From assembly GCF_004564135.1 (NCBI RefSeq), contig NZ_CP038255.1, positions 1,396,501 to 1,460,500 on the forward strand: a stretch of 64,000 bases of DNA. Direction: 5' to 3'. Below the pieces are notes generated by a model. The model saw only the letters and a program-made list of their open reading frames with translations, had not been told where the DNA came from and searched no databases. Both the position numbers and the translations under genes were made by a program. The number at the start of each line of letters is the position of its first letter. Positions within the stretch are counted from its first letter, which is position 1. The stretch comes from Terasakiella sp. SH-1. GTDB taxonomy: Bacteria; Pseudomonadota; Alphaproteobacteria; Rhodospirillales; Terasakiellaceae. Positions 1 to 64,000 of this stretch are shown piece after piece.

Positions 1-325
<325 letters not shown>

Positions 326-360
326 TTAATCTGGAAAACAGAGATAAAATTCGTGCGCCC

Positions 361-389
361 TAGATACTGGCTTGAGGCACAAAATGCAA
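361..389 (-). promoter_or_regulatory. Candidate eno promoter
   Basis: On the minus strand TTGCAT (384-389), a 17-base spacer and TATCTA (361-366) resemble a sigma-70 promoter, placed about 45 bases upstream of the eno start codon. It would give eno independent transcription after the lipoprotein gene separated it from kdsA. Read by eye only. Confidence 0.4.
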
Positions 390-414
390 GATTTTCCTGT
401 CCTTCTTCAAATTT

Positions 415-2169
415 CTATTTTGGGCTAGAGTTGGATTTCTTTTCAATTTTGTCAGATGAGGCAAGAACAGGCTTTTTACGAGATGCGTAAATATTACCAG
501 GATCAAAGACTAAGCGGACTTTTTTACCTTTTTCATCATATCCAGTTCCAACCAGAACATGGTCATTACTTTCAAAGACGAATTCACCACTGACTTGCAT
601 AATGTGGTTACAGGTAAGGTCCCATTTTATTTTCTGGTTTTGGCTGGGCAGGATCACACTGGTAATACAGTACCCTACTTTAGGTGAGTCTGCGGTGAAA
701 AAGAAATAAGTGTTTCTGCCACTATATTTAATATCGACAGAATGTTCTTCTTGCTTGCCTTCCCAGCTAAAGAGCATGCGCTTTCGCCAGATACGGTTGT
801 ATTTTTCTTTAGCTGTATATTGAACAACATCCTTGTGATTTTTGGTGGGGCGTTTGTAAGTAGCTGGCTTTTTTACAGGTTTCTTGAGTTCTTCTTTATC
901 TATTTTCTTTGTTAACGAAGGGCCTCTATCATATTCAATGCTTACGCTTCGGTTTTTATTATCATAACCCGTGCCTAGAAAACGGTTCCCTTTTATTTGG
1001 CCTGTACCGTTTACTACCAAGTTATTGGCACAGGTTGCCGTCCATTTTCGATCATCAACTTTTCCTTGGCAGGCTCCAATTTGACTATCGAGTGTATGGA
1101 AACGAAAATTTCCACTTTCTTCGTTATAGTAAAATTGTGTCAGTTGAGGTTTAAAATGGTCTTGCCAGCTTAATGTTGCTGAATATGCAGTATATGTTTC
1201 AGTTGGTTTACGGGGCTTTGTATTTGTTGAGGTCTGGATGCTGTGCTTTATCAGGGCTTGAAGTTGTGGAGACGTTCTTCCATGAGCGCATGATGCAGCA
1301 ATGCTAATGGCCATTCCTGCAAGGTCATGGTTGTTCTTATCCAGTGCTTTGGCGTTCGCGAAAACCGCGTGATGACCAGCTTTTTTTACCTTGTCGGCAT
1401 AAGCTCTTTGTGCCCAGTTTTTCACTTTTGAATCAGACTTATCTGCAATGACGAATATTTGTCGGTCATTTCGCTTTGGCATTTGATCAATATAATCAGT
1501 CGGATCATAGACTAAATTTTTATATTGCCCGACATATAGGTGTCCTTTAGCTCTAATCGTATCCCATAGCGACCCGATTGAGGAAGCCAGTGTCGCGCAT
1601 TTGATGTCGTTTCGCCAATTGAGCATCGCTGCAACAGCAATCCCTCCACCAGATTGGGAACTGAGCGAGATTTCATCAATATGATGTTTTGCTTTAATCT
1701 TGTTTATTGCAGCATTCAGTAATCTTGGGTTTTTCTCTTTATAACGGTCCCCATGAAAACCTGTTGAGCCAAGAGTACCTGGGCGTGCCATATAGAAAAA
1801 AGGCATCTGTATTTTGTGAGCGATGTTTTTTGCTGTAGAGGCAAACTCATTATGTGACCAGCTTGTATAGGATGCAGGAACATTGACGACTCTTGACGTG
1901 AAATAAGTTGCCCATGCGATATCGCCATGAACATGGAAATGGGCAATTTTGTTATGGGGTTTCAAACCTGCTGTATAATATTGAATACACTCTTGGGCAC
2001 CCGTTACTTCAACCCACACGGTGTGTGCTCGAGAATTACATTCTGCCTCGGTTGTTCTTGTGCCTTGGTAAACACTCTCTTTGGTGAATTGAGGTGAATA
2101 TTCAAGCCTGTCTGCGACACAACCTGATAGAAAAACAAGGCATAGCGCGATTATAGATTTTTTAAACAT
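415..2169 (-). CDS. Lipoprotein with alpha/beta-hydrolase-like domain and duplicated C-terminal domain
   Basis: Not a family I recognise. The 584-residue protein begins with a lipoprotein signal peptide ending in the lipobox LSGC (Cys17), so it is probably lipid-anchored in the envelope. Residues ~75-290 look like an alpha/beta hydrolase: HVHGD at 79-83 (oxyanion-type turn), SQSGGG at 171-176 as a nucleophile elbow with candidate Ser173, Asp243 in IADKSD, and His281. The C-terminal part holds two copies of a ~90-residue unit (about 331-416 and 464-558). They share a Cys near the middle, W-x-x-T-C (376-380 and 516-520) and GTGYD (399-403 and 541-545), joined by a Lys/Pro-rich linker. A strong AGGAGG ribosome site fixes the start. 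It breaks the usual kdsA-eno adjacency, suggesting later insertion. The hydrolase assignment is inference. Confidence 0.75.
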   Translation of the reverse strand: MFKKSIIALCLVFLSGCVADRLEYSPQFTKESVYQGTRTTEAECNSRAHTVWVEVTGAQECIQYYTAGLKPHNKIAHFHVHGDIAWATYFTSRVVNVPASYTSWSHNEFASTAKNIAHKIQMPFFYMARPGTLGSTGFHGDRYKEKNPRLLNAAINKIKAKHHIDEISLSSQSGGGIAVAAMLNWRNDIKCATLASSIGSLWDTIRAKGHLYVGQYKNLVYDPTDYIDQMPKRNDRQIFVIADKSDSKVKNWAQRAYADKVKKAGHHAVFANAKALDKNNHDLAGMAISIAASCAHGRTSPQLQALIKHSIQTSTNTKPRKPTETYTAYSATLSWQDHFKPQLTQFYYNEESGNFRFHTLDSQIGACQGKVDDRKWTATCANNLVVNGTGQIKGNRFLGTGYDNKNRSVSIEYDRGPSLTKKIDKEELKKPVKKPATYKRPTKNHKDVVQYTAKEKYNRIWRKRMLFSWEGKQEEHSVDIKYSGRNTYFFFTADSPKVGYCITSVILPSQNQKIKWDLTCNHIMQVSGEFVFESNDHVLVGTGYDEKGKKVRLVFDPGNIYASRKKPVLASSDKIEKKSNSSPK

Positions 2170-2191
2170 CTCCCCCCCTCCTGTTGTATGG

Positions 2192-2220
2192 AGTATTCAG
2201 ATAGAAGGAGTGCATGTCAA
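2192..2220 (-). promoter_or_regulatory. Promoter of the lipoprotein gene
   Basis: On the minus strand TTGACA (2215-2220), 17 bases, then AATACT (2192-2197) forms a good sigma-70-like promoter 23 bases upstream of the ATG, with AGGAGGGGG in between. The lipoprotein is therefore probably its own transcription unit rather than a member of the kdsA operon. Confidence 0.55.
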
Positions 2221-2268
2221 TCTATAAGTGTATATGGTGTTGCGAATGTTATTTTTTTGGTAGTGTGG

Positions 2269-3132
2269 TCAATAAGTAGCCATACCAACCAGATCAACAG
2301 GATTGCCTTTTGCAACTTCATCCAGGGCTTTGAGGGTTTGGAGCACGCCTTTGAGCTTATGAACCGGGATCATGTTCGGGCCGTCTGAAATCGCTTTGTC
2401 TGGATCGTCATGGGTTTCAGCAAAGACGCCTGCGATGCCTAAGGCAATGGCAGAACGGGCAATGACCGGGGCGAGTTCGCGGCGACCGCCAGAGGAATTA
2501 CCCTGCCCGCCCGGTTGTTGTACAGAATGGGTGCAATCAATGATCACCGGATAGCCCGTGTCTTCAGCCATTTGCGGCAGGCCACGCATGTCGGTGACCA
2601 GTGTGTTGTAACCAAAGCTGGAGCCGCGTTCTGTAATCAGGATATTTTCATTCCCTGTTGATGCCACTTTCTTACAGACATTCGGCATGTCCCAAGGTGC
2701 AAGGAACTGGCCTTTTTTCACATTGATGGCTTTACCCGTTTGACCCGCAGCTAAGAGCAAATCAGTCTGGCGACAAAGAAAGGCCGGGATTTGCATCATG
2801 TCACAAACCTCACCGACGACCGCACATTGTTCTTCGCTATGTACATCTGTAATGACCGGGCAGCCATAAGTATCTTTGACTTCTTGAAAGATGGACATGG
2901 CAGGCATGATTCCAATGCCGCGATTGCCATCAACAGAGGTCCGGTTGGCTTTGTCAAAAGAGGATTTGTAGATCAGGCCAATGCCGAGTTCTGAACACAT
3001 TTCAGTCAAGGCATGGGCCATTTCCAGTGCATGGTTGCGCCCTTCCATCGAGCAAGGACCTGCAATCAGACAGAACGGCAGGTCATTACCGAACGTAACA
3101 TTACCAACTTGGACATGTTTCTGTGCAACCAT
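2269..3132 (-). CDS. kdsA: 3-deoxy-D-manno-octulosonate 8-phosphate synthase (KDO8P synthase)
   Basis: Condenses arabinose 5-phosphate with phosphoenolpyruvate to KDO 8-phosphate, precursor of the LPS inner core. At 287 residues it has family length and carries KSSFDKANRTS (substrate loop), RQTDLL, CTHSVQ and a GGRRE motif. The first-strand motif reads LIAGPCSME with Cys27. Together with the motif His, Glu and an SDG (rather than CDG) motif near the end, this places it in the metal-dependent class rather than the metal-free E. coli type; that subclass call is inference from known family differences. It lies 12 bases after pyrG on the same strand, so the two are probably cotranscribed. Confidence 0.95.
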   Translation of the reverse strand: MVAQKHVQVGNVTFGNDLPFCLIAGPCSMEGRNHALEMAHALTEMCSELGIGLIYKSSFDKANRTSVDGNRGIGIMPAMSIFQEVKDTYGCPVITDVHSEEQCAVVGEVCDMMQIPAFLCRQTDLLLAAGQTGKAINVKKGQFLAPWDMPNVCKKVASTGNENILITERGSSFGYNTLVTDMRGLPQMAEDTGYPVIIDCTHSVQQPGGQGNSSGGRRELAPVIARSAIALGIAGVFAETHDDPDKAISDGPNMIPVHKLKGVLQTLKALDEVAKGNPVDLVGMATY

Positions 3133-3144
3133 GATAGGTCCCCT

Positions 3145-4779
3145 TTATACTAAACGGCTTTGTTTGATCGCGGCCTCAACGAAGGCTTTGAAAATCGGGT
3201 GTGGGTCTGTCGGGCGGGATTTCAGTTCCGGGTGGAATTGTACGGCCAGGAAGAACGGATGATCTGGTAGCTCTACAATTTCCGGCAGAACCCCATCAGG
3301 TGAGAGACCCGAGAATTTTATGCCTGCTTTTTCCAGCTGGTCTTTATAGTCGATGTTGACTTCGTAACGGTGACGGTGGCGTTCTGAAATGTCTTTCGCG
3401 CCGTTATAAACATCCCATGCCAGTGTATCTTCTTGCAACGCACAGGGATAAGCGCCCAGACGCATGGTACCGCCTAGATCACCGTCTTGAGAACGCTGTT
3501 CTTTAGACCCGTCTTCTTTTTCCCATTCCGTCATGAGACCGACGATTGGCGTTTTGCAGTTGCCAAATTCAGAAGAGCCAGCCCCTTCAATGCCCGCCAT
3601 ATTGCGGGCCATTTCCACAACCGCCATTTGCATGCCCAAGCAAATGCCAAAATAAGGCACTTTATTTTCACGGGCATAGGTAATGGCCTTGATCTTACCT
3701 TCGGCACCACGTTCGCCAAAACCACCGGGGACCAAGATCGCATCTTTGTCTTCCAGCTGTTTCATACCGTCTTCTTCGTGAAGCGTTCCGGCATCGATCC
3801 AATGCTGGTTCACCTTGACATTATTATGGATACCGCCATGTGTTAGAGCTTCGGCCAGCGATTTATAGGCTTCAAGCAATTCTGTATATTTACCGACAAT
3901 GGCGATGTTAACTTCACCTTCCGGTTCCAGTACGCGGTGAACGATTTCTTCCCATTTGGACAGGTCCGGTTCCGGGGCGGCCATACCGAAGTGTTTCAAA
4001 ACAACCGTATCAAGACCTTCTGCATGATAAGACAGCGGCACACGATAGATTGTGTCCACATCAAGGGCTGGGATAACCGCATCTTCTGCTACATTACAGA
4101 AGAGAGCGATTTTGCGACGCTCACCCACCGGAATTTCACGGTCACAACGACAGAGCAACGCATCCGGGCTAATCCCCAGACCGAGCAGCTCTTTTACAGA
4201 GTGTTGAGTCGGTTTTGTTTTCAATTCACCAGCTGCGGGGATATAAGGCAGTAAGGTCGTGTGCAGGTACATGGCGCGGCCACGGCCCAGCTCGTTCCCC
4301 ATCTGACGGATGGCTTCCAAAAATGGCAAGGATTCGATATCGCCAACAGTACCGCCAACTTCAACAAGGATAAAGTCTTCGTCTGTGACATTTGCACGGG
4401 TGAAATCTTTAATGGCTTCGGTTACATGCGGGATAACTTGAACCGTTGCGCCCAGATATTCCCCTGCCCGTTCTTTTTGAATGACGCTGGAATAGATTCG
4501 ACCGGATGTCACGTTGTCACTTTGCATGGCATTGACTGAGGTGAAACGTTCATAGTGACCAAGGTCGAGATCGGTTTCTGCACCGTCGTCAGTAACAAAA
4601 ACCTCACCATGCTGGTATGGACTCATCGTGCCGGGGTCAACGTTCAGGTATGGGTCGAGCTTACGCAGGCGAACCTTAAAGCCACGTGCCTGTAAACACG
4701 CGCCCAAAGCCGCAGAACCCAAGCCCTTACCAAGAGATGAAACCACACCACCAGTGATGAAAATGTAACGTGCTGCCAT
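3145..4779 (-). CDS. pyrG: CTP synthase
   Basis: Makes CTP from UTP, ATP and glutamine. The 544-residue protein has the amidoligase domain first ([13 protein letters not shown] phosphate-binding loop at 8-20, with [14 protein letters not shown] following). The class I glutamine amidotransferase domain comes second (GICLGMQ with nucleophile Cys380; His516 and Glu518 in FHPE). All key residues are present and the length matches the family. It follows secG on the same strand after about 107 bases containing a weak terminator-like hairpin, and precedes kdsA by 12 bases. Confidence 0.97.
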
Positions 4780-4810
4780 GTCAAAAACCTAAACGTCGAT
4801 AAATTTCATT

Positions 4811-4844
4811 CAAAGAAGAAGAGGCAGCCATTTGACCGCCTCTT
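4811..4844 (-). terminator. Weak hairpin between secG and pyrG
   Basis: Arms AAGAGGC (4819-4825) and GCCTCTT (4838-4844) pair over 7 bases around a 12-base loop. On the minus strand it is followed by a pyrimidine-rich but interrupted tail (CTTCTTTG). It could partly terminate the secG transcript and separate it from pyrG; the poor U-tract makes it uncertain. Confidence 0.35.
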
Positions 4845-4886
4845 TCCTCTAATTTCAAGTTCGCTTTTTGTATAGTTAAGCGAAAA

Positions 4887-5282
4887 TTATTTTGCCAGAG
4901 GCGCGCCCGGCTCTTCATTTTTTGGAGCCGCAGGTGCTGCCGGCGCAGTCTCGGAGGTTACACCAGCGTCAGCCTTTGGTGCTGCGGGGCCTTCTTGAAC
5001 TGCTGGCGCTGTTTCTGTGTCCAGAATGGAAGTGCTGTTGCGTTCTGAATTTGCCAGCAAAGACAGGATCAGGCTGGTCACCATAAAGCCAGCCGCCAAC
5101 AATGCTGTGGAACGGGTCAACAGGTTAGAGGCTGAACGACCAGACATCAGGCCCCCCATGCCCCCACTTGCACCACCGCCGCCAAGGCCGCTCAGTGCGC
5201 TGCCTTCAGAGCGTTGGATCAAAACCAGAATGATCAGGCCGAGGCACAAGATCAAGTGAATCACGAGAAGAACGTTTGTCAT
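4887..5282 (-). CDS. secG: Preprotein translocase subunit SecG
   Basis: Accessory subunit of the SecYEG channel in the inner membrane. The 131-residue protein has two membrane segments (about 3-22 and 58-77 from the ATG) joined by a Gly/Ser/Met-rich loop beginning QRSEGSALSGLGGG, the SecG hallmark. A Pro/Ala/Glu-rich cytoplasmic or periplasmic tail follows, as in many alphaproteobacterial SecG. I chose the ATG at 5282 because AGAGAAG sits just upstream and the sequence MTNVLLVIHL fits the family; a TTG 21 bases further upstream is open but unlikely. It lies between tpiA and pyrG, a classical position. Confidence 0.92.
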   Translation of the reverse strand: MTNVLLVIHLILCLGLIILVLIQRSEGSALSGLGGGGASGGMGGLMSGRSASNLLTRSTALLAAGFMVTSLILSLLANSERNSTSILDTETAPAVQEGPAAPKADAGVTSETAPAAPAAPKNEEPGAPLAK

Positions 5283-5300
5283 CGCTTCTCTTCCATCCTT

Positions 5301-5347
5301 CAAATAAACAAATCAAACGAGCGTGAAAACGCGAAGGTCCACGCTCG
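5301..5347 (-). terminator. Terminator after tpiA
   Basis: Perfect 8-base arms CGAGCGTG (5318-5325) and CACGCTCG (5340-5347) with a 14-base loop. On the minus strand the hairpin is followed by a T-rich run (TTTGATTTGTTTATTTG). It probably ends part of the tpiA transcript upstream of secG. Confidence 0.55.
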
Positions 5348-5382
5348 CAGTCAAAATCTTGGGCTTCTTTTAGCGCAAGGTT

Positions 5383-6153
5383 TTAGGAAATGCTAGGACA
5401 ACTTTGCGCAATTGTCCAAAAATCTTCTGCTTTTAAGGACGCACCGCCGATCAGGCCACCGTCAACATCGTCTAAAGCCAGTAATTCCTTGGCATTTTCC
5501 GGTTTCATGGAACCGCCATAAAGAATACGGATACCTTCGGCTTCTTCACTGCCCAGCATCTCACTAAGTGTTTTGCGAATGTCGCTGTGCATTTCCTGAA
5601 CATCAGCCGGAGTCGCCACTTTACCTGTGCCAATTGCCCAGACCGGTTCATAGGCAATGACGGTATTACCATAAGAGGCATCGCCAGGAACAGAAGCTTT
5701 AATCTGTTCGCATACGACCTCAAGGGCCTTGCCGCTTTCTCGTTCTTCAAGGGTTTCGCCAACGCAAATGATGGCAATCAGGCTTTGGGCATGTGCCGCT
5801 TGTGCCTGTGCTTTAACCTGTTCGTTAGTCTCTTGATGGTCTGTGCGGCGTTCTGAATGACCAAGGATCACATGCGTGCAATCAACATCAGCCAACATGG
5901 CGGGGCTAATGTCACCTGTGTGGGCACCTTTTTCACTGGCATGGCAGTTTTGGCCACCTAGATACACACTGGTGTTTTCAAGAACCTGACCGACAGCTTC
6001 CAAAGCCGTAAACGGCGGGCAGACAAGCATGTCGAATTCCGCATCCGGTTGGGACATACGAAGGGTGCCGATTTCAACGGCCAGTCTGCGCGCTTCTGCA
6101 CGCATGCCATTCATTTTCCAGTTTCCGGCGATAAGGGGGCGGCGTTCGCTCAT
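5383..6153 (-). CDS. tpiA: Triosephosphate isomerase
   Basis: Interconverts dihydroxyacetone phosphate and glyceraldehyde 3-phosphate. The 256-residue TIM barrel keeps the catalytic trio: Lys13 in AGNWKMN, His99 in ILGHSERR, and Glu169 in AYEPVWAIGTG, followed by the flexible loop 6. The C-terminal phosphate-binding motifs YGGSMKP and GLIGGASL are also present. It is the first gene of the minus-strand block and is transcribed divergently from ppiD across a 191-base gap that must contain both promoters. Confidence 0.97.
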   Translation of the reverse strand: MSERRPLIAGNWKMNGMRAEARRLAVEIGTLRMSQPDAEFDMLVCPPFTALEAVGQVLENTSVYLGGQNCHASEKGAHTGDISPAMLADVDCTHVILGHSERRTDHQETNEQVKAQAQAAHAQSLIAIICVGETLEERESGKALEVVCEQIKASVPGDASYGNTVIAYEPVWAIGTGKVATPADVQEMHSDIRKTLSEMLGSEEAEGIRILYGGSMKPENAKELLALDDVDGGLIGGASLKAEDFWTIAQSCPSIS

Positions 6154-6230
6154 TGCTTGGTATCCTTTTCTAAGAATAATAAATTGAGGTGTTTTTTACA
6201 CAATTTCGCACTTAACTTCTAGCCTATTCT

Positions 6231-6260
6231 TTGAATTATCAAAATCTTGCTCGTTAATAT
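6231..6260 (+). promoter_or_regulatory. Possible ppiD-trpE promoter
   Basis: Within the divergent tpiA/ppiD gap (6154-6344), TTGAAT (6231-6236) and TAATAT (6255-6260) are separated by 18 bases on the plus strand, about 85 bases before the ppiD ATG. A weak by-eye match; nothing else was recognised in this gap. Confidence 0.3.
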
Positions 6261-6344
6261 ACGTTTAACCATTGCGAGGTTGCCTTTCCTTTCTTATGAT
6301 GCGCGACCAATTCGTAACTCATTTCTATTTGGATAGACTTCACC

Positions 6345-8204
6345 ATGCTCGAAGGTTTTCGCAAAAATTCTAATTCGATTGTCGTAAAATCCCTGCTCTT
6401 CTTGTTGATTGCAAGTTTTGCAGCCTGGGGCATTGGCGATATGTTGCGCCCTGCCACCACAGGCAGCAGTGTGGCCACTGTCGGGGGGCAAGAGGTTCCT
6501 GCACAGGAAGTTTACCGCGATTTTCAACGTGAAATCGCCCGCATGCGTCAGTTGACTGGCGATCAAGGTGTGAATGAAAGCCTGTCCATGGCAATTGGTA
6601 ACAGTGTGGTGGATCGTGCTGTTAACCGGACCTTGCTGGCAGTCAGTGCCGATGAGATGGATGTTGCCATTAGTGATGAGCAGGTACGTAAGTCTATCCA
6701 TCAAACCGAAATGTTTCAGGAAAACGGTACATTCAGCCGCGCACGTTTTGAACAGATTATGTTTTCAAACCAGCTGAATGAAGCCCAGTATATTGAACTG
6801 GTGCGCGACGACCTGGCCCGTGAGCAGGTCATCAGTGTTCTGGTCAGCGGTGCCCGTGTTCCTCAACAGGTCGCCAAAGACCTCTATAAACATCGTTCAG
6901 AGAAACGTTCGGCTGAAATCGTATTGATCAAAAAGGATCAGGTCGGGGATCTCCCTGCCCCGTCAGCCGACCTCGTGCGCAAATATTATGACGATAACGT
7001 CGCACGTTTCATGGCACCGGAATATCGTAAAGTGACCATGCTACATATCACGCCGGAGGATGTGGCTGATACAATTGATGTGCCGCTGGAAAATATTGAA
7101 GATGCCTATTCTGAACGTATGGCCGAATTTAAAAAGCCGGCCCGTCGCACAGTTGAACAAATTGTCTTTTCAACGGAAGACGAAGCCAAGGCGGCAGCGG
7201 CAAAGCTGACAAGTGGTCAAAAGTTTTCTGACATTTCAAAAGATGTTCTTCCCCTTGGTGACGTGACCAAGGCGGAATTGCCAGAAGAACTGCGTGAAGC
7301 GACCTTTGCATTGGCAACCAATGGCGTGAGTACCCCGATCAAATCCTTGTTGGGGTGGCATCTGGTTCATGTCACTGCTGTAACAGAAGAAATCAATCCG
7401 GCTTTTGAAGAGGTGCAAGAGACATTGCGCAAGAGCCTTGCCCTTGAAATGGCTGGTGAAGAATTGTTTGGGATCTCAAACGGTATTGAAGATGCCTTGG
7501 GCGGTGGTGCGACGATTGAAGAGGCTGCGAAAGAAGCAGGCTTTGATATTGTCATGATTGAGGCTGTAGATCAAAACGGTGCTGATAAAGCAGGTGCTGC
7601 TGTTAAATCCATCTTTAATCAGCCTGCAATTTTGCAAGAAGCCTTCAAGTTGGAAGTGAATGCTGAACCTCAAATGAAAGATGATGGCAAAGGCGGTTAC
7701 TTTATGGTGCGTGTCGATGATGTGATTGCGGCCACCCCTCGCCCGTTTGAAACAGTTGAGAACGATGTTTTACAGATTGTGATCAATAATCAGAAAAATG
7801 ATGCAGCCAAGACCAAGGCAGATGAGCTTTTAGAAAAAGTCAAAGGGGGCGCCAATCTGAAAGAATTGGCCCAAGCCGCCAGCTTTGAAGTGAAATCGGA
7901 AAATGATTTTACCCGTTTTAATGCGCCGCTGCCCCGTGATGTCGTTGAAGCCTTGTTTGCTGCCAAGGTTGGTGAAACAGCCACCGGTGCAACACAAGAG
8001 GGGCAAGTGATTGCGATTTTGCGGGATATCAAATCCGTTGAAGGGGCACAGGATAAAGCCATGATCACAGCGCTACGCCGTGAAATGGAAAATGGCGTTT
8101 CAACGGACTTGCAAGGTCAGTTCGTCAATGCCTTGCGTGCACGCCATCAGGTGAAAGTTGATCGTGCTATGGTGAACCGCTTATTTGTACAAGAGCAGCA
8201 ATAA
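6345..8204 (+). CDS. ppiD: SurA/PpiD-type periplasmic peptidyl-prolyl isomerase/chaperone
   Basis: Inner-membrane-anchored periplasmic folding factor. The 619-residue protein starts with a short cytoplasmic stretch and one membrane segment (about 13-33, SLLFLLIASFAAWGIG), then the SurA-like N-terminal chaperone domain. A degenerate parvulin-type domain follows around 230-365 (recognisable ending GVSTPIKSLLGWHLVHV), and then an extended C-terminal chaperone region. Length and layout match PpiD. Isomerase activity is doubtful, as in E. coli PpiD. It ends one base before the trpE start codon, so the two are translationally linked, a conserved alphaproteobacterial pairing without an obvious functional reason. 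Confidence 0.88.
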   Translation: MLEGFRKNSNSIVVKSLLFLLIASFAAWGIGDMLRPATTGSSVATVGGQEVPAQEVYRDFQREIARMRQLTGDQGVNESLSMAIGNSVVDRAVNRTLLAVSADEMDVAISDEQVRKSIHQTEMFQENGTFSRARFEQIMFSNQLNEAQYIELVRDDLAREQVISVLVSGARVPQQVAKDLYKHRSEKRSAEIVLIKKDQVGDLPAPSADLVRKYYDDNVARFMAPEYRKVTMLHITPEDVADTIDVPLENIEDAYSERMAEFKKPARRTVEQIVFSTEDEAKAAAAKLTSGQKFSDISKDVLPLGDVTKAELPEELREATFALATNGVSTPIKSLLGWHLVHVTAVTEEINPAFEEVQETLRKSLALEMAGEELFGISNGIEDALGGGATIEEAAKEAGFDIVMIEAVDQNGADKAGAAVKSIFNQPAILQEAFKLEVNAEPQMKDDGKGGYFMVRVDDVIAATPRPFETVENDVLQIVINNQKNDAAKTKADELLEKVKGGANLKELAQAASFEVKSENDFTRFNAPLPRDVVEALFAAKVGETATGATQEGQVIAILRDIKSVEGAQDKAMITALRREMENGVSTDLQGQFVNALRARHQVKVDRAMVNRLFVQEQQ

Positions 8205-8205
8205 G

Positions 8206-9726
8206 ATGAAGACTTATCCCTCTTTTGATGCCTTTGAAGTCCCTTATCACAAAGGTGAAGCTCAAGTCGTTTGGACCAAGCTGGTTGCAGACCTTGAAAC
8301 TCCTGTATCGGCCATGATGAAACTGGCCGATGGCAAGCCCGACAGTTTTTTGCTGGAATCTGTTGAAGGTGGGGCCAAGCGTGGGCGTTATTCTTTTCTT
8401 GGGCTCAAACCTGATTTGACATGGCGTTGTTTTGGCGAAAAGGCTGAGATTAACCGCAAGGCGGATCTGGACCGTCAGGCTTTTGAGTCTTGTGATAAAC
8501 CATCACTGGATAGTTTGCGCAGCCTGATTGATGAAAGTTCAATTGAGCTGCCAGATCACCTGCCGCCCATGGCAGCTGGTCTTGTCGGTTATATGGGATA
8601 TGATACGGTTCGCTTGATGGAAAAACTGCCTGATAGCAATCCAGACCCGCTGGGGGTGCCTGATGGTGTCTTTATGCGTCCAACCATTATTGCGGCCTTT
8701 GATAATATTGAAGATGTGGTGACGATTGTTACCCCCGTGCGTGCTGTTGCAGGGGTGAGTGCCAAGGATGCTTATGATGCGGCCTTGGACCGTCTTCAGG
8801 CAATCGTTGATGATCTGCAACAAAGTTTGCGTGTGAATCGCAATCTGGATGATGATATCGGGGAATTGCCAGAACCTGTTTCCAATATGACACGTGAAGA
8901 CTTCCATAATATGGTGCATAAGGCACAGGATTATATTCTGGCAGGGGACATTTTTCAGGCGGTCTTATCGCAACGTTTCACCCTGCCCTTTGAACTCCCT
9001 CATTTTGCCTTATACCGTTCCCTTCGTCGTTTGAATCCATCGCCGTTTTTGTTCTTCCTGAATTTTGGCGAGTTTACTTTGGTGGGCTCCAGCCCGGAAA
9101 TTTTGGTGCGCCAGCGTGAAGGCGAAGTGACTATTCGCCCGATTGCAGGGACACGTAAACGGGGCAAGGATGCAGCTGAAGATCAGGCATTGAAAGAAGA
9201 CCTGTTGTCTGACCCTAAAGAGCTGGCCGAACATCTCATGTTGCTGGATTTAGGGCGTAACGATGTTGGGCGTGTCGCTAAGATCGGCACGGTGAAAGTC
9301 ACCGATCAGATGATTGTTGAGCTTTATTCCCATGTCATGCATATCGTTTCCAATGTCGTTGGTGAACTGGATACAGATCGTTTTGATAACATGGATGCTC
9401 TGATTGGGGGCTTCCCAGCCGGTACGGTTTCAGGGGCACCAAAGGTCCGCGCCATGGAAATTATTGATGAGCTGGAACCTGAGCGCCGCAGCTTCTACGC
9501 AGGCTGTATTGGTTATTTTGGGGCCAATGGTGATATGGATACGGCGATTGCCCTGCGTACAGCCTTGTTGAAAGATGGCAAGATGTATGTGCAGGCAGGT
9601 GGTGGTGTCGTCGCTGATAGTAGCCCAGAAGGTGAGTATCAGGAAAGCATCAATAAGGCGCGTGCACTTATTCGTGCGGCAGAAGAAGCATATAAGTTTG
9701 CTTCTGATGAAAAATCATCGAACTAG
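8206..9726 (+). CDS. trpE: Anthranilate synthase component I
   Basis: Makes anthranilate from chorismate and ammonia or glutamine with TrpG, the first step of tryptophan synthesis. The 506-residue protein carries the feedback-tryptophan site LLES near the start, then the chorismate-binding core: PIAGTRKRG, LLDLGRNDVG, GGFPAGTVSGAPK and the final QAGGGVVADS. The ATG at 8206 is preferred over an upstream in-frame TTG because it lies directly after the ppiD stop. Normally trpG follows; here a strong terminator and a copper module on the opposite strand intervene, so trpE and trpGDC are separate transcripts. Confidence 0.96.
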   Translation: MKTYPSFDAFEVPYHKGEAQVVWTKLVADLETPVSAMMKLADGKPDSFLLESVEGGAKRGRYSFLGLKPDLTWRCFGEKAEINRKADLDRQAFESCDKPSLDSLRSLIDESSIELPDHLPPMAAGLVGYMGYDTVRLMEKLPDSNPDPLGVPDGVFMRPTIIAAFDNIEDVVTIVTPVRAVAGVSAKDAYDAALDRLQAIVDDLQQSLRVNRNLDDDIGELPEPVSNMTREDFHNMVHKAQDYILAGDIFQAVLSQRFTLPFELPHFALYRSLRRLNPSPFLFFLNFGEFTLVGSSPEILVRQREGEVTIRPIAGTRKRGKDAAEDQALKEDLLSDPKELAEHLMLLDLGRNDVGRVAKIGTVKVTDQMIVELYSHVMHIVSNVVGELDTDRFDNMDALIGGFPAGTVSGAPKVRAMEIIDELEPERRSFYAGCIGYFGANGDMDTAIALRTALLKDGKMYVQAGGGVVADSSPEGEYQESINKARALIRAAEEAYKFASDEKSSN

Positions 9727-9761
9727 AGCGTGTCGCGCTCTAATCCATTCGTTTTTTAAGG

Positions 9762-9798
9762 AAGGCCCCATGCGTTTGTATGGGGCCTTTTCTTTTTT
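9762..9798 (+). terminator. Rho-independent terminator after trpE
   Basis: Perfect 10-base arms AAGGCCCCAT (9762-9771) and ATGGGGCCTT (9780-9789) with an 8-base loop, followed by TTCTTTTTT. It is strong and ends the ppiD-trpE transcript before the convergent copZ gene. Confidence 0.9.
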
Positions 9799-10000
9799 AA
9801 CCTTCCCCAATAAAATCAAAGCCAGCATCTTCAATTGCCTCTTTGATGGCTGCAACGTCATCAAGGCCATTGATTGTTACTTTTTTGCTATCCAGCTCCA
9901 CATTGATTTCTGCGGAGTCTTTAACTGATTTAAGGGCATCTTTTACAGCTTGGGCGCAGTGACCACAGGTCATGCCATCGACGATATAGGTATTGGGCAT
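9797..10000 (-). CDS. copZ: Copper chaperone, heavy-metal-associated domain
   Basis: A 67-residue single HMA domain with the metal site M-T-C-G-H-C at residues 10-15, the right size for a cytoplasmic copper chaperone that hands Cu(I) to the CopA ATPase or to CueR. It starts 10 bases after the upstream deacetylase gene stop, with an AAGGAAAAG ribosome site, so it is the last gene of the copA-cueR-deacetylase-copZ operon. The protein is acidic, like other CopZ. Copper rather than another metal is inferred from the neighbours. Confidence 0.88.
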   Translation of the reverse strand: MPNTYIVDGMTCGHCAQAVKDALKSVKDSAEINVELDSKKVTINGLDDVAAIKEAIEDAGFDFIGEG

Positions 10001-10010
10001 TTGCTTTTCC

Positions 10011-11258
10011 TTAACTTAATCCTTGGTTTTTAAGAACGATTTGTGAAATGGGAACAAGGCTGAAACCCTTTGCTTCAGCAAGGGGAAGCCATTCTCTCAA
10101 GGCTTCAATGGTGCCATCGCGTGGATGACCGATGCCAACGGCAAAGCCTGTTTTCCGTGAGACTTTTTCTAATAAGTTTAATTGCTTGAGCACAGCAGAT
10201 TTTTCGTTCACGTTATCCAGAAACACATTACGCTCAGCAAAAGGAACGCCTTCTTGACTTGCCATCCGTGCACCAACCGATTTTGAATTGGTACGTGAAT
10301 CCAGAAACAGCATTTCTCTATTTCGAAGTTCAGCCATAAGGGCTTTCATGACAGTGCGGTTTGTTGTGGCCCGGCTACCCATATGGTTGTTGACACCAAC
10401 ATAGCCATCAAAGCGTTCCAGGTTCCAATGAATGCGATCCAGTAAATCTTCACGGGCCAATCGCCCATGCAGGTGGTTGGGGCCTGCATTGACGTTTTTA
10501 TTCAGTGGTTCCATGGGAAGGTGGAGTAATAATTCGTGACCACGACGACGGGCATAAGAAGTTTGACTGTGCAGGTTCTTTGAATATGGGATAAAGGCCA
10601 TGGTCATGGGACCTGGCAATTTGAGTGTTTGTTCCGTGCGCCGTTTATCCAAACCCAAGTCATCAATGACCACGGCAATCATGGGCTTGTTTTGTAGCGG
10701 GGCGACTTTCAGTGCATATTTCATCCAGCGAGGCTGTTCAGCCGTTCGCGAAGGTGCGGTTCTGGTTGCCTTTGGAATGACTTTTGGTGTGTAAATATCC
10801 TGAGGAAGCGCCTCTTCATAAAAGGCTGTGTTTTTGGGTGCTGTCGGTTTGGTGGAAAGATCGACATGGGCGACACGTGGGCTTGGGGCAGCTGTTGATG
10901 GTGCTGTTGAATATTGTGGCCCAAGGGTTACGGGCCTTTTCTTGGGCGTTAATTCAACAATGGTTGTGTCGATTTCAATTTCACTATCTGTCAGCATTAA
11001 GGGGGCATCGGGCATGCGGATCATGCCGATGGGCTGGGTGTGTTCCTTGTACCAGGCCAAGGCTTCCTGGTTGGCAGCTGGTGGCTTTTCTTTGGGAAGA
11101 AGTTTGTCTTTGTAATAAAATCCACCATAGGCCAAAGCGCCGACGATGAGTACCGTGCTCATCAGCGTATAGTTTAGGCCCTTTTTGCGGGACTTTGTCC
11201 TGCTTTTAGCGCTTTTCTTCTTTTTCCTGTTGTTGCGTTTCTTAGTCGGCGCAGCCAC
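10011..11258 (-). CDS. Divergent polysaccharide deacetylase (YibQ/DUF610 family)
   Basis: The 415-residue protein has a strongly basic N-terminus (about 5-30), one membrane segment (about 33-50), a Pro/Thr-rich linker, and a C-terminal divergent polysaccharide deacetylase domain (about 190-410). Family-like stretches include AVVIDDLG, LLHLPMEP, NNHMGSRAT and GFAVGIGHPR. The real substrate of this family is not settled; it is probably periplasmic. The GTG start at 11258 is chosen because AAGGAAG precedes it, and it overlaps the end of cueR by 17 bases; an upstream in-frame extension would sit entirely inside cueR. Its place inside a copper operon is odd; in other alphaproteobacteria this family lies near ctpA or rppH genes. 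Confidence 0.8.
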   Translation of the reverse strand: MAAPTKKRNNRKKKKSAKSRTKSRKKGLNYTLMSTVLIVGALAYGGFYYKDKLLPKEKPPAANQEALAWYKEHTQPIGMIRMPDAPLMLTDSEIEIDTTIVELTPKKRPVTLGPQYSTAPSTAAPSPRVAHVDLSTKPTAPKNTAFYEEALPQDIYTPKVIPKATRTAPSRTAEQPRWMKYALKVAPLQNKPMIAVVIDDLGLDKRRTEQTLKLPGPMTMAFIPYSKNLHSQTSYARRRGHELLLHLPMEPLNKNVNAGPNHLHGRLAREDLLDRIHWNLERFDGYVGVNNHMGSRATTNRTVMKALMAELRNREMLFLDSRTNSKSVGARMASQEGVPFAERNVFLDNVNEKSAVLKQLNLLEKVSRKTGFAVGIGHPRDGTIEALREWLPLAEAKGFSLVPISQIVLKNQGLS

Positions 11259-11652
11259 AGTTATCTTCCTTTGCAAAGCTGTTGAGGATTGGGCAATCCG
11301 GGCGATCGTCACCTTGGCAACAATCGACCAGATTTTTCAAGGTATGGCGAATACCTTCCAGTTCCTTGATACGGGCCTCGACTTCGTCGATATGGCGTTG
11401 GGCCAGTTCTCGTACATCACGTGATGCCCGGTTCTTATCTTTCCATAACGCCAAAAGGTTACCAACGTCTTTAAGAGGGAACCCCATTTTACGTGCACTT
11501 TGGATAAAACGCAAAATTTCAACATCTTGATCACTATAATCACGATAGCCATTTTCTGCGCGTGCAGGCTCTGGCATAAGATTGATACTCTCGTAATAGC
11601 GAATGGTTTTGGCTGTTACGCCTGTAAGTTTTGAAACCTTGCTGATGTTCAT
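11242..11652 (-). CDS. cueR: Cu(I)-responsive MerR-family regulator
   Basis: Copper-sensing activator of the copA operon. The 136-residue protein has the MerR winged helix first (KVSKLTGVTAKTIRYYE), a dimerisation helix, and the metal loop with Cys112 and Cys120 spaced exactly as in CueR (C-x7-C, CQGDDRPDC). A Cys-containing tail (NCGCAD) follows. The loop is short and there is no Ser77 or other feature pointing to Hg or Zn sensors, though selectivity is inference. Its ATG overlaps the copA stop codon (ATGA), so it is translated with copA. A matching operator lies upstream of copA. Confidence 0.9.
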   Translation of the reverse strand: MNISKVSKLTGVTAKTIRYYESINLMPEPARAENGYRDYSDQDVEILRFIQSARKMGFPLKDVGNLLALWKDKNRASRDVRELAQRHIDEVEARIKELEGIRHTLKNLVDCCQGDDRPDCPILNSFAKEDNCGCAD

Positions 11653-13763
11653 GGCTTCCACCGTTTTAATAATAAAGAATTCGTGACGACACTAACGCTG
11701 CTGAGTGCCATCGCAGCCCCTGCAATGACTGGATTGAGCAAGCCAAAAGCAGCAGCAGGTAAGGCGATGATGTTATAGATAAAGGCCCAGAACAGGTTTT
11801 GTTGGATCTTGCGATAAGTGGCCTTTGAAATATCAATGGCTTGGGGGACAAGCATGGGGTCAGCTCGCATTAGGGTGACGCCTGCGCTGTGGATGGCAAC
11901 ATCTGACCCTGTTGCCATGGCAAAGCTGACATCAGCGCAGGCCAGTGCCGGGGCATCATTGACGCCATCACCAACCATGGCAACCAGATTTCCATGTTTT
12001 TTGATCTCAATCACTTTGTTGGCTTTTTCGTTGGGAAGGACATTGGCAAAAACTGTTTCGATACCGATCTTTTTTGCCAGCCGTTCAGCGGTTTTTTGAT
12101 GGTCCCCGCTTAGCATGATTGACTTTATATTATTTTTTTTCAATAGGATAATTGAATCACTTGAAGTTTTTCTTAAAGTATCTTCAAGGGCAAAAATCGT
12201 TAGGATTTGCTGTTTGTTTTCCAGCCAGATAACGGTTTTACCTTGTTGTTCAAGCTGGTTGGCAGCTTGTTCAAAAGCGCCTAAGGGGTGGTTCATATGT
12301 TTCCGGTTGCCTAGGCGATATTCCATACCTTCGATTGTTCCCAAGATGCCCTGTCCGGCAATGGCTTTAAAATAGATGACTTCTTTGGGGGTATCGGTTG
12401 GGAAAGCTTTGGCAAGGGGGTGTTCGCTGCCCTGTTGCAGACTGGCGGCAATCTCGTAGTAATCGCGTCCGACTTGCTCGACAATCTGGGGGCGGCCTTC
12501 AGTAAGGGTGCCTGTCTTGTCGAAAATGATGGTTTGGACTTTATTGGCAATTTCCAGGGCCTGGGCATCTTTGATTAAAATGCCGTGTTTGGCCCCCACC
12601 CCGGTTCCGGCCATGATGGCAGTGGGGGTGGCAAGTCCTAAAGCGCAGGGGCATGCGATGACCAAAACGGTGACCGCATTGATGATGGCAAGCTCAACAG
12701 GTGCATCTGCAACCATCCAGCCAGTAAAGGTGATAAGGGAAACCAGGCAGACGATGGGGACAAAGATGGATGCGATTTTATCGGCCAGTTTTTGGACGGG
12801 AGCTTTGCTAGCTTGGGCACCTTGTATCATTTCGATGATTTTGGCGAGCATGGTTTCTTCGCCAATCTTGGTGGTTTTTACCAGCAAAAGGCCAGAGCCA
12901 TTGAGTGAGCCACCTGTGACAGGGCTGTCGATTGATTTTGCAACGGGCAGGCTTTCACCGGTCAGCATGGATTCATCAACTTCGCTTTCGCCATTAATGA
13001 TAATACCGTCAACAGGGATGTTTTCACCGGGTTTCACCACGATGGTGTCATTGAGCTGTACGTCGTTGAGGCTAACGCTAACATGCTTGCCATCGACCAG
13101 TTTGCGTGCTGTTTCTGGGCGCAGCTTTATAAGGGCGCGAATGGCTTGGGTGACACCGTGTTTGGCCCGGTTTTCCAGCCATTTTCCCAGTAGGACAAGG
13201 CTTGTGACTGCTGCGGCGGCTTCAAAGTAAAGTTCGGGCTGTTGTTCGGATGTGCCAAACAGAAGGTAAAGGCTGAGGCCAAAGGCAGCACTCGTGCCAA
13301 GACATACCAGTACATCCATGTTTCCACTCATGGCTCTGATCGCACCCATGGCAGAAGGCAAGAAACGGTAATAGGCAACGATTTGTACAGGCAGGGCGAG
13401 GAATAATTGGATGTAGCCATTTAAATGGAATTGTCCGCCAAAGGGCATGGCAAGCATCGGGGCAACCAAGGGAGCGGTAAGAAGAAGGCAGACTATAAGG
13501 GTGGAACGTTCAAATGTATTGCCTGTTTCTGCTTCTTTACCCTTTTGATCTGTTATGGGGTGGGCACCAAAGCCAGCTTTTTCAATTTTGGCAATGATGT
13601 CGCTTTGTTCGGCGTCGTTGTCATTTACTTGAACGGTTGCTTGTTCTGTAGCTAGGTTGACGCTGGCCTCTGAAACGCCGTCCATGCGGTTGAGGACTTT
13701 TTCAATCCGTGCAGAACAGGCTGCACAGCTCATGCCTGTGATTTGTAGTTTGTACGTCGTCAT
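11649..13763 (-). CDS. copA: Copper-exporting P1B-type ATPase
   Basis: Pumps Cu(I) out of the cytoplasm. The 704-residue protein has one N-terminal HMA domain (M-S-C-A-A-C with Cys13 and Cys16). Eight membrane helices include the CPC metal site (IACPCALG). The actuator motif TGES, the phosphorylation motif DKTGTLTEG and the hinge GDGVNDAPAL are intact. Only one HMA domain is present, against two in E. coli. It is the first gene of the operon and is preceded by a clear CueR-type promoter. Confidence 0.95.
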   Translation of the reverse strand: MTTYKLQITGMSCAACSARIEKVLNRMDGVSEASVNLATEQATVQVNDNDAEQSDIIAKIEKAGFGAHPITDQKGKEAETGNTFERSTLIVCLLLTAPLVAPMLAMPFGGQFHLNGYIQLFLALPVQIVAYYRFLPSAMGAIRAMSGNMDVLVCLGTSAAFGLSLYLLFGTSEQQPELYFEAAAAVTSLVLLGKWLENRAKHGVTQAIRALIKLRPETARKLVDGKHVSVSLNDVQLNDTIVVKPGENIPVDGIIINGESEVDESMLTGESLPVAKSIDSPVTGGSLNGSGLLLVKTTKIGEETMLAKIIEMIQGAQASKAPVQKLADKIASIFVPIVCLVSLITFTGWMVADAPVELAIINAVTVLVIACPCALGLATPTAIMAGTGVGAKHGILIKDAQALEIANKVQTIIFDKTGTLTEGRPQIVEQVGRDYYEIAASLQQGSEHPLAKAFPTDTPKEVIYFKAIAGQGILGTIEGMEYRLGNRKHMNHPLGAFEQAANQLEQQGKTVIWLENKQQILTIFALEDTLRKTSSDSIILLKKNNIKSIMLSGDHQKTAERLAKKIGIETVFANVLPNEKANKVIEIKKHGNLVAMVGDGVNDAPALACADVSFAMATGSDVAIHSAGVTLMRADPMLVPQAIDISKATYRKIQQNLFWAFIYNIIALPAAAFGLLNPVIAGAAMALSSVSVVTNSLLLKRWKP

Positions 13764-13792
13764 GGGTTTAACCTTCTATCTTACTGTAATGT

Positions 13793-13823
13793 TATATGGG
13801 GTTTCCAGTAAGGGCAAGGTCAA
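13793..13823 (-). promoter_or_regulatory. CueR-type copA promoter/operator
   Basis: On the minus strand TTGACC (13818-13823) and CATATA (13793-13798) are separated by 19 bases, the long spacer typical of MerR-family promoters. The spacer carries CTTGCCCTTACTGGAAAC, nearly the E. coli copA operator (CCTTCCCCTTGCTGGAAGG). It lies about 30 bases upstream of copA. Confidence 0.8.
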
Positions 13824-13847
13824 GTGTAAAAATTGCAGCTTGACCTT
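13816..13847. repeat. 9-base inverted repeat in the copA/trpG gap
   Basis: AAGGTCAAG (13816-13824) and CTTGACCTT (13839-13847) are perfect inverted copies 14 bases apart. The left arm contains the -35 of the copA promoter; the right arm presents the same -35 sequence facing trpG. Confidence 0.75.
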
Positions 13848-13898
13848 AGGGTAACGAGCTTGCATTCTCTCGTTTCTGGGCGATTTTGAGTCGCCTTT

Positions 13899-13925
13899 TA
13901 TAATTAAATAATCACTTTCAAAGTG
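13899..13925 (+). promoter_or_regulatory. Possible trpG promoter elements
   Basis: A perfect TATAAT (13899-13904) lies 38 bases before the trpG ATG, and CACTTT-C-AAAGTG (13913-13925) is an adjacent inverted repeat that could be an operator. No convincing -35 element was found at the right distance. No leader peptide or attenuator was seen. Confidence 0.35.
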
Positions 13926-13942
13926 TGAAGTAAGTTATTGAA

Positions 13943-14521
13943 ATGTTTTTGTTAATTGATAATTATGACAGCTTTACATACAACCTTGTTCACTATTTTG
14001 GTGAATTGGGGGCTGATATTGAGGTTCGTCGTAACGATGTGTTAACGGCTGATGAAGCCATGGAAATGGCACCGCAGGGAATTATTTTATCCCCCGGCCC
14101 ATGTGACCCTGATCAGGCTGGAATTTGTCTGGAGCTGATTGAAAAGGCAGCGGGCAAGCTGCCGATCTTTGGTGTGTGTTTGGGGCATCAGTCCATCGGT
14201 CAGGCTTTTGGGGGGCAGATTGTACGCGCCCCACAACCGATGCATGGCAAGATCAGCCCGATCACCCATACCAATCAAGGTGTGTTTGCTGATATCCCCT
14301 CCCCGCTGGAGGTAACGCGGTATCACTCTTTGACGATTGATCCGGCGTCCTTGCCCGATTGTCTAGAAGTGACTTCTCAGACAGAAGATGGGGTGATTAT
14401 GGGGGTGCAGCATAAAGAATTCCCAATTCACGGGGTGCAGTTCCATCCGGAAAGTATTGCTTCCGAACATGGGCATCAGCTTTTGAAAAATTTCCTTACA
14501 CTTGCTAAACAACAGGGATAA
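13943..14521 (+). CDS. trpG: Anthranilate synthase component II (glutamine amidotransferase)
   Basis: Supplies ammonia from glutamine to TrpE (and possibly to aminodeoxychorismate synthase). The 192-residue protein opens [15 protein letters not shown] and has LSPGPCDP, the nucleophile Cys79 in FGVCLGHQ, and His168/Glu170 in FHPES. The catalytic triad is complete. It begins the trpG-trpD-trpC-moaC-moeA operon, with trpD starting 4 bases after its stop. Confidence 0.95.
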
Positions 14522-14525
14522 GCCA

Positions 14526-15545
14526 ATGAGCGACGCAATGAAACCCACAATCGCCAAAGTGGCCGATGGTCAAAGCTTAAGTCAGGAAGAAGCAAAAGCG
14601 GCCTTTGACCTTATCATGACGGGCGAAGCCACACAGGCCCAAATCGGGGCGTTTTTGATGGCTTTGCGTGTGCGTGGGGAAACGGTCGAAGAAATTACCG
14701 CTGCGGCCACCACTATGCGCGAACAGATGAATAAGGTTTCGGCCCCTGCTGATGCGATTGATATTGTCGGCACGGGTGGAGATGCCAAGGGGAGCTTGAA
14801 TATTTCTACCGCAACAGCCCTTGTGGTCGCTGGTTGTGGTATTCCGGTGGCAAAGCATGGCAATAAGGCGCTGTCATCAAAATCCGGTGCGGCAGATGTG
14901 TTGTCTTGTTTAGGGGTGAATATGCAAGCCGGTATTCCGACAGTGGAAACGGCAATTGCAGAGGCCGGGATCGGTTTTATGATGGCGCCGTTGTATCATT
15001 CCGCCATGCGTTTTGTTGGTGGCCCGCGTGTGGAGATGGGCACACGTACTGTTTTTAACCTGTTGGGACCAATTTCAAACCCGGCTGGTGTGAAGCGCCA
15101 AATGACGGGTGTCTTTGCCAAACAATGGGTACGCCCGCTGGCCGAAGTGCTGGGTCGTTTGGGAAGTGAAAAGGTTTGGGTTGTTCATGGTTCTGATGGG
15201 ATGGATGAACTGACAACAACAGGTCCGTCTTATGTGGCGGAATATGCCAATGGTGCTGTGCGTGAATTTGAAATTGATCCGCAAGACCTCGGTCTACCTC
15301 TAGCCCAGGAAGAGGACTTAAAAGGCGGCGATGGTGATTATAACGCAGCGGCCATTCATCGCTTGCTTGATGGGGAAGCCGGGGCTTATCGCGATGTGGT
15401 TTTGCTTAATGCAGCTGCTTCTTTGATGGTGGCAGATAAGGTTTCTGATATGAAGGCTGGGATGGACATGGCGGCCCAGTCCATTGATAGCGGCAAGGCC
15501 AAAGAGGTTCTCGCCAAGCTGGTTGAGATTACGAATAAGGGATAA
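14526..15545 (+). CDS. trpD: Anthranilate phosphoribosyltransferase
   Basis: Transfers phosphoribose from PRPP to anthranilate, the second step of tryptophan synthesis. The 339-residue protein carries the PRPP-binding glycine loop [56 protein letters not shown] and the late [11 protein letters not shown]. The ATG at 14526 with AGGGATAAG upstream fits the family start; an earlier in-frame codon would overlap trpG. Confidence 0.96.
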
Positions 15546-15550
15546 GGCGT

Positions 15551-16342
15551 GTGAGTGATATTCTTGCTAAAATTTGTGACGACAAGCGTGAGCATGTTGC
15601 CGATTGTAAAAAACGTCAGGACATCAGCTTGTTAGAGGTTGCTGCCAAAGAGGCTTCTGCCCCGCGTGGGTTTATTGCAGCATTGAAGTCCCGTGTACGG
15701 GCAAAGCAATATGGTTTGATTGCCGAAATTAAAAAGGCATCACCTTCCAAAGGCTTGATCCGGCCGGATTTTGACCCCGTCAGTATCGCCAAAGCTTATG
15801 AGGCTGGTGGGGCAGCTTGTATGTCTGTGCTGACCGATGTGCCTTATTTCCAAGGCGCTGATGAATATCTGGTTGTCGCACGTCAAGCCGTAAACTTACC
15901 TGTATTGCGCAAAGATTTCATGGTGGACCCTTATCAGGTGGTCGAAGCCCGTGCCTTGGGGGCGGATTGTATCCTGATTATTATGGCAGCTCTTGATGAT
16001 ACGCTGGCTGCTGAATTGGAAGCCGCTGCCCTTTCTTATGGTATGGATTGTTTGATTGAGGTCCATGATGAAGAAGAGATGGAGCGTGCGCTTAAGCTGA
16101 AATCCCAGCTTATCGGGGTGAATAACCGTAACCTGAAAACCATGGAAATCAGTCTGACAACGACGGAACGTTTGTCCACAATGGTGCCTGATGATCGTCT
16201 CTTGGTATGCGAAAGTGGAATATTCACGCCGGAAGATTTGGCTAGAATGTCAAAAGTCAATGCCAACTGTTTTTTGGTTGGTGAATCATTGATGCGCCAA
16301 GATAATGTGGAAGAGGCAACCAAAGCCCTCTTAACCAAATAA
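15551..16342 (+). CDS. trpC: Indole-3-glycerol-phosphate synthase
   Basis: Closes the indole ring of the tryptophan precursor. The 263-residue TIM barrel has the catalytic Lys in [44 protein letters not shown] and CESGI. It starts with GTG five bases after the trpD stop. No TrpF domain is fused; trpF, trpB and trpA are not in this window. Confidence 0.96.
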
Positions 16343-16356
16343 GGAAGTGAGGACCC

Positions 16357-16836
16357 ATGGGGGAGAATTTCACCCATATTGATCAAGACGGTAATGCCGT
16401 AATGGTCGATGTATCTGAAAAAGATATTACGGAACGTGTGGCAACGGCAAAAGGCAGTGTCATTATGCTGCCTGAAACGCTTGCAAAGATCATGGACGGA
16501 ACCATGAAGAAAGGTGATGTGCTTTCTGTGGCCCAGCTTGCCGGGATCATGGGGGCGAAAAAGACCCCGGACCTTATTCCCCTTTGTCATCCGCTGGCAC
16601 TAACCTCTGTAAAAGTTGAACTCACCTGTGATCCTGAGCGCAATGCAGTGGATGTGGAAGGGACGTGTAAGCTTAAGGGTCGAACCGGGGTCGAAATGGA
16701 AGCGCTTTCTGCCGTCTCCATCGCGTGCTTGACGGTTTACGATATGTGTAAGGCCATTGATAAAGGCATGACGATTACAGATGTGCGTCTGACCTATAAG
16801 GATGGTGGCAAATCAGGAAAGTTTGAAGCCTCATGA
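16357..16836 (+). CDS. moaC: Cyclic pyranopterin monophosphate synthase
   Basis: Second step of molybdenum cofactor synthesis, forming cyclic pyranopterin monophosphate. The 159-residue protein has the typical [18 protein letters not shown] start, [31 protein letters not shown], and the C-terminal lysine-containing [26 protein letters not shown] precedes the ATG. It overlaps moeA by 4 bases, linking two steps of the same cofactor pathway behind the trp genes. Confidence 0.96.
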
Positions 16837-18053
16837 GTTTATTGCCTTTAGAAGATGCACTGGCAAAGGTTGATGGTGGGATTGCCCCCCTGCCCGCTGA
16901 ACAAATTTCTGTGGCCGAAGCGGTGGGGCGTGTGTTGGCTGAAGATGTCGCAGCACGTTTAACCCAACCCCCTTCTGCTGTATCGTCTATGGATGGCTAT
17001 GCGGTTTGTTCTTCTGATCTGCAAACGCAGCCCCGGACATTAACGCGTGTGGGGGAATCCCAAGCTGGTGGTCCATTTGAAGGAACCTTGCAATCAGGTC
17101 AGTGTGTGCGGATCTTTACCGGTGCGCCTTTGCCTGCGGGTGCTGATGCTGTGATCATGCAGGAAGATACGGACGTTGATGGCGATCAGGTCACTTTTAA
17201 GGAAGTAGCCTTTGACGGCAAGTTTGTGCGTCGTGCCGGGCTGGATTTTTCTAAAGGTGATGTTCTCGTTAAGGCCGGTCAGTTGTTAACGGCGCGTGAT
17301 ATTGGCTTGCTGTGCGCGATGAATGTGCCATGGGTGAAGGTCTATCGCAAACCACGTGTTGCTATTTTGGCAACAGGTGACGAGTTGGTTATGCCGGGCG
17401 AAGCGGTGCGTGAAAGCCAGATCATTAGCTCAAACTCTTTGATGGTTGCTGCGATGGTAACAGCCATGGGCGGTGTGCCGATCAATCTTGGTATTGCCGG
17501 GGATACAGAAGAATCCTTGCGAGCAACGCTGGCTGGGCTGAATGGTGCTGACATTTTGATTACATCCGGTGGGGTGTCTGTCGGTGAATATGATTTGGTG
17601 CGCAATGTGCTGGGCGAAGAGGGACTGGATATTGATTTTTGGCGTATTGCGATCAAGCCGGGCAAGCCTTTCATGTTTGGTAAAATCGGTGAGATACCAG
17701 CTATGGGATTGCCGGGGAACCCGGTTTCAGCCTATGTGACAGCTTTTATTTTCCTGCGTGCAGCTTTGAAAAAGATGCAAGGATTGCCCTTTGAACAGGA
17801 TAAGCCGATGAAGGCTCTGCTTGGTGCAGGTGTTCCGGTCAATGGCATTCGTCAGGAATATATGCGCGCCGTTTTCTCCCATGATGACCAAGGGCGTCTT
17901 GTCGCCACACCCTATGACAAGCAGGATAGTTCCATGCTGGGGAATTTGGCCCATTGTGAAGGCTTTATTATTCGCCCAGTCAATGGGGAGGCACTTCAAG
18001 CCGGAAGCGAAACGGACGTTATTTACGTGAATGATAGCCTGTTATCTGTTTAA
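16833..18053 (+). CDS. moeA: Molybdopterin molybdenumtransferase
   Basis: Inserts molybdate into adenylated molybdopterin. The 406-residue protein has [17 protein letters not shown], the MoaB/Mog-like domain with TGDELV and [11 protein letters not shown], and [10 protein letters not shown]. Domain IV completes it. The start codon overlaps the moaC stop (ATGA). Last gene of the trpGDC-moaC-moeA run, ending 84 bases before lexA. Confidence 0.95.
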
Positions 18054-18062
18054 GTTTTGTTC

Positions 18063-18091
18063 TTGACCTGCTTGAGGAACTAAAGTAGAAC
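18063..18091 (+). promoter_or_regulatory. lexA promoter with LexA box
   Basis: TTGACC (18063-18068), 17 bases and TAGAAC (18086-18091) form a promoter. GAAC-N7-GAAC at 18077-18091 is the reverse complement of GTTC-N7-GTTC, the alphaproteobacterial LexA box, and covers the -10 element. This indicates autorepression of lexA. Confidence 0.85.
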
Positions 18092-18137
18092 ATAATGAGT
18101 GTTTTACTTTTGTTCCTTTTTTCTTGGGGGTGGCGCG

Positions 18138-18854
18138 ATGCTGACGAAAAAACAATATGACTTGTTGCTGTTTTTGGAAAAGCGCCTGAAAGAAACCGGT
18201 GTATCCCCCTCTTATGACGAAATGAAAGAAGCGCTGGAACTTAAATCAAAGTCAGGTATTCATCGTTTAATTACGGGGCTGGAAGAACGTGGCTTTATTC
18301 GCCGTCTGCCCCATCGTGCCCGTGCGGTAGAAGTTTTGCGTGTGCCGGAAAATAAAGACCAGCTCGATGCGCCACTGGTGTCCGATAGCCATAAGATTGC
18401 AGACCTTGATGATGCCCGTAATCAAGTGGGAAGTATGGGGAATAATACCGACGTTCTTCCCGACTCAGAAGCTGTGGAACTACCAATGGTTGGCAAAATT
18501 GCAGCTGGGACACCTATTGAAGCCTTGCAGGATAATTCCAATCATGTAGACGTACCAGCCAGCCTGTTAGGGCTTGGGAGCCATTATGCGCTGGAAGTGG
18601 AAGGGGATTCTATGATTGAGGCCGGTATTAATAATGGTGATACCGTTATTATTCAAAAATGTAATACTGCGGCAAATGGTGAAATTGTTGTGGCCTTGGT
18701 GGATCAGGAAGAAGCAACCTTAAAGACCTTGCGCCGCAAAGGCGGTAATGTTGAATTAGAACCAGCTAATGTGGCTTATGAAACGCGTGTCCTCTCGCCT
18801 GAGCGTGTGAAGGTGCAAGGGCGCTTGGTCGGTTTGATCCGGAAATATCACTGA
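18138..18854 (+). CDS. lexA: SOS repressor LexA
   Basis: Represses DNA-damage genes and cleaves itself when activated by RecA. The 238-residue protein has an N-terminal winged helix ([17 protein letters not shown] to [12 protein letters not shown]), a linker longer than in E. coli, the cleavage site Ala123-Gly124 in IAAGTP, and the Ser158/Lys196 dyad (GDSMI and ATLKTL). The ATG at 18138 matches the family start; a longer frame into the promoter region is not credible. An autoregulatory LexA box lies just upstream. Confidence 0.96.
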
Positions 18855-18869
18855 CGCAAAAATGGTGTG

Positions 18870-20945
18870 CTATTTGCCGTAAACCGTCCAGGGACGTTGG
18901 CCGCGTTGGTCTTTTACGGAAACGATATGAATATCGTTTTCATCCACATAAACCGCATGAGCCCCTTTTGTATTCAGGTCATGGGCATCAATCAAGCTAT
19001 CTGGCCCAACGCAGGATGTCGGGCTGGTGAGTGGTGTAATTAACAGATTAGCCTGTAGGCAGTCTTCTTCAAGTGCCATGGCCTGTTTGTTAAAAACAAT
19101 TCTTTTTCCGGTTTTGTGGGTGAAGCTACATCCTTGTTGATCACAGGCAAGTTTTTGATCAAAACTTTGCAGGGGTTGTCCTTCTTCACCCCAGCGTCTG
19201 ACCCAATTATCACGTACATAGGAGCTATGGCGTAACTGTGACATCGCGATGGTGTTGTTGTTTTGATTATATAAAGCACTGAGTTTTCCATCCGGTAAAA
19301 TCAGGATATCTGGTTTGGGTGTTGTGAGGCTGAGGATCAGGGCAAGAGAGATCAAGCCTGCTCCGCTATAGCGCCAGTTGCTTCGAATAAAACAGATCAT
19401 CAGCCCGCCCAGGGTCATGATAATTAAGCTGCTGGTCGGAATGGCGGGAATAGAAACTTGGGCATAAGGTAGTGCTGCTGTTGTTTTTGCCACCCATAAC
19501 AAAGCGTCAATCCCCCACCCCATGATTTTGAAGGCGTAACTTTCCAGTCCGAAGGGCATCAAGGCTAAGGAAAGTAAGCCCAAAGGCATAATCCAGAAAA
19601 CGGTGAGTGGAATTGCCAGCAGGTTTGCACCAATTCCCCATAATGTAATCCGGTTAAAATGATAGGCGGCAAAAGGCATGGTGGCACATGAGGCAATGAG
19701 GCTGGAATTCAAAATCTCACGGACATAGCGGATGGAGGCATGTCTATCATAATCAATGCGCCGATTTTCATAAAAAGCAACAAGGGCAATTACGGCCGCA
19801 AAGGAAAGCTGGAAACTGGCACCCAACAGGCTTTCTGGAAAGAACATAAGGATAACGATAGCCGCCCAGGCAACTGTTCTGAGTGAAATGGCCTTTCGAT
19901 CCAGCAAGACGCCTGTCAGGACAATGGTACACATAATAAAGGCACGAATAGTGGGAACGCTGGCTCCGGTCAGTAGTGTAAAGAATAAAGCCCCGAAAAT
20001 TGCTCCGAAAGCGGCCCATTTTTTGATGGGATAGCGAAGGGCAAGATACGGGATATGGGCCAATGTAAAACGAATAACAAAAAAGACGATGGTGCTGACC
20101 AAGCCAATATGAAGCCCTGAAATTGCCAGAAGGTGGGCCAATCCAGCTGCGCGTACCGCTTCGTGGGTTTCTTCATCAATGACTTGTTTGTTGCCGGTCA
20201 AAAAGGCAATCGCCAGACTTTCCACAACCTTATGATCATCATCAAAGGCTGATTGGATGCGTACTTGTATGAGGGAGCGGAGTTCGTCAAACAGATGTAA
20301 GAATGACGGTTGATTTTTTTCAATGATTTCAATGCCGCCGTAACTGAAACCGATGGCTCCAATTTGTTGAAAATAGGCATGTCGTTGAAAGTCAAAGCCG
20401 CCGGGACTTGAAGGGGCTGGTGGTGGTTTGAGCATGGCACGGGCTTTTACCCATTGCCCAACCTTAACTTGGCTTTTAGTTGTATTTACATGTAATCGTA
20501 GCCGTGTTGGGACGTGATTGGCGCGCAAGCGTGAAATCTGTAAGTTATCTAAAGTAAGCTTGATCCCTTTGGCACTGGGGGATGCCTTAACGATTCGCCC
20601 TTGAATTCCTGCGGGACCAAAGCTGTATGGCAGGATATTTGTGGCGACATAATAGGTGCGCAATTGTGCGCAAGAAAAACCTGCGAATACTATGGTGACT
20701 ATTAAGCTACTTAAAAATACTATGTAATAATGACGTAAATAATACGTGGTCACACCACTTATAGCTAGGCAAGTTAAACCCATCCAAACAGGTATTTCTG
20801 TGGTCATACCAAAATAAAATGCAATGCCTGCGGCAAGTAGAACTGGAATCCACAGGAAAAAATGATCTTTTTCTTGCAATGCGAAATTACTAATATGCAT
20901 TGAAAAATAAAGGCTTAATGATTTATGTCGTTTTTTTGACAACAT
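18870..20945 (-). CDS. comEC: ComEC/Rec2-family DNA-uptake channel protein
   Basis: Inner-membrane protein related to the channel that passes single-stranded DNA during natural transformation. The ~691-residue protein has two N-terminal membrane helices, a soluble OB-like DUF4131 domain (about 80-210), and the polytopic competence domain containing GLAHLLAISGLHIGL. The C-terminal ~170 residues are soluble and lack the HxHxDH metallo-beta-lactamase motif found in many ComEC proteins. The start is uncertain: ATG at 20945, TTG at 20954 or an internal ATG, none with a clear ribosome site. Convergent with lexA, 15 bases apart. Whether the organism is competent cannot be told. Confidence 0.85.
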   Translation of the reverse strand: MLSKKRHKSLSLYFSMHISNFALQEKDHFFLWIPVLLAAGIAFYFGMTTEIPVWMGLTCLAISGVTTYYLRHYYIVFLSSLIVTIVFAGFSCAQLRTYYVATNILPYSFGPAGIQGRIVKASPSAKGIKLTLDNLQISRLRANHVPTRLRLHVNTTKSQVKVGQWVKARAMLKPPPAPSSPGGFDFQRHAYFQQIGAIGFSYGGIEIIEKNQPSFLHLFDELRSLIQVRIQSAFDDDHKVVESLAIAFLTGNKQVIDEETHEAVRAAGLAHLLAISGLHIGLVSTIVFFVIRFTLAHIPYLALRYPIKKWAAFGAIFGALFFTLLTGASVPTIRAFIMCTIVLTGVLLDRKAISLRTVAWAAIVILMFFPESLLGASFQLSFAAVIALVAFYENRRIDYDRHASIRYVREILNSSLIASCATMPFAAYHFNRITLWGIGANLLAIPLTVFWIMPLGLLSLALMPFGLESYAFKIMGWGIDALLWVAKTTAALPYAQVSIPAIPTSSLIIMTLGGLMICFIRSNWRYSGAGLISLALILSLTTPKPDILILPDGKLSALYNQNNNTIAMSQLRHSSYVRDNWVRRWGEEGQPLQSFDQKLACDQQGCSFTHKTGKRIVFNKQAMALEEDCLQANLLITPLTSPTSCVGPDSLIDAHDLNTKGAHAVYVDENDIHIVSVKDQRGQRPWTVYGK

Positions 20946-21028
20946 TTTTTGCAAACCAACTAATGCATCTCACTTTTTTATATGGTACACATCCGCCCAA
21001 TTAAAGAAACAACAAAGATATTGACTAC

Positions 21029-22441
21029 ATGAGTGTCGTAACACGATTTGCACCTTCGCCTACTGGCTACCTCCATATTGGGGGGGCACGTACAGCCTTG
21101 TTTAACTGGCTTTTTGCCCGTCATCATAATGGTAAGTTCCTGCTTCGTATTGAAGATACGGATCGCGAACGTTCCACGGACGATGCCGTTGATAAGATCT
21201 TTAAAGGATTGGAATGGCTGGGGCTGGATTGGGATGGCGATGCCATTTCCCAGTTTGAACGCCGTGATCGCCATGCTGAGGTTGCCCAGCAGCTTTTGGA
21301 TGAAGGTAAAGCCTATTATTGTTACTGCAGCCCGGAAGAATTGGCTGAAATGCGCGAGGAAGCACGCGCAGTCGGCCGCACCGTTGCCTATGACCGTCGC
21401 TGGCGTGATAGTGATGCAACCCCGCCGGAAGGCGTGAAACCTGTTGTTCGCTTGAAAGCTCCACTGGAAGGTGAAACTGTTGTCAAAGATGCGGTTCAAG
21501 GTGAAGTCAAAATTTCCAATGAAAATATTGACGATATGATTTTGCTGCGCGGCGACGGTACACCCACTTATATGTTGGCTGTTGTTGTTGATGATCATGA
21601 TATGGGCGTAACCCATGCGATCCGTGGTGATGACCACCTGACCAATACGTTTCGCCAAAAAGTGATTTATGATGCTTTGGGTTGGGAAACGCCGACATTT
21701 GCACATATTCCGCTAATCCATGGCTCAGATGGTAAAAAACTGTCCAAGCGCCACGGTGCACTGGCTGCTGATAGCTATCGCGACGAAGGCTTTTTACCCG
21801 AAGCTATGTGTAACTATTTATTACGTCTTGGCTGGGGCCGAGGCGATGAAGAGTTTATTCCACGTGACAAGGCGATTGAATGGTTTGATCTGGACGGGAT
21901 CGGCAAGGCCCCTGCCCGTTTTGATACGACCAAATTGACAGCTTTGAACTTTGATTATATGCGCCAAGCTGATGATCAGCATTTGGCAGATCTGGTTTTG
22001 CCGCTGATCGCTAAAGAGCTTGGAGATAAATATAATAAAGAGGGCGAAGGCTGGCTTGTGTCCGGTATGCCCGGTTTGAAAGATCGTGCTAAAACTTTGT
22101 TGGAACTGGCTGCAAACAGTGCTTTTTACCTGCGCGCCCTGCCTTTTACCTATGATAGCAAAGCTTTGAAACTTATGAATAAAGGCAATGCCAAAGAACT
22201 GTTACAGTTGTTTGTGGCAAGCCTTGATAATGTGTCTGAATGGACACAGGAAAACCTTGAAAATGCAGCGAAGTCTCTGGCGGAAAGTCAGGAAGTCGGA
22301 CTTGGGAAAATTGCCCAGCCGATCCGTGTTGCATTAACAGGTTCGACCGTTTCTCCGTCTGTTTTTGAAGTCATGGCTGTATTGGGCCGTGAGGAAGCAG
22401 TGCGTCGTTTAAGATGCGAGCCTGAAAATCAAGGAGAGTGA
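21029..22441 (+). CDS. gltX: Glutamyl-tRNA synthetase
   Basis: Charges tRNA with glutamate; in alphaproteobacteria such enzymes may also charge tRNA-Gln for transamidation. The 470-residue class I synthetase has [19 protein letters not shown] (HIGH-type motif), a connecting domain with CYCSPEE, and the KMSKS-type motif KKLSKRHGA. It lies upstream of gltA as in many relatives. Alphaproteobacteria often hold two copies; only one is in this window, so its exact tRNA specificity is open. Confidence 0.95.
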
Positions 22442-22555
22442 TTGTTTTTTTGACTAACACGCAGTATTCTCTGCACTAATAATTATAAATGTTAAGTCAG
22501 TTCACCTTGCGTTGGGCAATCAAGTCCAACCAAATATTTTTAAGGGGATGTCTCT

Positions 22556-23854
22556 ATGAGTGATAAGAAGTCCTTCACGCTTACGGATAACCAGTCTGGT
22601 AAATCTTACGAATTGCCAGTTATGGATGCAGCTGTTGGCCCGAACGTTGTTGACGTTCGTAAATTCTATGCAGATACAGATCACTTCACATATGATCCGG
22701 GCTTTACGTCCACAGGTTCTTGTGAATCCAAGATCTCTTTCATCGACGGTGACAAGGGTATTTTGCAGCACCGTGGTTATTCTATCGAAGATCTTGCTGA
22801 TAACTGTGACTTCATGGAAGTTGCTTACCTGCTGCTGAAGGGTGAACTGCCGAATATGGAAGAAAAATCCAAGTTCGAAAATGACATCACCATGCACACA
22901 ATGGTGCACGAGCAACTGCACAAATTCTTCGACGGTTTCCGTCGTGATGCTCACCCGATGGCCATCATGGTCGGTGTTGTTGGTGCGTTGTCTGCGTTCT
23001 ACCATGACTCTCTGGACATCAATGACCCGCACCACCGCATGGTTTCTTCCTATCGTTTGATTGCGAAGATGCCGACGATTGCTGCTTGGGCTTATAAATA
23101 TTCTGTTGGTCAGCCGTTTATGTACCCGCGTAACGACCTGCGTTATGCTGAAGACTTCCTGCACATGATGTTTGCAACACCGTGCGAAGATTATAAAGTG
23201 AACCCGGTTCTAGCAAAAGCCATGGACCGTATCTTGATCTTGCATGCTGACCACGAGCAAAATGCTTCTACATCTACAGTTCGTTTGGCCGGTTCTTCTG
23301 GTGCAAACCCGTTTGCTTGTATCGCTGCTGGTATCGCATGTCTGTGGGGCCCTGCTCACGGTGGTGCGAACGAAGCGGTTCTGAACATGCTGCAAGAAAT
23401 CGGCACTGCTGATCGTGTGGGTGAATTCGTTGCAAAAGCGAAAGACAAGAACGATCCGTTCCGTCTCATGGGCTTTGGTCACCGTGTTTACAAAAACTTC
23501 GACCCGCGTGCGAAGATCATGGCGAAGACTTGTCACGAAGTTCTGGGTGAACTCGGCATTAAAGACGAGCCGCTTCTCGACATTGCAATGCAGCTTGAGA
23601 AAATCGCTTTGGAAGATGAGTACTTCATTGAGAAGAAACTGTACCCGAACGTTGACTTCTATTCCGGTATTATCCTGAAAGCGATGGGTATTCCGACATC
23701 TATGTTCACAGTACTGTTCGCTCTGGCCCGCACAACCGGCTGGATTGCACAATGGAACGAGATGATCGAAGACCCGAGCCAGCGTATCGGTCGTCCACGT
23801 CAGCTTTACACAGGTGAAGTTGATCGCAAGTTCGTACCGCTTCATCAGCGCTAA
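22556..23854 (+). CDS. gltA: Citrate synthase
   Basis: Condenses acetyl-CoA and oxaloacetate at the entry of the TCA cycle. The 432-residue type II (hexameric) enzyme has [12 protein letters not shown] (catalytic His), [15 protein letters not shown] (second His) and [14 protein letters not shown] (catalytic Asp). AAGGGGA precedes the ATG. Codon use is visibly more biased (CGT, AAC, TTC, CCG) than in neighbours, consistent with high expression. A strong terminator follows. Confidence 0.97.
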
Positions 23855-23882
23855 GAACACGGACAGCCTTCCGTATCTAAAG

Positions 23883-23920
23883 AAAAGCCGTGAGAGGGAA
23901 ACTTCTCACGGCTTTTTATG
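23883..23920 (+). terminator. Rho-independent terminator after gltA
   Basis: Perfect 13-base arms AAAAGCCGTGAGA (23883-23895) and TCTCACGGCTTTT (23904-23916) with an 8-base loop and a TTTT tail. Confidence 0.92.
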
Positions 23921-23933
23921 TTTATAAGGAAAG

Positions 23934-23963
23934 TTGACATTTACTGATATGCAATTTTAAGAT
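23934..23963 (+). promoter_or_regulatory. Promoter of the orphan repeat-protein gene
   Basis: TTGACA (23934-23939), 18 bases and TAAGAT (23958-23963) sit between the gltA terminator and the next gene, 42 bases before its start codon. Confidence 0.55.
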
Positions 23964-24004
23964 TAGTATTGCTGTTAAATGTACATTATTGGGGGGTACT
24001 TGTT

Positions 24005-25069
24005 ATGCGTACAGTAGGTTGGTATTATGTGGCTTGGGTTGGTACAGACAATCAAATTAGAATTTCCAGTTATCATCATCGTACTTCAGAATTTGAACAA
24101 ACGATAAATACGGGCCTTAAAACATGTACAACACCGAAGTTGATAGGGTGTGAAGGTGTTGATGGCTCGATAGATAACTGGTCTCTTTTCTATTTTGATC
24201 GAAAAGGACACTTTCGCTGGGGCTCTTCAACCCGGATGGGAGGCGGAACTGATCTCGGTCAAATATGGAACATGAATGAAGAAAATACCCAAATAGGAAG
24301 AGTTGGTGGTCAGACTTTGAATACTCCAGGGGAAAAATTAGCTTTATTTCCCAGGCAAATTAATTCCAAGCTAACTCTAGAGTCTTCTAAATACGATCAA
24401 AACATGAAGACATTTAGCGTTCTGACAGCTTTGGGGCTCGATGATTTAATACAAAATGTTACCGTTTCTTTACGCCAAAATACAGGCGCGAGTGCATGTT
24501 TGGTAGATAATCAGATTTGTATTGTTGTTGCCCTGACTGGGAGTGGAAACAACTTGAAAACATCCAATATGGGCTTAATTGTTTACGATCTGCTTTCGAG
24601 AAAAGTATCTGGTGGGCTACTCTTTCCTGAGGCAGGTAATGATAACCTTTATCTGACTCACAAAACCCCAACGATTTGCCGAACCTATGATCATTCTGGT
24701 GTTTTTATTACCTGGGCTGGTATTGATGGCAATAATAGCCTGAATCTTGCTTATTTGGGGAAAGGAGCGCTTATGGCGAGTAACGGGCTTGTTACAGTAC
24801 CAAAAAAGCAAACAACGGTTTTGTGGGAGGAGTCTTCAGGTTATTCGCCTGTATTTGCAGGAACAACCGGTGAAAATGGCCTTTTTTGGATTGGTAAAGA
24901 TACGAACCATCAGTTTAACTATGCGGAAGTCGGTTTTGAAAGAAAGTGGCTGTTGTGGTCATCTTCATCGCCAGACAAACAAGCTTCTTCAAAACATACG
25001 TTTGAATTTCCAAGTGGTCGACAGTTCGGCATTGATGTTATAGGCAATGTAAAAGAACAGGTTATGTAA
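24005..25069 (+). CDS. Unknown protein with repeated W-x-G-x-D-N units, possible beta-propeller
   Basis: Not recognised. The 354-residue protein shows a repeated motif of the form hydrophobic-x-W-x-G-x-D-x-N-x-x-hydrophobic at about 8-22 (VAWVGTDNQIRI), 172-188 (VALTGSGNNLKT), 233-251 (ITWAGIDGNNSLNL) and 292-309 (LFWIGKDTNHQFNY). A weaker copy lies at 61-74. The ~60-residue spacing suggests blades of a beta-propeller, perhaps a lectin-like fold. No signal peptide or membrane segment is seen, so it is probably cytoplasmic unless exported by another route. The ATG at 24005 follows a GGGGGG ribosome site; an earlier start 36 bases upstream lacks one. It has its own promoter and terminator and is more AT-rich than the flanking core genes, suggesting acquisition. 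Confidence 0.7.
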   Translation: MRTVGWYYVAWVGTDNQIRISSYHHRTSEFEQTINTGLKTCTTPKLIGCEGVDGSIDNWSLFYFDRKGHFRWGSSTRMGGGTDLGQIWNMNEENTQIGRVGGQTLNTPGEKLALFPRQINSKLTLESSKYDQNMKTFSVLTALGLDDLIQNVTVSLRQNTGASACLVDNQICIVVALTGSGNNLKTSNMGLIVYDLLSRKVSGGLLFPEAGNDNLYLTHKTPTICRTYDHSGVFITWAGIDGNNSLNLAYLGKGALMASNGLVTVPKKQTTVLWEESSGYSPVFAGTTGENGLFWIGKDTNHQFNYAEVGFERKWLLWSSSSPDKQASSKHTFEFPSGRQFGIDVIGNVKEQVM

Positions 25070-25079
25070 TTGAGAATTG

Positions 25080-25120
25080 TTCCTGTATCTCTGTGTATGT
25101 GGGGATACAGGAATTTCATA
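25080..25120 (+). terminator. Terminator between the orphan gene and argO
   Basis: Perfect 10-base arms TTCCTGTATC (25080-25089) and GATACAGGAA (25104-25113) followed by TTTCATATTT on the plus strand. It lies between two convergent genes and may act mainly on the plus strand. Confidence 0.65.
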
Positions 25121-25121
25121 T

Positions 25122-25757
25122 TTATGATAGTTGCCCTTTAAGCAAAATAAATGCAATCAGCCACATAACACCACCTGTTATACCATCAATGACTTTCCAT
25201 GTTGTTGGGCGTGCGAGATAGGGCGAGGCCCAGGCAGCGCCAAGAGCAAGAAAACCAAACCAGAGAAAACTTGCGCTCATGGCCCCTATGGCAAAATAAA
25301 GACGCGGTTCCATTTCATATTGGGCGGCAATACCACCAAGCAGTACCACGGTATCAAGGTAGACATGCGGGTTTAAAAAAGTGACTGCCAATGTGAAAAG
25401 GAGAATTTGGCGGCGGCTTTTGCTGTGGGGTTTTTCGTTATCCAGCTGATGATTGCTGAACATGGAACGGAAGCTTTTTAAACCATACCATCCCAGAAAA
25501 ATTGCCCCACCCCATGCCATCACTTGTGTCCATGTTGGATTAGCAGAAATTAAGCCGCCCAAGCCTGCAACACCTATGCTTATTAAAAGTGCATCACTGA
25601 TGGCGCAAATTAAGGCAACGAGAATATGGTTTTGGCGACGTAAGCCTTGCCCTAAAACAAAGGCATTCTGGGCACCAATGGCGATAATGAGACTGGAACC
25701 GAGGCCAAAGCCGGAAGCGAGTGCTGTAAACATAAGACCATTACTTTTGATTGACAT
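25122..25757 (-). CDS. argO: LysE/ArgO-family amino-acid exporter
   Basis: Predicted inner-membrane exporter of basic amino acids (arginine or lysine). The 211-residue length equals E. coli ArgO. Six membrane helices are visible, with the family motif IAIGAQNAFVLGQGLRRQ in the first third and FLNPHVYLDTVVLLG in the middle. It is transcribed divergently from an ArgP-type regulator, the classical arrangement for this transporter. Substrate is inferred from family and neighbour. Confidence 0.9.
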   Translation of the reverse strand: MSIKSNGLMFTALASGFGLGSSLIIAIGAQNAFVLGQGLRRQNHILVALICAISDALLISIGVAGLGGLISANPTWTQVMAWGGAIFLGWYGLKSFRSMFSNHQLDNEKPHSKSRRQILLFTLAVTFLNPHVYLDTVVLLGGIAAQYEMEPRLYFAIGAMSASFLWFGFLALGAAWASPYLARPTTWKVIDGITGGVMWLIAFILLKGQLS

Positions 25758-25780
25758 GTAGACAGATTTTTAACTAATTA
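25751..25780 (+). promoter_or_regulatory. Candidate argP promoter
   Basis: TTGACA (25751-25756), 18 bases and TAATTA (25775-25780) point toward argP. The -35 overlaps the argO start codon (25755-25757), so transcription from it would interfere with argO initiation. A TATAAC facing argO also lies in the gap, without a good -35. Confidence 0.45.
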
Positions 25781-25833
25781 CCGTTATAAAATGAAATGAA
25801 TAGTCCTTAATGGCGATTAGACGAGCTAATGAC

Positions 25834-26733
25834 ATGTTAGATTACAAACTGGTGGAAGCCGTATCGGCCGTGATCCGATTGGGTTCTTTTGAAAAAGCAG
25901 CACAAGAATTGGGAATGACGCAATCAGCTGTTTCTCAGCGTATCAAGTTGCTGGAAGAACGTGTGGCCCAGCCCCTTGTCGTACGCTCCAAGCCAATTAA
26001 AGCCACGGATGCGGGGCAACGTCTTTATCGTCATTTTCAACATGTGAATATGTTGGAACAGGAAATTTTATCAGACCTACCAGATGATCATAATGCTGAC
26101 CAGTTTAAAGGTGTGGCTTTAGCTGTGAACGCCGATAGTCTTGCGACATGGTTTATCCGTGTGGCTGAGGTTCTGTTCCTTGATTATAATCTACTTGTAG
26201 ACTTGTCTGTGGCTGATGAAACAAACACTTTGGATTTGTTGAAGCAAGGCACGGTTATGGCCTCGATCAGTACACAGGATAAGCGTATTCAGGGCTGCAA
26301 GGTGAAAACACTGGGGGCCATGCGCTATATTCCCGTTGCGCGCCTTGATTTCATTCAACGCTATTTCCCCGAAGGTGTAACGCCAAGCGCCTTAAGAAAG
26401 GCACCCGCGGTGATCTTTGGTCGTGATGATGAGCTGCACCAGAAGTTTTTGAAGAAAAACTATCGTGTTTCAGCAGGTGAATTCCCAACTCATGTGGTCC
26501 CCTCTTCCGAAGGTTTTGTCAATGTCTGTCGTACTGGAATGGCTTACGCATTGGTTCCGGAAAACCAGGTGAAGCCCTATTTGGAAAATGGGGAGCTGGT
26601 GAAGATTTGTGATAAGGAAATGTTGCGCCCGCTCTATCTCCATTATCACAATATTGACAGTTCCATGTTGAAATCCGTTGTGAGCGTAACACAAGCGATT
26701 GCATCCATGGAACTTGGTCAAGCTTACGAATAG
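25834..26733 (+). CDS. argP: LysR-family regulator ArgP (IciA-like)
   Basis: Predicted activator of argO in response to arginine/lysine levels. The ~299-residue protein has an N-terminal helix-turn-helix (GSFEKAAQELGMTQSAVSQRIKLLE) and a C-terminal LysR effector domain. MLDYKLVEAVSAVIR aligns with the start of IciA/ArgP, so I chose the ATG at 25834; an ATG 24 bases upstream (25810) is also open and neither has a clear ribosome site. Its stop codon directly abuts the end of the convergent gloA. Confidence 0.88.
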   Translation: MLDYKLVEAVSAVIRLGSFEKAAQELGMTQSAVSQRIKLLEERVAQPLVVRSKPIKATDAGQRLYRHFQHVNMLEQEILSDLPDDHNADQFKGVALAVNADSLATWFIRVAEVLFLDYNLLVDLSVADETNTLDLLKQGTVMASISTQDKRIQGCKVKTLGAMRYIPVARLDFIQRYFPEGVTPSALRKAPAVIFGRDDELHQKFLKKNYRVSAGEFPTHVVPSSEGFVNVCRTGMAYALVPENQVKPYLENGELVKICDKEMLRPLYLHYHNIDSSMLKSVVSVTQAIASMELGQAYE

Positions 26734-27129
26734 TTATTTACGCTCAATCAGTTCAATTTTGTAACCGTCAGGGTCTTCAATAAAAGCAATGACGGTTTTT
26801 CCATGTTTCATTGGCCCCGGCTCCCGCGTGATTGTGGCCCCAGATGCGCGTAGCTTGTCACATGTTGCATAGATATCTGTAACACCAAGTGCAAGATGTC
26901 CAAAGCCAGAGCCCAGATCATAAGGCGCAGATTGATCCCAGTTATGGGTGAGTTCAATGACAGTATGGTCCGTTTCTTCACCATAGCCTACAAAGGCGAG
27001 TGTGAACTTCCCATCGGGGTAATCGCTTTTGCGCAAGAGTTTCATCCCTAGCATTTCTGTATAAAATGCGATGGATTTATCCAGATCAAACACACGGATC
27101 ATCGTGTGTAAAAAACGAAATTCAGACAT
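26734..27129 (-). CDS. gloA: Glyoxalase I (lactoylglutathione lyase)
   Basis: Converts the methylglyoxal-glutathione adduct to lactoylglutathione. The 131-residue protein is two beta-alpha-beta-beta-beta units with the four metal ligands His8, Glu59, His78 and Glu126 all present, and the short form typical of Ni-dependent bacterial enzymes. Its ATG overlaps the lpxB stop (TAATG), and lpxB ends with AGGAGAT as the ribosome site, so it is translated as the tail of the lpx operon. Confidence 0.93.
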
Positions 27130-28292
27130 TAAGAAATCTCCTGTTTGAGAAGAGAGAGAACGCAGTCAGCCGCCCGCTCACTTGGTTTTTGGATCTCTCC
27201 AAAGCCAAGCATTTCCATTGCGGTTTTTAGCTGGTCATTTTGATTTATATCATCGCCATGGTGATCCAGAATATTGGAGACTTCTGTGATGATATTTTCT
27301 GCCGTGCAGTCATCCTGAATCAGTTCAGGGATAACAAAGCGGTCATGTAAGATATTGACAATACTGGCATATTTCACTTTGACGAGCCGTTTTGCCAGGA
27401 AATGCGTCATGCGTTTCATACGGTAGGTAATGACACTAGGTGTTTGTGCCAAGGCCAACTCAAGGCTTACGGTGCCAGAAGCTGCCAAGGCAACATCAGC
27501 AGCCTTGAAAGCGCCAAACTTTTCCTCATCCCCTTCTATAATCAAGACAGGAACTCCCCATGTCATTGTGGTTTCTTTGACATATTGGGCAACTGTCGAT
27601 ACGGTTGGGAGAACAATGCGCAGGTTCGGGTATTTTTGCTTTAAGCCTTTTATGGCTTCTTTAAAAATAGGAAGAAGCTGTGAGGTTTCGCTTTGACGGC
27701 TACCGGGCAACATACAGAGAAGTGGCACATCATGGGGAATGCCATGACGGGTTTTAAAATCATCCCCATCAACAGCGCCAAGCCCACTTTCAATCACACT
27801 ATGCCCGACAAAGGTGGTTGCCAGGCCCTCTTTTTCAAAATAAGGGGGCTCAAATGGCAGAATAACCATGAGATGGTCGAGAAACTGCGCAATCTTTTTG
27901 GCTCGCCCCGGTTTCCAGGCCCAGACAGTCGGGGCAACATAATGGATCAGAGGAATCCCCTTCCCTTTCAGCTTTTTGGCAACGCGGAAAGTAAAACCGG
28001 GGGCGTCAATCGTGATGAGACAATCGGGCTGTTGTTGTTCAACATCAGCAACCGTTTCTTTAATTCGTCGAAGAATTTTCGGGATATGGGGTAATACTTC
28101 GGCCAAACCCATTACGGTCAGTTCAGACATGTCAAACAGGCTGTCTAATCCTTCGGCACACATATGAGGGCCACCGATCCCACAAAAACGGACTTGGCCG
28201 TTTGTTTTGGCTTTCAGCGCCTTCATCAAGCGTGCACCTAGAAGATCCCCTGATGGTTCGCCTGCAATCAGGTAAATGAGCGGAGCTGTCAT
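27129..28292 (-). CDS. lpxB: Lipid-A-disaccharide synthase
   Basis: Joins UDP-diacylglucosamine and lipid X into the lipid A disaccharide at the inner membrane. The 387-residue GT-B glycosyltransferase opens with [15 protein letters not shown] and has [23 protein letters not shown] and [11 protein letters not shown]. Start overlaps the lpxI stop (ATGA). Confidence 0.95.
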
Positions 28293-29104
28293 TTTTCAAT
28301 TCCTATAAGGAAGAGGCCGAGTTCATTTGCCTTGGCAATGACCTTGTCTTGATCTACAATAATAGACCCTCGTGCCTCAACCGCGATACCACGCAAACCT
28401 GCCTGATGGGCATTGATGATGGTTGCAACACCGATTGTAGGTAAATCAGCACGTTTTTCCTGATTGGGTTTTTTTGCTTTAACTAAAACACCGCCTGGTC
28501 CATCACGTTTTAGCTCTTTACAGCGAGACAGCATTTGATCAGTGCCTTCAATCGCTTCAACAGCCAAAACAAGGTCCTGCTGTACGACACAGCCCTGGCC
28601 GACATCGAGTTCACCAATGGCGTGGGCAATCGCAAAGCCCTTTTCAATATCCTTAAGCGCTTGTTCGTCTGGTTTGTTTTGGCTAAGGAGACCTGCTGGG
28701 GCCAATAAGTCTTTTAGAACCTCATGGGCACCGATCACTTTGAAACCTTCTTCTTCCAAGGCTTGAATAACACGACTGAGCAAACCGTCATCCCCGAAAG
28801 CCGCAGCCCCTGTTTTTGCTAAAAATTTTAACCCCCAGCCGTCTGGGCGCATGGCAGCAAGCGAGGGCCGTTTAATAGGACCCGCCATTAATAAGCTTTG
28901 GACTTGTTGCTCTTTAAGCGTGGCTATTGTTTTACCTGCAGCGCCTAGGCGTACCCATGTATGGGGGTGGCCTTCCACCAGTTCAGGTTCGGTTTGGCCT
29001 TTAAAGGCGATAATATGGAAAGGGCGACCTTCCTTGACGCACTGTTCAACAATGCGTTTGGGAAGATCGCCCTTGCCTGCTAATAACCCAAGTTTATCGG
29101 CCAT
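28289..29104 (-). CDS. lpxI: UDP-2,3-diacylglucosamine pyrophosphatase LpxI
   Basis: Hydrolyses UDP-2,3-diacylglucosamine to lipid X; alphaproteobacteria use LpxI in place of LpxH. The 271-residue protein begins MADKLGLLAGKGDLPKRI, has LLMAGPIKRP, an AIGELDVGQGCVV segment and the conserved basic/acidic stretch QEKRADLPTIG at 215-225 in the catalytic C-terminal domain. The ATG at 29104 lies 2 bases after the lpxA stop; an open upstream extension would overlap lpxA. Order lpxA-lpxI-lpxB is typical of the class. Confidence 0.93.
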   Translation of the reverse strand: MADKLGLLAGKGDLPKRIVEQCVKEGRPFHIIAFKGQTEPELVEGHPHTWVRLGAAGKTIATLKEQQVQSLLMAGPIKRPSLAAMRPDGWGLKFLAKTGAAAFGDDGLLSRVIQALEEEGFKVIGAHEVLKDLLAPAGLLSQNKPDEQALKDIEKGFAIAHAIGELDVGQGCVVQQDLVLAVEAIEGTDQMLSRCKELKRDGPGGVLVKAKKPNQEKRADLPTIGVATIINAHQAGLRGIAVEARGSIIVDQDKVIAKANELGLFLIGIEK

Positions 29105-29106
29105 GG

Positions 29107-29892
29107 TTATTTTGGCGTACAAACGCCCCTTGATGAATCCTGGCGGATAAAGTTGACAATTTCCATGACGGGTTCGACATCTTTAAACATGCCGGAAACA
29201 TCTTCAACGCGCTCGGCCATGGTTCCTTCTTGTGCGAAGAGCAAACGATAGGCTGTACGCATGGAATGAATGACTTCGCGATCAAAGTTACGGCGTTTAA
29301 GCCCAACAATGTTCAAACCAGCTAAACGTGCCCGGTTTCCTGTGACAGAACCATAAGGGATGACATCATTTTCAATACCACTCATGCCGCCAATCATGGC
29401 ATGGCGACCAACACGACAGAACTGGTGAACGGCAGACAGGCCACCGATAATCGCCCAATCTTCGATAATGACATGGCCTGCCAATGTCGCGTTATTGACC
29501 AGAATGACATGATCGCCAACTTGACAATCGTGACCAACATGAGCACCAACCATAATCAAGCAGTTGCTGCCGACTTTGGTCAGCATGCCGCCCCCTTCTG
29601 TACCGGGGTTGATGGTCACATGCTCGCGGATGACATTATTGTCCCCAATTTCAAGACGGGATGGCTCCCCGTTATATTTCAGGTCCTGTGGACAATGGCC
29701 GACAGACGCAAAGGGAAAAATTTTGTTGTTTTTTCCAATTGTTGTTCGACCTTCAACAACCACATGGGAGAGAAGTTCAACATTTTCATCGAGAACCACG
29801 TCAGGACCAACCATACAGAACGGTCCAACTTTTACGTTGTCAGCCAGTTGGGCTTTGGGGTCAACAACCGCACTTGGGTGGATTTCAGCCAT
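29107..29892 (-). CDS. lpxA: UDP-N-acetylglucosamine O-acyltransferase
   Basis: First step of lipid A synthesis, adding a 3-hydroxyacyl chain to UDP-GlcNAc. The 261-residue protein is a left-handed beta-helix of hexapeptide repeats with the catalytic H-x-x-H-D motif (AHVGHDC) and a C-terminal helical domain. At the position that acts as the acyl-length ruler in E. coli (Gly173) this protein also has Gly (GGMSG), predicting a long, C14-type chain; this is inference. Start overlaps the fabZ stop (TAATG). Confidence 0.96.
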   Translation of the reverse strand: MAEIHPSAVVDPKAQLADNVKVGPFCMVGPDVVLDENVELLSHVVVEGRTTIGKNNKIFPFASVGHCPQDLKYNGEPSRLEIGDNNVIREHVTINPGTEGGGMLTKVGSNCLIMVGAHVGHDCQVGDHVILVNNATLAGHVIIEDWAIIGGLSAVHQFCRVGRHAMIGGMSGIENDVIPYGSVTGNRARLAGLNIVGLKRRNFDREVIHSMRTAYRLLFAQEGTMAERVEDVSGMFKDVEPVMEIVNFIRQDSSRGVCTPK

Positions 29893-30347
29893 TATTCATT
29901 CACAATCATTGCTGTAATGACAGCTTCTGCCATCAGGTTTTCGCCGCAGTATGCTTCGCCTTTGAACTTCCAGATGTTGCCACGCTGGCGTTCTTTTTGA
30001 ACCTTGATATTGAGTGTATCACCAGGGCCAACAGGTTTGCGGAAACGGCACCCTTCAATAGACATGAAGTAAACCAGCTTGCCTTCAATCTCCTTGCCTT
30101 CGGTTTGTACGACAAGAACAGCAGCCGTTTGTGCCATTGCTTCGACAATCAGAACACCTGGCATGACAGGTTTTTGTGGGAAGTGGCCGGGGAAAAACGG
30201 TTCATTAATGGTAACGTTTTTAATCCCTGTTGCACTTTCACCTACAACAATATCTTCAACGCGGTCAACCAGCAGAAATGGATAACGATGCGGGATCATT
30301 TCCATAATGCGCATGATATCTACGGATGTCGCTTCATTTTCTGACAT
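29892..30347 (-). CDS. fabZ: 3-hydroxyacyl-ACP dehydratase FabZ
   Basis: Dehydrates 3-hydroxyacyl-ACP in fatty acid elongation and competes with LpxA for the same substrate. The 151-residue hot-dog protein has [11 protein letters not shown], and the catalytic His55 and Glu69 in [23 protein letters not shown]-type context. It sits between lpxD and lpxA as usual. Confidence 0.96.
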
Positions 30348-30362
30348 AGATACTTGTCCTCT

Positions 30363-31376
30363 TTATTTTTTACCTTTGGTCAGCTTGTCGATAGCACTGA
30401 CCTGACGTAACCATTTCCATTGTGGAATTGCGGGGAAGCCACCAACAGTCTGGCCTGCTTCAACATCTCTCATCACTCCGGCTTTTGCCGCAATGACAAC
30501 ACTATCCCCAATTTTCAGGTGGCCGGCAATGCCTGCCTGACCACCGATGACAACGAAATTACCTAACTGAGTGCTTCCTGAAATCCCGACATGGGAGACA
30601 ACAACACAGCCTTTGCCAATTTGAACATTATGGCCGATTTGCACCAAGTTATCTATTTGTGTTCCTGCACCAATGACGGTATCTGGTCCTGCACCCCGGT
30701 CAATGGTGGTATTGGCGCCAATATTGACACCGTCCCCAATTAAAACGCGACCCAGCTGTGGGATGCGAACATGACCTTGTGCGCCACTGGCAAAGCCAAA
30801 GCCGTCTTGACCGATTTGACAGCCTGCGTGGATTGTTACACCATTAGAGATCATACAATGGCTGATGGTGACATTGGGATGAATGATACAGTTTTGACCG
30901 ATGCTGACACCATCCATAATGGCTGAATTTGCTTTTAGCCACGTCCCTTCCCCAATTTTGACGTGATCCCCAACAAACACACCTGCATCAATTATAACAC
31001 CATCGGCAATTTCAGCGCTATCAGATACATTGGCGTTGGGGGAAATGGAGGGCGCAGGATTCGTTTCCGGGTAAAAAGCTGAGGATACTTTTGCATAACC
31101 CATATAGGGTTCAGGCGTCACCAATAAGGTCATACCTTCAGGTGCCTTGTCTACAAGGTCTGGATGGACAAGGCAAAGCCCTGCCTGACTGTGTTGGAAA
31201 GACTCAACATACTTACGGTTATCTAAAAATGAAATCGTATCAGATGTCGCATTTTCAAGGCTGGCAACATCGTTGATAATCAGGTCGTCTTTGCCAACAA
31301 GCTTGGCAGAGGCGATTTCGCAAAGCTGCTGGGCTGTGAATGGGCCTTTTTTATTAAAGAAACGCGAGTCTGCCAT
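30363..31376 (-). CDS. lpxD: UDP-3-O-(3-hydroxyacyl)glucosamine N-acyltransferase
   Basis: Adds the second acyl chain in lipid A synthesis. The 337-residue protein has an N-terminal uridine-binding domain, a long run of hexapeptide repeats (for example IGQNCIIHPNVTI and VNIGANTTIDRGA), and the catalytic-region LVQIGHNVQIGKG. It ends with a short C-terminal helix (KLTKGKK). It lies 3 bases after skp and 15 bases before fabZ. Confidence 0.95.
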   Translation of the reverse strand: MADSRFFNKKGPFTAQQLCEIASAKLVGKDDLIINDVASLENATSDTISFLDNRKYVESFQHSQAGLCLVHPDLVDKAPEGMTLLVTPEPYMGYAKVSSAFYPETNPAPSISPNANVSDSAEIADGVIIDAGVFVGDHVKIGEGTWLKANSAIMDGVSIGQNCIIHPNVTISHCMISNGVTIHAGCQIGQDGFGFASGAQGHVRIPQLGRVLIGDGVNIGANTTIDRGAGPDTVIGAGTQIDNLVQIGHNVQIGKGCVVVSHVGISGSTQLGNFVVIGGQAGIAGHLKIGDSVVIAAKAGVMRDVEAGQTVGGFPAIPQWKWLRQVSAIDKLTKGKK

Positions 31377-31379
31377 CGT

Positions 31380-31937
31380 TTATTTCGCTGCAAGAGTAAT
31401 GGTCGGAAGGGCTTTGTTCAATTCAGTAATAACCGTTTGGGTGATATCAAATTTATCGGCAACTACAAGTGTTTGTGAACGGCGCAAAACAAGAGAATAG
31501 CCATTGTTTTTGGCAAGAGTAATCACAACTTTGCTTAAAGCTGTTTTGACTTTATTCAGTGCTTGGTTCTGTGCCTTTTGAAGCGACAGGTTCTTTTCCT
31601 GAACTTTTTTCTGAACAGCATGAACTTTTTGTTCAAATTTGCGGCGCTCTTCGTTGAAGGCTTCCGGGCTTAAGAGTGTTTGCTTTTGGGCGAGTTCCTG
31701 ATTGGCCTTGCGCAAAGCTGTTTCTTCTTTTTGTACATCAGTCCGATAGGTTGTTCTGATTTTTTTGACTTGCTCACGAATGCTTTTAGGAGCAGCAGCT
31801 GTTTGAAGAATTTGTTCCATATCAACAACGGCGACTTTTAAAGGCACCTCTTGTGCTGATGCGATAGAAGTGAAGCAGATAGCAAGAGCAAAAACAGCAA
31901 TACGAAGTAAGCCATTATGTGAGAAAAAACGCATCAT
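31380..31937 (-). CDS. skp: Skp/OmpH-family periplasmic chaperone
   Basis: Binds unfolded outer-membrane proteins in the periplasm on the way to BamA. The 185-residue protein has a cleavable signal peptide (cut predicted after ASA, residue 28), a short beta strand AVVDMEQIL, two long coiled-coil helices rich in Lys/Glu/Gln (about 45-140), and a closing beta strand. Located 6 bases after bamA, the conserved bamA-skp-lpxD order. Confidence 0.92.
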   Translation of the reverse strand: MMRFFSHNGLLRIAVFALAICFTSIASAQEVPLKVAVVDMEQILQTAAAPKSIREQVKKIRTTYRTDVQKEETALRKANQELAQKQTLLSPEAFNEERRKFEQKVHAVQKKVQEKNLSLQKAQNQALNKVKTALSKVVITLAKNNGYSLVLRRSQTLVVADKFDITQTVITELNKALPTITLAAK

Positions 31938-31943
31938 AAATTC

Positions 31944-34223
31944 CTAAAAACGGGTTCCGAAGGTAAAGCGGAAGTTTTCTGTTTTATCGTGATCTTCTTT
32001 TAAGATTGGGAATGCCCAGTCCAGTCCAATCGGTCCCATAGGGGAGACCCAGGAAATTCCAAAACCAGCCGCAGCACGAAGAGAGGATTTATCAATCGTG
32101 TTTGCATCTGATGGGCTAAGTTCTGTTACGGTACCATAGTCAGAGAATGCAAGACCAGAAATTTGATATTCGTTGGGTAGACCAAGCGGGAAGCGAAGTT
32201 CTGTTGAGCCGTTGACAACATATTCACCACCAAGTGCATCTTCTGTTGATTTATCACGAGGGCCGACGCCGCTTGACGCAAAACCACGCAGTGAGCTTCC
32301 ACCCAGGAAATAACGGTTTTGGATTTTTACATCCTCGCTTAAGCCTGTAATATGACCAATACGTCCTTTTGTAGTTAGGACCCACTGATCTTGAAGTGGG
32401 TAGTAATAGGAGGCACTGAGTTGGTTTTTCAAATAAAAGACTGTTCCCCCCAACCCTGCCAGACGGTTATGTAAGGAAACTCGATACCCTTCCGTTGGGA
32501 AGATGCGACTATCACGGTTGTCATAGGTCAGGGTATGGGAAATAGAAGATGTCATTTCTTCGCCTTCTTGAGATTTAATCAAAGAAGAGGCATCCGAAGC
32601 AACATTTTCAATGGTTGTTTCATCAAGGTTATATGACCAAGACTGATACATATGATCAGAGAACGGATAGGATGCTCTTAAAGCAAAACCAACACTGCTT
32701 TGGTCATAGGAACTTGAATCTTGTTTCTCTTGAGTGACCTTATAAAGGTCAAAGCCTGCTGCAAGCTCTCGGTCAAGGAAGTAGGGTTCGGTAAAGCTGA
32801 CATCAAATTTAGTTTTTTCAGAAGCAACATTGGCTGAAAAAGATAAGTTTTGACCACGACCAAGAAGGTTGGATTCAGAAATGCCGAATTCAACCATGGG
32901 GCCGTTGTCTGTAGAATACCCTGCCCCAACGGAGAGAGAACCTGTTGATTTTTCTTCAACCGTTACATCAATAACTTTTTGGTCGGGTGCACTGCCTGGG
33001 CGTTCAGCGATCTCAACATTTTCAAAGAAGTTCAGGTTGTTGATACGTTTTTTAGAGCGACGGAGCTTGGCAGCATTGAGAGCATCGCCTTCAACGACCT
33101 GAAATTCACGACGAACAACTTTATCCAGAGTGCGGAAGTTACCTTTAATGTCAATGCGCTCAACAAAAACACGAGGCCCTTCGGCAATATTGAAAGTCAG
33201 GTCAATTGTGCGATTTTCTGTATCTTTATCAATTTTAGGGGAGACTTTAACAAAGGGGAACCCTTGAAAACCAATTGTGTCGATGAAGTCTTCAACAGAA
33301 TCATCAACTTCATCGGCATTATACCAATCCCCAACTGAGATATCTGAAACACCGTCAAGGGTGGTTTTGTCCAGTCCTTCCAGAGTGCTTTCGATATTGA
33401 GGCTCTTGATTTCGTAGCGTGGTCCTTCATCAATTGTGTAGGTGATGAAGAATTCTTCGCGTGATGGGCTAAGTTCTGCAACGGCAGAGGTAACTTTAAA
33501 ATCAGCAAAACCTCGGGACAGATAGAAGCGACGCAATAACTCCTTATCATAATTCAATCGGTCTGGATCGTAATTGTCATCAGCCGTCAGGAAGTTATAC
33601 CAGCGGGTTTCTTTTGTGCGGATAACATCGAGTAGTTTGCCATCACTATATTCCTGATTCCCAACCACACGAATTTTTTCGATACCTGTTGGCTCACCTT
33701 CATCAATTTCAAAGGCCAGATCAATACGGTTTTGATCCAGCTGAATGACTTTGGGTTCAACTGTTGCTGCAAAACGACCGCTTCGACGATAAAGGGTGAG
33801 AATACGTTCAACATCTTGCTGGACCCGTGTTCTTGTATAAATGACACGGGGGCGCAATGTGGTTTCTGTATCTAGGATCGTGTCATCAAGTTTGCGGTTT
33901 CCTTCAAACGCAATGCGGTTGATGACGGGGTTCTCCACAACATTAATAACAAGGTTGCTGCCTTCACGCTTAAAGGTAACATCCGCAAACAGCCCTGTCG
34001 CAAAGAGTTGTTTCAAAGAACGGTTCATCTGGCGAGAGCTATAGCTGTCACCTTCCTGAAAGGTCAAATAGGTGTGTACAGTTTCCGGTTCAACCCGTTG
34101 GGCACCGACAATTGTAATCTCTTCAATCAAACCGGCACCAAGAGCAGATGTACTCATGAGTGCGCCAACAACACCAAATGTCAGGCCCGCGCCCAGTGAT
34201 GTAATGCGTTTACGATTTTTCAC
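31944..34223 (-). CDS. bamA: Outer membrane assembly factor BamA
   Basis: Core of the BAM complex that inserts beta-barrel proteins into the outer membrane. The 759-residue protein has a signal peptide (~29 residues), five POTRA domains (about 35-420), and a 16-strand barrel ending in the C-terminal aromatic signature FTFGTRF. Barrel motifs such as GGSSLRGF (the V-R-G-F/L-R-G-F loop-6 motif) are present. The start codon is GTG (34223). Confidence 0.96.
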   Translation of the reverse strand: MKNRKRITSLGAGLTFGVVGALMSTSALGAGLIEEITIVGAQRVEPETVHTYLTFQEGDSYSSRQMNRSLKQLFATGLFADVTFKREGSNLVINVVENPVINRIAFEGNRKLDDTILDTETTLRPRVIYTRTRVQQDVERILTLYRRSGRFAATVEPKVIQLDQNRIDLAFEIDEGEPTGIEKIRVVGNQEYSDGKLLDVIRTKETRWYNFLTADDNYDPDRLNYDKELLRRFYLSRGFADFKVTSAVAELSPSREEFFITYTIDEGPRYEIKSLNIESTLEGLDKTTLDGVSDISVGDWYNADEVDDSVEDFIDTIGFQGFPFVKVSPKIDKDTENRTIDLTFNIAEGPRVFVERIDIKGNFRTLDKVVRREFQVVEGDALNAAKLRRSKKRINNLNFFENVEIAERPGSAPDQKVIDVTVEEKSTGSLSVGAGYSTDNGPMVEFGISESNLLGRGQNLSFSANVASEKTKFDVSFTEPYFLDRELAAGFDLYKVTQEKQDSSSYDQSSVGFALRASYPFSDHMYQSWSYNLDETTIENVASDASSLIKSQEGEEMTSSISHTLTYDNRDSRIFPTEGYRVSLHNRLAGLGGTVFYLKNQLSASYYYPLQDQWVLTTKGRIGHITGLSEDVKIQNRYFLGGSSLRGFASSGVGPRDKSTEDALGGEYVVNGSTELRFPLGLPNEYQISGLAFSDYGTVTELSPSDANTIDKSSLRAAAGFGISWVSPMGPIGLDWAFPILKEDHDKTENFRFTFGTRF

Positions 34224-34251
34224 CTTGATCCCCCATTATCGAGTTAGTCGC

Positions 34252-35382
34252 TCAGGTGAAGAGCTGTTTGATAAAATCGAATACTTTCAACTGTACAAGG
34301 TCATTCCATGTAGCAAAGACCATTAAACCCAATACCAGAGTTAAGCCTAAACGGAAACCATATTCTTGTGCCTTTTCGCTCAATGGCTTACCGCGCAGGG
34401 CTTCTGCTGCATAGAATACCAGATGTCCACCATCCAGCATCGGAATTGGGAACAAGTTTATCAGACCAAGGTTAACAGAAAGTACCGCCATCAAATAAAT
34501 TAGATTATCAAAGCCGGATTTGGCCGCATCGCCAGAAACCTGCGCAATGCGCAAGGGGCCACCCAAGTCTTTCATGCTGCCCCCTCCGGTAATGAGGGTC
34601 CCTAAATGAGACATGATTTGAACAGAAAGGTTGTAGGTCCGTTCAACCCCCATCCAAACTGCGATGAGCGGGTTATAGCGGACATATTCGGCTTGTTCCG
34701 GATCAGGACGAACACCAAGCAAGCCGATTGTTTTATCACCGTTTTCCTTGGCTTTCGGCGTGATGTTGACAGCGAGTTCAGAACCGTCACGAAGGACAAC
34801 AGCATTCAAAGCAATATTCGGGCTGTCCATCACAATAGTGCGCAGGTCGTCAAACGTTTCCAGTTTTTGCCCATCAAGGCTGAGTACGAGGTCGCCCTTC
34901 TTTAAGCCCGCTTCATCAGCAGCACTACCAACAACAACTTCACCAATACCTGCGTGGAATTTTTCAGGTACACCAACGGCCATATAGAGTAAGGCAAAGA
35001 GGATGGCAGCCAAAATAAAATTGGCGATTGGTCCGGCTGCAACAATAGCTGCACGTGCGCCTAAGGACTTGTAGTAAAACGAGACTTTCTTTTCTTCTTC
35101 CGTAAAAGGGCGTTCTTCTGATTCTGTCGAACCGCTGCTGGCGGCATCACTGTCGCCAAACATCTTTACATAGCCACCAAAAGGCATCAGGCAGACTTTC
35201 CAGCGGGTTTCAGATTTATCGTTCCAGCCAAACAATTCTGGACCAAAACCGATGGAGAAAACCTCGACCTTTACCCCATTGCGGCGTGCCACCCAATAGT
35301 GACCAAGTTCGTGAAAGAAAACCAGAACACTTAGGGCAAAAATAAAGGCAACAATAGGGTTGGCGAAAAGAAGATCGTACAT
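34252..35382 (-). CDS. rseP: Site-2 intramembrane zinc protease RseP
   Basis: Cleaves anti-sigma factors and signal peptide remnants within the inner membrane. The 376-residue protein has the zinc motif HELGH at 24-28, one PDZ domain in the middle (GEVVGSADEAGLKKGDLVLSL-like region; one PDZ rather than two), and the third ligand motif NLFPIPMLDGGHL near the C-terminus. Follows dxr and precedes bamA, as in most Gram-negatives. Confidence 0.94.
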   Translation of the reverse strand: MYDLLFANPIVAFIFALSVLVFFHELGHYWVARRNGVKVEVFSIGFGPELFGWNDKSETRWKVCLMPFGGYVKMFGDSDAASSGSTESEERPFTEEEKKVSFYYKSLGARAAIVAAGPIANFILAAILFALLYMAVGVPEKFHAGIGEVVVGSAADEAGLKKGDLVLSLDGQKLETFDDLRTIVMDSPNIALNAVVLRDGSELAVNITPKAKENGDKTIGLLGVRPDPEQAEYVRYNPLIAVWMGVERTYNLSVQIMSHLGTLITGGGSMKDLGGPLRIAQVSGDAAKSGFDNLIYLMAVLSVNLGLINLFPIPMLDGGHLVFYAAEALRGKPLSEKAQEYGFRLGLTLVLGLMVFATWNDLVQLKVFDFIKQLFT

Positions 35383-35422
35383 GAAATAAACCGATATATT
35401 TTATAGAATGCGTAAAATAAGC

Positions 35423-36589
35423 CTATTTGCTTCTTTTTTCAATGGCTTGAAGCGCAAGTTCACGGGCTTTTTTATCTGTGTTGAGGACCTGTTCAATCAT
35501 TTTCAGGTCTTTATGGTCAAAATTGTTCAGCACCTCTTCCACACAGGCAGGAATATCCAGAAAACCGATTTGCTCTTTTAAAAAGGCACTGACAGCAACT
35601 TCATTGGCTGCATTGAGAACGCAAGGCGCTGATTGGCCTGCTTGTAAGGCTTCTCGGGCCAAACGAAGGGCGGGAAAACGTTCTAAATCAGGCTGTTCAA
35701 AGTTTAATTGGGCGATTTCAGCGAGATTCAACTTAGGGGACGGGGCTGGCATCCTGTCAGGCCAGGCCAATGAGTAGGCAATCGGTGTTCTCATGTCCGG
35801 GGAGCCGAGTTGAGCAAGTACAGACCCGTCAATATAGGAAACCATGGAATGAATAACCGATTGAGGGTGGACTAAAACCTCAATATTCTCTTCTGCAACC
35901 GGGAAAAGATGAAACGCTTCGATCAATTCCAGCCCTTTATTCATCATGCTGGCAGAATCAACTGAAATTTTGGCCCCCATGGACCAGTTTGGATGGGCAA
36001 CAGCCTGTGCAGGTGTAACAGATTGCATTTGTGCTTTGCTAAAGGTGCGAAACGGTCCGCCAGATGCTGTGAGGATGATTTTTTCAATGCCTTCTGGGCG
36101 TTTAAAGTCAAGAACCTGAAAGATGGCATTATGTTCTGAATCAACAGGCAGAAGGGTTGCCCTGTATTCTTGCACCGCTTGCATCATTAAATCACCGGCA
36201 CAGACAAGGCTTTCTTTGTTTGCCAGACCAATGATGGCCCCGCGTTTGATCGCTTCAAATGTGGGGGCAAGACCAGCCGCACCGACAATGGAAGCCATGA
36301 CCCAGTCGGCATCGCGTTTGGCTGCTTCAATCACAGCCTCTTCCCCTGCCCCGATTTCTATGTCAAATCCATCTAGTTCCTCTTTTAAGGCTGTGTAATT
36401 TACACTGTCTGCGACGCAGACGAACTCAGCCTGTAACTCTTTTGCCTGTTTTGCCAGAAGCTTGACGTTCGAGTTACCTGTTAGAGAAATAACATTAAAC
36501 TGGTCAGGGTTGCGTTTGATTAAATCAACTGTATTGGTACCGATTGACCCGGTCGAACCAAGAATACTGATGGATTTCTTTAGAACCAT
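35423..36589 (-). CDS. dxr: 1-deoxy-D-xylulose 5-phosphate reductoisomerase
   Basis: Second step of the MEP isoprenoid pathway, forming 2-C-methylerythritol 4-phosphate with NADPH. The 388-residue protein has the NADPH motif ILGSTGSIGTNT, ANKESLVCAG, the metal-binding PVDSEHNAIFQ, and the substrate loop HPNWSMGAKISVDSASMMNKG. Overlaps cdsA by 10 bases. Confidence 0.96.
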   Translation of the reverse strand: MVLKKSISILGSTGSIGTNTVDLIKRNPDQFNVISLTGNSNVKLLAKQAKELQAEFVCVADSVNYTALKEELDGFDIEIGAGEEAVIEAAKRDADWVMASIVGAAGLAPTFEAIKRGAIIGLANKESLVCAGDLMMQAVQEYRATLLPVDSEHNAIFQVLDFKRPEGIEKIILTASGGPFRTFSKAQMQSVTPAQAVAHPNWSMGAKISVDSASMMNKGLELIEAFHLFPVAEENIEVLVHPQSVIHSMVSYIDGSVLAQLGSPDMRTPIAYSLAWPDRMPAPSPKLNLAEIAQLNFEQPDLERFPALRLAREALQAGQSAPCVLNAANEVAVSAFLKEQIGFLDIPACVEEVLNNFDHKDLKMIEQVLNTDKKARELALQAIEKRSK

Positions 36590-37395
36590 GACAAAATTTG
36601 TCCATTGGTTGCGAGAATAAGACCTGCAAATGCAGCGCCGGCGCTAATCATACCATCCATACGATCAAGCACACCGCCATGACCGGGGATGATATTGCTG
36701 GAATCTTTAACATCAAAATGGCGTTTGACATGGGATTCAAATAGATCTCCAACTTGGGCGATAAAGGCAAGGGCTGCGCTGATCAAGGCAACGATAACTG
36801 GGGCTTGCCAATCAAAGAGATTTGCTAAAATAAGGCCAACCAAACTGGCACAGAGCATCCCCCCAAGCAGCCCTGCCCATGTTTTCTTCGGGCTAATACG
36901 CGGTGCTAGTTTCGGTCCGCCGATTGTAAGGCCAAAGCCATAGCCTCCTGTATCGGTTGCCACAACAGTTAAGGCCAGCCAATAGACCAACTGGACACCA
37001 ATTCCATCTGTGTTTCTCAAAAAAATAAAAGAGGCCAGCGGAAGGGCTAAATAAATGGCCCCAATGGCGAAATATAATTTGCCGCCTTTGGAAAAGCTTA
37101 AAGCAAAAAGAAGGGTGCAGATGACCGGGGCAATCAGGATTGCTTCGACTAGTCCCAGTCCCAAAAGGGGTAACATGGGAATGGCTGCACTGAACAGGGC
37201 AAGCAGAATACCAGGAAGTTTAAATTCGTCTTCAAGGCAAAGCTTTGACCACTCCCAAGCCATAAGGGCACCGAGAAGCGAAATGAAAATATTGAAAAAT
37301 GGTGCGCCAAATTCAATGGCTACCAAAGCTGGCCCTGCAATAACGATTGCTGAAACCACACGGGCACCAAAGTTGCTGGGAAGCTTGTTAACCAC
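36580..37395 (-). CDS. cdsA: Phosphatidate cytidylyltransferase
   Basis: Makes CDP-diacylglycerol, the branch point of phospholipid synthesis, in the inner membrane. The 271-residue protein has about eight membrane helices and the signature S-x-V-K-R-x5-KDSSNIIPGHGGVLDRMD. The GTG start at 37395 overlaps the uppS end by 8 bases. Confidence 0.95.
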   Translation of the reverse strand: MVNKLPSNFGARVVSAIVIAGPALVAIEFGAPFFNIFISLLGALMAWEWSKLCLEDEFKLPGILLALFSAAIPMLPLLGLGLVEAILIAPVICTLLFALSFSKGGKLYFAIGAIYLALPLASFIFLRNTDGIGVQLVYWLALTVVATDTGGYGFGLTIGGPKLAPRISPKKTWAGLLGGMLCASLVGLILANLFDWQAPVIVALISAALAFIAQVGDLFESHVKRHFDVKDSSNIIPGHGGVLDRMDGMISAGAAFAGLILATNGQILSWF

Positions 37396-38122
37396 TGATC
37401 ATTCCATATCGTCTGTCACGACTGGAAAGTTCCTTTAAGGCGCTTTCCAAGTGTGTTTTATCAAAGTCAGGCCAAAGAACATCCAAAAAGACAAACTCGG
37501 CATAGGCAATCTGCCAGAGTAGGAAGTTACTGATACGTTGCTCACCACTCGTACGGATTAATAAATCCGGGTCGGGCAAATCTGCTGTAAAAAGGGAGCT
37601 GGAAACGGTTTCTTCTGAAATCTCATCAATGCCCAAGTTGCCTTCAGATACTTTTTGAGAGATCCGTTTGACGGCTTGGGTAATTTCATCGCGCCCACCG
37701 TAACTCAGGGCAATTGTGAGGCATAATGTCGTATTGTCTGCAGTCAGGGTTTCTGCTTGTTCAATGGCTTTGATAATATCATCTGATAGTTTTGAACGAT
37801 CCCCAATAAAACGAATGCGGACATTTTCCTCATTTAGGCGTTTGACTTCATGTGCAAGATAATGACGCAGCAATCCCATTAGAGTGCTGACTTCGTCTTC
37901 TGGTCTTTTCCAGTTTTCCGAAGAGAAACCAAATAGAGTCAGATGTGTTACGCCAAGTTCAACAGAGGCTTTAATAGCACGGCGCACGGCATCGGCGCCT
38001 TTTTTATGGCCTGCTGTGCGCGGCAAAAAGCGTTTTTTGGCCCATCTGCCGTTGCCATCCATAATGATGGCAACATGCAGGGGGGAAGTCTCTGATGAAG
38101 TTTGCAAGGAAGATTGGCTCAT
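37388..38122 (-). CDS. uppS: Undecaprenyl diphosphate synthase
   Basis: Extends farnesyl diphosphate to the C55 carrier used for peptidoglycan and LPS O-antigen. The 244-residue cis-prenyltransferase has IIMDGNGRWAKKR (Asp22), FGFSSENWKRP, and RTSGEQRISNFLLWQ with the downstream Glu/Asp cluster. Five bases after frr. Confidence 0.96.
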   Translation of the reverse strand: MSQSSLQTSSETSPLHVAIIMDGNGRWAKKRFLPRTAGHKKGADAVRRAIKASVELGVTHLTLFGFSSENWKRPEDEVSTLMGLLRHYLAHEVKRLNEENVRIRFIGDRSKLSDDIIKAIEQAETLTADNTTLCLTIALSYGGRDEITQAVKRISQKVSEGNLGIDEISEETVSSSLFTADLPDPDLLIRTSGEQRISNFLLWQIAYAEFVFLDVLWPDFDKTHLESALKELSSRDRRYGMISG

Positions 38123-38127
38123 AAGAG

Positions 38128-38697
38128 TTATACTTGCATAATCTCTTCTTCTTTATGTGCCAGCGTTTCATCAACTGTTTTGATGGCGGCATCCGTTACG
38201 TCTTGAACTTCTTTGCCATAATCGCGATGTTGATCTTCTGAGATCGCACCGTCTTTTTCCATTTTCTTCAATTCGTCATTCCCATGACGACGAATATTAC
38301 GAATGGCAACACGGGAATCTTCAGCGTATTTGCCTGCAATTTTCACCAGTTCTTTACGACGTTCTTCGTTCAGGGGTGGGATCGGAATGCGAACCAATGT
38401 ACCGTCAGACTGCGGGTTCAGGCCGAGGCCAGATTCACGAATGGCTTTTTCAACCATTTTGACATTGGCTTTGTCCCAAACCTGTACAGAAAGCATACGT
38501 GATTCTGGGACACTAACCGTACCAACCTGGTTGATCGGCATTTTTGCACCGTAAACATCAACCATAATCGGGTCGAGCAAGCTTGTAGATGCACGGCCTG
38601 TGCGCAGACCGGCAAATTCATTGTGTAATACATCGACAGCTTTATCCATTTTGCTGGCGAGTTCTTTTTTCAGTGTTTTGAAATCAACGTCAGACAC
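38128..38697 (-). CDS. frr: Ribosome recycling factor
   Basis: Splits post-termination ribosomes with EF-G. The 189-residue protein has the conserved LRTGRAS near residue 35, [15 protein letters not shown], and R-x-x-RR-x-x-NDELK. The GTG at 38697 is preceded by AAGGGGAAA and matches the family start. It follows pyrH by 13 bases. Confidence 0.96.
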
Positions 38698-38710
38698 GAG
38701 TTTTCCCCTT

Positions 38711-39430
38711 TTAGTCCTTAATTACCGTATAAAGCCCTTGTTGCTTGACAACTTCAGCGCAAGAACCCGGTTCATGCATTGAAAAGACAACGATTGGCAG
38801 CTTATTTTCGCGCGCCAAAGTGATGGCTGCAGCGTCCATAACTTTCAAATCATTTGTCAAAACATCTTTATATGTCAGTGTATCATAGCGCTCGGCATTC
38901 GGGTCTTTTTTCGGATCGGCACTATAGACACCATCAACTTGCGTCCCTTTAAGGATCGCATCGCAATTCATTTCCACCGCGCGCAGGGCCGCAGCCGTAT
39001 CTGTTGTGAAGAACGGGTTGCCTGTACCAGCTGCAAAAATAACAATACGCCCTTTTTCCATATGGCGAATGGCACGGCGGCGGATGTAACGTTCGCACAC
39101 ACTTTGCATCGGGATTGCCGATTGAACACGGGTTTGAACCCCTTGACGTTCCAGTGCACTTTGCATGGCAAGGGCATTCATGACGGTTGCCAACATCCCC
39201 ATGTGGTCAGCACTGGTACGGTCAATGCCCGCTGCCGCATCTGAAATACCACGGAAAATATTACCGCCACCAATGACCAGGCAAATTTCGGTGCCAAGCT
39301 CATGAACCTTGATGACTTCTTTGGCAATTTGATCAACATATTCTGTATCAAGGCCAAATTCTTTTTTCCCCATTAAGCCTTCACCGGAAAGCTTGAGGAG
39401 AATGCGATTAAATACCGGGGTATCTGACAT
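38711..39430 (-). CDS. pyrH: UMP kinase
   Basis: Phosphorylates UMP to UDP. The 239-residue amino-acid-kinase-fold protein has [37 protein letters not shown] and [13 protein letters not shown] terminator upstream, after tsf, suggests pyrH-frr-uppS-cdsA-dxr use a separate promoter. Confidence 0.97.
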
Positions 39431-39487
39431 GATGTATAAGCCGCTTTAACCATATGTGAATGGAGAGCTACACATACCCTGCCCTGT

Positions 39488-39499
39488 TTGATTAATCAA
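39488..39499. repeat. 12-base perfect palindrome upstream of pyrH
   Basis: TTGATTAATCAA reads the same on both strands and lies between the tsf terminator and pyrH. Its TTGATT half could serve as a -35 for pyrH (17 bases before TATGTG on the minus strand). It has only 2 bases between half-sites, so it is not a standard FNR box (which has 4). Confidence 0.5.
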
Positions 39500-39520
39500 C
39501 GGCTGTTTGCTGTGGAGAGG

Positions 39521-39561
39521 TAAAAAAACAAAAGGCGATGGGATTTAACCCCATCGCCTTT
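39521..39561 (-). terminator. Rho-independent terminator after tsf
   Basis: Perfect 12-base arms AAAGGCGATGGG (39531-39542) and CCCATCGCCTTT (39550-39561) followed on the minus strand by TTGTTTTTTTA. A strong terminator closing the rpsB-tsf transcript. Confidence 0.92.
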
Positions 39562-39595
39562 CATCAGACTTCAAAAGAAGAACTTAACTTTAAAG

Positions 39596-40519
39596 TTAGG
39601 AACCTGCAGCAGCAGCGACTTCAGCAGCAAAGTCTTCTTCTTTTTTCTCAATACCAGCACCCAGTTCATAACGCAGGAAAGCAGCCAATTTGATGTCAGA
39701 ACCCAGCTCTTTAGCAAGGTTTTCAACAGCTTTACCAACGGAATTATCCGGGTCAATTACGAAAGACTGTTCGATCAGGCAGTTTTCTTCGTAGAACTTG
39801 CGCATACGACCTTCAACCATCTTGATGGCGATCTCTTCCGGCTTACCTGCTTCTTTGGCTTGTTCGATCAGGATTGTACGCTCACGCTCAATGTCAGAAG
39901 CATCAACGCCATCACGATCCAGTGCCAGCGGGTTTGTTGCCGCAACGTGCATGGCAATTTGTTTGCCCAGTGCGTTCAGCTGATCTTTGTCACCTTCAGA
40001 TTCGAGGGCAACCAGAACACCGATTTTACCAAGACCTTCGCCCGCAGCGTTGTGCATGTAAGATGCAACAACACCGTTGGAAACAGACAGTTTGTCCATA
40101 CGGCGCAGGTTCATGTTTTCGCCAATTGTACCAACCAGCTCAGTGAGAGTTTCTTCGCAGTTTTTCTCAGAACCAGGATAAGCTGCTGCTTTGAGTTCGT
40201 CAAAGTTTGCAACACCCAGTGCAACAGAAGCAGCATCTTTAACATAAGTCTGGAACTGTTCATTTTTCGCAACGAAGTCAGTTTCGGAGTTAACTTCCAA
40301 AACTGCAGCAGTATTGTCGCCAGATGCAACAGCAACCAGACCTTCAGCAGCAATACGGTCTGCTTTTTTGGCGGCTTTTGCCAAACCTTTTTGACGCAGC
40401 CAGTCTTGAGCAGCTTGCAGATCGCCGTCAGTTTCGTTCAGTGCTTTTTTACAGTCCATCATGCCTGCGCCAGAAGTTTCGCGCAGTTCCTTTACGAGCG
40501 CAGCAGTAATCTGTGCCAT
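39596..40519 (-). CDS. tsf: Elongation factor Ts
   Basis: Nucleotide exchange factor for EF-Tu. The 307-residue protein begins [27 protein letters not shown], has the TDFVAKN motif that inserts into EF-Tu, and two core subdomains plus coiled-coil and C-terminal modules. AAGAGGA precedes the ATG. Strong codon bias. Confidence 0.97.
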
Positions 40520-40542
40520 AGGATTGTCCTCTTATTCAGTAG

Positions 40543-40583
40543 AGTAAAAATAAAATGCTTTTACACGTTTACTATGTGAAAGC
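40543..40583 (-). terminator. Partial terminator/attenuator between rpsB and tsf
   Basis: On the minus strand GCTTT-C-ACA pairs with TGT-A-AAAGC (40557-40583, one mismatch), followed by ATTTTATTTTTAC. A second hairpin upstream (GACAGTGG 40587-40594 with CCACTGTC 40610-40617) lies directly after the rpsB stop. Together they could reduce read-through into tsf or set mRNA ends. Confidence 0.4.
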
Positions 40584-40625
40584 GATGACAGTGGAGAAAT
40601 GACTTTTCCCCACTGTCTTCAAAAA

Positions 40626-41408
40626 TTAAGCTTCAGCCGCAACCGGCGCTTCTTCAGCTTCCGGCAGATTTTCAACCGGTGCTTCTTCCTGTGCACCAAC
40701 GTCGATGCCAGCTGCAGACATTTGGCTCTGGATGCCGTCAAGAACGGAACCAGCCAGCAGGTCACAGTAAAGTTTCAGCGCGCGGATGGAATCATCGTTG
40801 CCCGGTACCGGGTGCGTGATGTTCAGCGGAGAGCTGTTGGAGTCGAGAATTGCAACAACCGGAATGCCGAGGTTTTTGGCTTCGTTGATTGCAATAGCTT
40901 CTTTTTGAGTGTCGAACACAACCATGATGTCCGGCAGGCCACCCATTTCTTTGATACCACCCAGAGTGCGTTCCAGTTTTTCACACTCACGTGTCAGGTT
41001 CAGCTGCTCTTTCTTCGTCAGGCCAGCCATGTCACCAGCCAGTTGCTCTTCCAGAGTTTTCAGGCGCTTGATAGAACCAGAAACAGTTTTCCAGTTTGTC
41101 AGCATGCCGCCGAGCCAACGGTGGTTAACGTAGTACTGACCACATTTTTGTGCAGCTTCTGCAACAACTTCAGACGCTTGACGCTTTGTACCAACGAACA
41201 GTACGCGACCGCCACCGGCAACTTTGTCGCGAACTTGAACCATTGCTTGGTGCAGCAGTGGAACAGTTTGTGCAAGGTCGATTACGTGAATGCCATTACG
41301 TGAACCAAACAGGTATTGGTCCATTTTCGGGTTCCAGCGACGTGTGTTGTGGCCGAAGTGAACACCAGCTTCCAGAAGCTGACGCATAGTAAAGGTTGGC
41401 AGTGCCAT
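40626..41408 (-). CDS. rpsB: 30S ribosomal protein S2
   Basis: Structural protein of the small subunit. The 260-residue protein has [38 protein letters not shown] and [14 protein letters not shown]-terminal tail rich in Ala/Glu/Pro (about 235-260) extends beyond the E. coli protein, as is common in alphaproteobacteria. Strong codon bias. A ~115-base structured leader precedes it. Confidence 0.97.
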
Positions 41409-41437
41409 TTTCTATATCCTTTTTCCGGTTAATCCTC

Positions 41438-41515
41438 CGTGGAAATGTAGAGTTCTGTTTAGAACACCGGATCGAATGTATAGGATGTCTCCCCATACTT
41501 CCGTGAATTTCCACG
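41438..41515 (-). promoter_or_regulatory. Structured rpsB leader, candidate S2 autoregulatory element
   Basis: On the minus strand CGTGGAAAT and ATTTCCACG (41507-41515 and 41438-41446) are perfect 9-base complements that would close a loop of 60 bases just before GGAGG. Inside lie GTTCT-AAAC-AGAAC and TATGGG/CCTATA, two smaller hairpins. The layout suits translational feedback by S2; this is inference from structure and from S2 autoregulation known in E. coli. Confidence 0.5.
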
Positions 41516-41531
41516 TGTGAAGTAGGCGCGC

Positions 41532-41560
41532 TAAATACGTCTTTTCTGCCATAAAAGCAA
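41532..41560 (-). promoter_or_regulatory. rpsB promoter
   Basis: On the minus strand TTGCTT (41555-41560), a 17-base spacer and TATTTA (41532-41537) form a sigma-70-like promoter upstream of the structured leader. Confidence 0.55.
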
Positions 41561-41567
41561 GTGTTTT

Positions 41568-42149
41568 TTATTCTGCAGGGATTTGCCCACCGGATTGGAG
41601 CAATAATTTATAGGTTTCCATCAGGTGGCGAACATCATGGGCTGCACGATGCGGGGTTAATTTGATGTTTTTCCATGCCTGAAGCCCCAGGGTATCAATG
41701 ATACGGTCGTAACGGTCAGTTTGTGCGCTTGGCGTTGTGTTGTTTTTCTTGAATTCTTCTGCAACATGAAGGTCAAAGAGTTCAATTGCAGAGCCGAGTT
41801 TAAAGCGGGGTCGTTCTCCGGCTGCATCAAATAGTCGTTTGAGCCAAAAACCGTCAAATTGGGGGGCGTCGCAATAGACAACTTCACCGGCCAGTCGTTC
41901 ATTCATACGCTCGATAATAACCGAGATGGGATCACCCATGGCAATCAGTGTTTTTTGTGAAATGCCGTGGGCGTCTTTTTCTGCCACCGGATCCCAGTAT
42001 GTCCATTGGGGGACACTGTCGATGTTGATTAAAAAAGAAGAAACATCGCCAGCAGCATTATTCCAAGCAACTTCAATGGGGTAAGAGTTTTCTCCAAACC
42101 CACTGGCTTCGAAATCTATGAAACGTGGATAACCGATCTCAATGCTCAT
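41568..42149 (-). CDS. DEDDh-family 3'-5' exonuclease-like protein
   Basis: A 193-residue RNase T/DnaQ-fold protein. The three exonuclease motifs are present: Asp12 and Glu14 (FIDFEASG), Asp99 in the second motif (DAPQFDGFWL), and His167 with Asp172 (PHRAAHDVRH) in the H-x4-D form of the DEDDh group. It is shorter than DnaQ and lacks an obvious clamp-binding tail. It starts 2 bases after the dnaE stop, so the two are cotranslated. It could be an accessory proofreading or RNA-processing nuclease; the true DnaQ is probably elsewhere in the genome. Confidence 0.78.
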   Translation of the reverse strand: MSIEIGYPRFIDFEASGFGENSYPIEVAWNNAAGDVSSFLINIDSVPQWTYWDPVAEKDAHGISQKTLIAMGDPISVIIERMNERLAGEVVYCDAPQFDGFWLKRLFDAAGERPRFKLGSAIELFDLHVAEEFKKNNTTPSAQTDRYDRIIDTLGLQAWKNIKLTPHRAAHDVRHLMETYKLLLQSGGQIPAE

Positions 42150-42151
42150 GA

Positions 42152-45100
42152 TTAAATCTCTTGTACATCTGCAATGCCGGGGACTGCTTTAACAGCCTGT
42201 AATAGTCCAGGTGTGATTCTATATCCTTCTTTCAAGTTTATTTCTGCTTCCGTGGTCGCGTCAATACGGGCCATTACGGTGACATTACCTTTCCCTTTGC
42301 CTTCACGTTCCAGCAGTTCTTTCATCAAGGATACGGCCGTTATATCTTCAATAAAGATTTTCAGTCCGGCTGTGGCACGTGCGGCTTTAACATCAAGCAA
42401 GTCGACATTATTGGCAATAAAACGCACGTTTTCTTCTTCAAACTGGGCGGAGGCCATGATGAAGACAGATTGCCCCGGTTCCAGATAATCCCGACAAGCG
42501 GACAAGGCTTCACTAAAAACGGCAATTTCATAGTCACCTGATGAATCTGATAAGGTAACAAAAGCAAAACGATTGCCCTTTTGAGATATTTTTTCTCGTT
42601 TGACACCAACTGTGCCAGCAATTTTCACCGGGCCTGAGATACCAGCTTGTACAATGTCACTATAAGATTTTACGCCAAGGCGCTGTAATGTCTTGCTGTA
42701 TGTATCCAAAGGGTGAGCAGAAAGATAAAACCCGATTGCAGAGCGCTCTTGACTTAGGCGTTCCATCCCCGGCCAGTCAGGAACATTTGGCAACTGCGCT
42801 GCTTTTTTCATTGCACTGTCATCAGCCCCAAACATACCCATTTGGTCCGAATTACGTTCTTCAGCTGCCAAGTTGGAATGTTTTATCAGGGTTTCAATAC
42901 CATCAAAGACTTGTCGGCGGTTCGAGTTAATCGCATCAAACGCCCCTGCCCTGACAAGGTTTTCCAAAATACGTTTGTTAACGCCTTTATTATCCACCCG
43001 GTTGGCAAAATCAAACGGGTCTTTGAACGGTCCGTTGGCAGTGCGTTCAGCCACAACGGATTCCATGGCTGCATCGCCAACATTACGGATGGCAGACAAG
43101 GCATAACGCACAGCCTTGATCGTTCCACCGACGTCTTCATTCGGGTTTGGAATTTCTTCCACACCAAAAATCACATTGGATTTGTTGATGTCCGGTTGAA
43201 GGAGCGGAATTTTCATTCTCGCGAGTTCTTTTTTAAACAAGTCGAGCTTATCGGTGTTATTCAAATCCAGCGACATGATTCCGGCCATGAATTCAGCTGG
43301 ATAGTTGGCTTTTAGATAAGCCGTTTGATAGGCCACATAGGCATAGGCGGCGGCGTGGGATTTGTTAAAACCGTATGAGGCAAATTTTGCCATGATATCG
43401 AAAATTTCATCGGCTTTTTTCTGGGGCACACCGCGTTCGACGGAACCGTCAACGAACATTTTTCGCTGCTTTTCCATTTCTTCGGCAATTTTCTTACCCA
43501 TGGCACGGCGCAGCAAATCCGCACCGCCAAGGCTGTAGCCTGCCATGACCTGTGCGATCTGCATGACCTGTTCCTGATAGATCATAATCCCGTAAGTTTC
43601 TTTCAGGATCGGTTCAATCGTAGGATAAAGATAATCGGGTTCTTCTTGTCCGTGTTTACGCTTAATGTAGCTGGGGATATTATCCATCGGACCAGGACGA
43701 TAAAGCGCCACGACCGCGATCAGGTCTTCAAGGCGGTTGGGCTTCATGGAGCGAAGCACACCGCGCATGCCTTCGGATTCCAACTGGAAAACACCACCCC
43801 CTTCGCCACGGCCCAACATTTCATAAGTCGGTTTGTCATCCAGCGGGATACGTGAAATATCCAGTGGCGTTTCCCGGTCTTCGTTAATGAATTGTAAGGC
43901 GGTGGAGATAACGGTCAGGGTTTTGAGGCCCAAAAAGTCAAATTTCACCAGACCGGCTTGCTCAACAAACTTCATGTTGAACTGGGTGACGGGCATGTCG
44001 GATTTCGGGTCGCGATAAAGTGGGACCAGCTTATCCAGTGGCCGATCCCCGATCACCACCCCTGCGGCATGGGTGGAGGCATGACGATAAAGCCCTTCTA
44101 GCTGCTTGGCGATATCCACCATGCGTGAAACGGTTTCGTCATCTTCGACTTCTTGTTTGAATTCGGGGATTTGCTCTAACGCCTGTTCTACTGACAGCGC
44201 CTTACCTGGATCGTTAGGTACATATTTACAAATCCGGTCGACCTGACCAAAGGGCATTTGCAGAACGCGGCCCGTATCACGTAAAACCGCACGGGCTTGC
44301 AGTTTACCGAAGGTGATGATCTGAGCCACATGGTCATAGCCGTATTTATCCTGAACGTATTTGATCACCTCTTCACGGCGATCCTGACAGAAGTCAATAT
44401 CGAAGTCAGGCATGGACACACGTTCGGGGTTGAGGAAACGTTCAAACAGCAAGGCATATTTCAGCGGATCAAGGTCGGTAATCGTCAGGGCATAGGCCAC
44501 AAGGGAGCCCGCACCAGAACCACGGCCCGGCCCTACCGGGATATCATGTTCTTTACCCCACTGAATAAAGTCGGCAACGATGAGAAAGTAACCGGGAAAG
44601 CCCATCTGGTTGATGATGCCCAGCTCATAATCCAGACGTTCCCAATAAGGTTTTGAGACTTCATCGCGTTGTTCTGGTGTCATGCCCTCTTCATAGACAC
44701 CGTTTTGAAGACGCAGCTTTAGTCCGTCTTCAGACATTTTGCGCAGTTCATCTTCTTCATTTCGCCCTTCCCCACAATCAAAGGGCGGCAGGATCGGCGC
44801 AATATTCTCAACCTTGATGGCACAACGTTTGGCAATCACAAGGGTATTGTCGCAAGCCTCGGGGATATCCTTAAACAGTTCACGCATTTCAGCGGCAGTT
44901 TTCAGATAATGTTCCGGGGTTAGTTTACGACGGTCCGTTTGATCCACATAAGACCCTGCGGCAATACAGACCAGAGCATCATGGGCGGCATACATGTCCT
45001 TATTTGGAAAGAATGCCTCGTTGGTTGCGACCAAGGGAATATTTAAGGCATAAGCAAGGTCAATGAAATCGTCTTCAATCTGGTCTTGCTCGGGTAAATT

Positions 45101-45658
45101 ATGACGCTGTAGTTCCACATACATGCGATTTGGAAACGCCGCTTTCATTTTTGAAAGTAAAGATTCCGCCTTTTCCTTATGACCTTGCAAAAGCATTTGA
45201 CCAATGGGACCAAGATGTCCGCCTGTGAGCAGAATCAGCCCTTCGTTATTATCAAGAACATCTTCAAGGAGGACTTGCGGGTCTTCACCTTCCGGGGAAT
45301 TCAAAAAAGCACGGCTGACGAGCTTCATCAAATTGCGATAGCCCGGATCATCCTGGGCCAGAAGGACAATTTGGTCAGGGGTGGTCGGCCCAACGGATTT
45401 GACAGTCAAACCCGCAGATGAATCATCAATGGCTTGTGCTGTGATTGATAGCTGACAGCCGATAATGGGCTGGATACCTGCACCGGACATGGTCTGGGAA
45501 AATTCAAGCCCGCCAAACATATTGTTGGTATCGGTCATCGCAATCGCAGGCATGCGCTCGCCATCAACCCATTTGGGCAGGGATTTGATACGGACAGCCC
45601 CTTCTGACAGAGAATAGGCCGTATGCATACGAAGGTGAACGAAATCAGCGTGTGACAT
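42152..45658 (-). CDS. dnaE: DNA polymerase III alpha subunit
   Basis: Catalytic subunit of the replicative polymerase. The 1168-residue protein has the N-terminal PHP domain (HLRMHTAYSLSEGA; the usual metal histidines are partly lost, as in other proteobacteria, so no intrinsic proofreading is expected). Next come the palm with GPGRGSGAGSLVAY and catalytic aspartates in PDFDID (417-422), then fingers (FQLESEGMRGVLR), the tandem helix-hairpin-helix region, and a C-terminal OB fold (KIAGTVGVKREKI). Length matches the family (E. coli 1160). Confidence 0.97.
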   Translation of the reverse strand: MSHADFVHLRMHTAYSLSEGAVRIKSLPKWVDGERMPAIAMTDTNNMFGGLEFSQTMSGAGIQPIIGCQLSITAQAIDDSSAGLTVKSVGPTTPDQIVLLAQDDPGYRNLMKLVSRAFLNSPEGEDPQVLLEDVLDNNEGLILLTGGHLGPIGQMLLQGHKEKAESLLSKMKAAFPNRMYVELQRHNLPEQDQIEDDFIDLAYALNIPLVATNEAFFPNKDMYAAHDALVCIAAGSYVDQTDRRKLTPEHYLKTAAEMRELFKDIPEACDNTLVIAKRCAIKVENIAPILPPFDCGEGRNEEDELRKMSEDGLKLRLQNGVYEEGMTPEQRDEVSKPYWERLDYELGIINQMGFPGYFLIVADFIQWGKEHDIPVGPGRGSGAGSLVAYALTITDLDPLKYALLFERFLNPERVSMPDFDIDFCQDRREEVIKYVQDKYGYDHVAQIITFGKLQARAVLRDTGRVLQMPFGQVDRICKYVPNDPGKALSVEQALEQIPEFKQEVEDDETVSRMVDIAKQLEGLYRHASTHAAGVVIGDRPLDKLVPLYRDPKSDMPVTQFNMKFVEQAGLVKFDFLGLKTLTVISTALQFINEDRETPLDISRIPLDDKPTYEMLGRGEGGGVFQLESEGMRGVLRSMKPNRLEDLIAVVALYRPGPMDNIPSYIKRKHGQEEPDYLYPTIEPILKETYGIMIYQEQVMQIAQVMAGYSLGGADLLRRAMGKKIAEEMEKQRKMFVDGSVERGVPQKKADEIFDIMAKFASYGFNKSHAAAYAYVAYQTAYLKANYPAEFMAGIMSLDLNNTDKLDLFKKELARMKIPLLQPDINKSNVIFGVEEIPNPNEDVGGTIKAVRYALSAIRNVGDAAMESVVAERTANGPFKDPFDFANRVDNKGVNKRILENLVRAGAFDAINSNRRQVFDGIETLIKHSNLAAEERNSDQMGMFGADDSAMKKAAQLPNVPDWPGMERLSQERSAIGFYLSAHPLDTYSKTLQRLGVKSYSDIVQAGISGPVKIAGTVGVKREKISQKGNRFAFVTLSDSSGDYEIAVFSEALSACRDYLEPGQSVFIMASAQFEEENVRFIANNVDLLDVKAARATAGLKIFIEDITAVSLMKELLEREGKGKGNVTVMARIDATTEAEINLKEGYRITPGLLQAVKAVPGIADVQEI

Positions 45659-45776
45659 TGTGCGATAATTGCTTGAGTAAGGGATAACTTAGGTGCACAT
45701 TATCCTTCCTCAACCCCTTTCAGCAATCAGAAAATATCTTTCATATTGATATCCAACAGGTAAATGGTCCTGCCCT

Positions 45777-47627
45777 ATGAGTTTCTGGCGAAAAATTACA
45801 TTTCCACGACAGCCGATCCAATCTGTTTTGTTTTTTGGATTTGGGGGCCTGACTTTGTTGGCGGTGACTGTGGTGTTGTATCTTGGTCTGAAATATACCA
45901 CCAATATTACTAAAGATTACCATCACTTGATGATCGAATCTGCACTGGATAATCTGACAAGTGAGGTTGAAGGGCTTTTATTACCTGTAGAAAGTCAGGC
46001 CCTGTGGGTCAAAGATCAGGTTGAAGGCCGACATGTAAACCTTGACGATTATAAAAGTCTGGAAGTTTTTTTGCGCGGGGTTTTAGCCGGGACACCTAAT
46101 GTCACAGGTCTTGGCTTTCAGTATCCGGATGGCGTGTCGCGCTATGTCATTCGTGAAAAAAGCCAATGGGTTGAACGTTCTTTTATCAGTACAGAAGAAA
46201 ATCGGCTATTTTTTGAAAACATGCAAAACGTACAGACAAATGTCTGGAGCCGCTTTTTTTGGGATGAAGAAGACCAGCAAACTCTCGTTGATGTGCGTAC
46301 CCCTATTCGTATTGATGGGGAATTAAAGGCGATCTTGTTTATTGGGGTGACGGTTGCTGATTTGTCTAAAAGTATTTTAATGACTTCGACAGATCGTTTT
46401 TTAACCCCGTTTATCCTTTATGGTCGGGACCATCTTTTGGCGCACCCCTTGTTGACCAGCGGCAGTACGGTGACGCAAGATCTGGCCTCACAGGCGGACT
46501 GGATCCATGGTAAAGGCGAAATCCCCTTGCCAAAAATCAGGGACTTTCAAGATGCCAAGCTTGATCAACTGATTAATGGCCCCGTGATTAAGGCGGGCTT
46601 GGTTACACCGATTGAAGGGGTGGCGGTTAATCGTGCGCGAGTAAATGATGATCTGCATATCGTTGCGACACAGGAATTGACGCGTTTTGGGAAAACACCC
46701 TGGGTTTTGGGTGTTTATATTAATGCGGAAAAATCAGACCGCACACAAGCCATGCAGCTTTTTGAGATGGCAGGGGCCGGACTTGTTGTTTTATTGGTGT
46801 CTGTTGCCCTGTCTCTTAAGGTCGGTAAAAAAATGGCGCGTCCTATTGTGCGTTTGGCCGATGCGGCCCGCACTGTGCGCAGGGGCGGCGTTGAAGATTT
46901 GCCTGCCTTGCCACGTAGCCGTTTGCGCGAACTGGATCAAGCCGCCCTTGCTTTTAATGAAATGGTCGAGGGATTGCGCGAACGTGATATGATTCGCGAA
47001 GTTTTTGGCCGATATGTTCCTGAATCGGTGGCCTCTTCGCTCATGCAGGAAAATGGGGTGCTTCAACCAATTGCCACCCAGGCAACGATTTTATTTTCTG
47101 ATATTGAAGGATTTACCCAGCTCACTGAACAAGTTGGCCCGGAAAAGATTGTCTCCATTTTAAATGAATATTTTTCCGCTGTGGTAGAGGTATTGGAAAA
47201 ACACGACGGTGTGGTCACTCAGTTTCAGGGGGATGCGGTTCTTGCGACATTTAATGTCCCTATTCAATCATTTGATCACGCAGAAAAAGCATTAAGGGCA
47301 GCGCTTGAAATTAAGGGAATGCTTGAAAAACGGACCTTTGACGGCATTGTGTTAAAAAGCCGGATTGGGCTGAATAGCGGAAATGTGGTTGCCGGTGCTG
47401 TTGGGGCAGAAGGCCGATTAAATTATACGGTCCATGGGGATGCGGTGAATTTGGCAGCGCGTGTTGAAAACCTGAATAAACACTTTGGGACAGACATTTT
47501 AATTTCAGGAAATACAGCACAGCATGTGCAAAGAATTGAGCTGAAATCCATCGGGACAACCGAAGTTCGAGGATTGAGCGTTCCCGTAAAATTGTATATT
47601 CCGAAAAACGTAACTTGTGATTCATAA
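45777..47627 (+). CDS. Membrane-bound class III adenylate/guanylate cyclase
   Basis: Predicted sensor cyclase. The 616-residue protein has a membrane segment (about 17-38), a periplasmic double-Cache-like sensor domain (about 45-320), a second membrane segment (about 327-347), a HAMP linker (about 348-402) and a class III cyclase domain (about 430-610). Metal aspartates Asp442 (FSDIEGFT) and Asp486 (QGDAV) and the transition-state Asn558/Arg562 (HGDAVNLAAR) are present. The position that holds the purine-selecting Lys in most bacterial adenylyl cyclases (K-F-x-G-D) is Gln482, so the product (cAMP, cGMP or other) is uncertain. It is divergent from dnaE and ends 55 bases before the DUF1538 cassette on the same strand. 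Weak ribosome site. Confidence 0.88.
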   Translation: MSFWRKITFPRQPIQSVLFFGFGGLTLLAVTVVLYLGLKYTTNITKDYHHLMIESALDNLTSEVEGLLLPVESQALWVKDQVEGRHVNLDDYKSLEVFLRGVLAGTPNVTGLGFQYPDGVSRYVIREKSQWVERSFISTEENRLFFENMQNVQTNVWSRFFWDEEDQQTLVDVRTPIRIDGELKAILFIGVTVADLSKSILMTSTDRFLTPFILYGRDHLLAHPLLTSGSTVTQDLASQADWIHGKGEIPLPKIRDFQDAKLDQLINGPVIKAGLVTPIEGVAVNRARVNDDLHIVATQELTRFGKTPWVLGVYINAEKSDRTQAMQLFEMAGAGLVVLLVSVALSLKVGKKMARPIVRLADAARTVRRGGVEDLPALPRSRLRELDQAALAFNEMVEGLRERDMIREVFGRYVPESVASSLMQENGVLQPIATQATILFSDIEGFTQLTEQVGPEKIVSILNEYFSAVVEVLEKHDGVVTQFQGDAVLATFNVPIQSFDHAEKALRAALEIKGMLEKRTFDGIVLKSRIGLNSGNVVAGAVGAEGRLNYTVHGDAVNLAARVENLNKHFGTDILISGNTAQHVQRIELKSIGTTEVRGLSVPVKLYIPKNVTCDS

Positions 47628-47682
47628 TTCAATATATTATGAAAAGCCCAACTAACACACCTAACCAAGGCGCTCACCTTCA

Positions 47683-48417
47683 ATGAATCCTGGCTTTAAA
47701 AGATTTCTTGGCTTGTTTGTTGGCGCATTGCGCGATCTGGCGCCAATCATACTTGTGATTGCATTTTTCCAGATCGTTGTGCTGCAACAGCCTTTCCCAA
47801 ACCTGGATAAAGTTATTCCGGGCCTGTTTTTAGTGGTCATGGGACTTGCCTTTTTTATTCAAGGCTTGGAGATGGGGCTGTTCCCGCTTGGTGAAAGCAT
47901 GGCTAATGCCTTTGCCCGAAAAGGCAGTGTAATTGCGATTTTAGCTTTTGCTTTTGCACTCGGTTTTGGAACAACGATTGCTGAACCTGCCCTTATTGCC
48001 GTGGCTGCTGAGGCTGCTGAGATTGCAGCTAAAGGCGGCCAAATCGCTTTAGACGCAGAAGTGCAAGCCACGTATGCCAACCAATTACGACTTGTTGTGG
48101 CGCTTTCAGTTGGGTCTGCGATTGTTTTGGGTGTTTTCAGAATTTTAAAAGGCTGGCCGATCCAGTATTTCATCATTGGTGGTTATATTATTGTGATTGT
48201 CATTACGAAATTTGCTCCGCCAGAAATTGTTGGGATTGCCTATGACAGTGGCGGAGTGACGACCTCAACCGTGACGGTTCCGCTGGTGACGGCCTTGGGT
48301 GTTGGCTTGTCTTCAACCATCCGTGGGCGTAACCCGATGATTGATGGTTTTGGCTTGATCGCTTTTGCCAGTTTGACGCCTATGATCTTTGTTCTTATCT
48401 TTGGTATGGTGATGTAA
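47683..48417 (+). CDS. DUF1538-type membrane protein, first paralogue
   Basis: Function unknown; a probable transporter or channel subunit. The 244-residue protein has about six or seven membrane helices. Its signature motifs are RDLAPII near the start, [18 protein letters not shown] (about 97-108), [15 protein letters not shown] (about 205-219) and [10 protein letters not shown] (about 223-235). The same motifs recur in the next gene, so the two are paralogues, probably forming the two halves of one heteromer. The conserved polar residues within helices (T-T-x-A-E-P and D-S-G-G-V-T-T-S) look like a substrate path. The stop codon overlaps the next ATG (TAATG). Upstream lies a cyclase gene; no clear ribosome site. 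Confidence 0.82.
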
Positions 48418-49226
48418 TGCTGGAATGGATCATCAACATATCGGAAGCTGCCGTTGCGACCTGTCGTGACATTGCGCCTATTATTGTGATTTTGCTGGGC
48501 TTTCAGTTCCTTGTTATTCGCAAGAAAATCCCGAATTTCAGAAAAATCATTATTGGCTTTTTCTACGTTCTTTTGGGGCTGACACTATTTTTGGTGGGGC
48601 TGGAACAGGCTCTGTTCCCATTGGGTGAAGCCATGGCGACACAATTGTCTGATCCGGAATTTCTGGGCGCAGGCGGTGATCCGAGTTCCTTGACCTGGAA
48701 AGATTATTACTGGGTTTATATTTTCGCAGCGGCCATCGGGTTTGCGACAACGGTTGCTGAACCTTCTTTGATTGCCGTTGCGATCAAGGCTGAAGAAATC
48801 TCCGGTGGCAATATCAGTGCCTGGGGGTTGCGTGCTGCTGTGGCGATTGGTGTGGCCGTCGGGGTGTCTTTGGGAACTTTCCGTATTGTAACGGGAACGC
48901 CCCTGCCTGATTATATCATGGTGGGCTATATCGTCGTCATCATTCAAACGTTTTTTGCTGCTAAAACTATTATTCCACTGGCCTATGACAGTGGTGGGGT
49001 GACGACATCAACGGTAACTGTTCCAGTTGTCGCTGCCCTTGGTCTTGGTTTGGCCTCAACCGTACCGGGTCGCAGTCCGCTGCTTGACGGGTTTGGTTTG
49101 ATTGCCTTTGCCAGTGTCTTTCCAATTATGTCTGTACTGGCGTATGCTTTGATTGCCGATTACCGTGCAAAAAGAGCAAAAGAAGCCCAAGCTACAGATA
49201 CATCTTCATCAGGGAGTGAAGCATGA
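48417..49226 (+). CDS. DUF1538-type membrane protein, second paralogue
   Basis: Partner of the previous gene. The 269-residue protein repeats its layout: [53 protein letters not shown] and [10 protein letters not shown]. It differs in having a longer polar insert between helices (about 80-95) and a hydrophilic C-terminal tail (DYRAKRAKEAQATDTSSSG) facing the side where the PII-like protein would bind. The tail is a candidate docking or regulatory segment (inference). It is joined by TAATG to the gene before and by ATGA to the PII gene after. Confidence 0.82.
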   Translation: MLEWIINISEAAVATCRDIAPIIVILLGFQFLVIRKKIPNFRKIIIGFFYVLLGLTLFLVGLEQALFPLGEAMATQLSDPEFLGAGGDPSSLTWKDYYWVYIFAAAIGFATTVAEPSLIAVAIKAEEISGGNISAWGLRAAVAIGVAVGVSLGTFRIVTGTPLPDYIMVGYIVVIIQTFFAAKTIIPLAYDSGGVTTSTVTVPVVAALGLGLASTVPGRSPLLDGFGLIAFASVFPIMSVLAYALIADYRAKRAKEAQATDTSSSGSEA

Positions 49227-49573
49227 ACTTAAAATTGATCGTAGCCATGGTGGCTGATGAAAAAACAAATGTGGTTATTGATGCCGCACGTGATGCAGGT
49301 GCGACCGGGGCAACTACCATTAGCTCGGTTCGCGGCGAAGGTATGACACCGGAAAAAGGCTTTATGGGGCTTGAGCTGACCGCACAGCGCGATGTTATCC
49401 TGTTCCTGGTTGCAGGCACGCAGGCACGCCGCATTCTGGAAGCGATTTGTGAGGCTGGTAACTTTGATGAAGAGCCCGGCGCAGGTGTTGCTTTCCAAAT
49501 TGATATTGAAGATGCCGTTGGGCTGAATACACAACTCCCGAAAATTATGGAAGAAATTGCAGGTGAAGTATGA
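49223..49573 (+). CDS. PII-like signalling protein
   Basis: A 116-residue ferredoxin-like PII-superfamily protein: beta strand MNLKLIVAMVADEK, helix, then the T-loop region (about 34-54, SSVRGEGMTPEKGFMGLEL), strand DVILFLVAG, second helix and the B-loop-like segment EEPGAGVAFQIDI. The T-loop is a few residues shorter than in GlnB and has no Tyr for uridylylation; the canonical TGKIGDGKIF B-loop is replaced by PGAGVAF. It is thus not a nitrogen GlnB/GlnK but a transporter-associated PII-like protein. Ligand unknown; adenine nucleotides or cyclic nucleotides are plausible, since other PII-like proteins (for example SbtB) bind them. Overlaps both neighbours by 4 bases. Confidence 0.82.
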   Translation: MNLKLIVAMVADEKTNVVIDAARDAGATGATTISSVRGEGMTPEKGFMGLELTAQRDVILFLVAGTQARRILEAICEAGNFDEEPGAGVAFQIDIEDAVGLNTQLPKIMEEIAGEV

Positions 49574-49971
49574 CTGAGAAATCTTTTATCCGCGTCAGTG
49601 ATGTCATGTCCCCGAATGTGAAAACAATCGGGCGTGTTGCAACAATTGCTGAAGCCATCACAATGATCAAAGAGGAAAAAGTCAGCTCTCTGATCGTTGA
49701 ACGCCACAATGAAGGTGACGAGTTTGGCCTGTTGACCATTCGTGACATTGCCCGTGAAGTTGTGGCAACGGACCGTCCGGCAGCGCGCACCAGTGTCTAT
49801 GAAATCATGACCAAGCCTGTTCTGACAGTGCCTGCGGAAATGAATATTAAATATGCAGTTCGCCTGCTTGTTCGTTTCAGCCTGTCACGTGCTGTTGTGA
49901 TTGATCATGAGCGTAACCCGGTTGGGATCGTCACATTGCGCGACATGGTTCTGGGCTATGAAGACGATTAA
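49570..49971 (+). CDS. CBS-domain pair protein
   Basis: A 133-residue stand-alone Bateman module: CBS 1 (about 8-68, VSDVMSPNVKTI to LLTIRDIAREVV) and CBS 2 (about 74-131, VYEIMTKPVLTVP to GIVTLRDMVLGYE). Both halves keep the G-[LI]-[LV]-T-x-R-D ribose/phosphate motif, so binding of AMP/ADP/ATP or a related ligand is likely. It closes the cassette, overlapping the PII gene by 4 bases (ATGA), and is followed by a terminator. With the PII-like protein it gives the membrane proteins two soluble nucleotide-sensing partners. Confidence 0.86.
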   Translation: MTEKSFIRVSDVMSPNVKTIGRVATIAEAITMIKEEKVSSLIVERHNEGDEFGLLTIRDIAREVVATDRPAARTSVYEIMTKPVLTVPAEMNIKYAVRLLVRFSLSRAVVIDHERNPVGIVTLRDMVLGYEDD

Positions 49972-49994
49972 GTCCTCATAAAACTCAAGAATAG

Positions 49995-50029
49995 AAAAAG
50001 GCGGCTGTTTCCCTGATAGCTGCCTTTTT
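49995..50029. terminator. Bidirectional terminator between the CBS gene and lolD
   Basis: AAAAAGGCGGCT (49995-50006) and AGCTGCCTTTTT (50018-50029) pair with one G-U pair around an 11-base loop. T-runs flank it on both strands, so it can end the cassette transcript (plus) and the lolCD transcript (minus). Confidence 0.85.
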
Positions 50030-50709
50030 TATTGCTCAATGAGATGGCCGTCTTCCAGCTTGATGATACGGTCCATTTTTTGTGCAAGCACCGGGTTGTG
50101 TGTGGCGATCAGGGCAGCCAGTCCCTCTTTGCGCACTTCTTCAAGTAACAGGCCAAACACATGATCTGAGGTCAGAGGGTCAAGGTTGCCCGTTGGTTCA
50201 TCGGCAAGTAGAAGCTTAGGCTTGTTGGCAAGAGCGCGGGCAATGGCAATACGCTGTTGTTCCCCACCTGATAGTTCAGCTGGGCGATGTTCGCCACGTT
50301 TGCTTAAGGACACGGCCTCTAACAGTTCTTGTGCTCGTTTCAGGGCATCGGGGCGGCTTTTGCCATTGATCATCTGCGGGATGATAATATTTTCAGCGGC
50401 AGAAAACTCAGGCAGCAAGTGGTGGTATTGATAAACAAAGCCGAGATAGCGCCGACGCAATTTTGTTTTGGCATCGTCATTAAGATTGCTGGCATCTTGC
50501 CCATCAACCAAAATCGTCCCCGTGTCGCCTTTTTCCAACAGCCCAGCCGTTTGTAACAAGGTTGACTTCCCTGCCCCACTTGGCCCGACCAAGGCAACAA
50601 TTTCACCTTCATTAATCGTCAGATTGGCTTCTTTAAGAATATGAAGCGTATCGCGACCTTGCGTGAATGTTCGACACAGGTTTTGCAGTTCCAAGACAGG
50701 CTTACTCAT
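50029..50709 (-). CDS. lolD: Lipoprotein-releasing system ATPase LolD
   Basis: ATPase that powers release of outer-membrane lipoproteins from the inner membrane to LolA. The 226-residue ABC protein has Walker [10 protein letters not shown] (42-50), the LolD-type [13 protein letters not shown]-loop region, signature LSGGEQQR and Walker [13 protein letters not shown]. The ATG at 50709 overlaps lolC by 8 bases and matches the family start; the long upstream open frame is inside lolC. Confidence 0.95.
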
Positions 50710-51946
50710 AACGCAGGGCCTCCACCGGATCGAGACGAGCAGCGCGCCATGACGGATAAAGCGTGGCAAGGAAAGAAAGGCCCAAGCCCATTCCGACAAC
50801 CAAGCCGACCTCACCATAATCCACAATGGCGGGCAGTTTGGATAGGAAGTAAATTTCAGCCGCAAACAGTTCAGTCCCGCTTAAACCTTCAATCCATTGA
50901 CGGATGGTTTCGATGTTTTCTGAAAAAGCCAAACCCAGACCAAAGCCAAACAGGGTGCCAAAGACACCAACACTAGTCCCGGCAATAAAAAAGATGCGCA
51001 TGATACTGCCCCGGCTTGCCCCCATGGTGCGCAGGATCGCAATATCTTTTCCCTTATCTTTGACCAGCATTATAAGCCCGGAGATAATATTGAAGGCTGC
51101 AACAATGATAATCAAAGTCAGGATCATGAACATGACGTTGCGTTCAACCTGCAAGGCATTGAAAAAACTTGCATTTGTGCGTTTCCAGTCAACGGGGTTT
51201 AAACCCATTTTTCCTAATGCTATGCGGATGTCATAAGAAATACTTTCCGCTTTATCTGCACTGGGGGTCAAAATCTCGAAGTAATTGACACCGGGAATAC
51301 GAAAATAATTCTGTGCGGCTTTGAGCGGCATAAAGATAAAGCTGGAGTCATATTCATACATGCCGATATCAAAGGTAGCTGCAATCACATAACTGCGCAT
51401 GCGCGGCACGGTGCCAAAGGCTGTGACATTGCCCTTGGGGGAAATCAGGTTGATCCGATCCCCCACCCACAAACCAAGTTTCGAGGCAAGACGGGAACCA
51501 ATGACAATGCCCTCACCTGCTTCAAACAGTTTTAAAGAACCTGCTTTGATGCTGTTGGATAGTAAATCACGTTTCTTGAAGTCCTCACTGCTCAGCCCCC
51601 GGACCATAGCTCCGCTGGAGCCGCCCTTGCCTGTTGCCATGATTTGACCTTCAATCATGGGGGTGACGCTGATGACCCCCTCAATCTTGGCAAGTTCAGA
51701 GGCTAAGGGATTATAGTCACGGATAACACGCTGATGGCCGTACACATTGATATGACCGTTAATACCTAAAATCCGGCTAAGCAGTTCTTCGCGAAACCCA
51801 TTCATCACCGACATAACAATGATCAATGTTGCCACGCCCAAGGCAATCCCCAGCAGGGAAAACCACGCAATGACAGAGACAAAGCCTTCCCGGCGGCGCG
51901 CACGCAAATATCTTGCGGCCATCATCCATTCAAAAGCCTTGAACAT
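50702..51946 (-). CDS. lolC: Lipoprotein-releasing system permease LolC/E
   Basis: Membrane subunit that extracts lipoproteins. The 414-residue protein opens FEWMMAARYLRARRREGFVSVIAWFS, has four membrane helices (one N-terminal, three C-terminal) and a large periplasmic MacB-like domain (about 45-270). A FtsX-like permease domain (IISGLIMLVKDKGKDIAILRTMGAS) contacts LolD. One permease gene only, as expected for organisms with a LolF-type homodimer or LolC/E merged system. Confidence 0.93.
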   Translation of the reverse strand: MFKAFEWMMAARYLRARRREGFVSVIAWFSLLGIALGVATLIIVMSVMNGFREELLSRILGINGHINVYGHQRVIRDYNPLASELAKIEGVISVTPMIEGQIMATGKGGSSGAMVRGLSSEDFKKRDLLSNSIKAGSLKLFEAGEGIVIGSRLASKLGLWVGDRINLISPKGNVTAFGTVPRMRSYVIAATFDIGMYEYDSSFIFMPLKAAQNYFRIPGVNYFEILTPSADKAESISYDIRIALGKMGLNPVDWKRTNASFFNALQVERNVMFMILTLIIIVAAFNIISGLIMLVKDKGKDIAILRTMGASRGSIMRIFFIAGTSVGVFGTLFGFGLGLAFSENIETIRQWIEGLSGTELFAAEIYFLSKLPAIVDYGEVGLVVGMGLGLSFLATLYPSWRAARLDPVEALRYE

Positions 51947-51989
51947 ATGTTTCCCCTAAGCCTCTTGTTCTGTGTGTGCAGAAACGACC

Positions 51990-53300
51990 TTATGCTGTGA
52001 ATTTCGCAATCAGTTGATCAATTGCGATTTCTTCTTTTTCACCAGTTTTGCGGTTTTTAACTTCGGCAACACCGTTTTTCAAACCACGTGGGCCAATCAC
52101 CACCTGCCAAGGCAGGCCGATCAGGTCCATATTGTTGAATTTGGCCCCTGCACGTTCTGAACGATCATCATAAAGGGTTTCAATCCCGGCAGCGTTCAGT
52201 TCTTTGTAAAGTTTCTCACAGGTTTCGTCACAAGCCTCATCCCCTGTTTTCAGGTTGATCAGGCCAACGGTGTAAGGCGCAACGCTTTCAGGCCAGATGA
52301 TACCATTTTCATCATGGCTGGCTTCGATGATCGCACCGATCAAACGGGAAACACCAATGCCGTAAGAGCCCATTTGCAGGTCAATCTCATCGCCATTTTG
52401 ATCTGTTACTGTCGCCCCCATCGGCTTGGAATATTTAGTTCCAAAGTGGAAAATATGACCAACTTCAATTCCACGTGCTGCCAAGAGTTTATCACCAAGC
52501 TTAGCTTCCTCAGATTCATCGTGTTTTTCATCTGTTGCGGCATAAAGCGATGTCCATTTGTCAACAATCGGCTGAAGGTCTGAATTATAATCCACATCTT
52601 GCGGGATATCGAAATCAAGAACATCTTTGTGAACAAACACACCGGATTCCCCCGTTTCTGCCAGTACGAGGAATTCATGAGACAGATCACCCCCGATGGG
52701 GCCTGTGTCGGCTTTCATCGGGATCGCTTTGACACCCAAACGATCAAAGGTACGCAGGTAAGAGACAAAATGCTTGTTGTATGCTGCCTTGGAAGATTCG
52801 TAATCCAAATCAAAGGAATAGCTGTCTTTCATCAGGAATTCACGGCCACGCATGATGCCAAAACGCGGGCGGACTTCGTCACGGAATTTCCACTGAATGT
52901 GATAGAGCATTTTCGGCATGTCTTTGTAAGACTGACATTCCATTTTCACGATATCTGTAATGGCTTCTTCGTTTGTTGGGCCATAGAGCATATCGCGCTC
53001 ATGACGGTCTTTGATACGCAGCATTTCCTTGCCGTAATCATCATAACGGCCACTGCGTTGCCACAGTTCAGCCGGCTGGATCGTTGGCATGAGGACTTCC
53101 TGACAGCCCGCGGCATCTTGTTCTTCGCGAACGATTTTTTCAATCTTGCGCAAGACACGCAGGCCCATCGGCAACCAGTTATAAATTCCGGCAGAAGATT
53201 GGCGGATCATGCCAGCACGCAGCATTAAGCGGTGCGAAACAATCTGGGCTTCGGAAGGGTTTTCTTTCAGGGTCGGCAGGAAATATTGTGAAAGGCGCAT
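51990..53300 (-). CDS. proS: Prolyl-tRNA synthetase (short bacterial form)
   Basis: Charges tRNA-Pro. The 436-residue class II synthetase has motif 1 with [12 protein letters not shown], motif 2 [28 protein letters not shown], and motif 3 [12 protein letters not shown] plus an anticodon-binding domain. The ~180-residue editing insert between motifs 2 and 3 seen in the 572-residue E. coli enzyme is missing, the form typical of alphaproteobacteria. The ATG at 53300 has GAGGA upstream. Confidence 0.95.
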
Positions 53301-53376
53301 CTTAGTCCTCAAAACAGATAAAATGATGTTGAACTGACTTTAGATAATGCGGGTGTGAAAGGCAACGAAATCGTTG

Positions 53377-53778
53377 TTATTTTTGCCTATATTGTGCAAG
53401 GCAGGCGTCCAGAATCGCGTTATTTTCACCTTGCCCCAGTTTTTGACCATTCCAATAGACATGACGGCCCTTTACTTTCACTTGCCCAAGATTGGCCTTG
53501 CCATAAAAGCCAGCTCCCATATTGTATTTTTCAGCCAAGTCGATTCCAAGATCAAAGGTGATTTCATCTGGTAGTTTGATTTGATTGCCCCCATTCAAAT
53601 CTGCCCCGACAACTTTATTGCCGCGCATATCCACACCGGGGACATAATCAGCCCCACTGAAAGAATTTAGCCGGATCAGTTTTTTGCATTCTTTTTCCGT
53701 GATGGAAACGGCACTGGCAACACCATCAGCCATGGCAACTGCGGGGAACATGACTAAGGCCATCAAAAAAAATCGCAT
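53377..53778 (-). CDS. Small secreted protein of unknown function
   Basis: The 133-residue protein has a signal peptide (MRFFLMALVMFPAVAMA, cut predicted after residue 17) and a ~116-residue mature part with two cysteines (31 and 126) that could form a disulfide. It shows no recognised domain; the middle is rich in Gly/Asp with a 'PDEITFDLGIDLAEKY' stretch and strand-like repeats. It starts 4 bases after the tag stop and is probably cotranscribed. Possibly periplasmic. No function assigned. Confidence 0.75.
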   Translation of the reverse strand: MRFFLMALVMFPAVAMADGVASAVSITEKECKKLIRLNSFSGADYVPGVDMRGNKVVGADLNGGNQIKLPDEITFDLGIDLAEKYNMGAGFYGKANLGQVKVKGRHVYWNGQKLGQGENNAILDACLAQYRQK

Positions 53779-53782
53779 TGCT

Positions 53783-54343
53783 TTACCCTTCTTCGTAAAT
53801 GGTTGGATCAACTTGCATCCAGGGGGGATTAATCTTAGCAATTTTTTTGAATACAGGACAGTCTTCGCGATGTGTACCGGGCAGGTATCCAGTGCTCATG
53901 AGAAACTCCCCCGTAATTTCACCGCCTGTAAACTTGAATGTTTTCTTAAACAGTTTCACCCATTGCGATTTTGGTTTTGGGTGTTGGGAGGTCAGCCAAT
54001 TTGCAAATGAGCCTTGCTCCTTCTGCAAGTCTTGAATAACACGGGCATTATGAATAATGGCGTTGATTTTCAGCTTATTACGGATGATAGAGGCATCACC
54101 AAGAAGACGAGCGATATCATCTTCACCATAAGCAGCAACTTTATCAATATCAAAACCATCAAAGGCCCGAATGAAATGATCTTTCTTTTTCAAAATCGTG
54201 AGCCATGACAGGCCCGCCTGAAAAATTTCAAAGGCCAGACGTTCAAAAAGTTTATGATCGTCTTCAATGGGAAAGCCATATTCCTCGGCATGATAAGGGC
54301 CATGAAATTCATGACCAGGGGCAACGTCACAATACCAATTCAT
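53783..54343 (-). CDS. tag: DNA-3-methyladenine glycosylase I
   Basis: Base-excision enzyme that removes 3-methyladenine from alkylated DNA. The 186-residue protein matches Tag: an early Cys (MNWYC), HAEEYGFPIEDDHKLFE, the core helix IFQAGLSWLTILKKK, VAAYGEDDIARLLGDASIIRNKLKI-type region, and late His/Cys ligands (THREDC). These fit the zinc site of E. coli Tag. Overlaps the upstream 77-residue gene by 4 bases (ATGA). No LexA box was seen upstream. Confidence 0.9.
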   Translation of the reverse strand: MNWYCDVAPGHEFHGPYHAEEYGFPIEDDHKLFERLAFEIFQAGLSWLTILKKKDHFIRAFDGFDIDKVAAYGEDDIARLLGDASIIRNKLKINAIIHNARVIQDLQKEQGSFANWLTSQHPKPKSQWVKLFKKTFKFTGGEITGEFLMSTGYLPGTHREDCPVFKKIAKINPPWMQVDPTIYEEG

Positions 54344-54573
54344 TGGCTAAACCCAATCCATTCCAGCAGATAAGCCCCATAAATAATGGTAAGAACAGCG
54401 GCAGCAAGCATGGCCGATTGAGTGATCATGCAGCCCATGCAGGGGCGCAAGTTTTCGCGTTGATCGCTGTTCATATATTTCTGGTCAGCACGCATTTTTA
54501 CGCCGAAGTAAAACAGCCACCATAAAATGGCAAAGGCGATGAGCAGGATAGCTTCTGTCTGACCAAAATTCAT
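54340..54573 (-). CDS. Small two-helix membrane protein with C-M-G-C motif
   Basis: A 77-residue protein of unknown function. Two membrane helices (about 8-25 and 50-70) flank a polar loop with basic residues and the sequence RPCMGCM, a C-x-x-C motif at the membrane edge that could bind metal or be redox active. It is the first gene of a three-gene operon with tag and the small secreted protein. No family recognised. Confidence 0.65.
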   Translation of the reverse strand: MNFGQTEAILLIAFAILWWLFYFGVKMRADQKYMNSDQRENLRPCMGCMITQSAMLAAAVLTIIYGAYLLEWIGFSQ

Positions 54574-54580
54574 AGGATAC

Positions 54581-54610
54581 TCACAAAAAAGCCCCTGTTT
54601 TCACAGGGGC
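54581..54610 (-). terminator. Rho-independent terminator after mce
   Basis: GCCCCTGT (54591-54598) and ACAGGGGC (54603-54610) with a 4-base loop, followed on the minus strand by TTTTTTGTGA. Separates the nuo-to-mce transcript from the downstream tag operon. Confidence 0.9.
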
Positions 54611-54620
54611 GCATTTTAAA

Positions 54621-55025
54621 TTAGGCTTGTTCCAGTTCAACCAGTGCACCGTTGAAATCCTTTGGGTGCAGGAAGAGAACGGGGTTCCCATGGGCGCCGA
54701 TTTTTGGCTCTCCATTGCCAAGAACGCGAGCACCTTCGGCTTTCAGCTTGTCACGGGCTTCGATAATGTCATCAACTTCGTAACAAATGTGGTGAATACC
54801 ACCAGCCGGGTTCTTTTCAAGGAAGCCTGCGATTGGGGAATTGTCACCCAGTGGATAGAGCAGTTCAACCTTGGTGTTGGGCAGTTCAACAAACACAACG
54901 GTGACACCGTGGTCCGGTTCGTCTTGCGGTGGGTTTACTTTTGCACCCAATGTTTGTGCATATGTTTTTGAAGCTGCTTCCAGATCCGGTACAGCAATAG
55001 CGATATGGTTCAAACGTCCAATCAT
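54621..55025 (-). CDS. mce: Methylmalonyl-CoA epimerase
   Basis: Interconverts (S)- and (R)-methylmalonyl-CoA in propionyl-CoA metabolism. The 134-residue glyoxalase-fold protein has LNHIAIAVPDL (metal His7), VELLYPLG, GIHHICYEVDD and a late Glu in GALVELEQ. It has the family length. 20 bases after rnj; it is typical of this alphaproteobacterial nuo-birA-coaX-rnj-mce string. Confidence 0.92.
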   Translation of the reverse strand: MIGRLNHIAIAVPDLEAASKTYAQTLGAKVNPPQDEPDHGVTVVFVELPNTKVELLYPLGDNSPIAGFLEKNPAGGIHHICYEVDDIIEARDKLKAEGARVLGNGEPKIGAHGNPVLFLHPKDFNGALVELEQA

Positions 55026-55045
55026 TTATAAAAACTCCCTAGGTT

Positions 55046-56707
55046 TTAAACTCTTAATAGGTGGATATGGGTTACGGCACGTTTGCCGAATTGATTTCTA
55101 AACCAGCGGCGTATATTCAGGCGCAGGTTTTCTTCCAAAACGGCATCGTCTTTACGATCACGTCTTGGCATGGCTTCAACCGTATTAAAGATGATGTCAA
55201 ACAACTGATCCCACAGGTGGTCATCCCCGTCCGGGTCCAACAACCCTTCTGTGGTGATAATGGGTTCGCCCAGAATCGTACCGTCTTTATCAACGGCGAG
55301 CGAAGCCACGCAAGAGCCATTAAATAAAGCTCGCTTACGGGTTTGTACCACTTCGGATTTCATTGGGACAGCACGGCGTCCTTCCCAGGCGAGGCGTCCA
55401 GTTTCAACTTCATCAATAATGCAGGGTAAATCTTTTTCCAGCTTTACCACATGGCCGTTTTCAATGACAAAGGCTTTCTTGACGCCGCATTCTTCTGCCA
55501 GTGCTGCATGGGCTTGAAGGTGGCGAAACTCCCCATGAACCGGGATGGCGATATGGGGACGCACACGGCGAAACAGCTCGCGCAATTCATCCTGGGCTGG
55601 ATGGCCGGACACATGGACAAAATGGTCAGAGGCTGTGACGATTTCCACCCCTTTGCGTGCCAGTTCATTTTGAATGCGGAAAATGGATTTTTCATTACCG
55701 GGAATGGTCCGTGATGAAAAGATCACCACATCACCGTCCCCAAGGGAGATGTTTTTGTGATTCCCGCTGGAAATACGAGCCAAGGCCGCACGCGGTTCCC
55801 CTTGGGAGCCTGTGCAGATAATCAACAGCTTATCATCTGGAATGTGATGGGCTTCATCTTCAGGCAAGAAGTCTGGCGTATCTAGCATATAGCCATTGGC
55901 ATGTGCTGCTTCCATCATGCGGCCAAAAGAACGACCGGAAACCACAATTTGACGGCCACATTCACGCGCTGCCACCGCAATAGTATGAAGCCGTGCAAGG
56001 TTGGAGGCAAAACAGGTTACGCATACCTTGCCGTCATATTGAGAAATCAGTTCTGTCAGGCTGGATTCCAGCTCTTCTTCCGATCCGGTGGTACCGGGGG
56101 AAAAGACATTGGTGGAGTCACACACCATTGCCAAAACACCTTCTTTACCCAGACGGTCAAGCGCATCTAAATCTGTGGTGCGCCCCACAACAGGACCAGC
56201 ATCCAGCTTCCAGTCCCCAGTATGAACCACGGTGCCTTCTGGTGTACGAATGGCAAGTGCATTGGGTTCTAGAATGGAATGGGTGAAGGTGATGAATTCC
56301 ACATTAAAGGGGCCGAGTTCAAAGCTGCCCCCCAGTGGAATTTCCTTTACAATATCCAAATGTCCAAAGCCTGCTTCTTTCAGCTTGCCACGTGCGAGTG
56401 AGGCTGTGAAGGGCGTGCAATAAACCGGGCATTGGACCCGATCCCACATATAAGCCAGTGCGCCAATATGGTCTTCATGGGCATGAGTAATGACGATACC
56501 TTTAACGCGGTCTTTTCGTTGTTCAATAAAGGTTGGATCTGGCAGGATCACATCCGTACCGGGTGTGGTATCATCCCCAAACGTAATGCCATAATCAACA
56601 ATGAGCCAGTCTTCTTCCTCCGGCTTGCCATAGCCATAGAGGTTGAGGTTCATGCCGATTTCCCCTGCCCCGCCAAGTGGGACAAAGATAAGTTCTTGTT
56701 TGGTCAT
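55046..56707 (-). CDS. rnj: Ribonuclease J
   Basis: 5'-exo/endonuclease of RNA processing and decay. The 553-residue metallo-beta-lactamase/beta-CASP protein has [14 protein letters not shown], the zinc motif HAHEDH (75-80), [21 protein letters not shown], the beta-CASP part with [11 protein letters not shown] and SSRTIPGNE, and VHVSGHP and PVHGEFRHL for the last zinc ligands. A C-terminal domain completes it. The start overlaps the coaX stop by 4 bases. Confidence 0.94.
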
Positions 56708-57480
56708 ACGTTTTGATTTCTTTTATAAATTGCAAGCAGGCCGCGAAGGGTCAGGTCTGTATCACTGTATTGAATGACATCAGTTGATTTTTTAAACAGG
56801 GAAGATAACCCCCCTGTGGCAATGACGGTCATCTCTTGACCGAATTCATCTTTCATACGCTGGGTCAACCCTTCGATCATGCCGATATAGCCCCAGAAAA
56901 TGCCCGATTGCATCGCCGTTGTCGTGCCTTTGCCAATGGCTTTATCTGGACGGCCAATGGCCACACGGGGCAGTTTGGCCGCAGCCATATGCAAGGCTTC
57001 TAAAGACAGGTTAATGCCCGGTGCAATGGCCCCGCCACAATAGTTGCCATCCCCATCAACCACATCAAAGGTCGTGGCTGTCCCAAAATCAATAACGATT
57101 AAGGGGCCATCATAAACTTCGTGGGCGGCAATGGCATTGACCAAGCGATCCGCGCCGACTTCCTCCGGGCGATCCAAAAAGATTTCAATACCCAGTTTTA
57201 CATCCGGGTTGCCAACGACTTTTGGTTCAATCTTGAAGTATTTGCGACAGAGAGACTGAAGGTTAAACAACATGGCTGGGACAACAGTGGCGATGATTGC
57301 ATCCTTGATGTCGTGGTGTTCGATACCTTCAAAAGCCATCAATTGGGACAGCCAGACGGCAAATTCATCCGCTGTGCGGTTGGCATTGGTGGAGCTGCGC
57401 CATTCACCACGCACGGTGCCGTCATCATCAAAGACAGCAAAAACGGTATTGGTGTTGCCTGAATCAATGGCCAGAAGCAT
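56704..57480 (-). CDS. coaX: Type III pantothenate kinase
   Basis: First step of coenzyme A synthesis. The 258-residue acetate-kinase-fold protein opens [18 protein letters not shown] and has [26 protein letters not shown]-type core, [13 protein letters not shown] and GGAIAPGI. Type III enzymes are not feedback inhibited by CoA. It follows birA by 20 bases. Confidence 0.95.
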
Positions 57481-57500
57481 GCGTCGTTTGTCCTTCTGTC

Positions 57501-58268
57501 TTAAGCGTTGAAAAACACATCGCCAGCCGTAATAAGACGCTGGCCTTCCTTGGTTCGTAGGACAAGCGCGCCCTCAGCGTCAAGACTTTCAAAGGTACCA
57601 TGTAATTGTTCGGTGCCCAAATTAACGATAATTTCTTTACCAACACCTTTTGCCCGCTCCAGCCAGGCATTGCGAATAGCTGTAAACCCAAGGGTTTCCC
57701 AACGTTCGAACCAGGTTTGGAAATGTTTGAGCAGGATTTCAAGCATATCTGGTACTAACATTGCTTTTTCGCGATAGGCGTTAATATACCCACATGGATA
57801 AGGGGTATCGGCAGGTGCATGGGCTAAATTTATGCCGATTCCAATAATCAGCCAATCCAGTTCATTTGATTGGGGGATCGTTTGTGATTCCAGTAAAATA
57901 CCACAGACTTTATAGCCATCTACCAAGACATCATTGGGCCATTTACATTCCACATCACAATCAAACCCGTCAACAGCCTCTTTGATGGCATCGTGAATGG
58001 CAAGGGCAGATACAAAGCTGGCTTTGGAGGCTTCGGTTAAGCTGACGTTTGGTTTTTGCAGGATGGAACAAAATAAATTGCCCGGTTGGCTGACCCATGT
58101 GCGCCCGCGTCGCCCCCTGCCCTTTGTTTGTTCCAGAGCACAGACAACGGTATTGTGTTCAGCGCCTTTTTGGGCACGTCGGCGTAATTCATCATTTGTA
58201 CTGTCAAGGGACTCAAAAGCCGCCAGAGTGAAAGCTGACGGCTGTTTAAGGTCAAAAATATTCGACAT
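57501..58268 (-). CDS. birA: Biotin-protein ligase (no DNA-binding domain)
   Basis: Attaches biotin to carboxylase carrier domains. The 255-residue protein has [10 protein letters not shown], the biotinyl-AMP loop GRGRRG (50-55), [20 protein letters not shown], and the C-terminal SH3-like domain ([21 protein letters not shown]). The N-terminal helix-turn-helix of E. coli BirA is missing, so it is not a biotin-operon repressor. 3 bases after nuoN. Confidence 0.94.
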
Positions 58269-58271
58269 GTT

Positions 58272-59765
58272 TTATCCTGTAAACAGGCTGGCCGCTGCAA
58301 GGGCAGCGCTGTCTGTAATAAGGGAGGGATAGATGAAAAAGGCCAAAATCACGATTGCAGCGGCTGTGATAACCAGATTGATTTCACGCCCTGTTTTACC
58401 GTCCAGTGTTTCTTCTGCATCATCAAAATACATGATTTTGATCAGGCGAATATAATAGAAACACCCGACGACAGAAGTCAGCACCCCGATCACTGCCAAG
58501 ATAACAAGGCCCGCTTCCAGTGCAGCAAGGAAAATATAGAGCTTGCCAAAGAAACCCGCAAGTGGCGGAATACCTGCCATGGAAAACATGAAAATAGCCA
58601 GGGCTGCGGCCATTAATGGGTTGGATTTGGACAGACCGGCCAGATCGTTGATATTTTCAACATTCTGACCATTGCGTTTCATAGCCAAAATACAGCCAAA
58701 TGTGCCAAGGGTCATGATCACATAGATGGTGAGATAGACCAACATGGATTCAATGCCATCTTGTTGCACGTCTGTGCCACTGGCAACGGCTCCACCGACA
58801 GCCAGACCAATCAGCATATATCCCACATTCCCGATGGAGGAATAAGCCATCAGTCGCTTGATATTGGTTTGGGCAATGGCTGCAAAGGCCCCGATCACCA
58901 TGGAAGCCACTGCGATAAAGATCACAATCTGTTGCCATTGGGGCGCCATGTCACCAAAGGCCCCGACCATCACAAAGATAAACAGGGATAAGGCAGCAAC
59001 TTTTGGGGCTGCGGCGAAAAAGGCGGTGACAGGTGTGGGCGCACCTTCATAGACATCAGGCGTCCACATATGAAAGGGTGCGGCTGAGATCTTGAAGGCT
59101 AACCCGACCATAACAAAGACAATACCGAAGATAAGCCCTGTGTTCGGTCCGTGAACGCCTCCACTTTCTTGGGCCAGAATTTTAGCCATGGCATCGAAGT
59201 TGGTCGTGCCGGAAAAACCATAAACAAGCGAGGAGCCATACAGCAACATGCCAGATGCCAGTGCCCCTAGAACGAAATATTTCAGGCCGGATTCTGTTGA
59301 CTTCAAATCATTGCGCATGATCGACGCCATCACATAGAGCGAGAGGGATTGCAGTTCCAGCCCCATATAAAGCGCGATAAGGTCATTGGCTGAGACCATC
59401 ATCATCATCCCCAGTGTCGCCAGAAGAACGAGAATGGGATATTCAAAGCGATGGACACCCACACGATCAAAGAAATCACGTGACATGAACAAGGTGGTTG
59501 CACTGGCCCCAAGGATCAGTGCTTTGGCAAAACCGGAAAAACCGCTGGTAATAAACAGCCCGTTAAAGGTTGTCCCTGCTTGTGTCGAAAAGGCCGTTAC
59601 CAATAAAAGGGTCAGGATCATTGCACCTGTTGCCAGCATGGAAACGGTACGGGTCACCGTTTTGGCTTCGGCATTGAAAAAAACACCGACCATTAAGAGC
59701 GCCATTGCAACGCAGGCCATGAAAATTTCCGGCAAGGCCGGGGTGAGATTTGGAAGCTCACTCAT
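58272..59765 (-). CDS. nuoN: NADH-quinone oxidoreductase subunit N
   Basis: Membrane-arm antiporter-like subunit of complex I. The 497-residue protein has about 14 membrane helices and the family motif AAPFHMWTPDVYEGAPTPVTA, with the nearby lysine helix (AAPKVAAL) and glutamate helix (LYMGLELQSL). Last nuo gene, followed by birA in the same operon. Confidence 0.96.
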   Translation of the reverse strand: MSELPNLTPALPEIFMACVAMALLMVGVFFNAEAKTVTRTVSMLATGAMILTLLLVTAFSTQAGTTFNGLFITSGFSGFAKALILGASATTLFMSRDFFDRVGVHRFEYPILVLLATLGMMMMVSANDLIALYMGLELQSLSLYVMASIMRNDLKSTESGLKYFVLGALASGMLLYGSSLVYGFSGTTNFDAMAKILAQESGGVHGPNTGLIFGIVFVMVGLAFKISAAPFHMWTPDVYEGAPTPVTAFFAAAPKVAALSLFIFVMVGAFGDMAPQWQQIVIFIAVASMVIGAFAAIAQTNIKRLMAYSSIGNVGYMLIGLAVGGAVASGTDVQQDGIESMLVYLTIYVIMTLGTFGCILAMKRNGQNVENINDLAGLSKSNPLMAAALAIFMFSMAGIPPLAGFFGKLYIFLAALEAGLVILAVIGVLTSVVGCFYYIRLIKIMYFDDAEETLDGKTGREINLVITAAAIVILAFFIYPSLITDSAALAAASLFTG

Positions 59766-59777
59766 GTCTGCTTACTC

Positions 59778-61292
59778 CTATTGCACAGCTACCTGAACGC
59801 CGGCAGCGTCCAGTGCAGCATGGTAGTTGTTGACCAAATTTTCGACAGAGGCATGCATCACATCCAAAAATGGCTGCGGATAAACTCCAGCGTAAATGGT
59901 CAGGATAATCAGCGGTGCAAAAACCAGCACTTCACGGCGATTCATATCTAAAATGGATTTGAGATTTTCTTTCGTCAGGGCACCAAAGACAATGCGACGA
60001 TAAAGGTAAAGTGAATATGCCGCCCCTAAAATCGCCCCTGTTGCGGCCAGTGCGGCCACCCATTGATTAACCTGAAAGACACCCACCAGAACCAGAATTT
60101 CACCGACAAAGCCCGATGTACCCGGCAAACCGACAGAAGCCATCATAAACAACATGAAAATCACGGCATATTTCGGCATGCGTTCAACAAGTCCCCCATA
60201 TGCTGAAATCTCACGGGTATGGATACGATCATAAATTACCCCGACAATCAGGAAGAGAGCCGCAGAAACGATCCCGTGGGACAACATGGTGAAAATGCCC
60301 CCTTCAATTCCTTGTACCGTGCCTGTGAAAGCGCCAATGGTTACAAACCCCATATGGGCGATAGAGGAATAAGCAATCAGCTTTTTCATATCATCCTGAA
60401 CCAGTGCAACCAGCGAAGTATAGATCACCGCAATAATGGAAAGTGTGTAAATCAGCGGTGTGAAATCAGCGCTTGCCAAAGGCATCATCGGGATTGAGAA
60501 ACGTAAAAAACCATAGCCGCCCATTTTCAATAATACACCTGCCAAAATGACAGAGCCAGCCGTTGGTGCCTGTACGTGGGCATCGGGTAACCAGGTATGG
60601 ACAGGCCACATGGGAACCTTGACGGCAAAGGAGGCAAAAAACGCCAGCCACAGCCATGTCTGCATTTCAAGTGGGAAATTATAGGCCATCAAGGTTGGTA
60701 TATCGAAAGAACCTGCTTCCCAATACATAGCCAGCATGGCGACCAGCATTAAGACAGACCCTAACAATGTATAGAGAAAGAGTTTGAAAGCCGCATAGAT
60801 ACGATTTTGCCCACCCCAGACACCGATGATGATAAACATCGGGATCAGAACACCTTCAAAGAAGATGTAGAACAACATCATGTCCAACGCACAGAACATA
60901 CCGATCATCATGGTCTCAAGAATGAGGAAGGAGATCATATATTCTTTGGTTCGTGTTGTGACAGCCTCCCATGCCGACAAGATACAAATGGGTGTCAGCA
61001 AGGTCGACAGCAGGACAAACAGTACGGAAATGCCATCAACGCCCATATGGTAATTTACATCGACACCGGGAAGCCATTCAGCCTTTTCAACAAACTGAAA
61101 GTCAGCCGTTGAATGATCAAAACCAGTCCATAACCCCAAAGAGATGATGAAGGTAAAGACAGAGGTCAACAGCGCAATCTGTTTTGCGCTTTTGCTATCA
61201 TCCTTGACATCACCGCGAACAAACAGCAAGAGCATCGCGACGCCTACGAGAGGCAGAAAGGTGATAACACTGAGAAGAGGAATATTACTCAT
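59778..61292 (-). CDS. nuoM: NADH-quinone oxidoreductase subunit M
   Basis: Antiporter-like subunit of complex I. The 504-residue protein has about 14 helices, [17 protein letters not shown] with the conserved Glu, [19 protein letters not shown], and LLKMGGYG. The ATG at 61292 ([11 protein letters not shown]) is 10 bases after the nuoL stop; a longer open frame would overlap nuoL and is rejected. Confidence 0.96.
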
Positions 61293-61302
61293 CTTATTAC
61301 TT

Positions 61303-63258
61303 TCAGCCTTTCGTAAAGAGATACCAGGTGGCAAGAATAGCCGCACCAACCAACATGACAAATGCGTAGTGATAGAGGTAGCCTGTTTGCAACCGTGATG
61401 CTTTCCCCGCAAGCTGTTGGGTCGCACGGGCAAAACCGTTTGGTCCAACACCATCAATTAATTGTTCATCACCGGCTTTCCAGAAACCACGACCTAAATA
61501 AAAGGCAGGTTTCACAAACAGGAAATCATAGAGTTCATCCCAATACCATTTATTGAGTAAAAATTGGTAAAGCCCGTTGAACTTTTGGGCCAATTTGCCC
61601 GGAATATCAGGTACGGCCAAATAGAACAGGTACGCTAATGAAATGCCGCCAATACCCACAAGCAGAGGCAACCATTTCACCCAGGCAGCCACATGATGGG
61701 CGTTTTCAAGGCCCGGATGGCTGGGCAGGATCAAAATGGCATTGTTCCAGAATTCTGTTGCATTGGCCCCAACGAAGTTTTCATAGCCGAGATAGCCTGC
61801 AAATAACGCTCCAAGGATCAGTGGCACCAATGGCAAGGTCATGATTTTGGGACTTTCATGAACATGGGCCATCACATGTTCATTGGCCCGTGGCTTACCA
61901 TGGAAAGTCATGAACAAAAGTCGCCATGAATAAAAGGCTGTCATGAAGGCAGCGCCAATTCCCATCCAATAGGCAAAAAGCCCCACATCTGTGTGCGAAG
62001 CATAGGCGGCTTCCAGCACGATATCTTTGGAGAAATATCCGGCAAAGGGCGGTACACCTGCCAAGGCAAGGTTGCCAATCCACATGCAGGCATATGTGAA
62101 GGGGATCATTTTCCAAATCCCGCCCATCTTGCGCATATCTTGCTCATCAGACATGGCATGGATAACGGAGCCTGCGCCCAGGAAGAGTAATGCCTTAAAG
62201 AAACCATGGGTCATCAGGTGGAAAATACCGGCAGAATAAGCAGACACACCGCAGGCAAAAAACATATAGCCCAGCTGAGAACAGGTGGAATAAGCGATCA
62301 CCCGCTTGATATCATTTTGAACACAGCCAATGGTGGCTGCAAAAAAGGCTGTCGCCGCCCCCACAATTGTGACCACATTCAAGGCCACATCAGAATACTC
62401 AAACATGGGCGACAGACGCGAAACCATAAAGACTCCGGCTGTCACCATGGTTGCCGCATGGATCAAGGCGGAAACGGGTGTCGGGCCTTCCATAGCATCA
62501 GGTAGCCAGGTATGAAGGCCAAGCTGGGCGGATTTTCCCATCGCCCCGACAAACAAGAGCAGGCAGATGATGGTCATGGCATGCCATTCCGTACCAAACA
62601 GGGTAATCATGGTATTGGCCTGTTCAGGAACAGCGGCAAAAATTTCATCAAAATTTGAGGTGCCGAACAAAAGGAAGGTGGCAAAGATGCCAAGGGCGAA
62701 GCCGAAATCCCCTACACGGTTCACCAAAAAGGCTTTAATCGCAGCAGCGTTGGCTGAGGGTTTGTGATACCAAAAGCCAATCAGCAGATAAGACGCCAGA
62801 CCGACCCCTTCCCAACCGAAGAACAATTGCAGCAAATTATCTGCCGTAATCAGCATCAGCATGCAGAAGGTAAAAAGTGACAGATACCCCATGAAGCGCG
62901 GAATATTCGGGTCATGGGACATATATCCGCAAGAATAGACATGCACCATGGAGGATACGCCCGTCACCACAATCATCATGACGGCTGTTAATGTATCAAA
63001 ACGCAAAGACCAGGAGACATCGAAATTACCGGATTGAATCCAGGTGAACAAGTGAACGGTTTTGGCATTTCCGCCAAGCCCGACATCAAAGAAAATGACA
63101 ATGGCAAGGGCGGCAGAAATTAACATACCGCTACAGGTGACAATTTGGGCAAGGCGGTCATTGGTCTTGCGTTTTTTTTCATCTTCCGGTGTGAAAAGTG
63201 CAAGAGCCCCAGCAATGAGAAAGCCCAAAAGTGGAAGGAAAATAGCTGCTGTATACAT
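61303..63258 (-). CDS. nuoL: NADH-quinone oxidoreductase subunit L
   Basis: Distal antiporter-like subunit of complex I with the lateral helix. The 651-residue protein opens [16 protein letters not shown], has [20 protein letters not shown] (Glu), [27 protein letters not shown]-type core, and a long amphipathic C-terminal helix region (after about 540) before the last membrane helix. Six bases after nuoK. Confidence 0.97.
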
Positions 63259-63264
63259 ATTGCC

Positions 63265-63576
63265 CTACCCTTTCATCGCATTGATATCTTCAACCGCGAT
63301 TGATCCACGGTTACGGAAGAAAATGACCAGAATTGCCAAACCAATGGCCGCTTCGGCAGCGGCAACGGTTAGCACGAAAATAGAGAAAACCTGCCCCATT
63401 AAATCCCCGAGAAAGGCGGAAAAGGAAACAAGGTTGATATTCACAGCCAACAAGATCAACTCAATAGACATGAGAATGACGATCATATTCTTCTTGTTTA
63501 AGAAGATGCCAAGGATACCCAGTGTGAAAAGGATAGCCCCGAGGCTGAGATAATGTGCAAGACCAATTTCTAACAT
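63265..63576 (-). CDS. nuoK: NADH-quinone oxidoreductase subunit K
   Basis: Small complex I membrane subunit of 103 residues with three helices. The two membrane-buried glutamates needed for proton transfer are present: Glu39 ([11 protein letters not shown]) and Glu75 ([11 protein letters not shown]), matching Glu36 and Glu72 of E. coli. ATG overlaps the nuoJ stop (TAATG). Confidence 0.96.
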
Positions 63577-64000
63577 TACACGCCCTTTCCACTTTCGACC
63601 TTTTTCATTTCGGCCACATCTTCGATGTTTAAATGAATTTGATCGGCAATAACTTGTTTGCGTACACCTGCCCGTTTGCGATGGGTCAACACAATGGCCC
63701 CAATCATCCCGACAAGCAGGATAAGACCAGCTGCCTGAAACAGATACATATAATCTGTATAAAGAATTGCGCCCAAGGCATGGGTATTTGTCATGGTCTC
63801 AACAGCAGGTATTGGTGCCGTTGCGACTTTTTCAAACTCCGGTGCAAAATGCCAGCCAGCCCCAATGAGGATGAGTTCTGCTGCGAGAATGATCCCGATC
63901 GTGGCGCCCAGCGGCATATATTGTAAAAAACCCTGACGTAGTTCGACAAAGTTAATGTCGAGCATCATGACGACAAAAAGAAACAGCACTGTAACTGCGC
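63576..64000 (-). CDS. nuoJ: NADH-quinone oxidoreductase subunit J, partial
   Basis: Membrane subunit of complex I; the 5' part lies beyond the window. About 141 codons are visible, beginning in mid-helix [17 protein letters not shown] and containing the last helices ([16 protein letters not shown] and [23 protein letters not shown]) and the polar C-terminal tail. The usual length is ~200 residues, so about a third is missing. Confidence 0.93.

Follow-up and report, generated by a model that had tools for sequence, protein, structure and literature searches.

Among the described systems closest to the locus analysed here is UmpAB of Halomonas zhaodongensis, a heterodimeric Na+(Li+, K+)/H+ antiporter reported in 2017 (PMC5484666). 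The umpAB genes were cloned through the rescue of E. coli KNabc, a laboratory strain devoid of nhaA, nhaB and chaA; full tolerance requires both umpA and umpB, UmpA co-immunoprecipitates UmpB, and antiport spans pH 6.5-9.5 with an optimum at 9.0 (PMC5484666). The cloned umpAB pair is active in E. coli without a PII or CBS protein, and a term search of the paper's main text gives zero occurrences of PII, P-II and CBS (PMC5484666). This is the only biochemical study that we found for the UmpAB transporter family; two cable-bacteria papers cite UmpAB in a salinity context, and DUF1538 is among the growth-pH features of a machine-learning paper.

A second point of reference is the control of transporters by PII-family proteins. 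SbtB inhibits SbtA when AMP-bound, and a 2023 review names no cation/proton antiporter among the transporters under PII control (PMC10710835). Within the open-licence PMC literature, none of the matches listed links DUF1538/UmpAB to PII or CBS. The transporter is known, as is PII control of transporters; what looks new is their combination, in which the transporter would acquire a regulatory half composed of PII and CBS proteins.

The window, by which we mean the whole 64,000-nucleotide stretch of Terasakiella sp. SH-1 DNA that was analysed, contains such a combination. The initial annotation had described a four-gene DUF1538-DUF1538-PII-CBS cassette closed by a terminator, and open reading frames, Pfam scores and a 16-bp hairpin all agree with this description. 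The gene order is umpA-umpB-PII-CBS on the plus strand (47683-49971; ORF list and sequence), and the features of the region are as follows:

45777..47627, plus strand: HAMP-adenylate/guanylate cyclase gene, given for context (PF00211, 93.6 bits)
47683..48417, plus strand: umpA-like gene for a DUF1538 membrane protein of 244 aa (PF07556, 229.3 bits; NCBIfam UmpA, 369.3 bits)
48417..49226, plus strand: umpB-like gene for a DUF1538 membrane protein of 269 aa (PF07556, 228.6 bits; NCBIfam UmpB, 337.7 bits)
49223..49573, plus strand: PII-like gene, 116 aa (P-II, PF00543, 38.6 bits; cut-off 25)
49570..49971, plus strand: two-CBS-domain gene, 133 aa (PF00571, 76.2 bits, two stretches; cut-off 24)
49994..50030, plus strand: hairpin terminator with a 16-bp stem and a T tract (-22.1 kcal/mol, z -4.83)

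Successive genes overlap by 1, 4 and 4 bases. The first base of umpB is the last base of umpA (TAATG at 48415-48419), the PII start shares 4 bases (ATGA) with umpB, and the CBS start shares 4 bases (ATGA) with the PII gene. The terminator hairpin sits between convergent genes, and none of 200 shuffles matched its stability when 49985-50035 was folded; a consensus terminator scan that allowed loops of 3-8 did not have this hairpin in its list. The genome encodes a single DUF1538 pair and three P-II genes, two of them canonical (114.2 and 113.7 bits) and the third the cassette copy (37.9 bits in the same search).

The cyclase gene ends 55 bases upstream of umpA, and all five same-genus loci (L066-L069 and L071) have a cyclase directly upstream of umpA at a gap of 50-69 bases. 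Cyclase adjacency was rejected as a general trait: a cyclase is directly upstream only in the window's genus, and it lies about 3.5 kb upstream in three further loci (L118, L121 and L124). In one same-genus locus (L067, genome G003) a stop splits umpB into two open reading frames, possibly through an assembly error, and the PII and CBS genes are full length.

Both window DUF1538 proteins span the entire PF07556 profile (positions 1-211 of 211; Pfam cut-off 22.6) and are 46.9% identical to one another over 245 columns. They are encoded by two adjacent homologous genes with a start/stop overlap, which is the UmpAB-type architecture, and the overlap is the same as that in the 2017 clone (PMC5484666). 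The proposal in the initial annotation that the operon encodes a transporter is thereby borne out at the level of the UmpAB antiporter family, and its remark that no function was known for DUF1538 has been overtaken by the work on UmpAB (PMC5484666; NF041627/NF041628). These NCBIfam equivalog models for UmpA and UmpB have cut-offs of 490 and 500 bits; the window proteins give strong matches that fall under them (369.3 and 337.7 bits), so that the assignment stands at DUF1538 membership and not at the level of UmpAB equivalogs. The UmpA cut-off was reached in none of 398 phylum genomes and none of 390 genomes of another order. By family, the window pair is thus predicted to be a UmpAB-type cation/proton antiporter.

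One locus, L304 (genome G484), lies closer to the tested Halomonas genes. Its UmpB scores 505.7 bits, above the cut-off of 500, and its UmpA 428.7 bits, under the cut-off of 490. Upstream are genes for a 463-aa permease that weakly matches GntP and for an MFS protein of 402 aa. By description they resemble, in size and type, ORF1 and ORF2 of the 2017 clone, of which ORF1 is homologous to a putative citrate transporter of 464 residues and ORF2 is an MFS protein of 402 residues (PMC5484666). The umpA-umpB overlap is 4 bases in L304 versus 1 base in the clone, and L304 continues into PII (119 aa) and then CBS (137 aa), both overlapping. Identities between the window and L304 are 65.1% for UmpA, 59.2% for UmpB, 56.5% for PII and 36.1% for CBS. 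Since the 2017 insert held ORF1-4 only (PMC5484666), the L304 layout suggests that this insert probably ended just before the PII and CBS genes. If the clone did end before the PII gene, the published activity data describe the unregulated transporter.

A structural model of the transporter was obtained for a natural UmpA-UmpB fusion of 505 aa from another locus, L086 (pLDDT 90.0, pTM 0.89). The underlying alignment had 63 rows, 26 of which covered both halves, with separate UmpB rows left out; an alignment that mixed fused and separate UmpA and UmpB rows was rejected because, judging by its invariant columns, the UmpB rows had seemingly been placed on the UmpA half. In each half of the L086 model the helices break twice: at a conserved AEP that contributes E99 or E360 (breaks at residues 98-99 and 359-360), and within VTTST (180-184 and 441-445), where the break follows a conserved Asp (D175 and D436) by four to five residues. 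Helix breaks of this kind are typical of ion-coupled transporters, and the Glu of AEP and the Asp of DSGGVTT in each half of the model are likely cation/proton sites. A search of solved structures with the DUF1538 profile gave no match at E up to 1, and Foldseek with the fused model gave nothing at E <= 0.001 (best E 0.012, TM about 0.1-0.2).

The PII-like protein belongs to the P-II superfamily, as it passes the Pfam cut-off and its AlphaFold2 model (91 sequences, pLDDT 87.3) has a ferredoxin-like fold. All 50 Foldseek matches listed for this model are PII, GlnK or PII-like proteins, with a GlnK1 chain at the top and CPII and TTHA0516 also present. In an alignment with the genome's two GlnB/GlnK proteins, the cassette protein falls outside the canonical GlnB/GlnK group: its T-loop region shows a five-column gap and no YRGAEY, GAGV replaces GDGK, and RIR is absent. 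In canonical GlnB/GlnK, the T-loop Tyr serves uridylylation, and the Lys of GDGK and the Arg of RIR serve the nucleotide phosphates. A Tyr occurs in the T-loop columns of five of 148 main-clade PII sequences, and none of the 148 has Lys or Arg at positions 88-90 or 99-101. Nucleotide binding by the PII-like protein is uncertain because the canonical phosphate-site Lys and Arg are absent.

Other features of the family are well preserved. Invariant residues include G26, G29, G38 and G49, conservation is strong at K45, T46 (the window has G here), F47 and L50, and the short conserved T-loop has the consensus RGEG...KTFFGL (window version RGEGMTPEKGFMGL). Judged against the ligand contacts of GlnB, the adenine side of the pocket is seemingly kept and the phosphate side rebuilt. 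The sequence suggests that the cassette PII may be a sensor of adenine nucleotides whose ligand is non-canonical.

G-x-x-[ST]-x-x-D is the adenylate-binding motif of CBS pairs. The window CBS protein, in which two CBS stretches pass PF00571, has G-x-x-T-x-x-D in both domains (GLLTIRD and GIVTLRD), and its closest solved relative by profile is CBS-CP12 (5nmu, positions 3-121, E 2.1e-34). Among 119 CBS relatives, G..D is kept in 109 for CBS1 and 80 for CBS2, and G..[ST]..D occurs in 18 and 70, respectively. A Y-E-[IV]-M-x-K-P stretch at CBS positions 72-78 is nearly fixed, with K77 and P78 present in 119/119. Ligand binding by the CBS protein is plausible.

We consider it reasonably likely that the cassette encodes a cation/proton antiporter together with its own controls, a PII-like adenylate sensor dedicated to it and a CBS sensor. 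UmpA and UmpB would form a pseudo-symmetric inner-membrane heterodimer that exchanges Na+, Li+ or K+ for H+. The PII-like protein, which is probably trimeric, would dock its conserved T-loop onto the cytoplasmic face of UmpAB and, once docked, would alter transport according to the adenine nucleotide it has bound, and the CBS-pair protein would act as a second, optional adenylate sensor working with PII. Control would probably take the form of inhibition, on an energy-state or messenger signal, which is likelier than an obligatory role for PII and CBS because umpAB alone is active. In the window's genus cAMP is a candidate ligand, given the upstream cyclase of the adenylate/guanylate family. 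The initial annotation had envisaged two soluble nucleotide sensors gating the transporter, and both proteins do appear to be likely sensing partners; gating and ligand binding, along with docking, the direction of control, the identity of the ligands and complex formation, are elements that we infer.

A survey of DUF1538 neighbourhoods, of the kind that the initial annotation had proposed, found a consistent link. Of 155 distinct loci, 145 have a PII-like gene next to the DUF1538 pair and in the same orientation, so the possibility that DUF1538 shows no consistent link clearly fails. A CBS-pair gene is also present in 120 of these loci and absent from 35. PII is the constant partner of DUF1538 and CBS the optional one, and the partnership originally proposed for both proteins is therefore uneven, being nearly universal for PII and partial for CBS.

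These counts derive from a DUF1538 search of 40 relatives (24 positive) and 398 phylum genomes (126 positive), from which 79 loci in 77 positive genomes were hand-picked to spread families and joined with the window to give a first set of 80. With the window's own genome set aside, 23 relatives were positive, and the set draws on 22 of these (all but G010). In 74/80 there is a same-strand PII gene no more than 2.5 kb away, and a CBS-pair gene follows PII in 51/80; the CBS count leaves out low-scoring CBS proteins of 451-455 aa encoded upstream in L097-L099. The second set, the best 80 of 571 relatives and drawn from named genomes, gave 76/80 for PII and 73/80 for CBS. Five loci are common to the two sets, hence the 155 distinct loci, a count that excludes the plasmid loci L289-L291 and some further separately fetched loci; the second set is skewed to close relatives and both are skewed to Pseudomonadota.

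Ten of the 155 loci lack a neighbouring PII gene. Five (L064, L076, L150, L162 and L201) stop at a contig edge, and at L185 666 bases of contig remain. For the other four (L095, L096, L099 and L100), the same PII subfamily is found elsewhere in the genomes (G123, G132, G160 and G155), and the distant PII of G123 and G155 again precedes CBS. The PII copies of G160 include that of its second cassette, and the separation holds for one of the two G160 loci. At the level of whole genomes, both DUF1538 and PII occur in 120 of the 398 phylum genomes, DUF1538 only in 6, PII only in 5 and neither in 267 (main-clade PII profile at E <= 1e-10, 125 genomes; DUF1538 at E <= 1e-3, 126 genomes). Three of the six DUF1538-only genomes (G256, G274 and G309) have weak or partial DUF1538 matches. 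The Fisher value of 4e-87 takes no account of common descent, and family f66 contributes many of the genomes, so the counts outweigh the p-value. The linkage of DUF1538 with PII and CBS is far beyond chance.

Solitary PII copies adjoin unrelated genes, identified by Pfam in four of the five PII-only genomes as ETF-QO, Dus, MutS, SH3 and others, and at L281 and L282 a PII-CBS pair lies apart from umpAB, downstream of a malic enzyme gene. A location of solitary PII in bicarbonate-pump (DAB-like) operons, guessed from ORF sizes at L269, L283 and L284, was ruled out by Pfam (ETF-QO and MutS, with malic enzyme and Dus elsewhere). These contexts bear on the possibility that the natural substrate differs, for example bicarbonate or another Na+- or H+-coupled solute, with antiport as a side activity and PII acting as SbtB does on SbtA. 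The PII-controlled transporters in the 2023 review are uptake systems (PMC10710835) and no solved relative of the fold was found, both of which fit such a substrate. We nonetheless regard it as unlikely in view of the salt and alkali rescue, the Na+, Li+ and K+/H+ assays and the pH optimum of 9.0 reported for UmpAB (PMC5484666), and because the solitary PII copies put to Pfam adjoin no carbon-uptake genes.

Gene overlaps at every junction had led the initial annotation to fixed stoichiometry and a single complex. In both sets, duplicates included, umpB-PII junctions overlap in only 70/143 and are within 30 bases in 134/143. A CBS start with a 4-base PII overlap is available in 107/122, the start chosen being the one nearest to -4, a choice that favours this overlap. 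Gene overlap supports translational coupling, not stoichiometry. An obligate role for PII and CBS, as subunits or assembly factors of a fixed-stoichiometry transporter, would agree with the tight, overlapping operon and the near-universal presence of PII at DUF1538 loci, but we give it a slim chance, as UmpAB alone carries out antiport in E. coli (PMC5484666), CBS is absent in 35/155 distinct loci, and PII or PII-CBS lies apart from UmpAB in G123, G132, G155 and one G160 locus.

The linkage persists across architectures. UmpA-UmpB fusions occur in several lineages, a divergent fused form at L080, L081, L277, L278 and L286-L288 precedes two PII genes, with CBS absent, and L305, L306 and L307 each carry an extra PII gene and paired neighbouring cassettes, in one of which UmpA and UmpB are separate and in the other fused. 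Three of the six plasmid records found were examined. On two clostridial plasmids of the Bacillota (L290 and L291), fused DUF1538 precedes a 222-aa P-II protein in which two P-II stretches pass in Peptoclostridium and one in Paraclostridium. On a Methylocystis rosea plasmid (L289), DUF1538-DUF1538-P-II is near IS66 and IS4 family transposases, which indicates that the DUF1538-P-II unit can sit on mobile DNA. It is quite improbable that PII and CBS are merely co-transcribed for expression timing and have other targets, as solitary subfamily PII copies and the PII-CBS pairs away from umpAB (L281 and L282) might suggest, given a linkage that spans Pseudomonadota, plasmids of Bacillota and, by labels that may be wrong, MAGs of Nitrospirae (L210), Acidobacteriota (L214) and Bacteroidetes (L215), that survives fusions and duplications, and that at genome level joins DUF1538 and PII in 120 cases versus 11 with one of them alone. 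The alternatives weighed here are not mutually exclusive, and our estimates for them should be read accordingly.

Several observations also count against control of an antiporter by PII and CBS sensors, the reading we favour. The window proteins score under the equivalog cut-offs, UmpAB needs neither PII nor CBS to function in E. coli, the canonical PII phosphate site is missing and the adenylate motif is patchy in CBS relatives. CBS is missing from 35/155 loci, a trimeric PII and a dimeric transporter would be mismatched in symmetry, solitary PII adjoins unrelated genes and PII occurs without DUF1538 in 5/398 genomes, and we found no physical interaction, ligand or regulatory effect reported. 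Only tentatively do we extend this reading to a widespread control system in which trimeric PII-like adenylate (possibly cAMP) sensors and CBS sensors would jointly gate a heterodimeric antiporter governing Na+, K+ and pH. If true, PII signalling, hitherto associated with the uptake of nitrogen and carbon, would reach ion and pH homeostasis, energy charge would be linked to an antiporter that draws on the proton-motive force, and the UmpAB transporter family would gain a regulatory mechanism.

With UmpAB of Halomonas zhaodongensis the cassette shares paired, overlapping, homologous DUF1538 proteins, whereas the main text of that paper is without PII or CBS, the window proteins score under the equivalog cut-offs, and the measured antiport is that of the Halomonas genes. 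The two-CBS match is common to the window CBS protein, CBS-CP12 (5nmu) and stand-alone CBS pairs, but the window protein has no CP12 part and is the operon partner of a transporter. GlnK-AmtB offers the PII fold and the T-loop docking that is the proposed mode here, although the window PII differs in its five-column T-loop gap, lack of YRGAEY, GAGV for GDGK and lack of RIR. In SbtA-SbtB, as proposed for the cassette, a PII-family protein controls a secondary transporter; SbtA is a trimeric uptake symporter, whereas UmpAB is a heterodimeric antiporter, and the window system adds a CBS protein. The cassette shares with PII-controlled transporters the linkage of a PII gene to a transporter gene, which is found in 145 of the 155 distinct loci.
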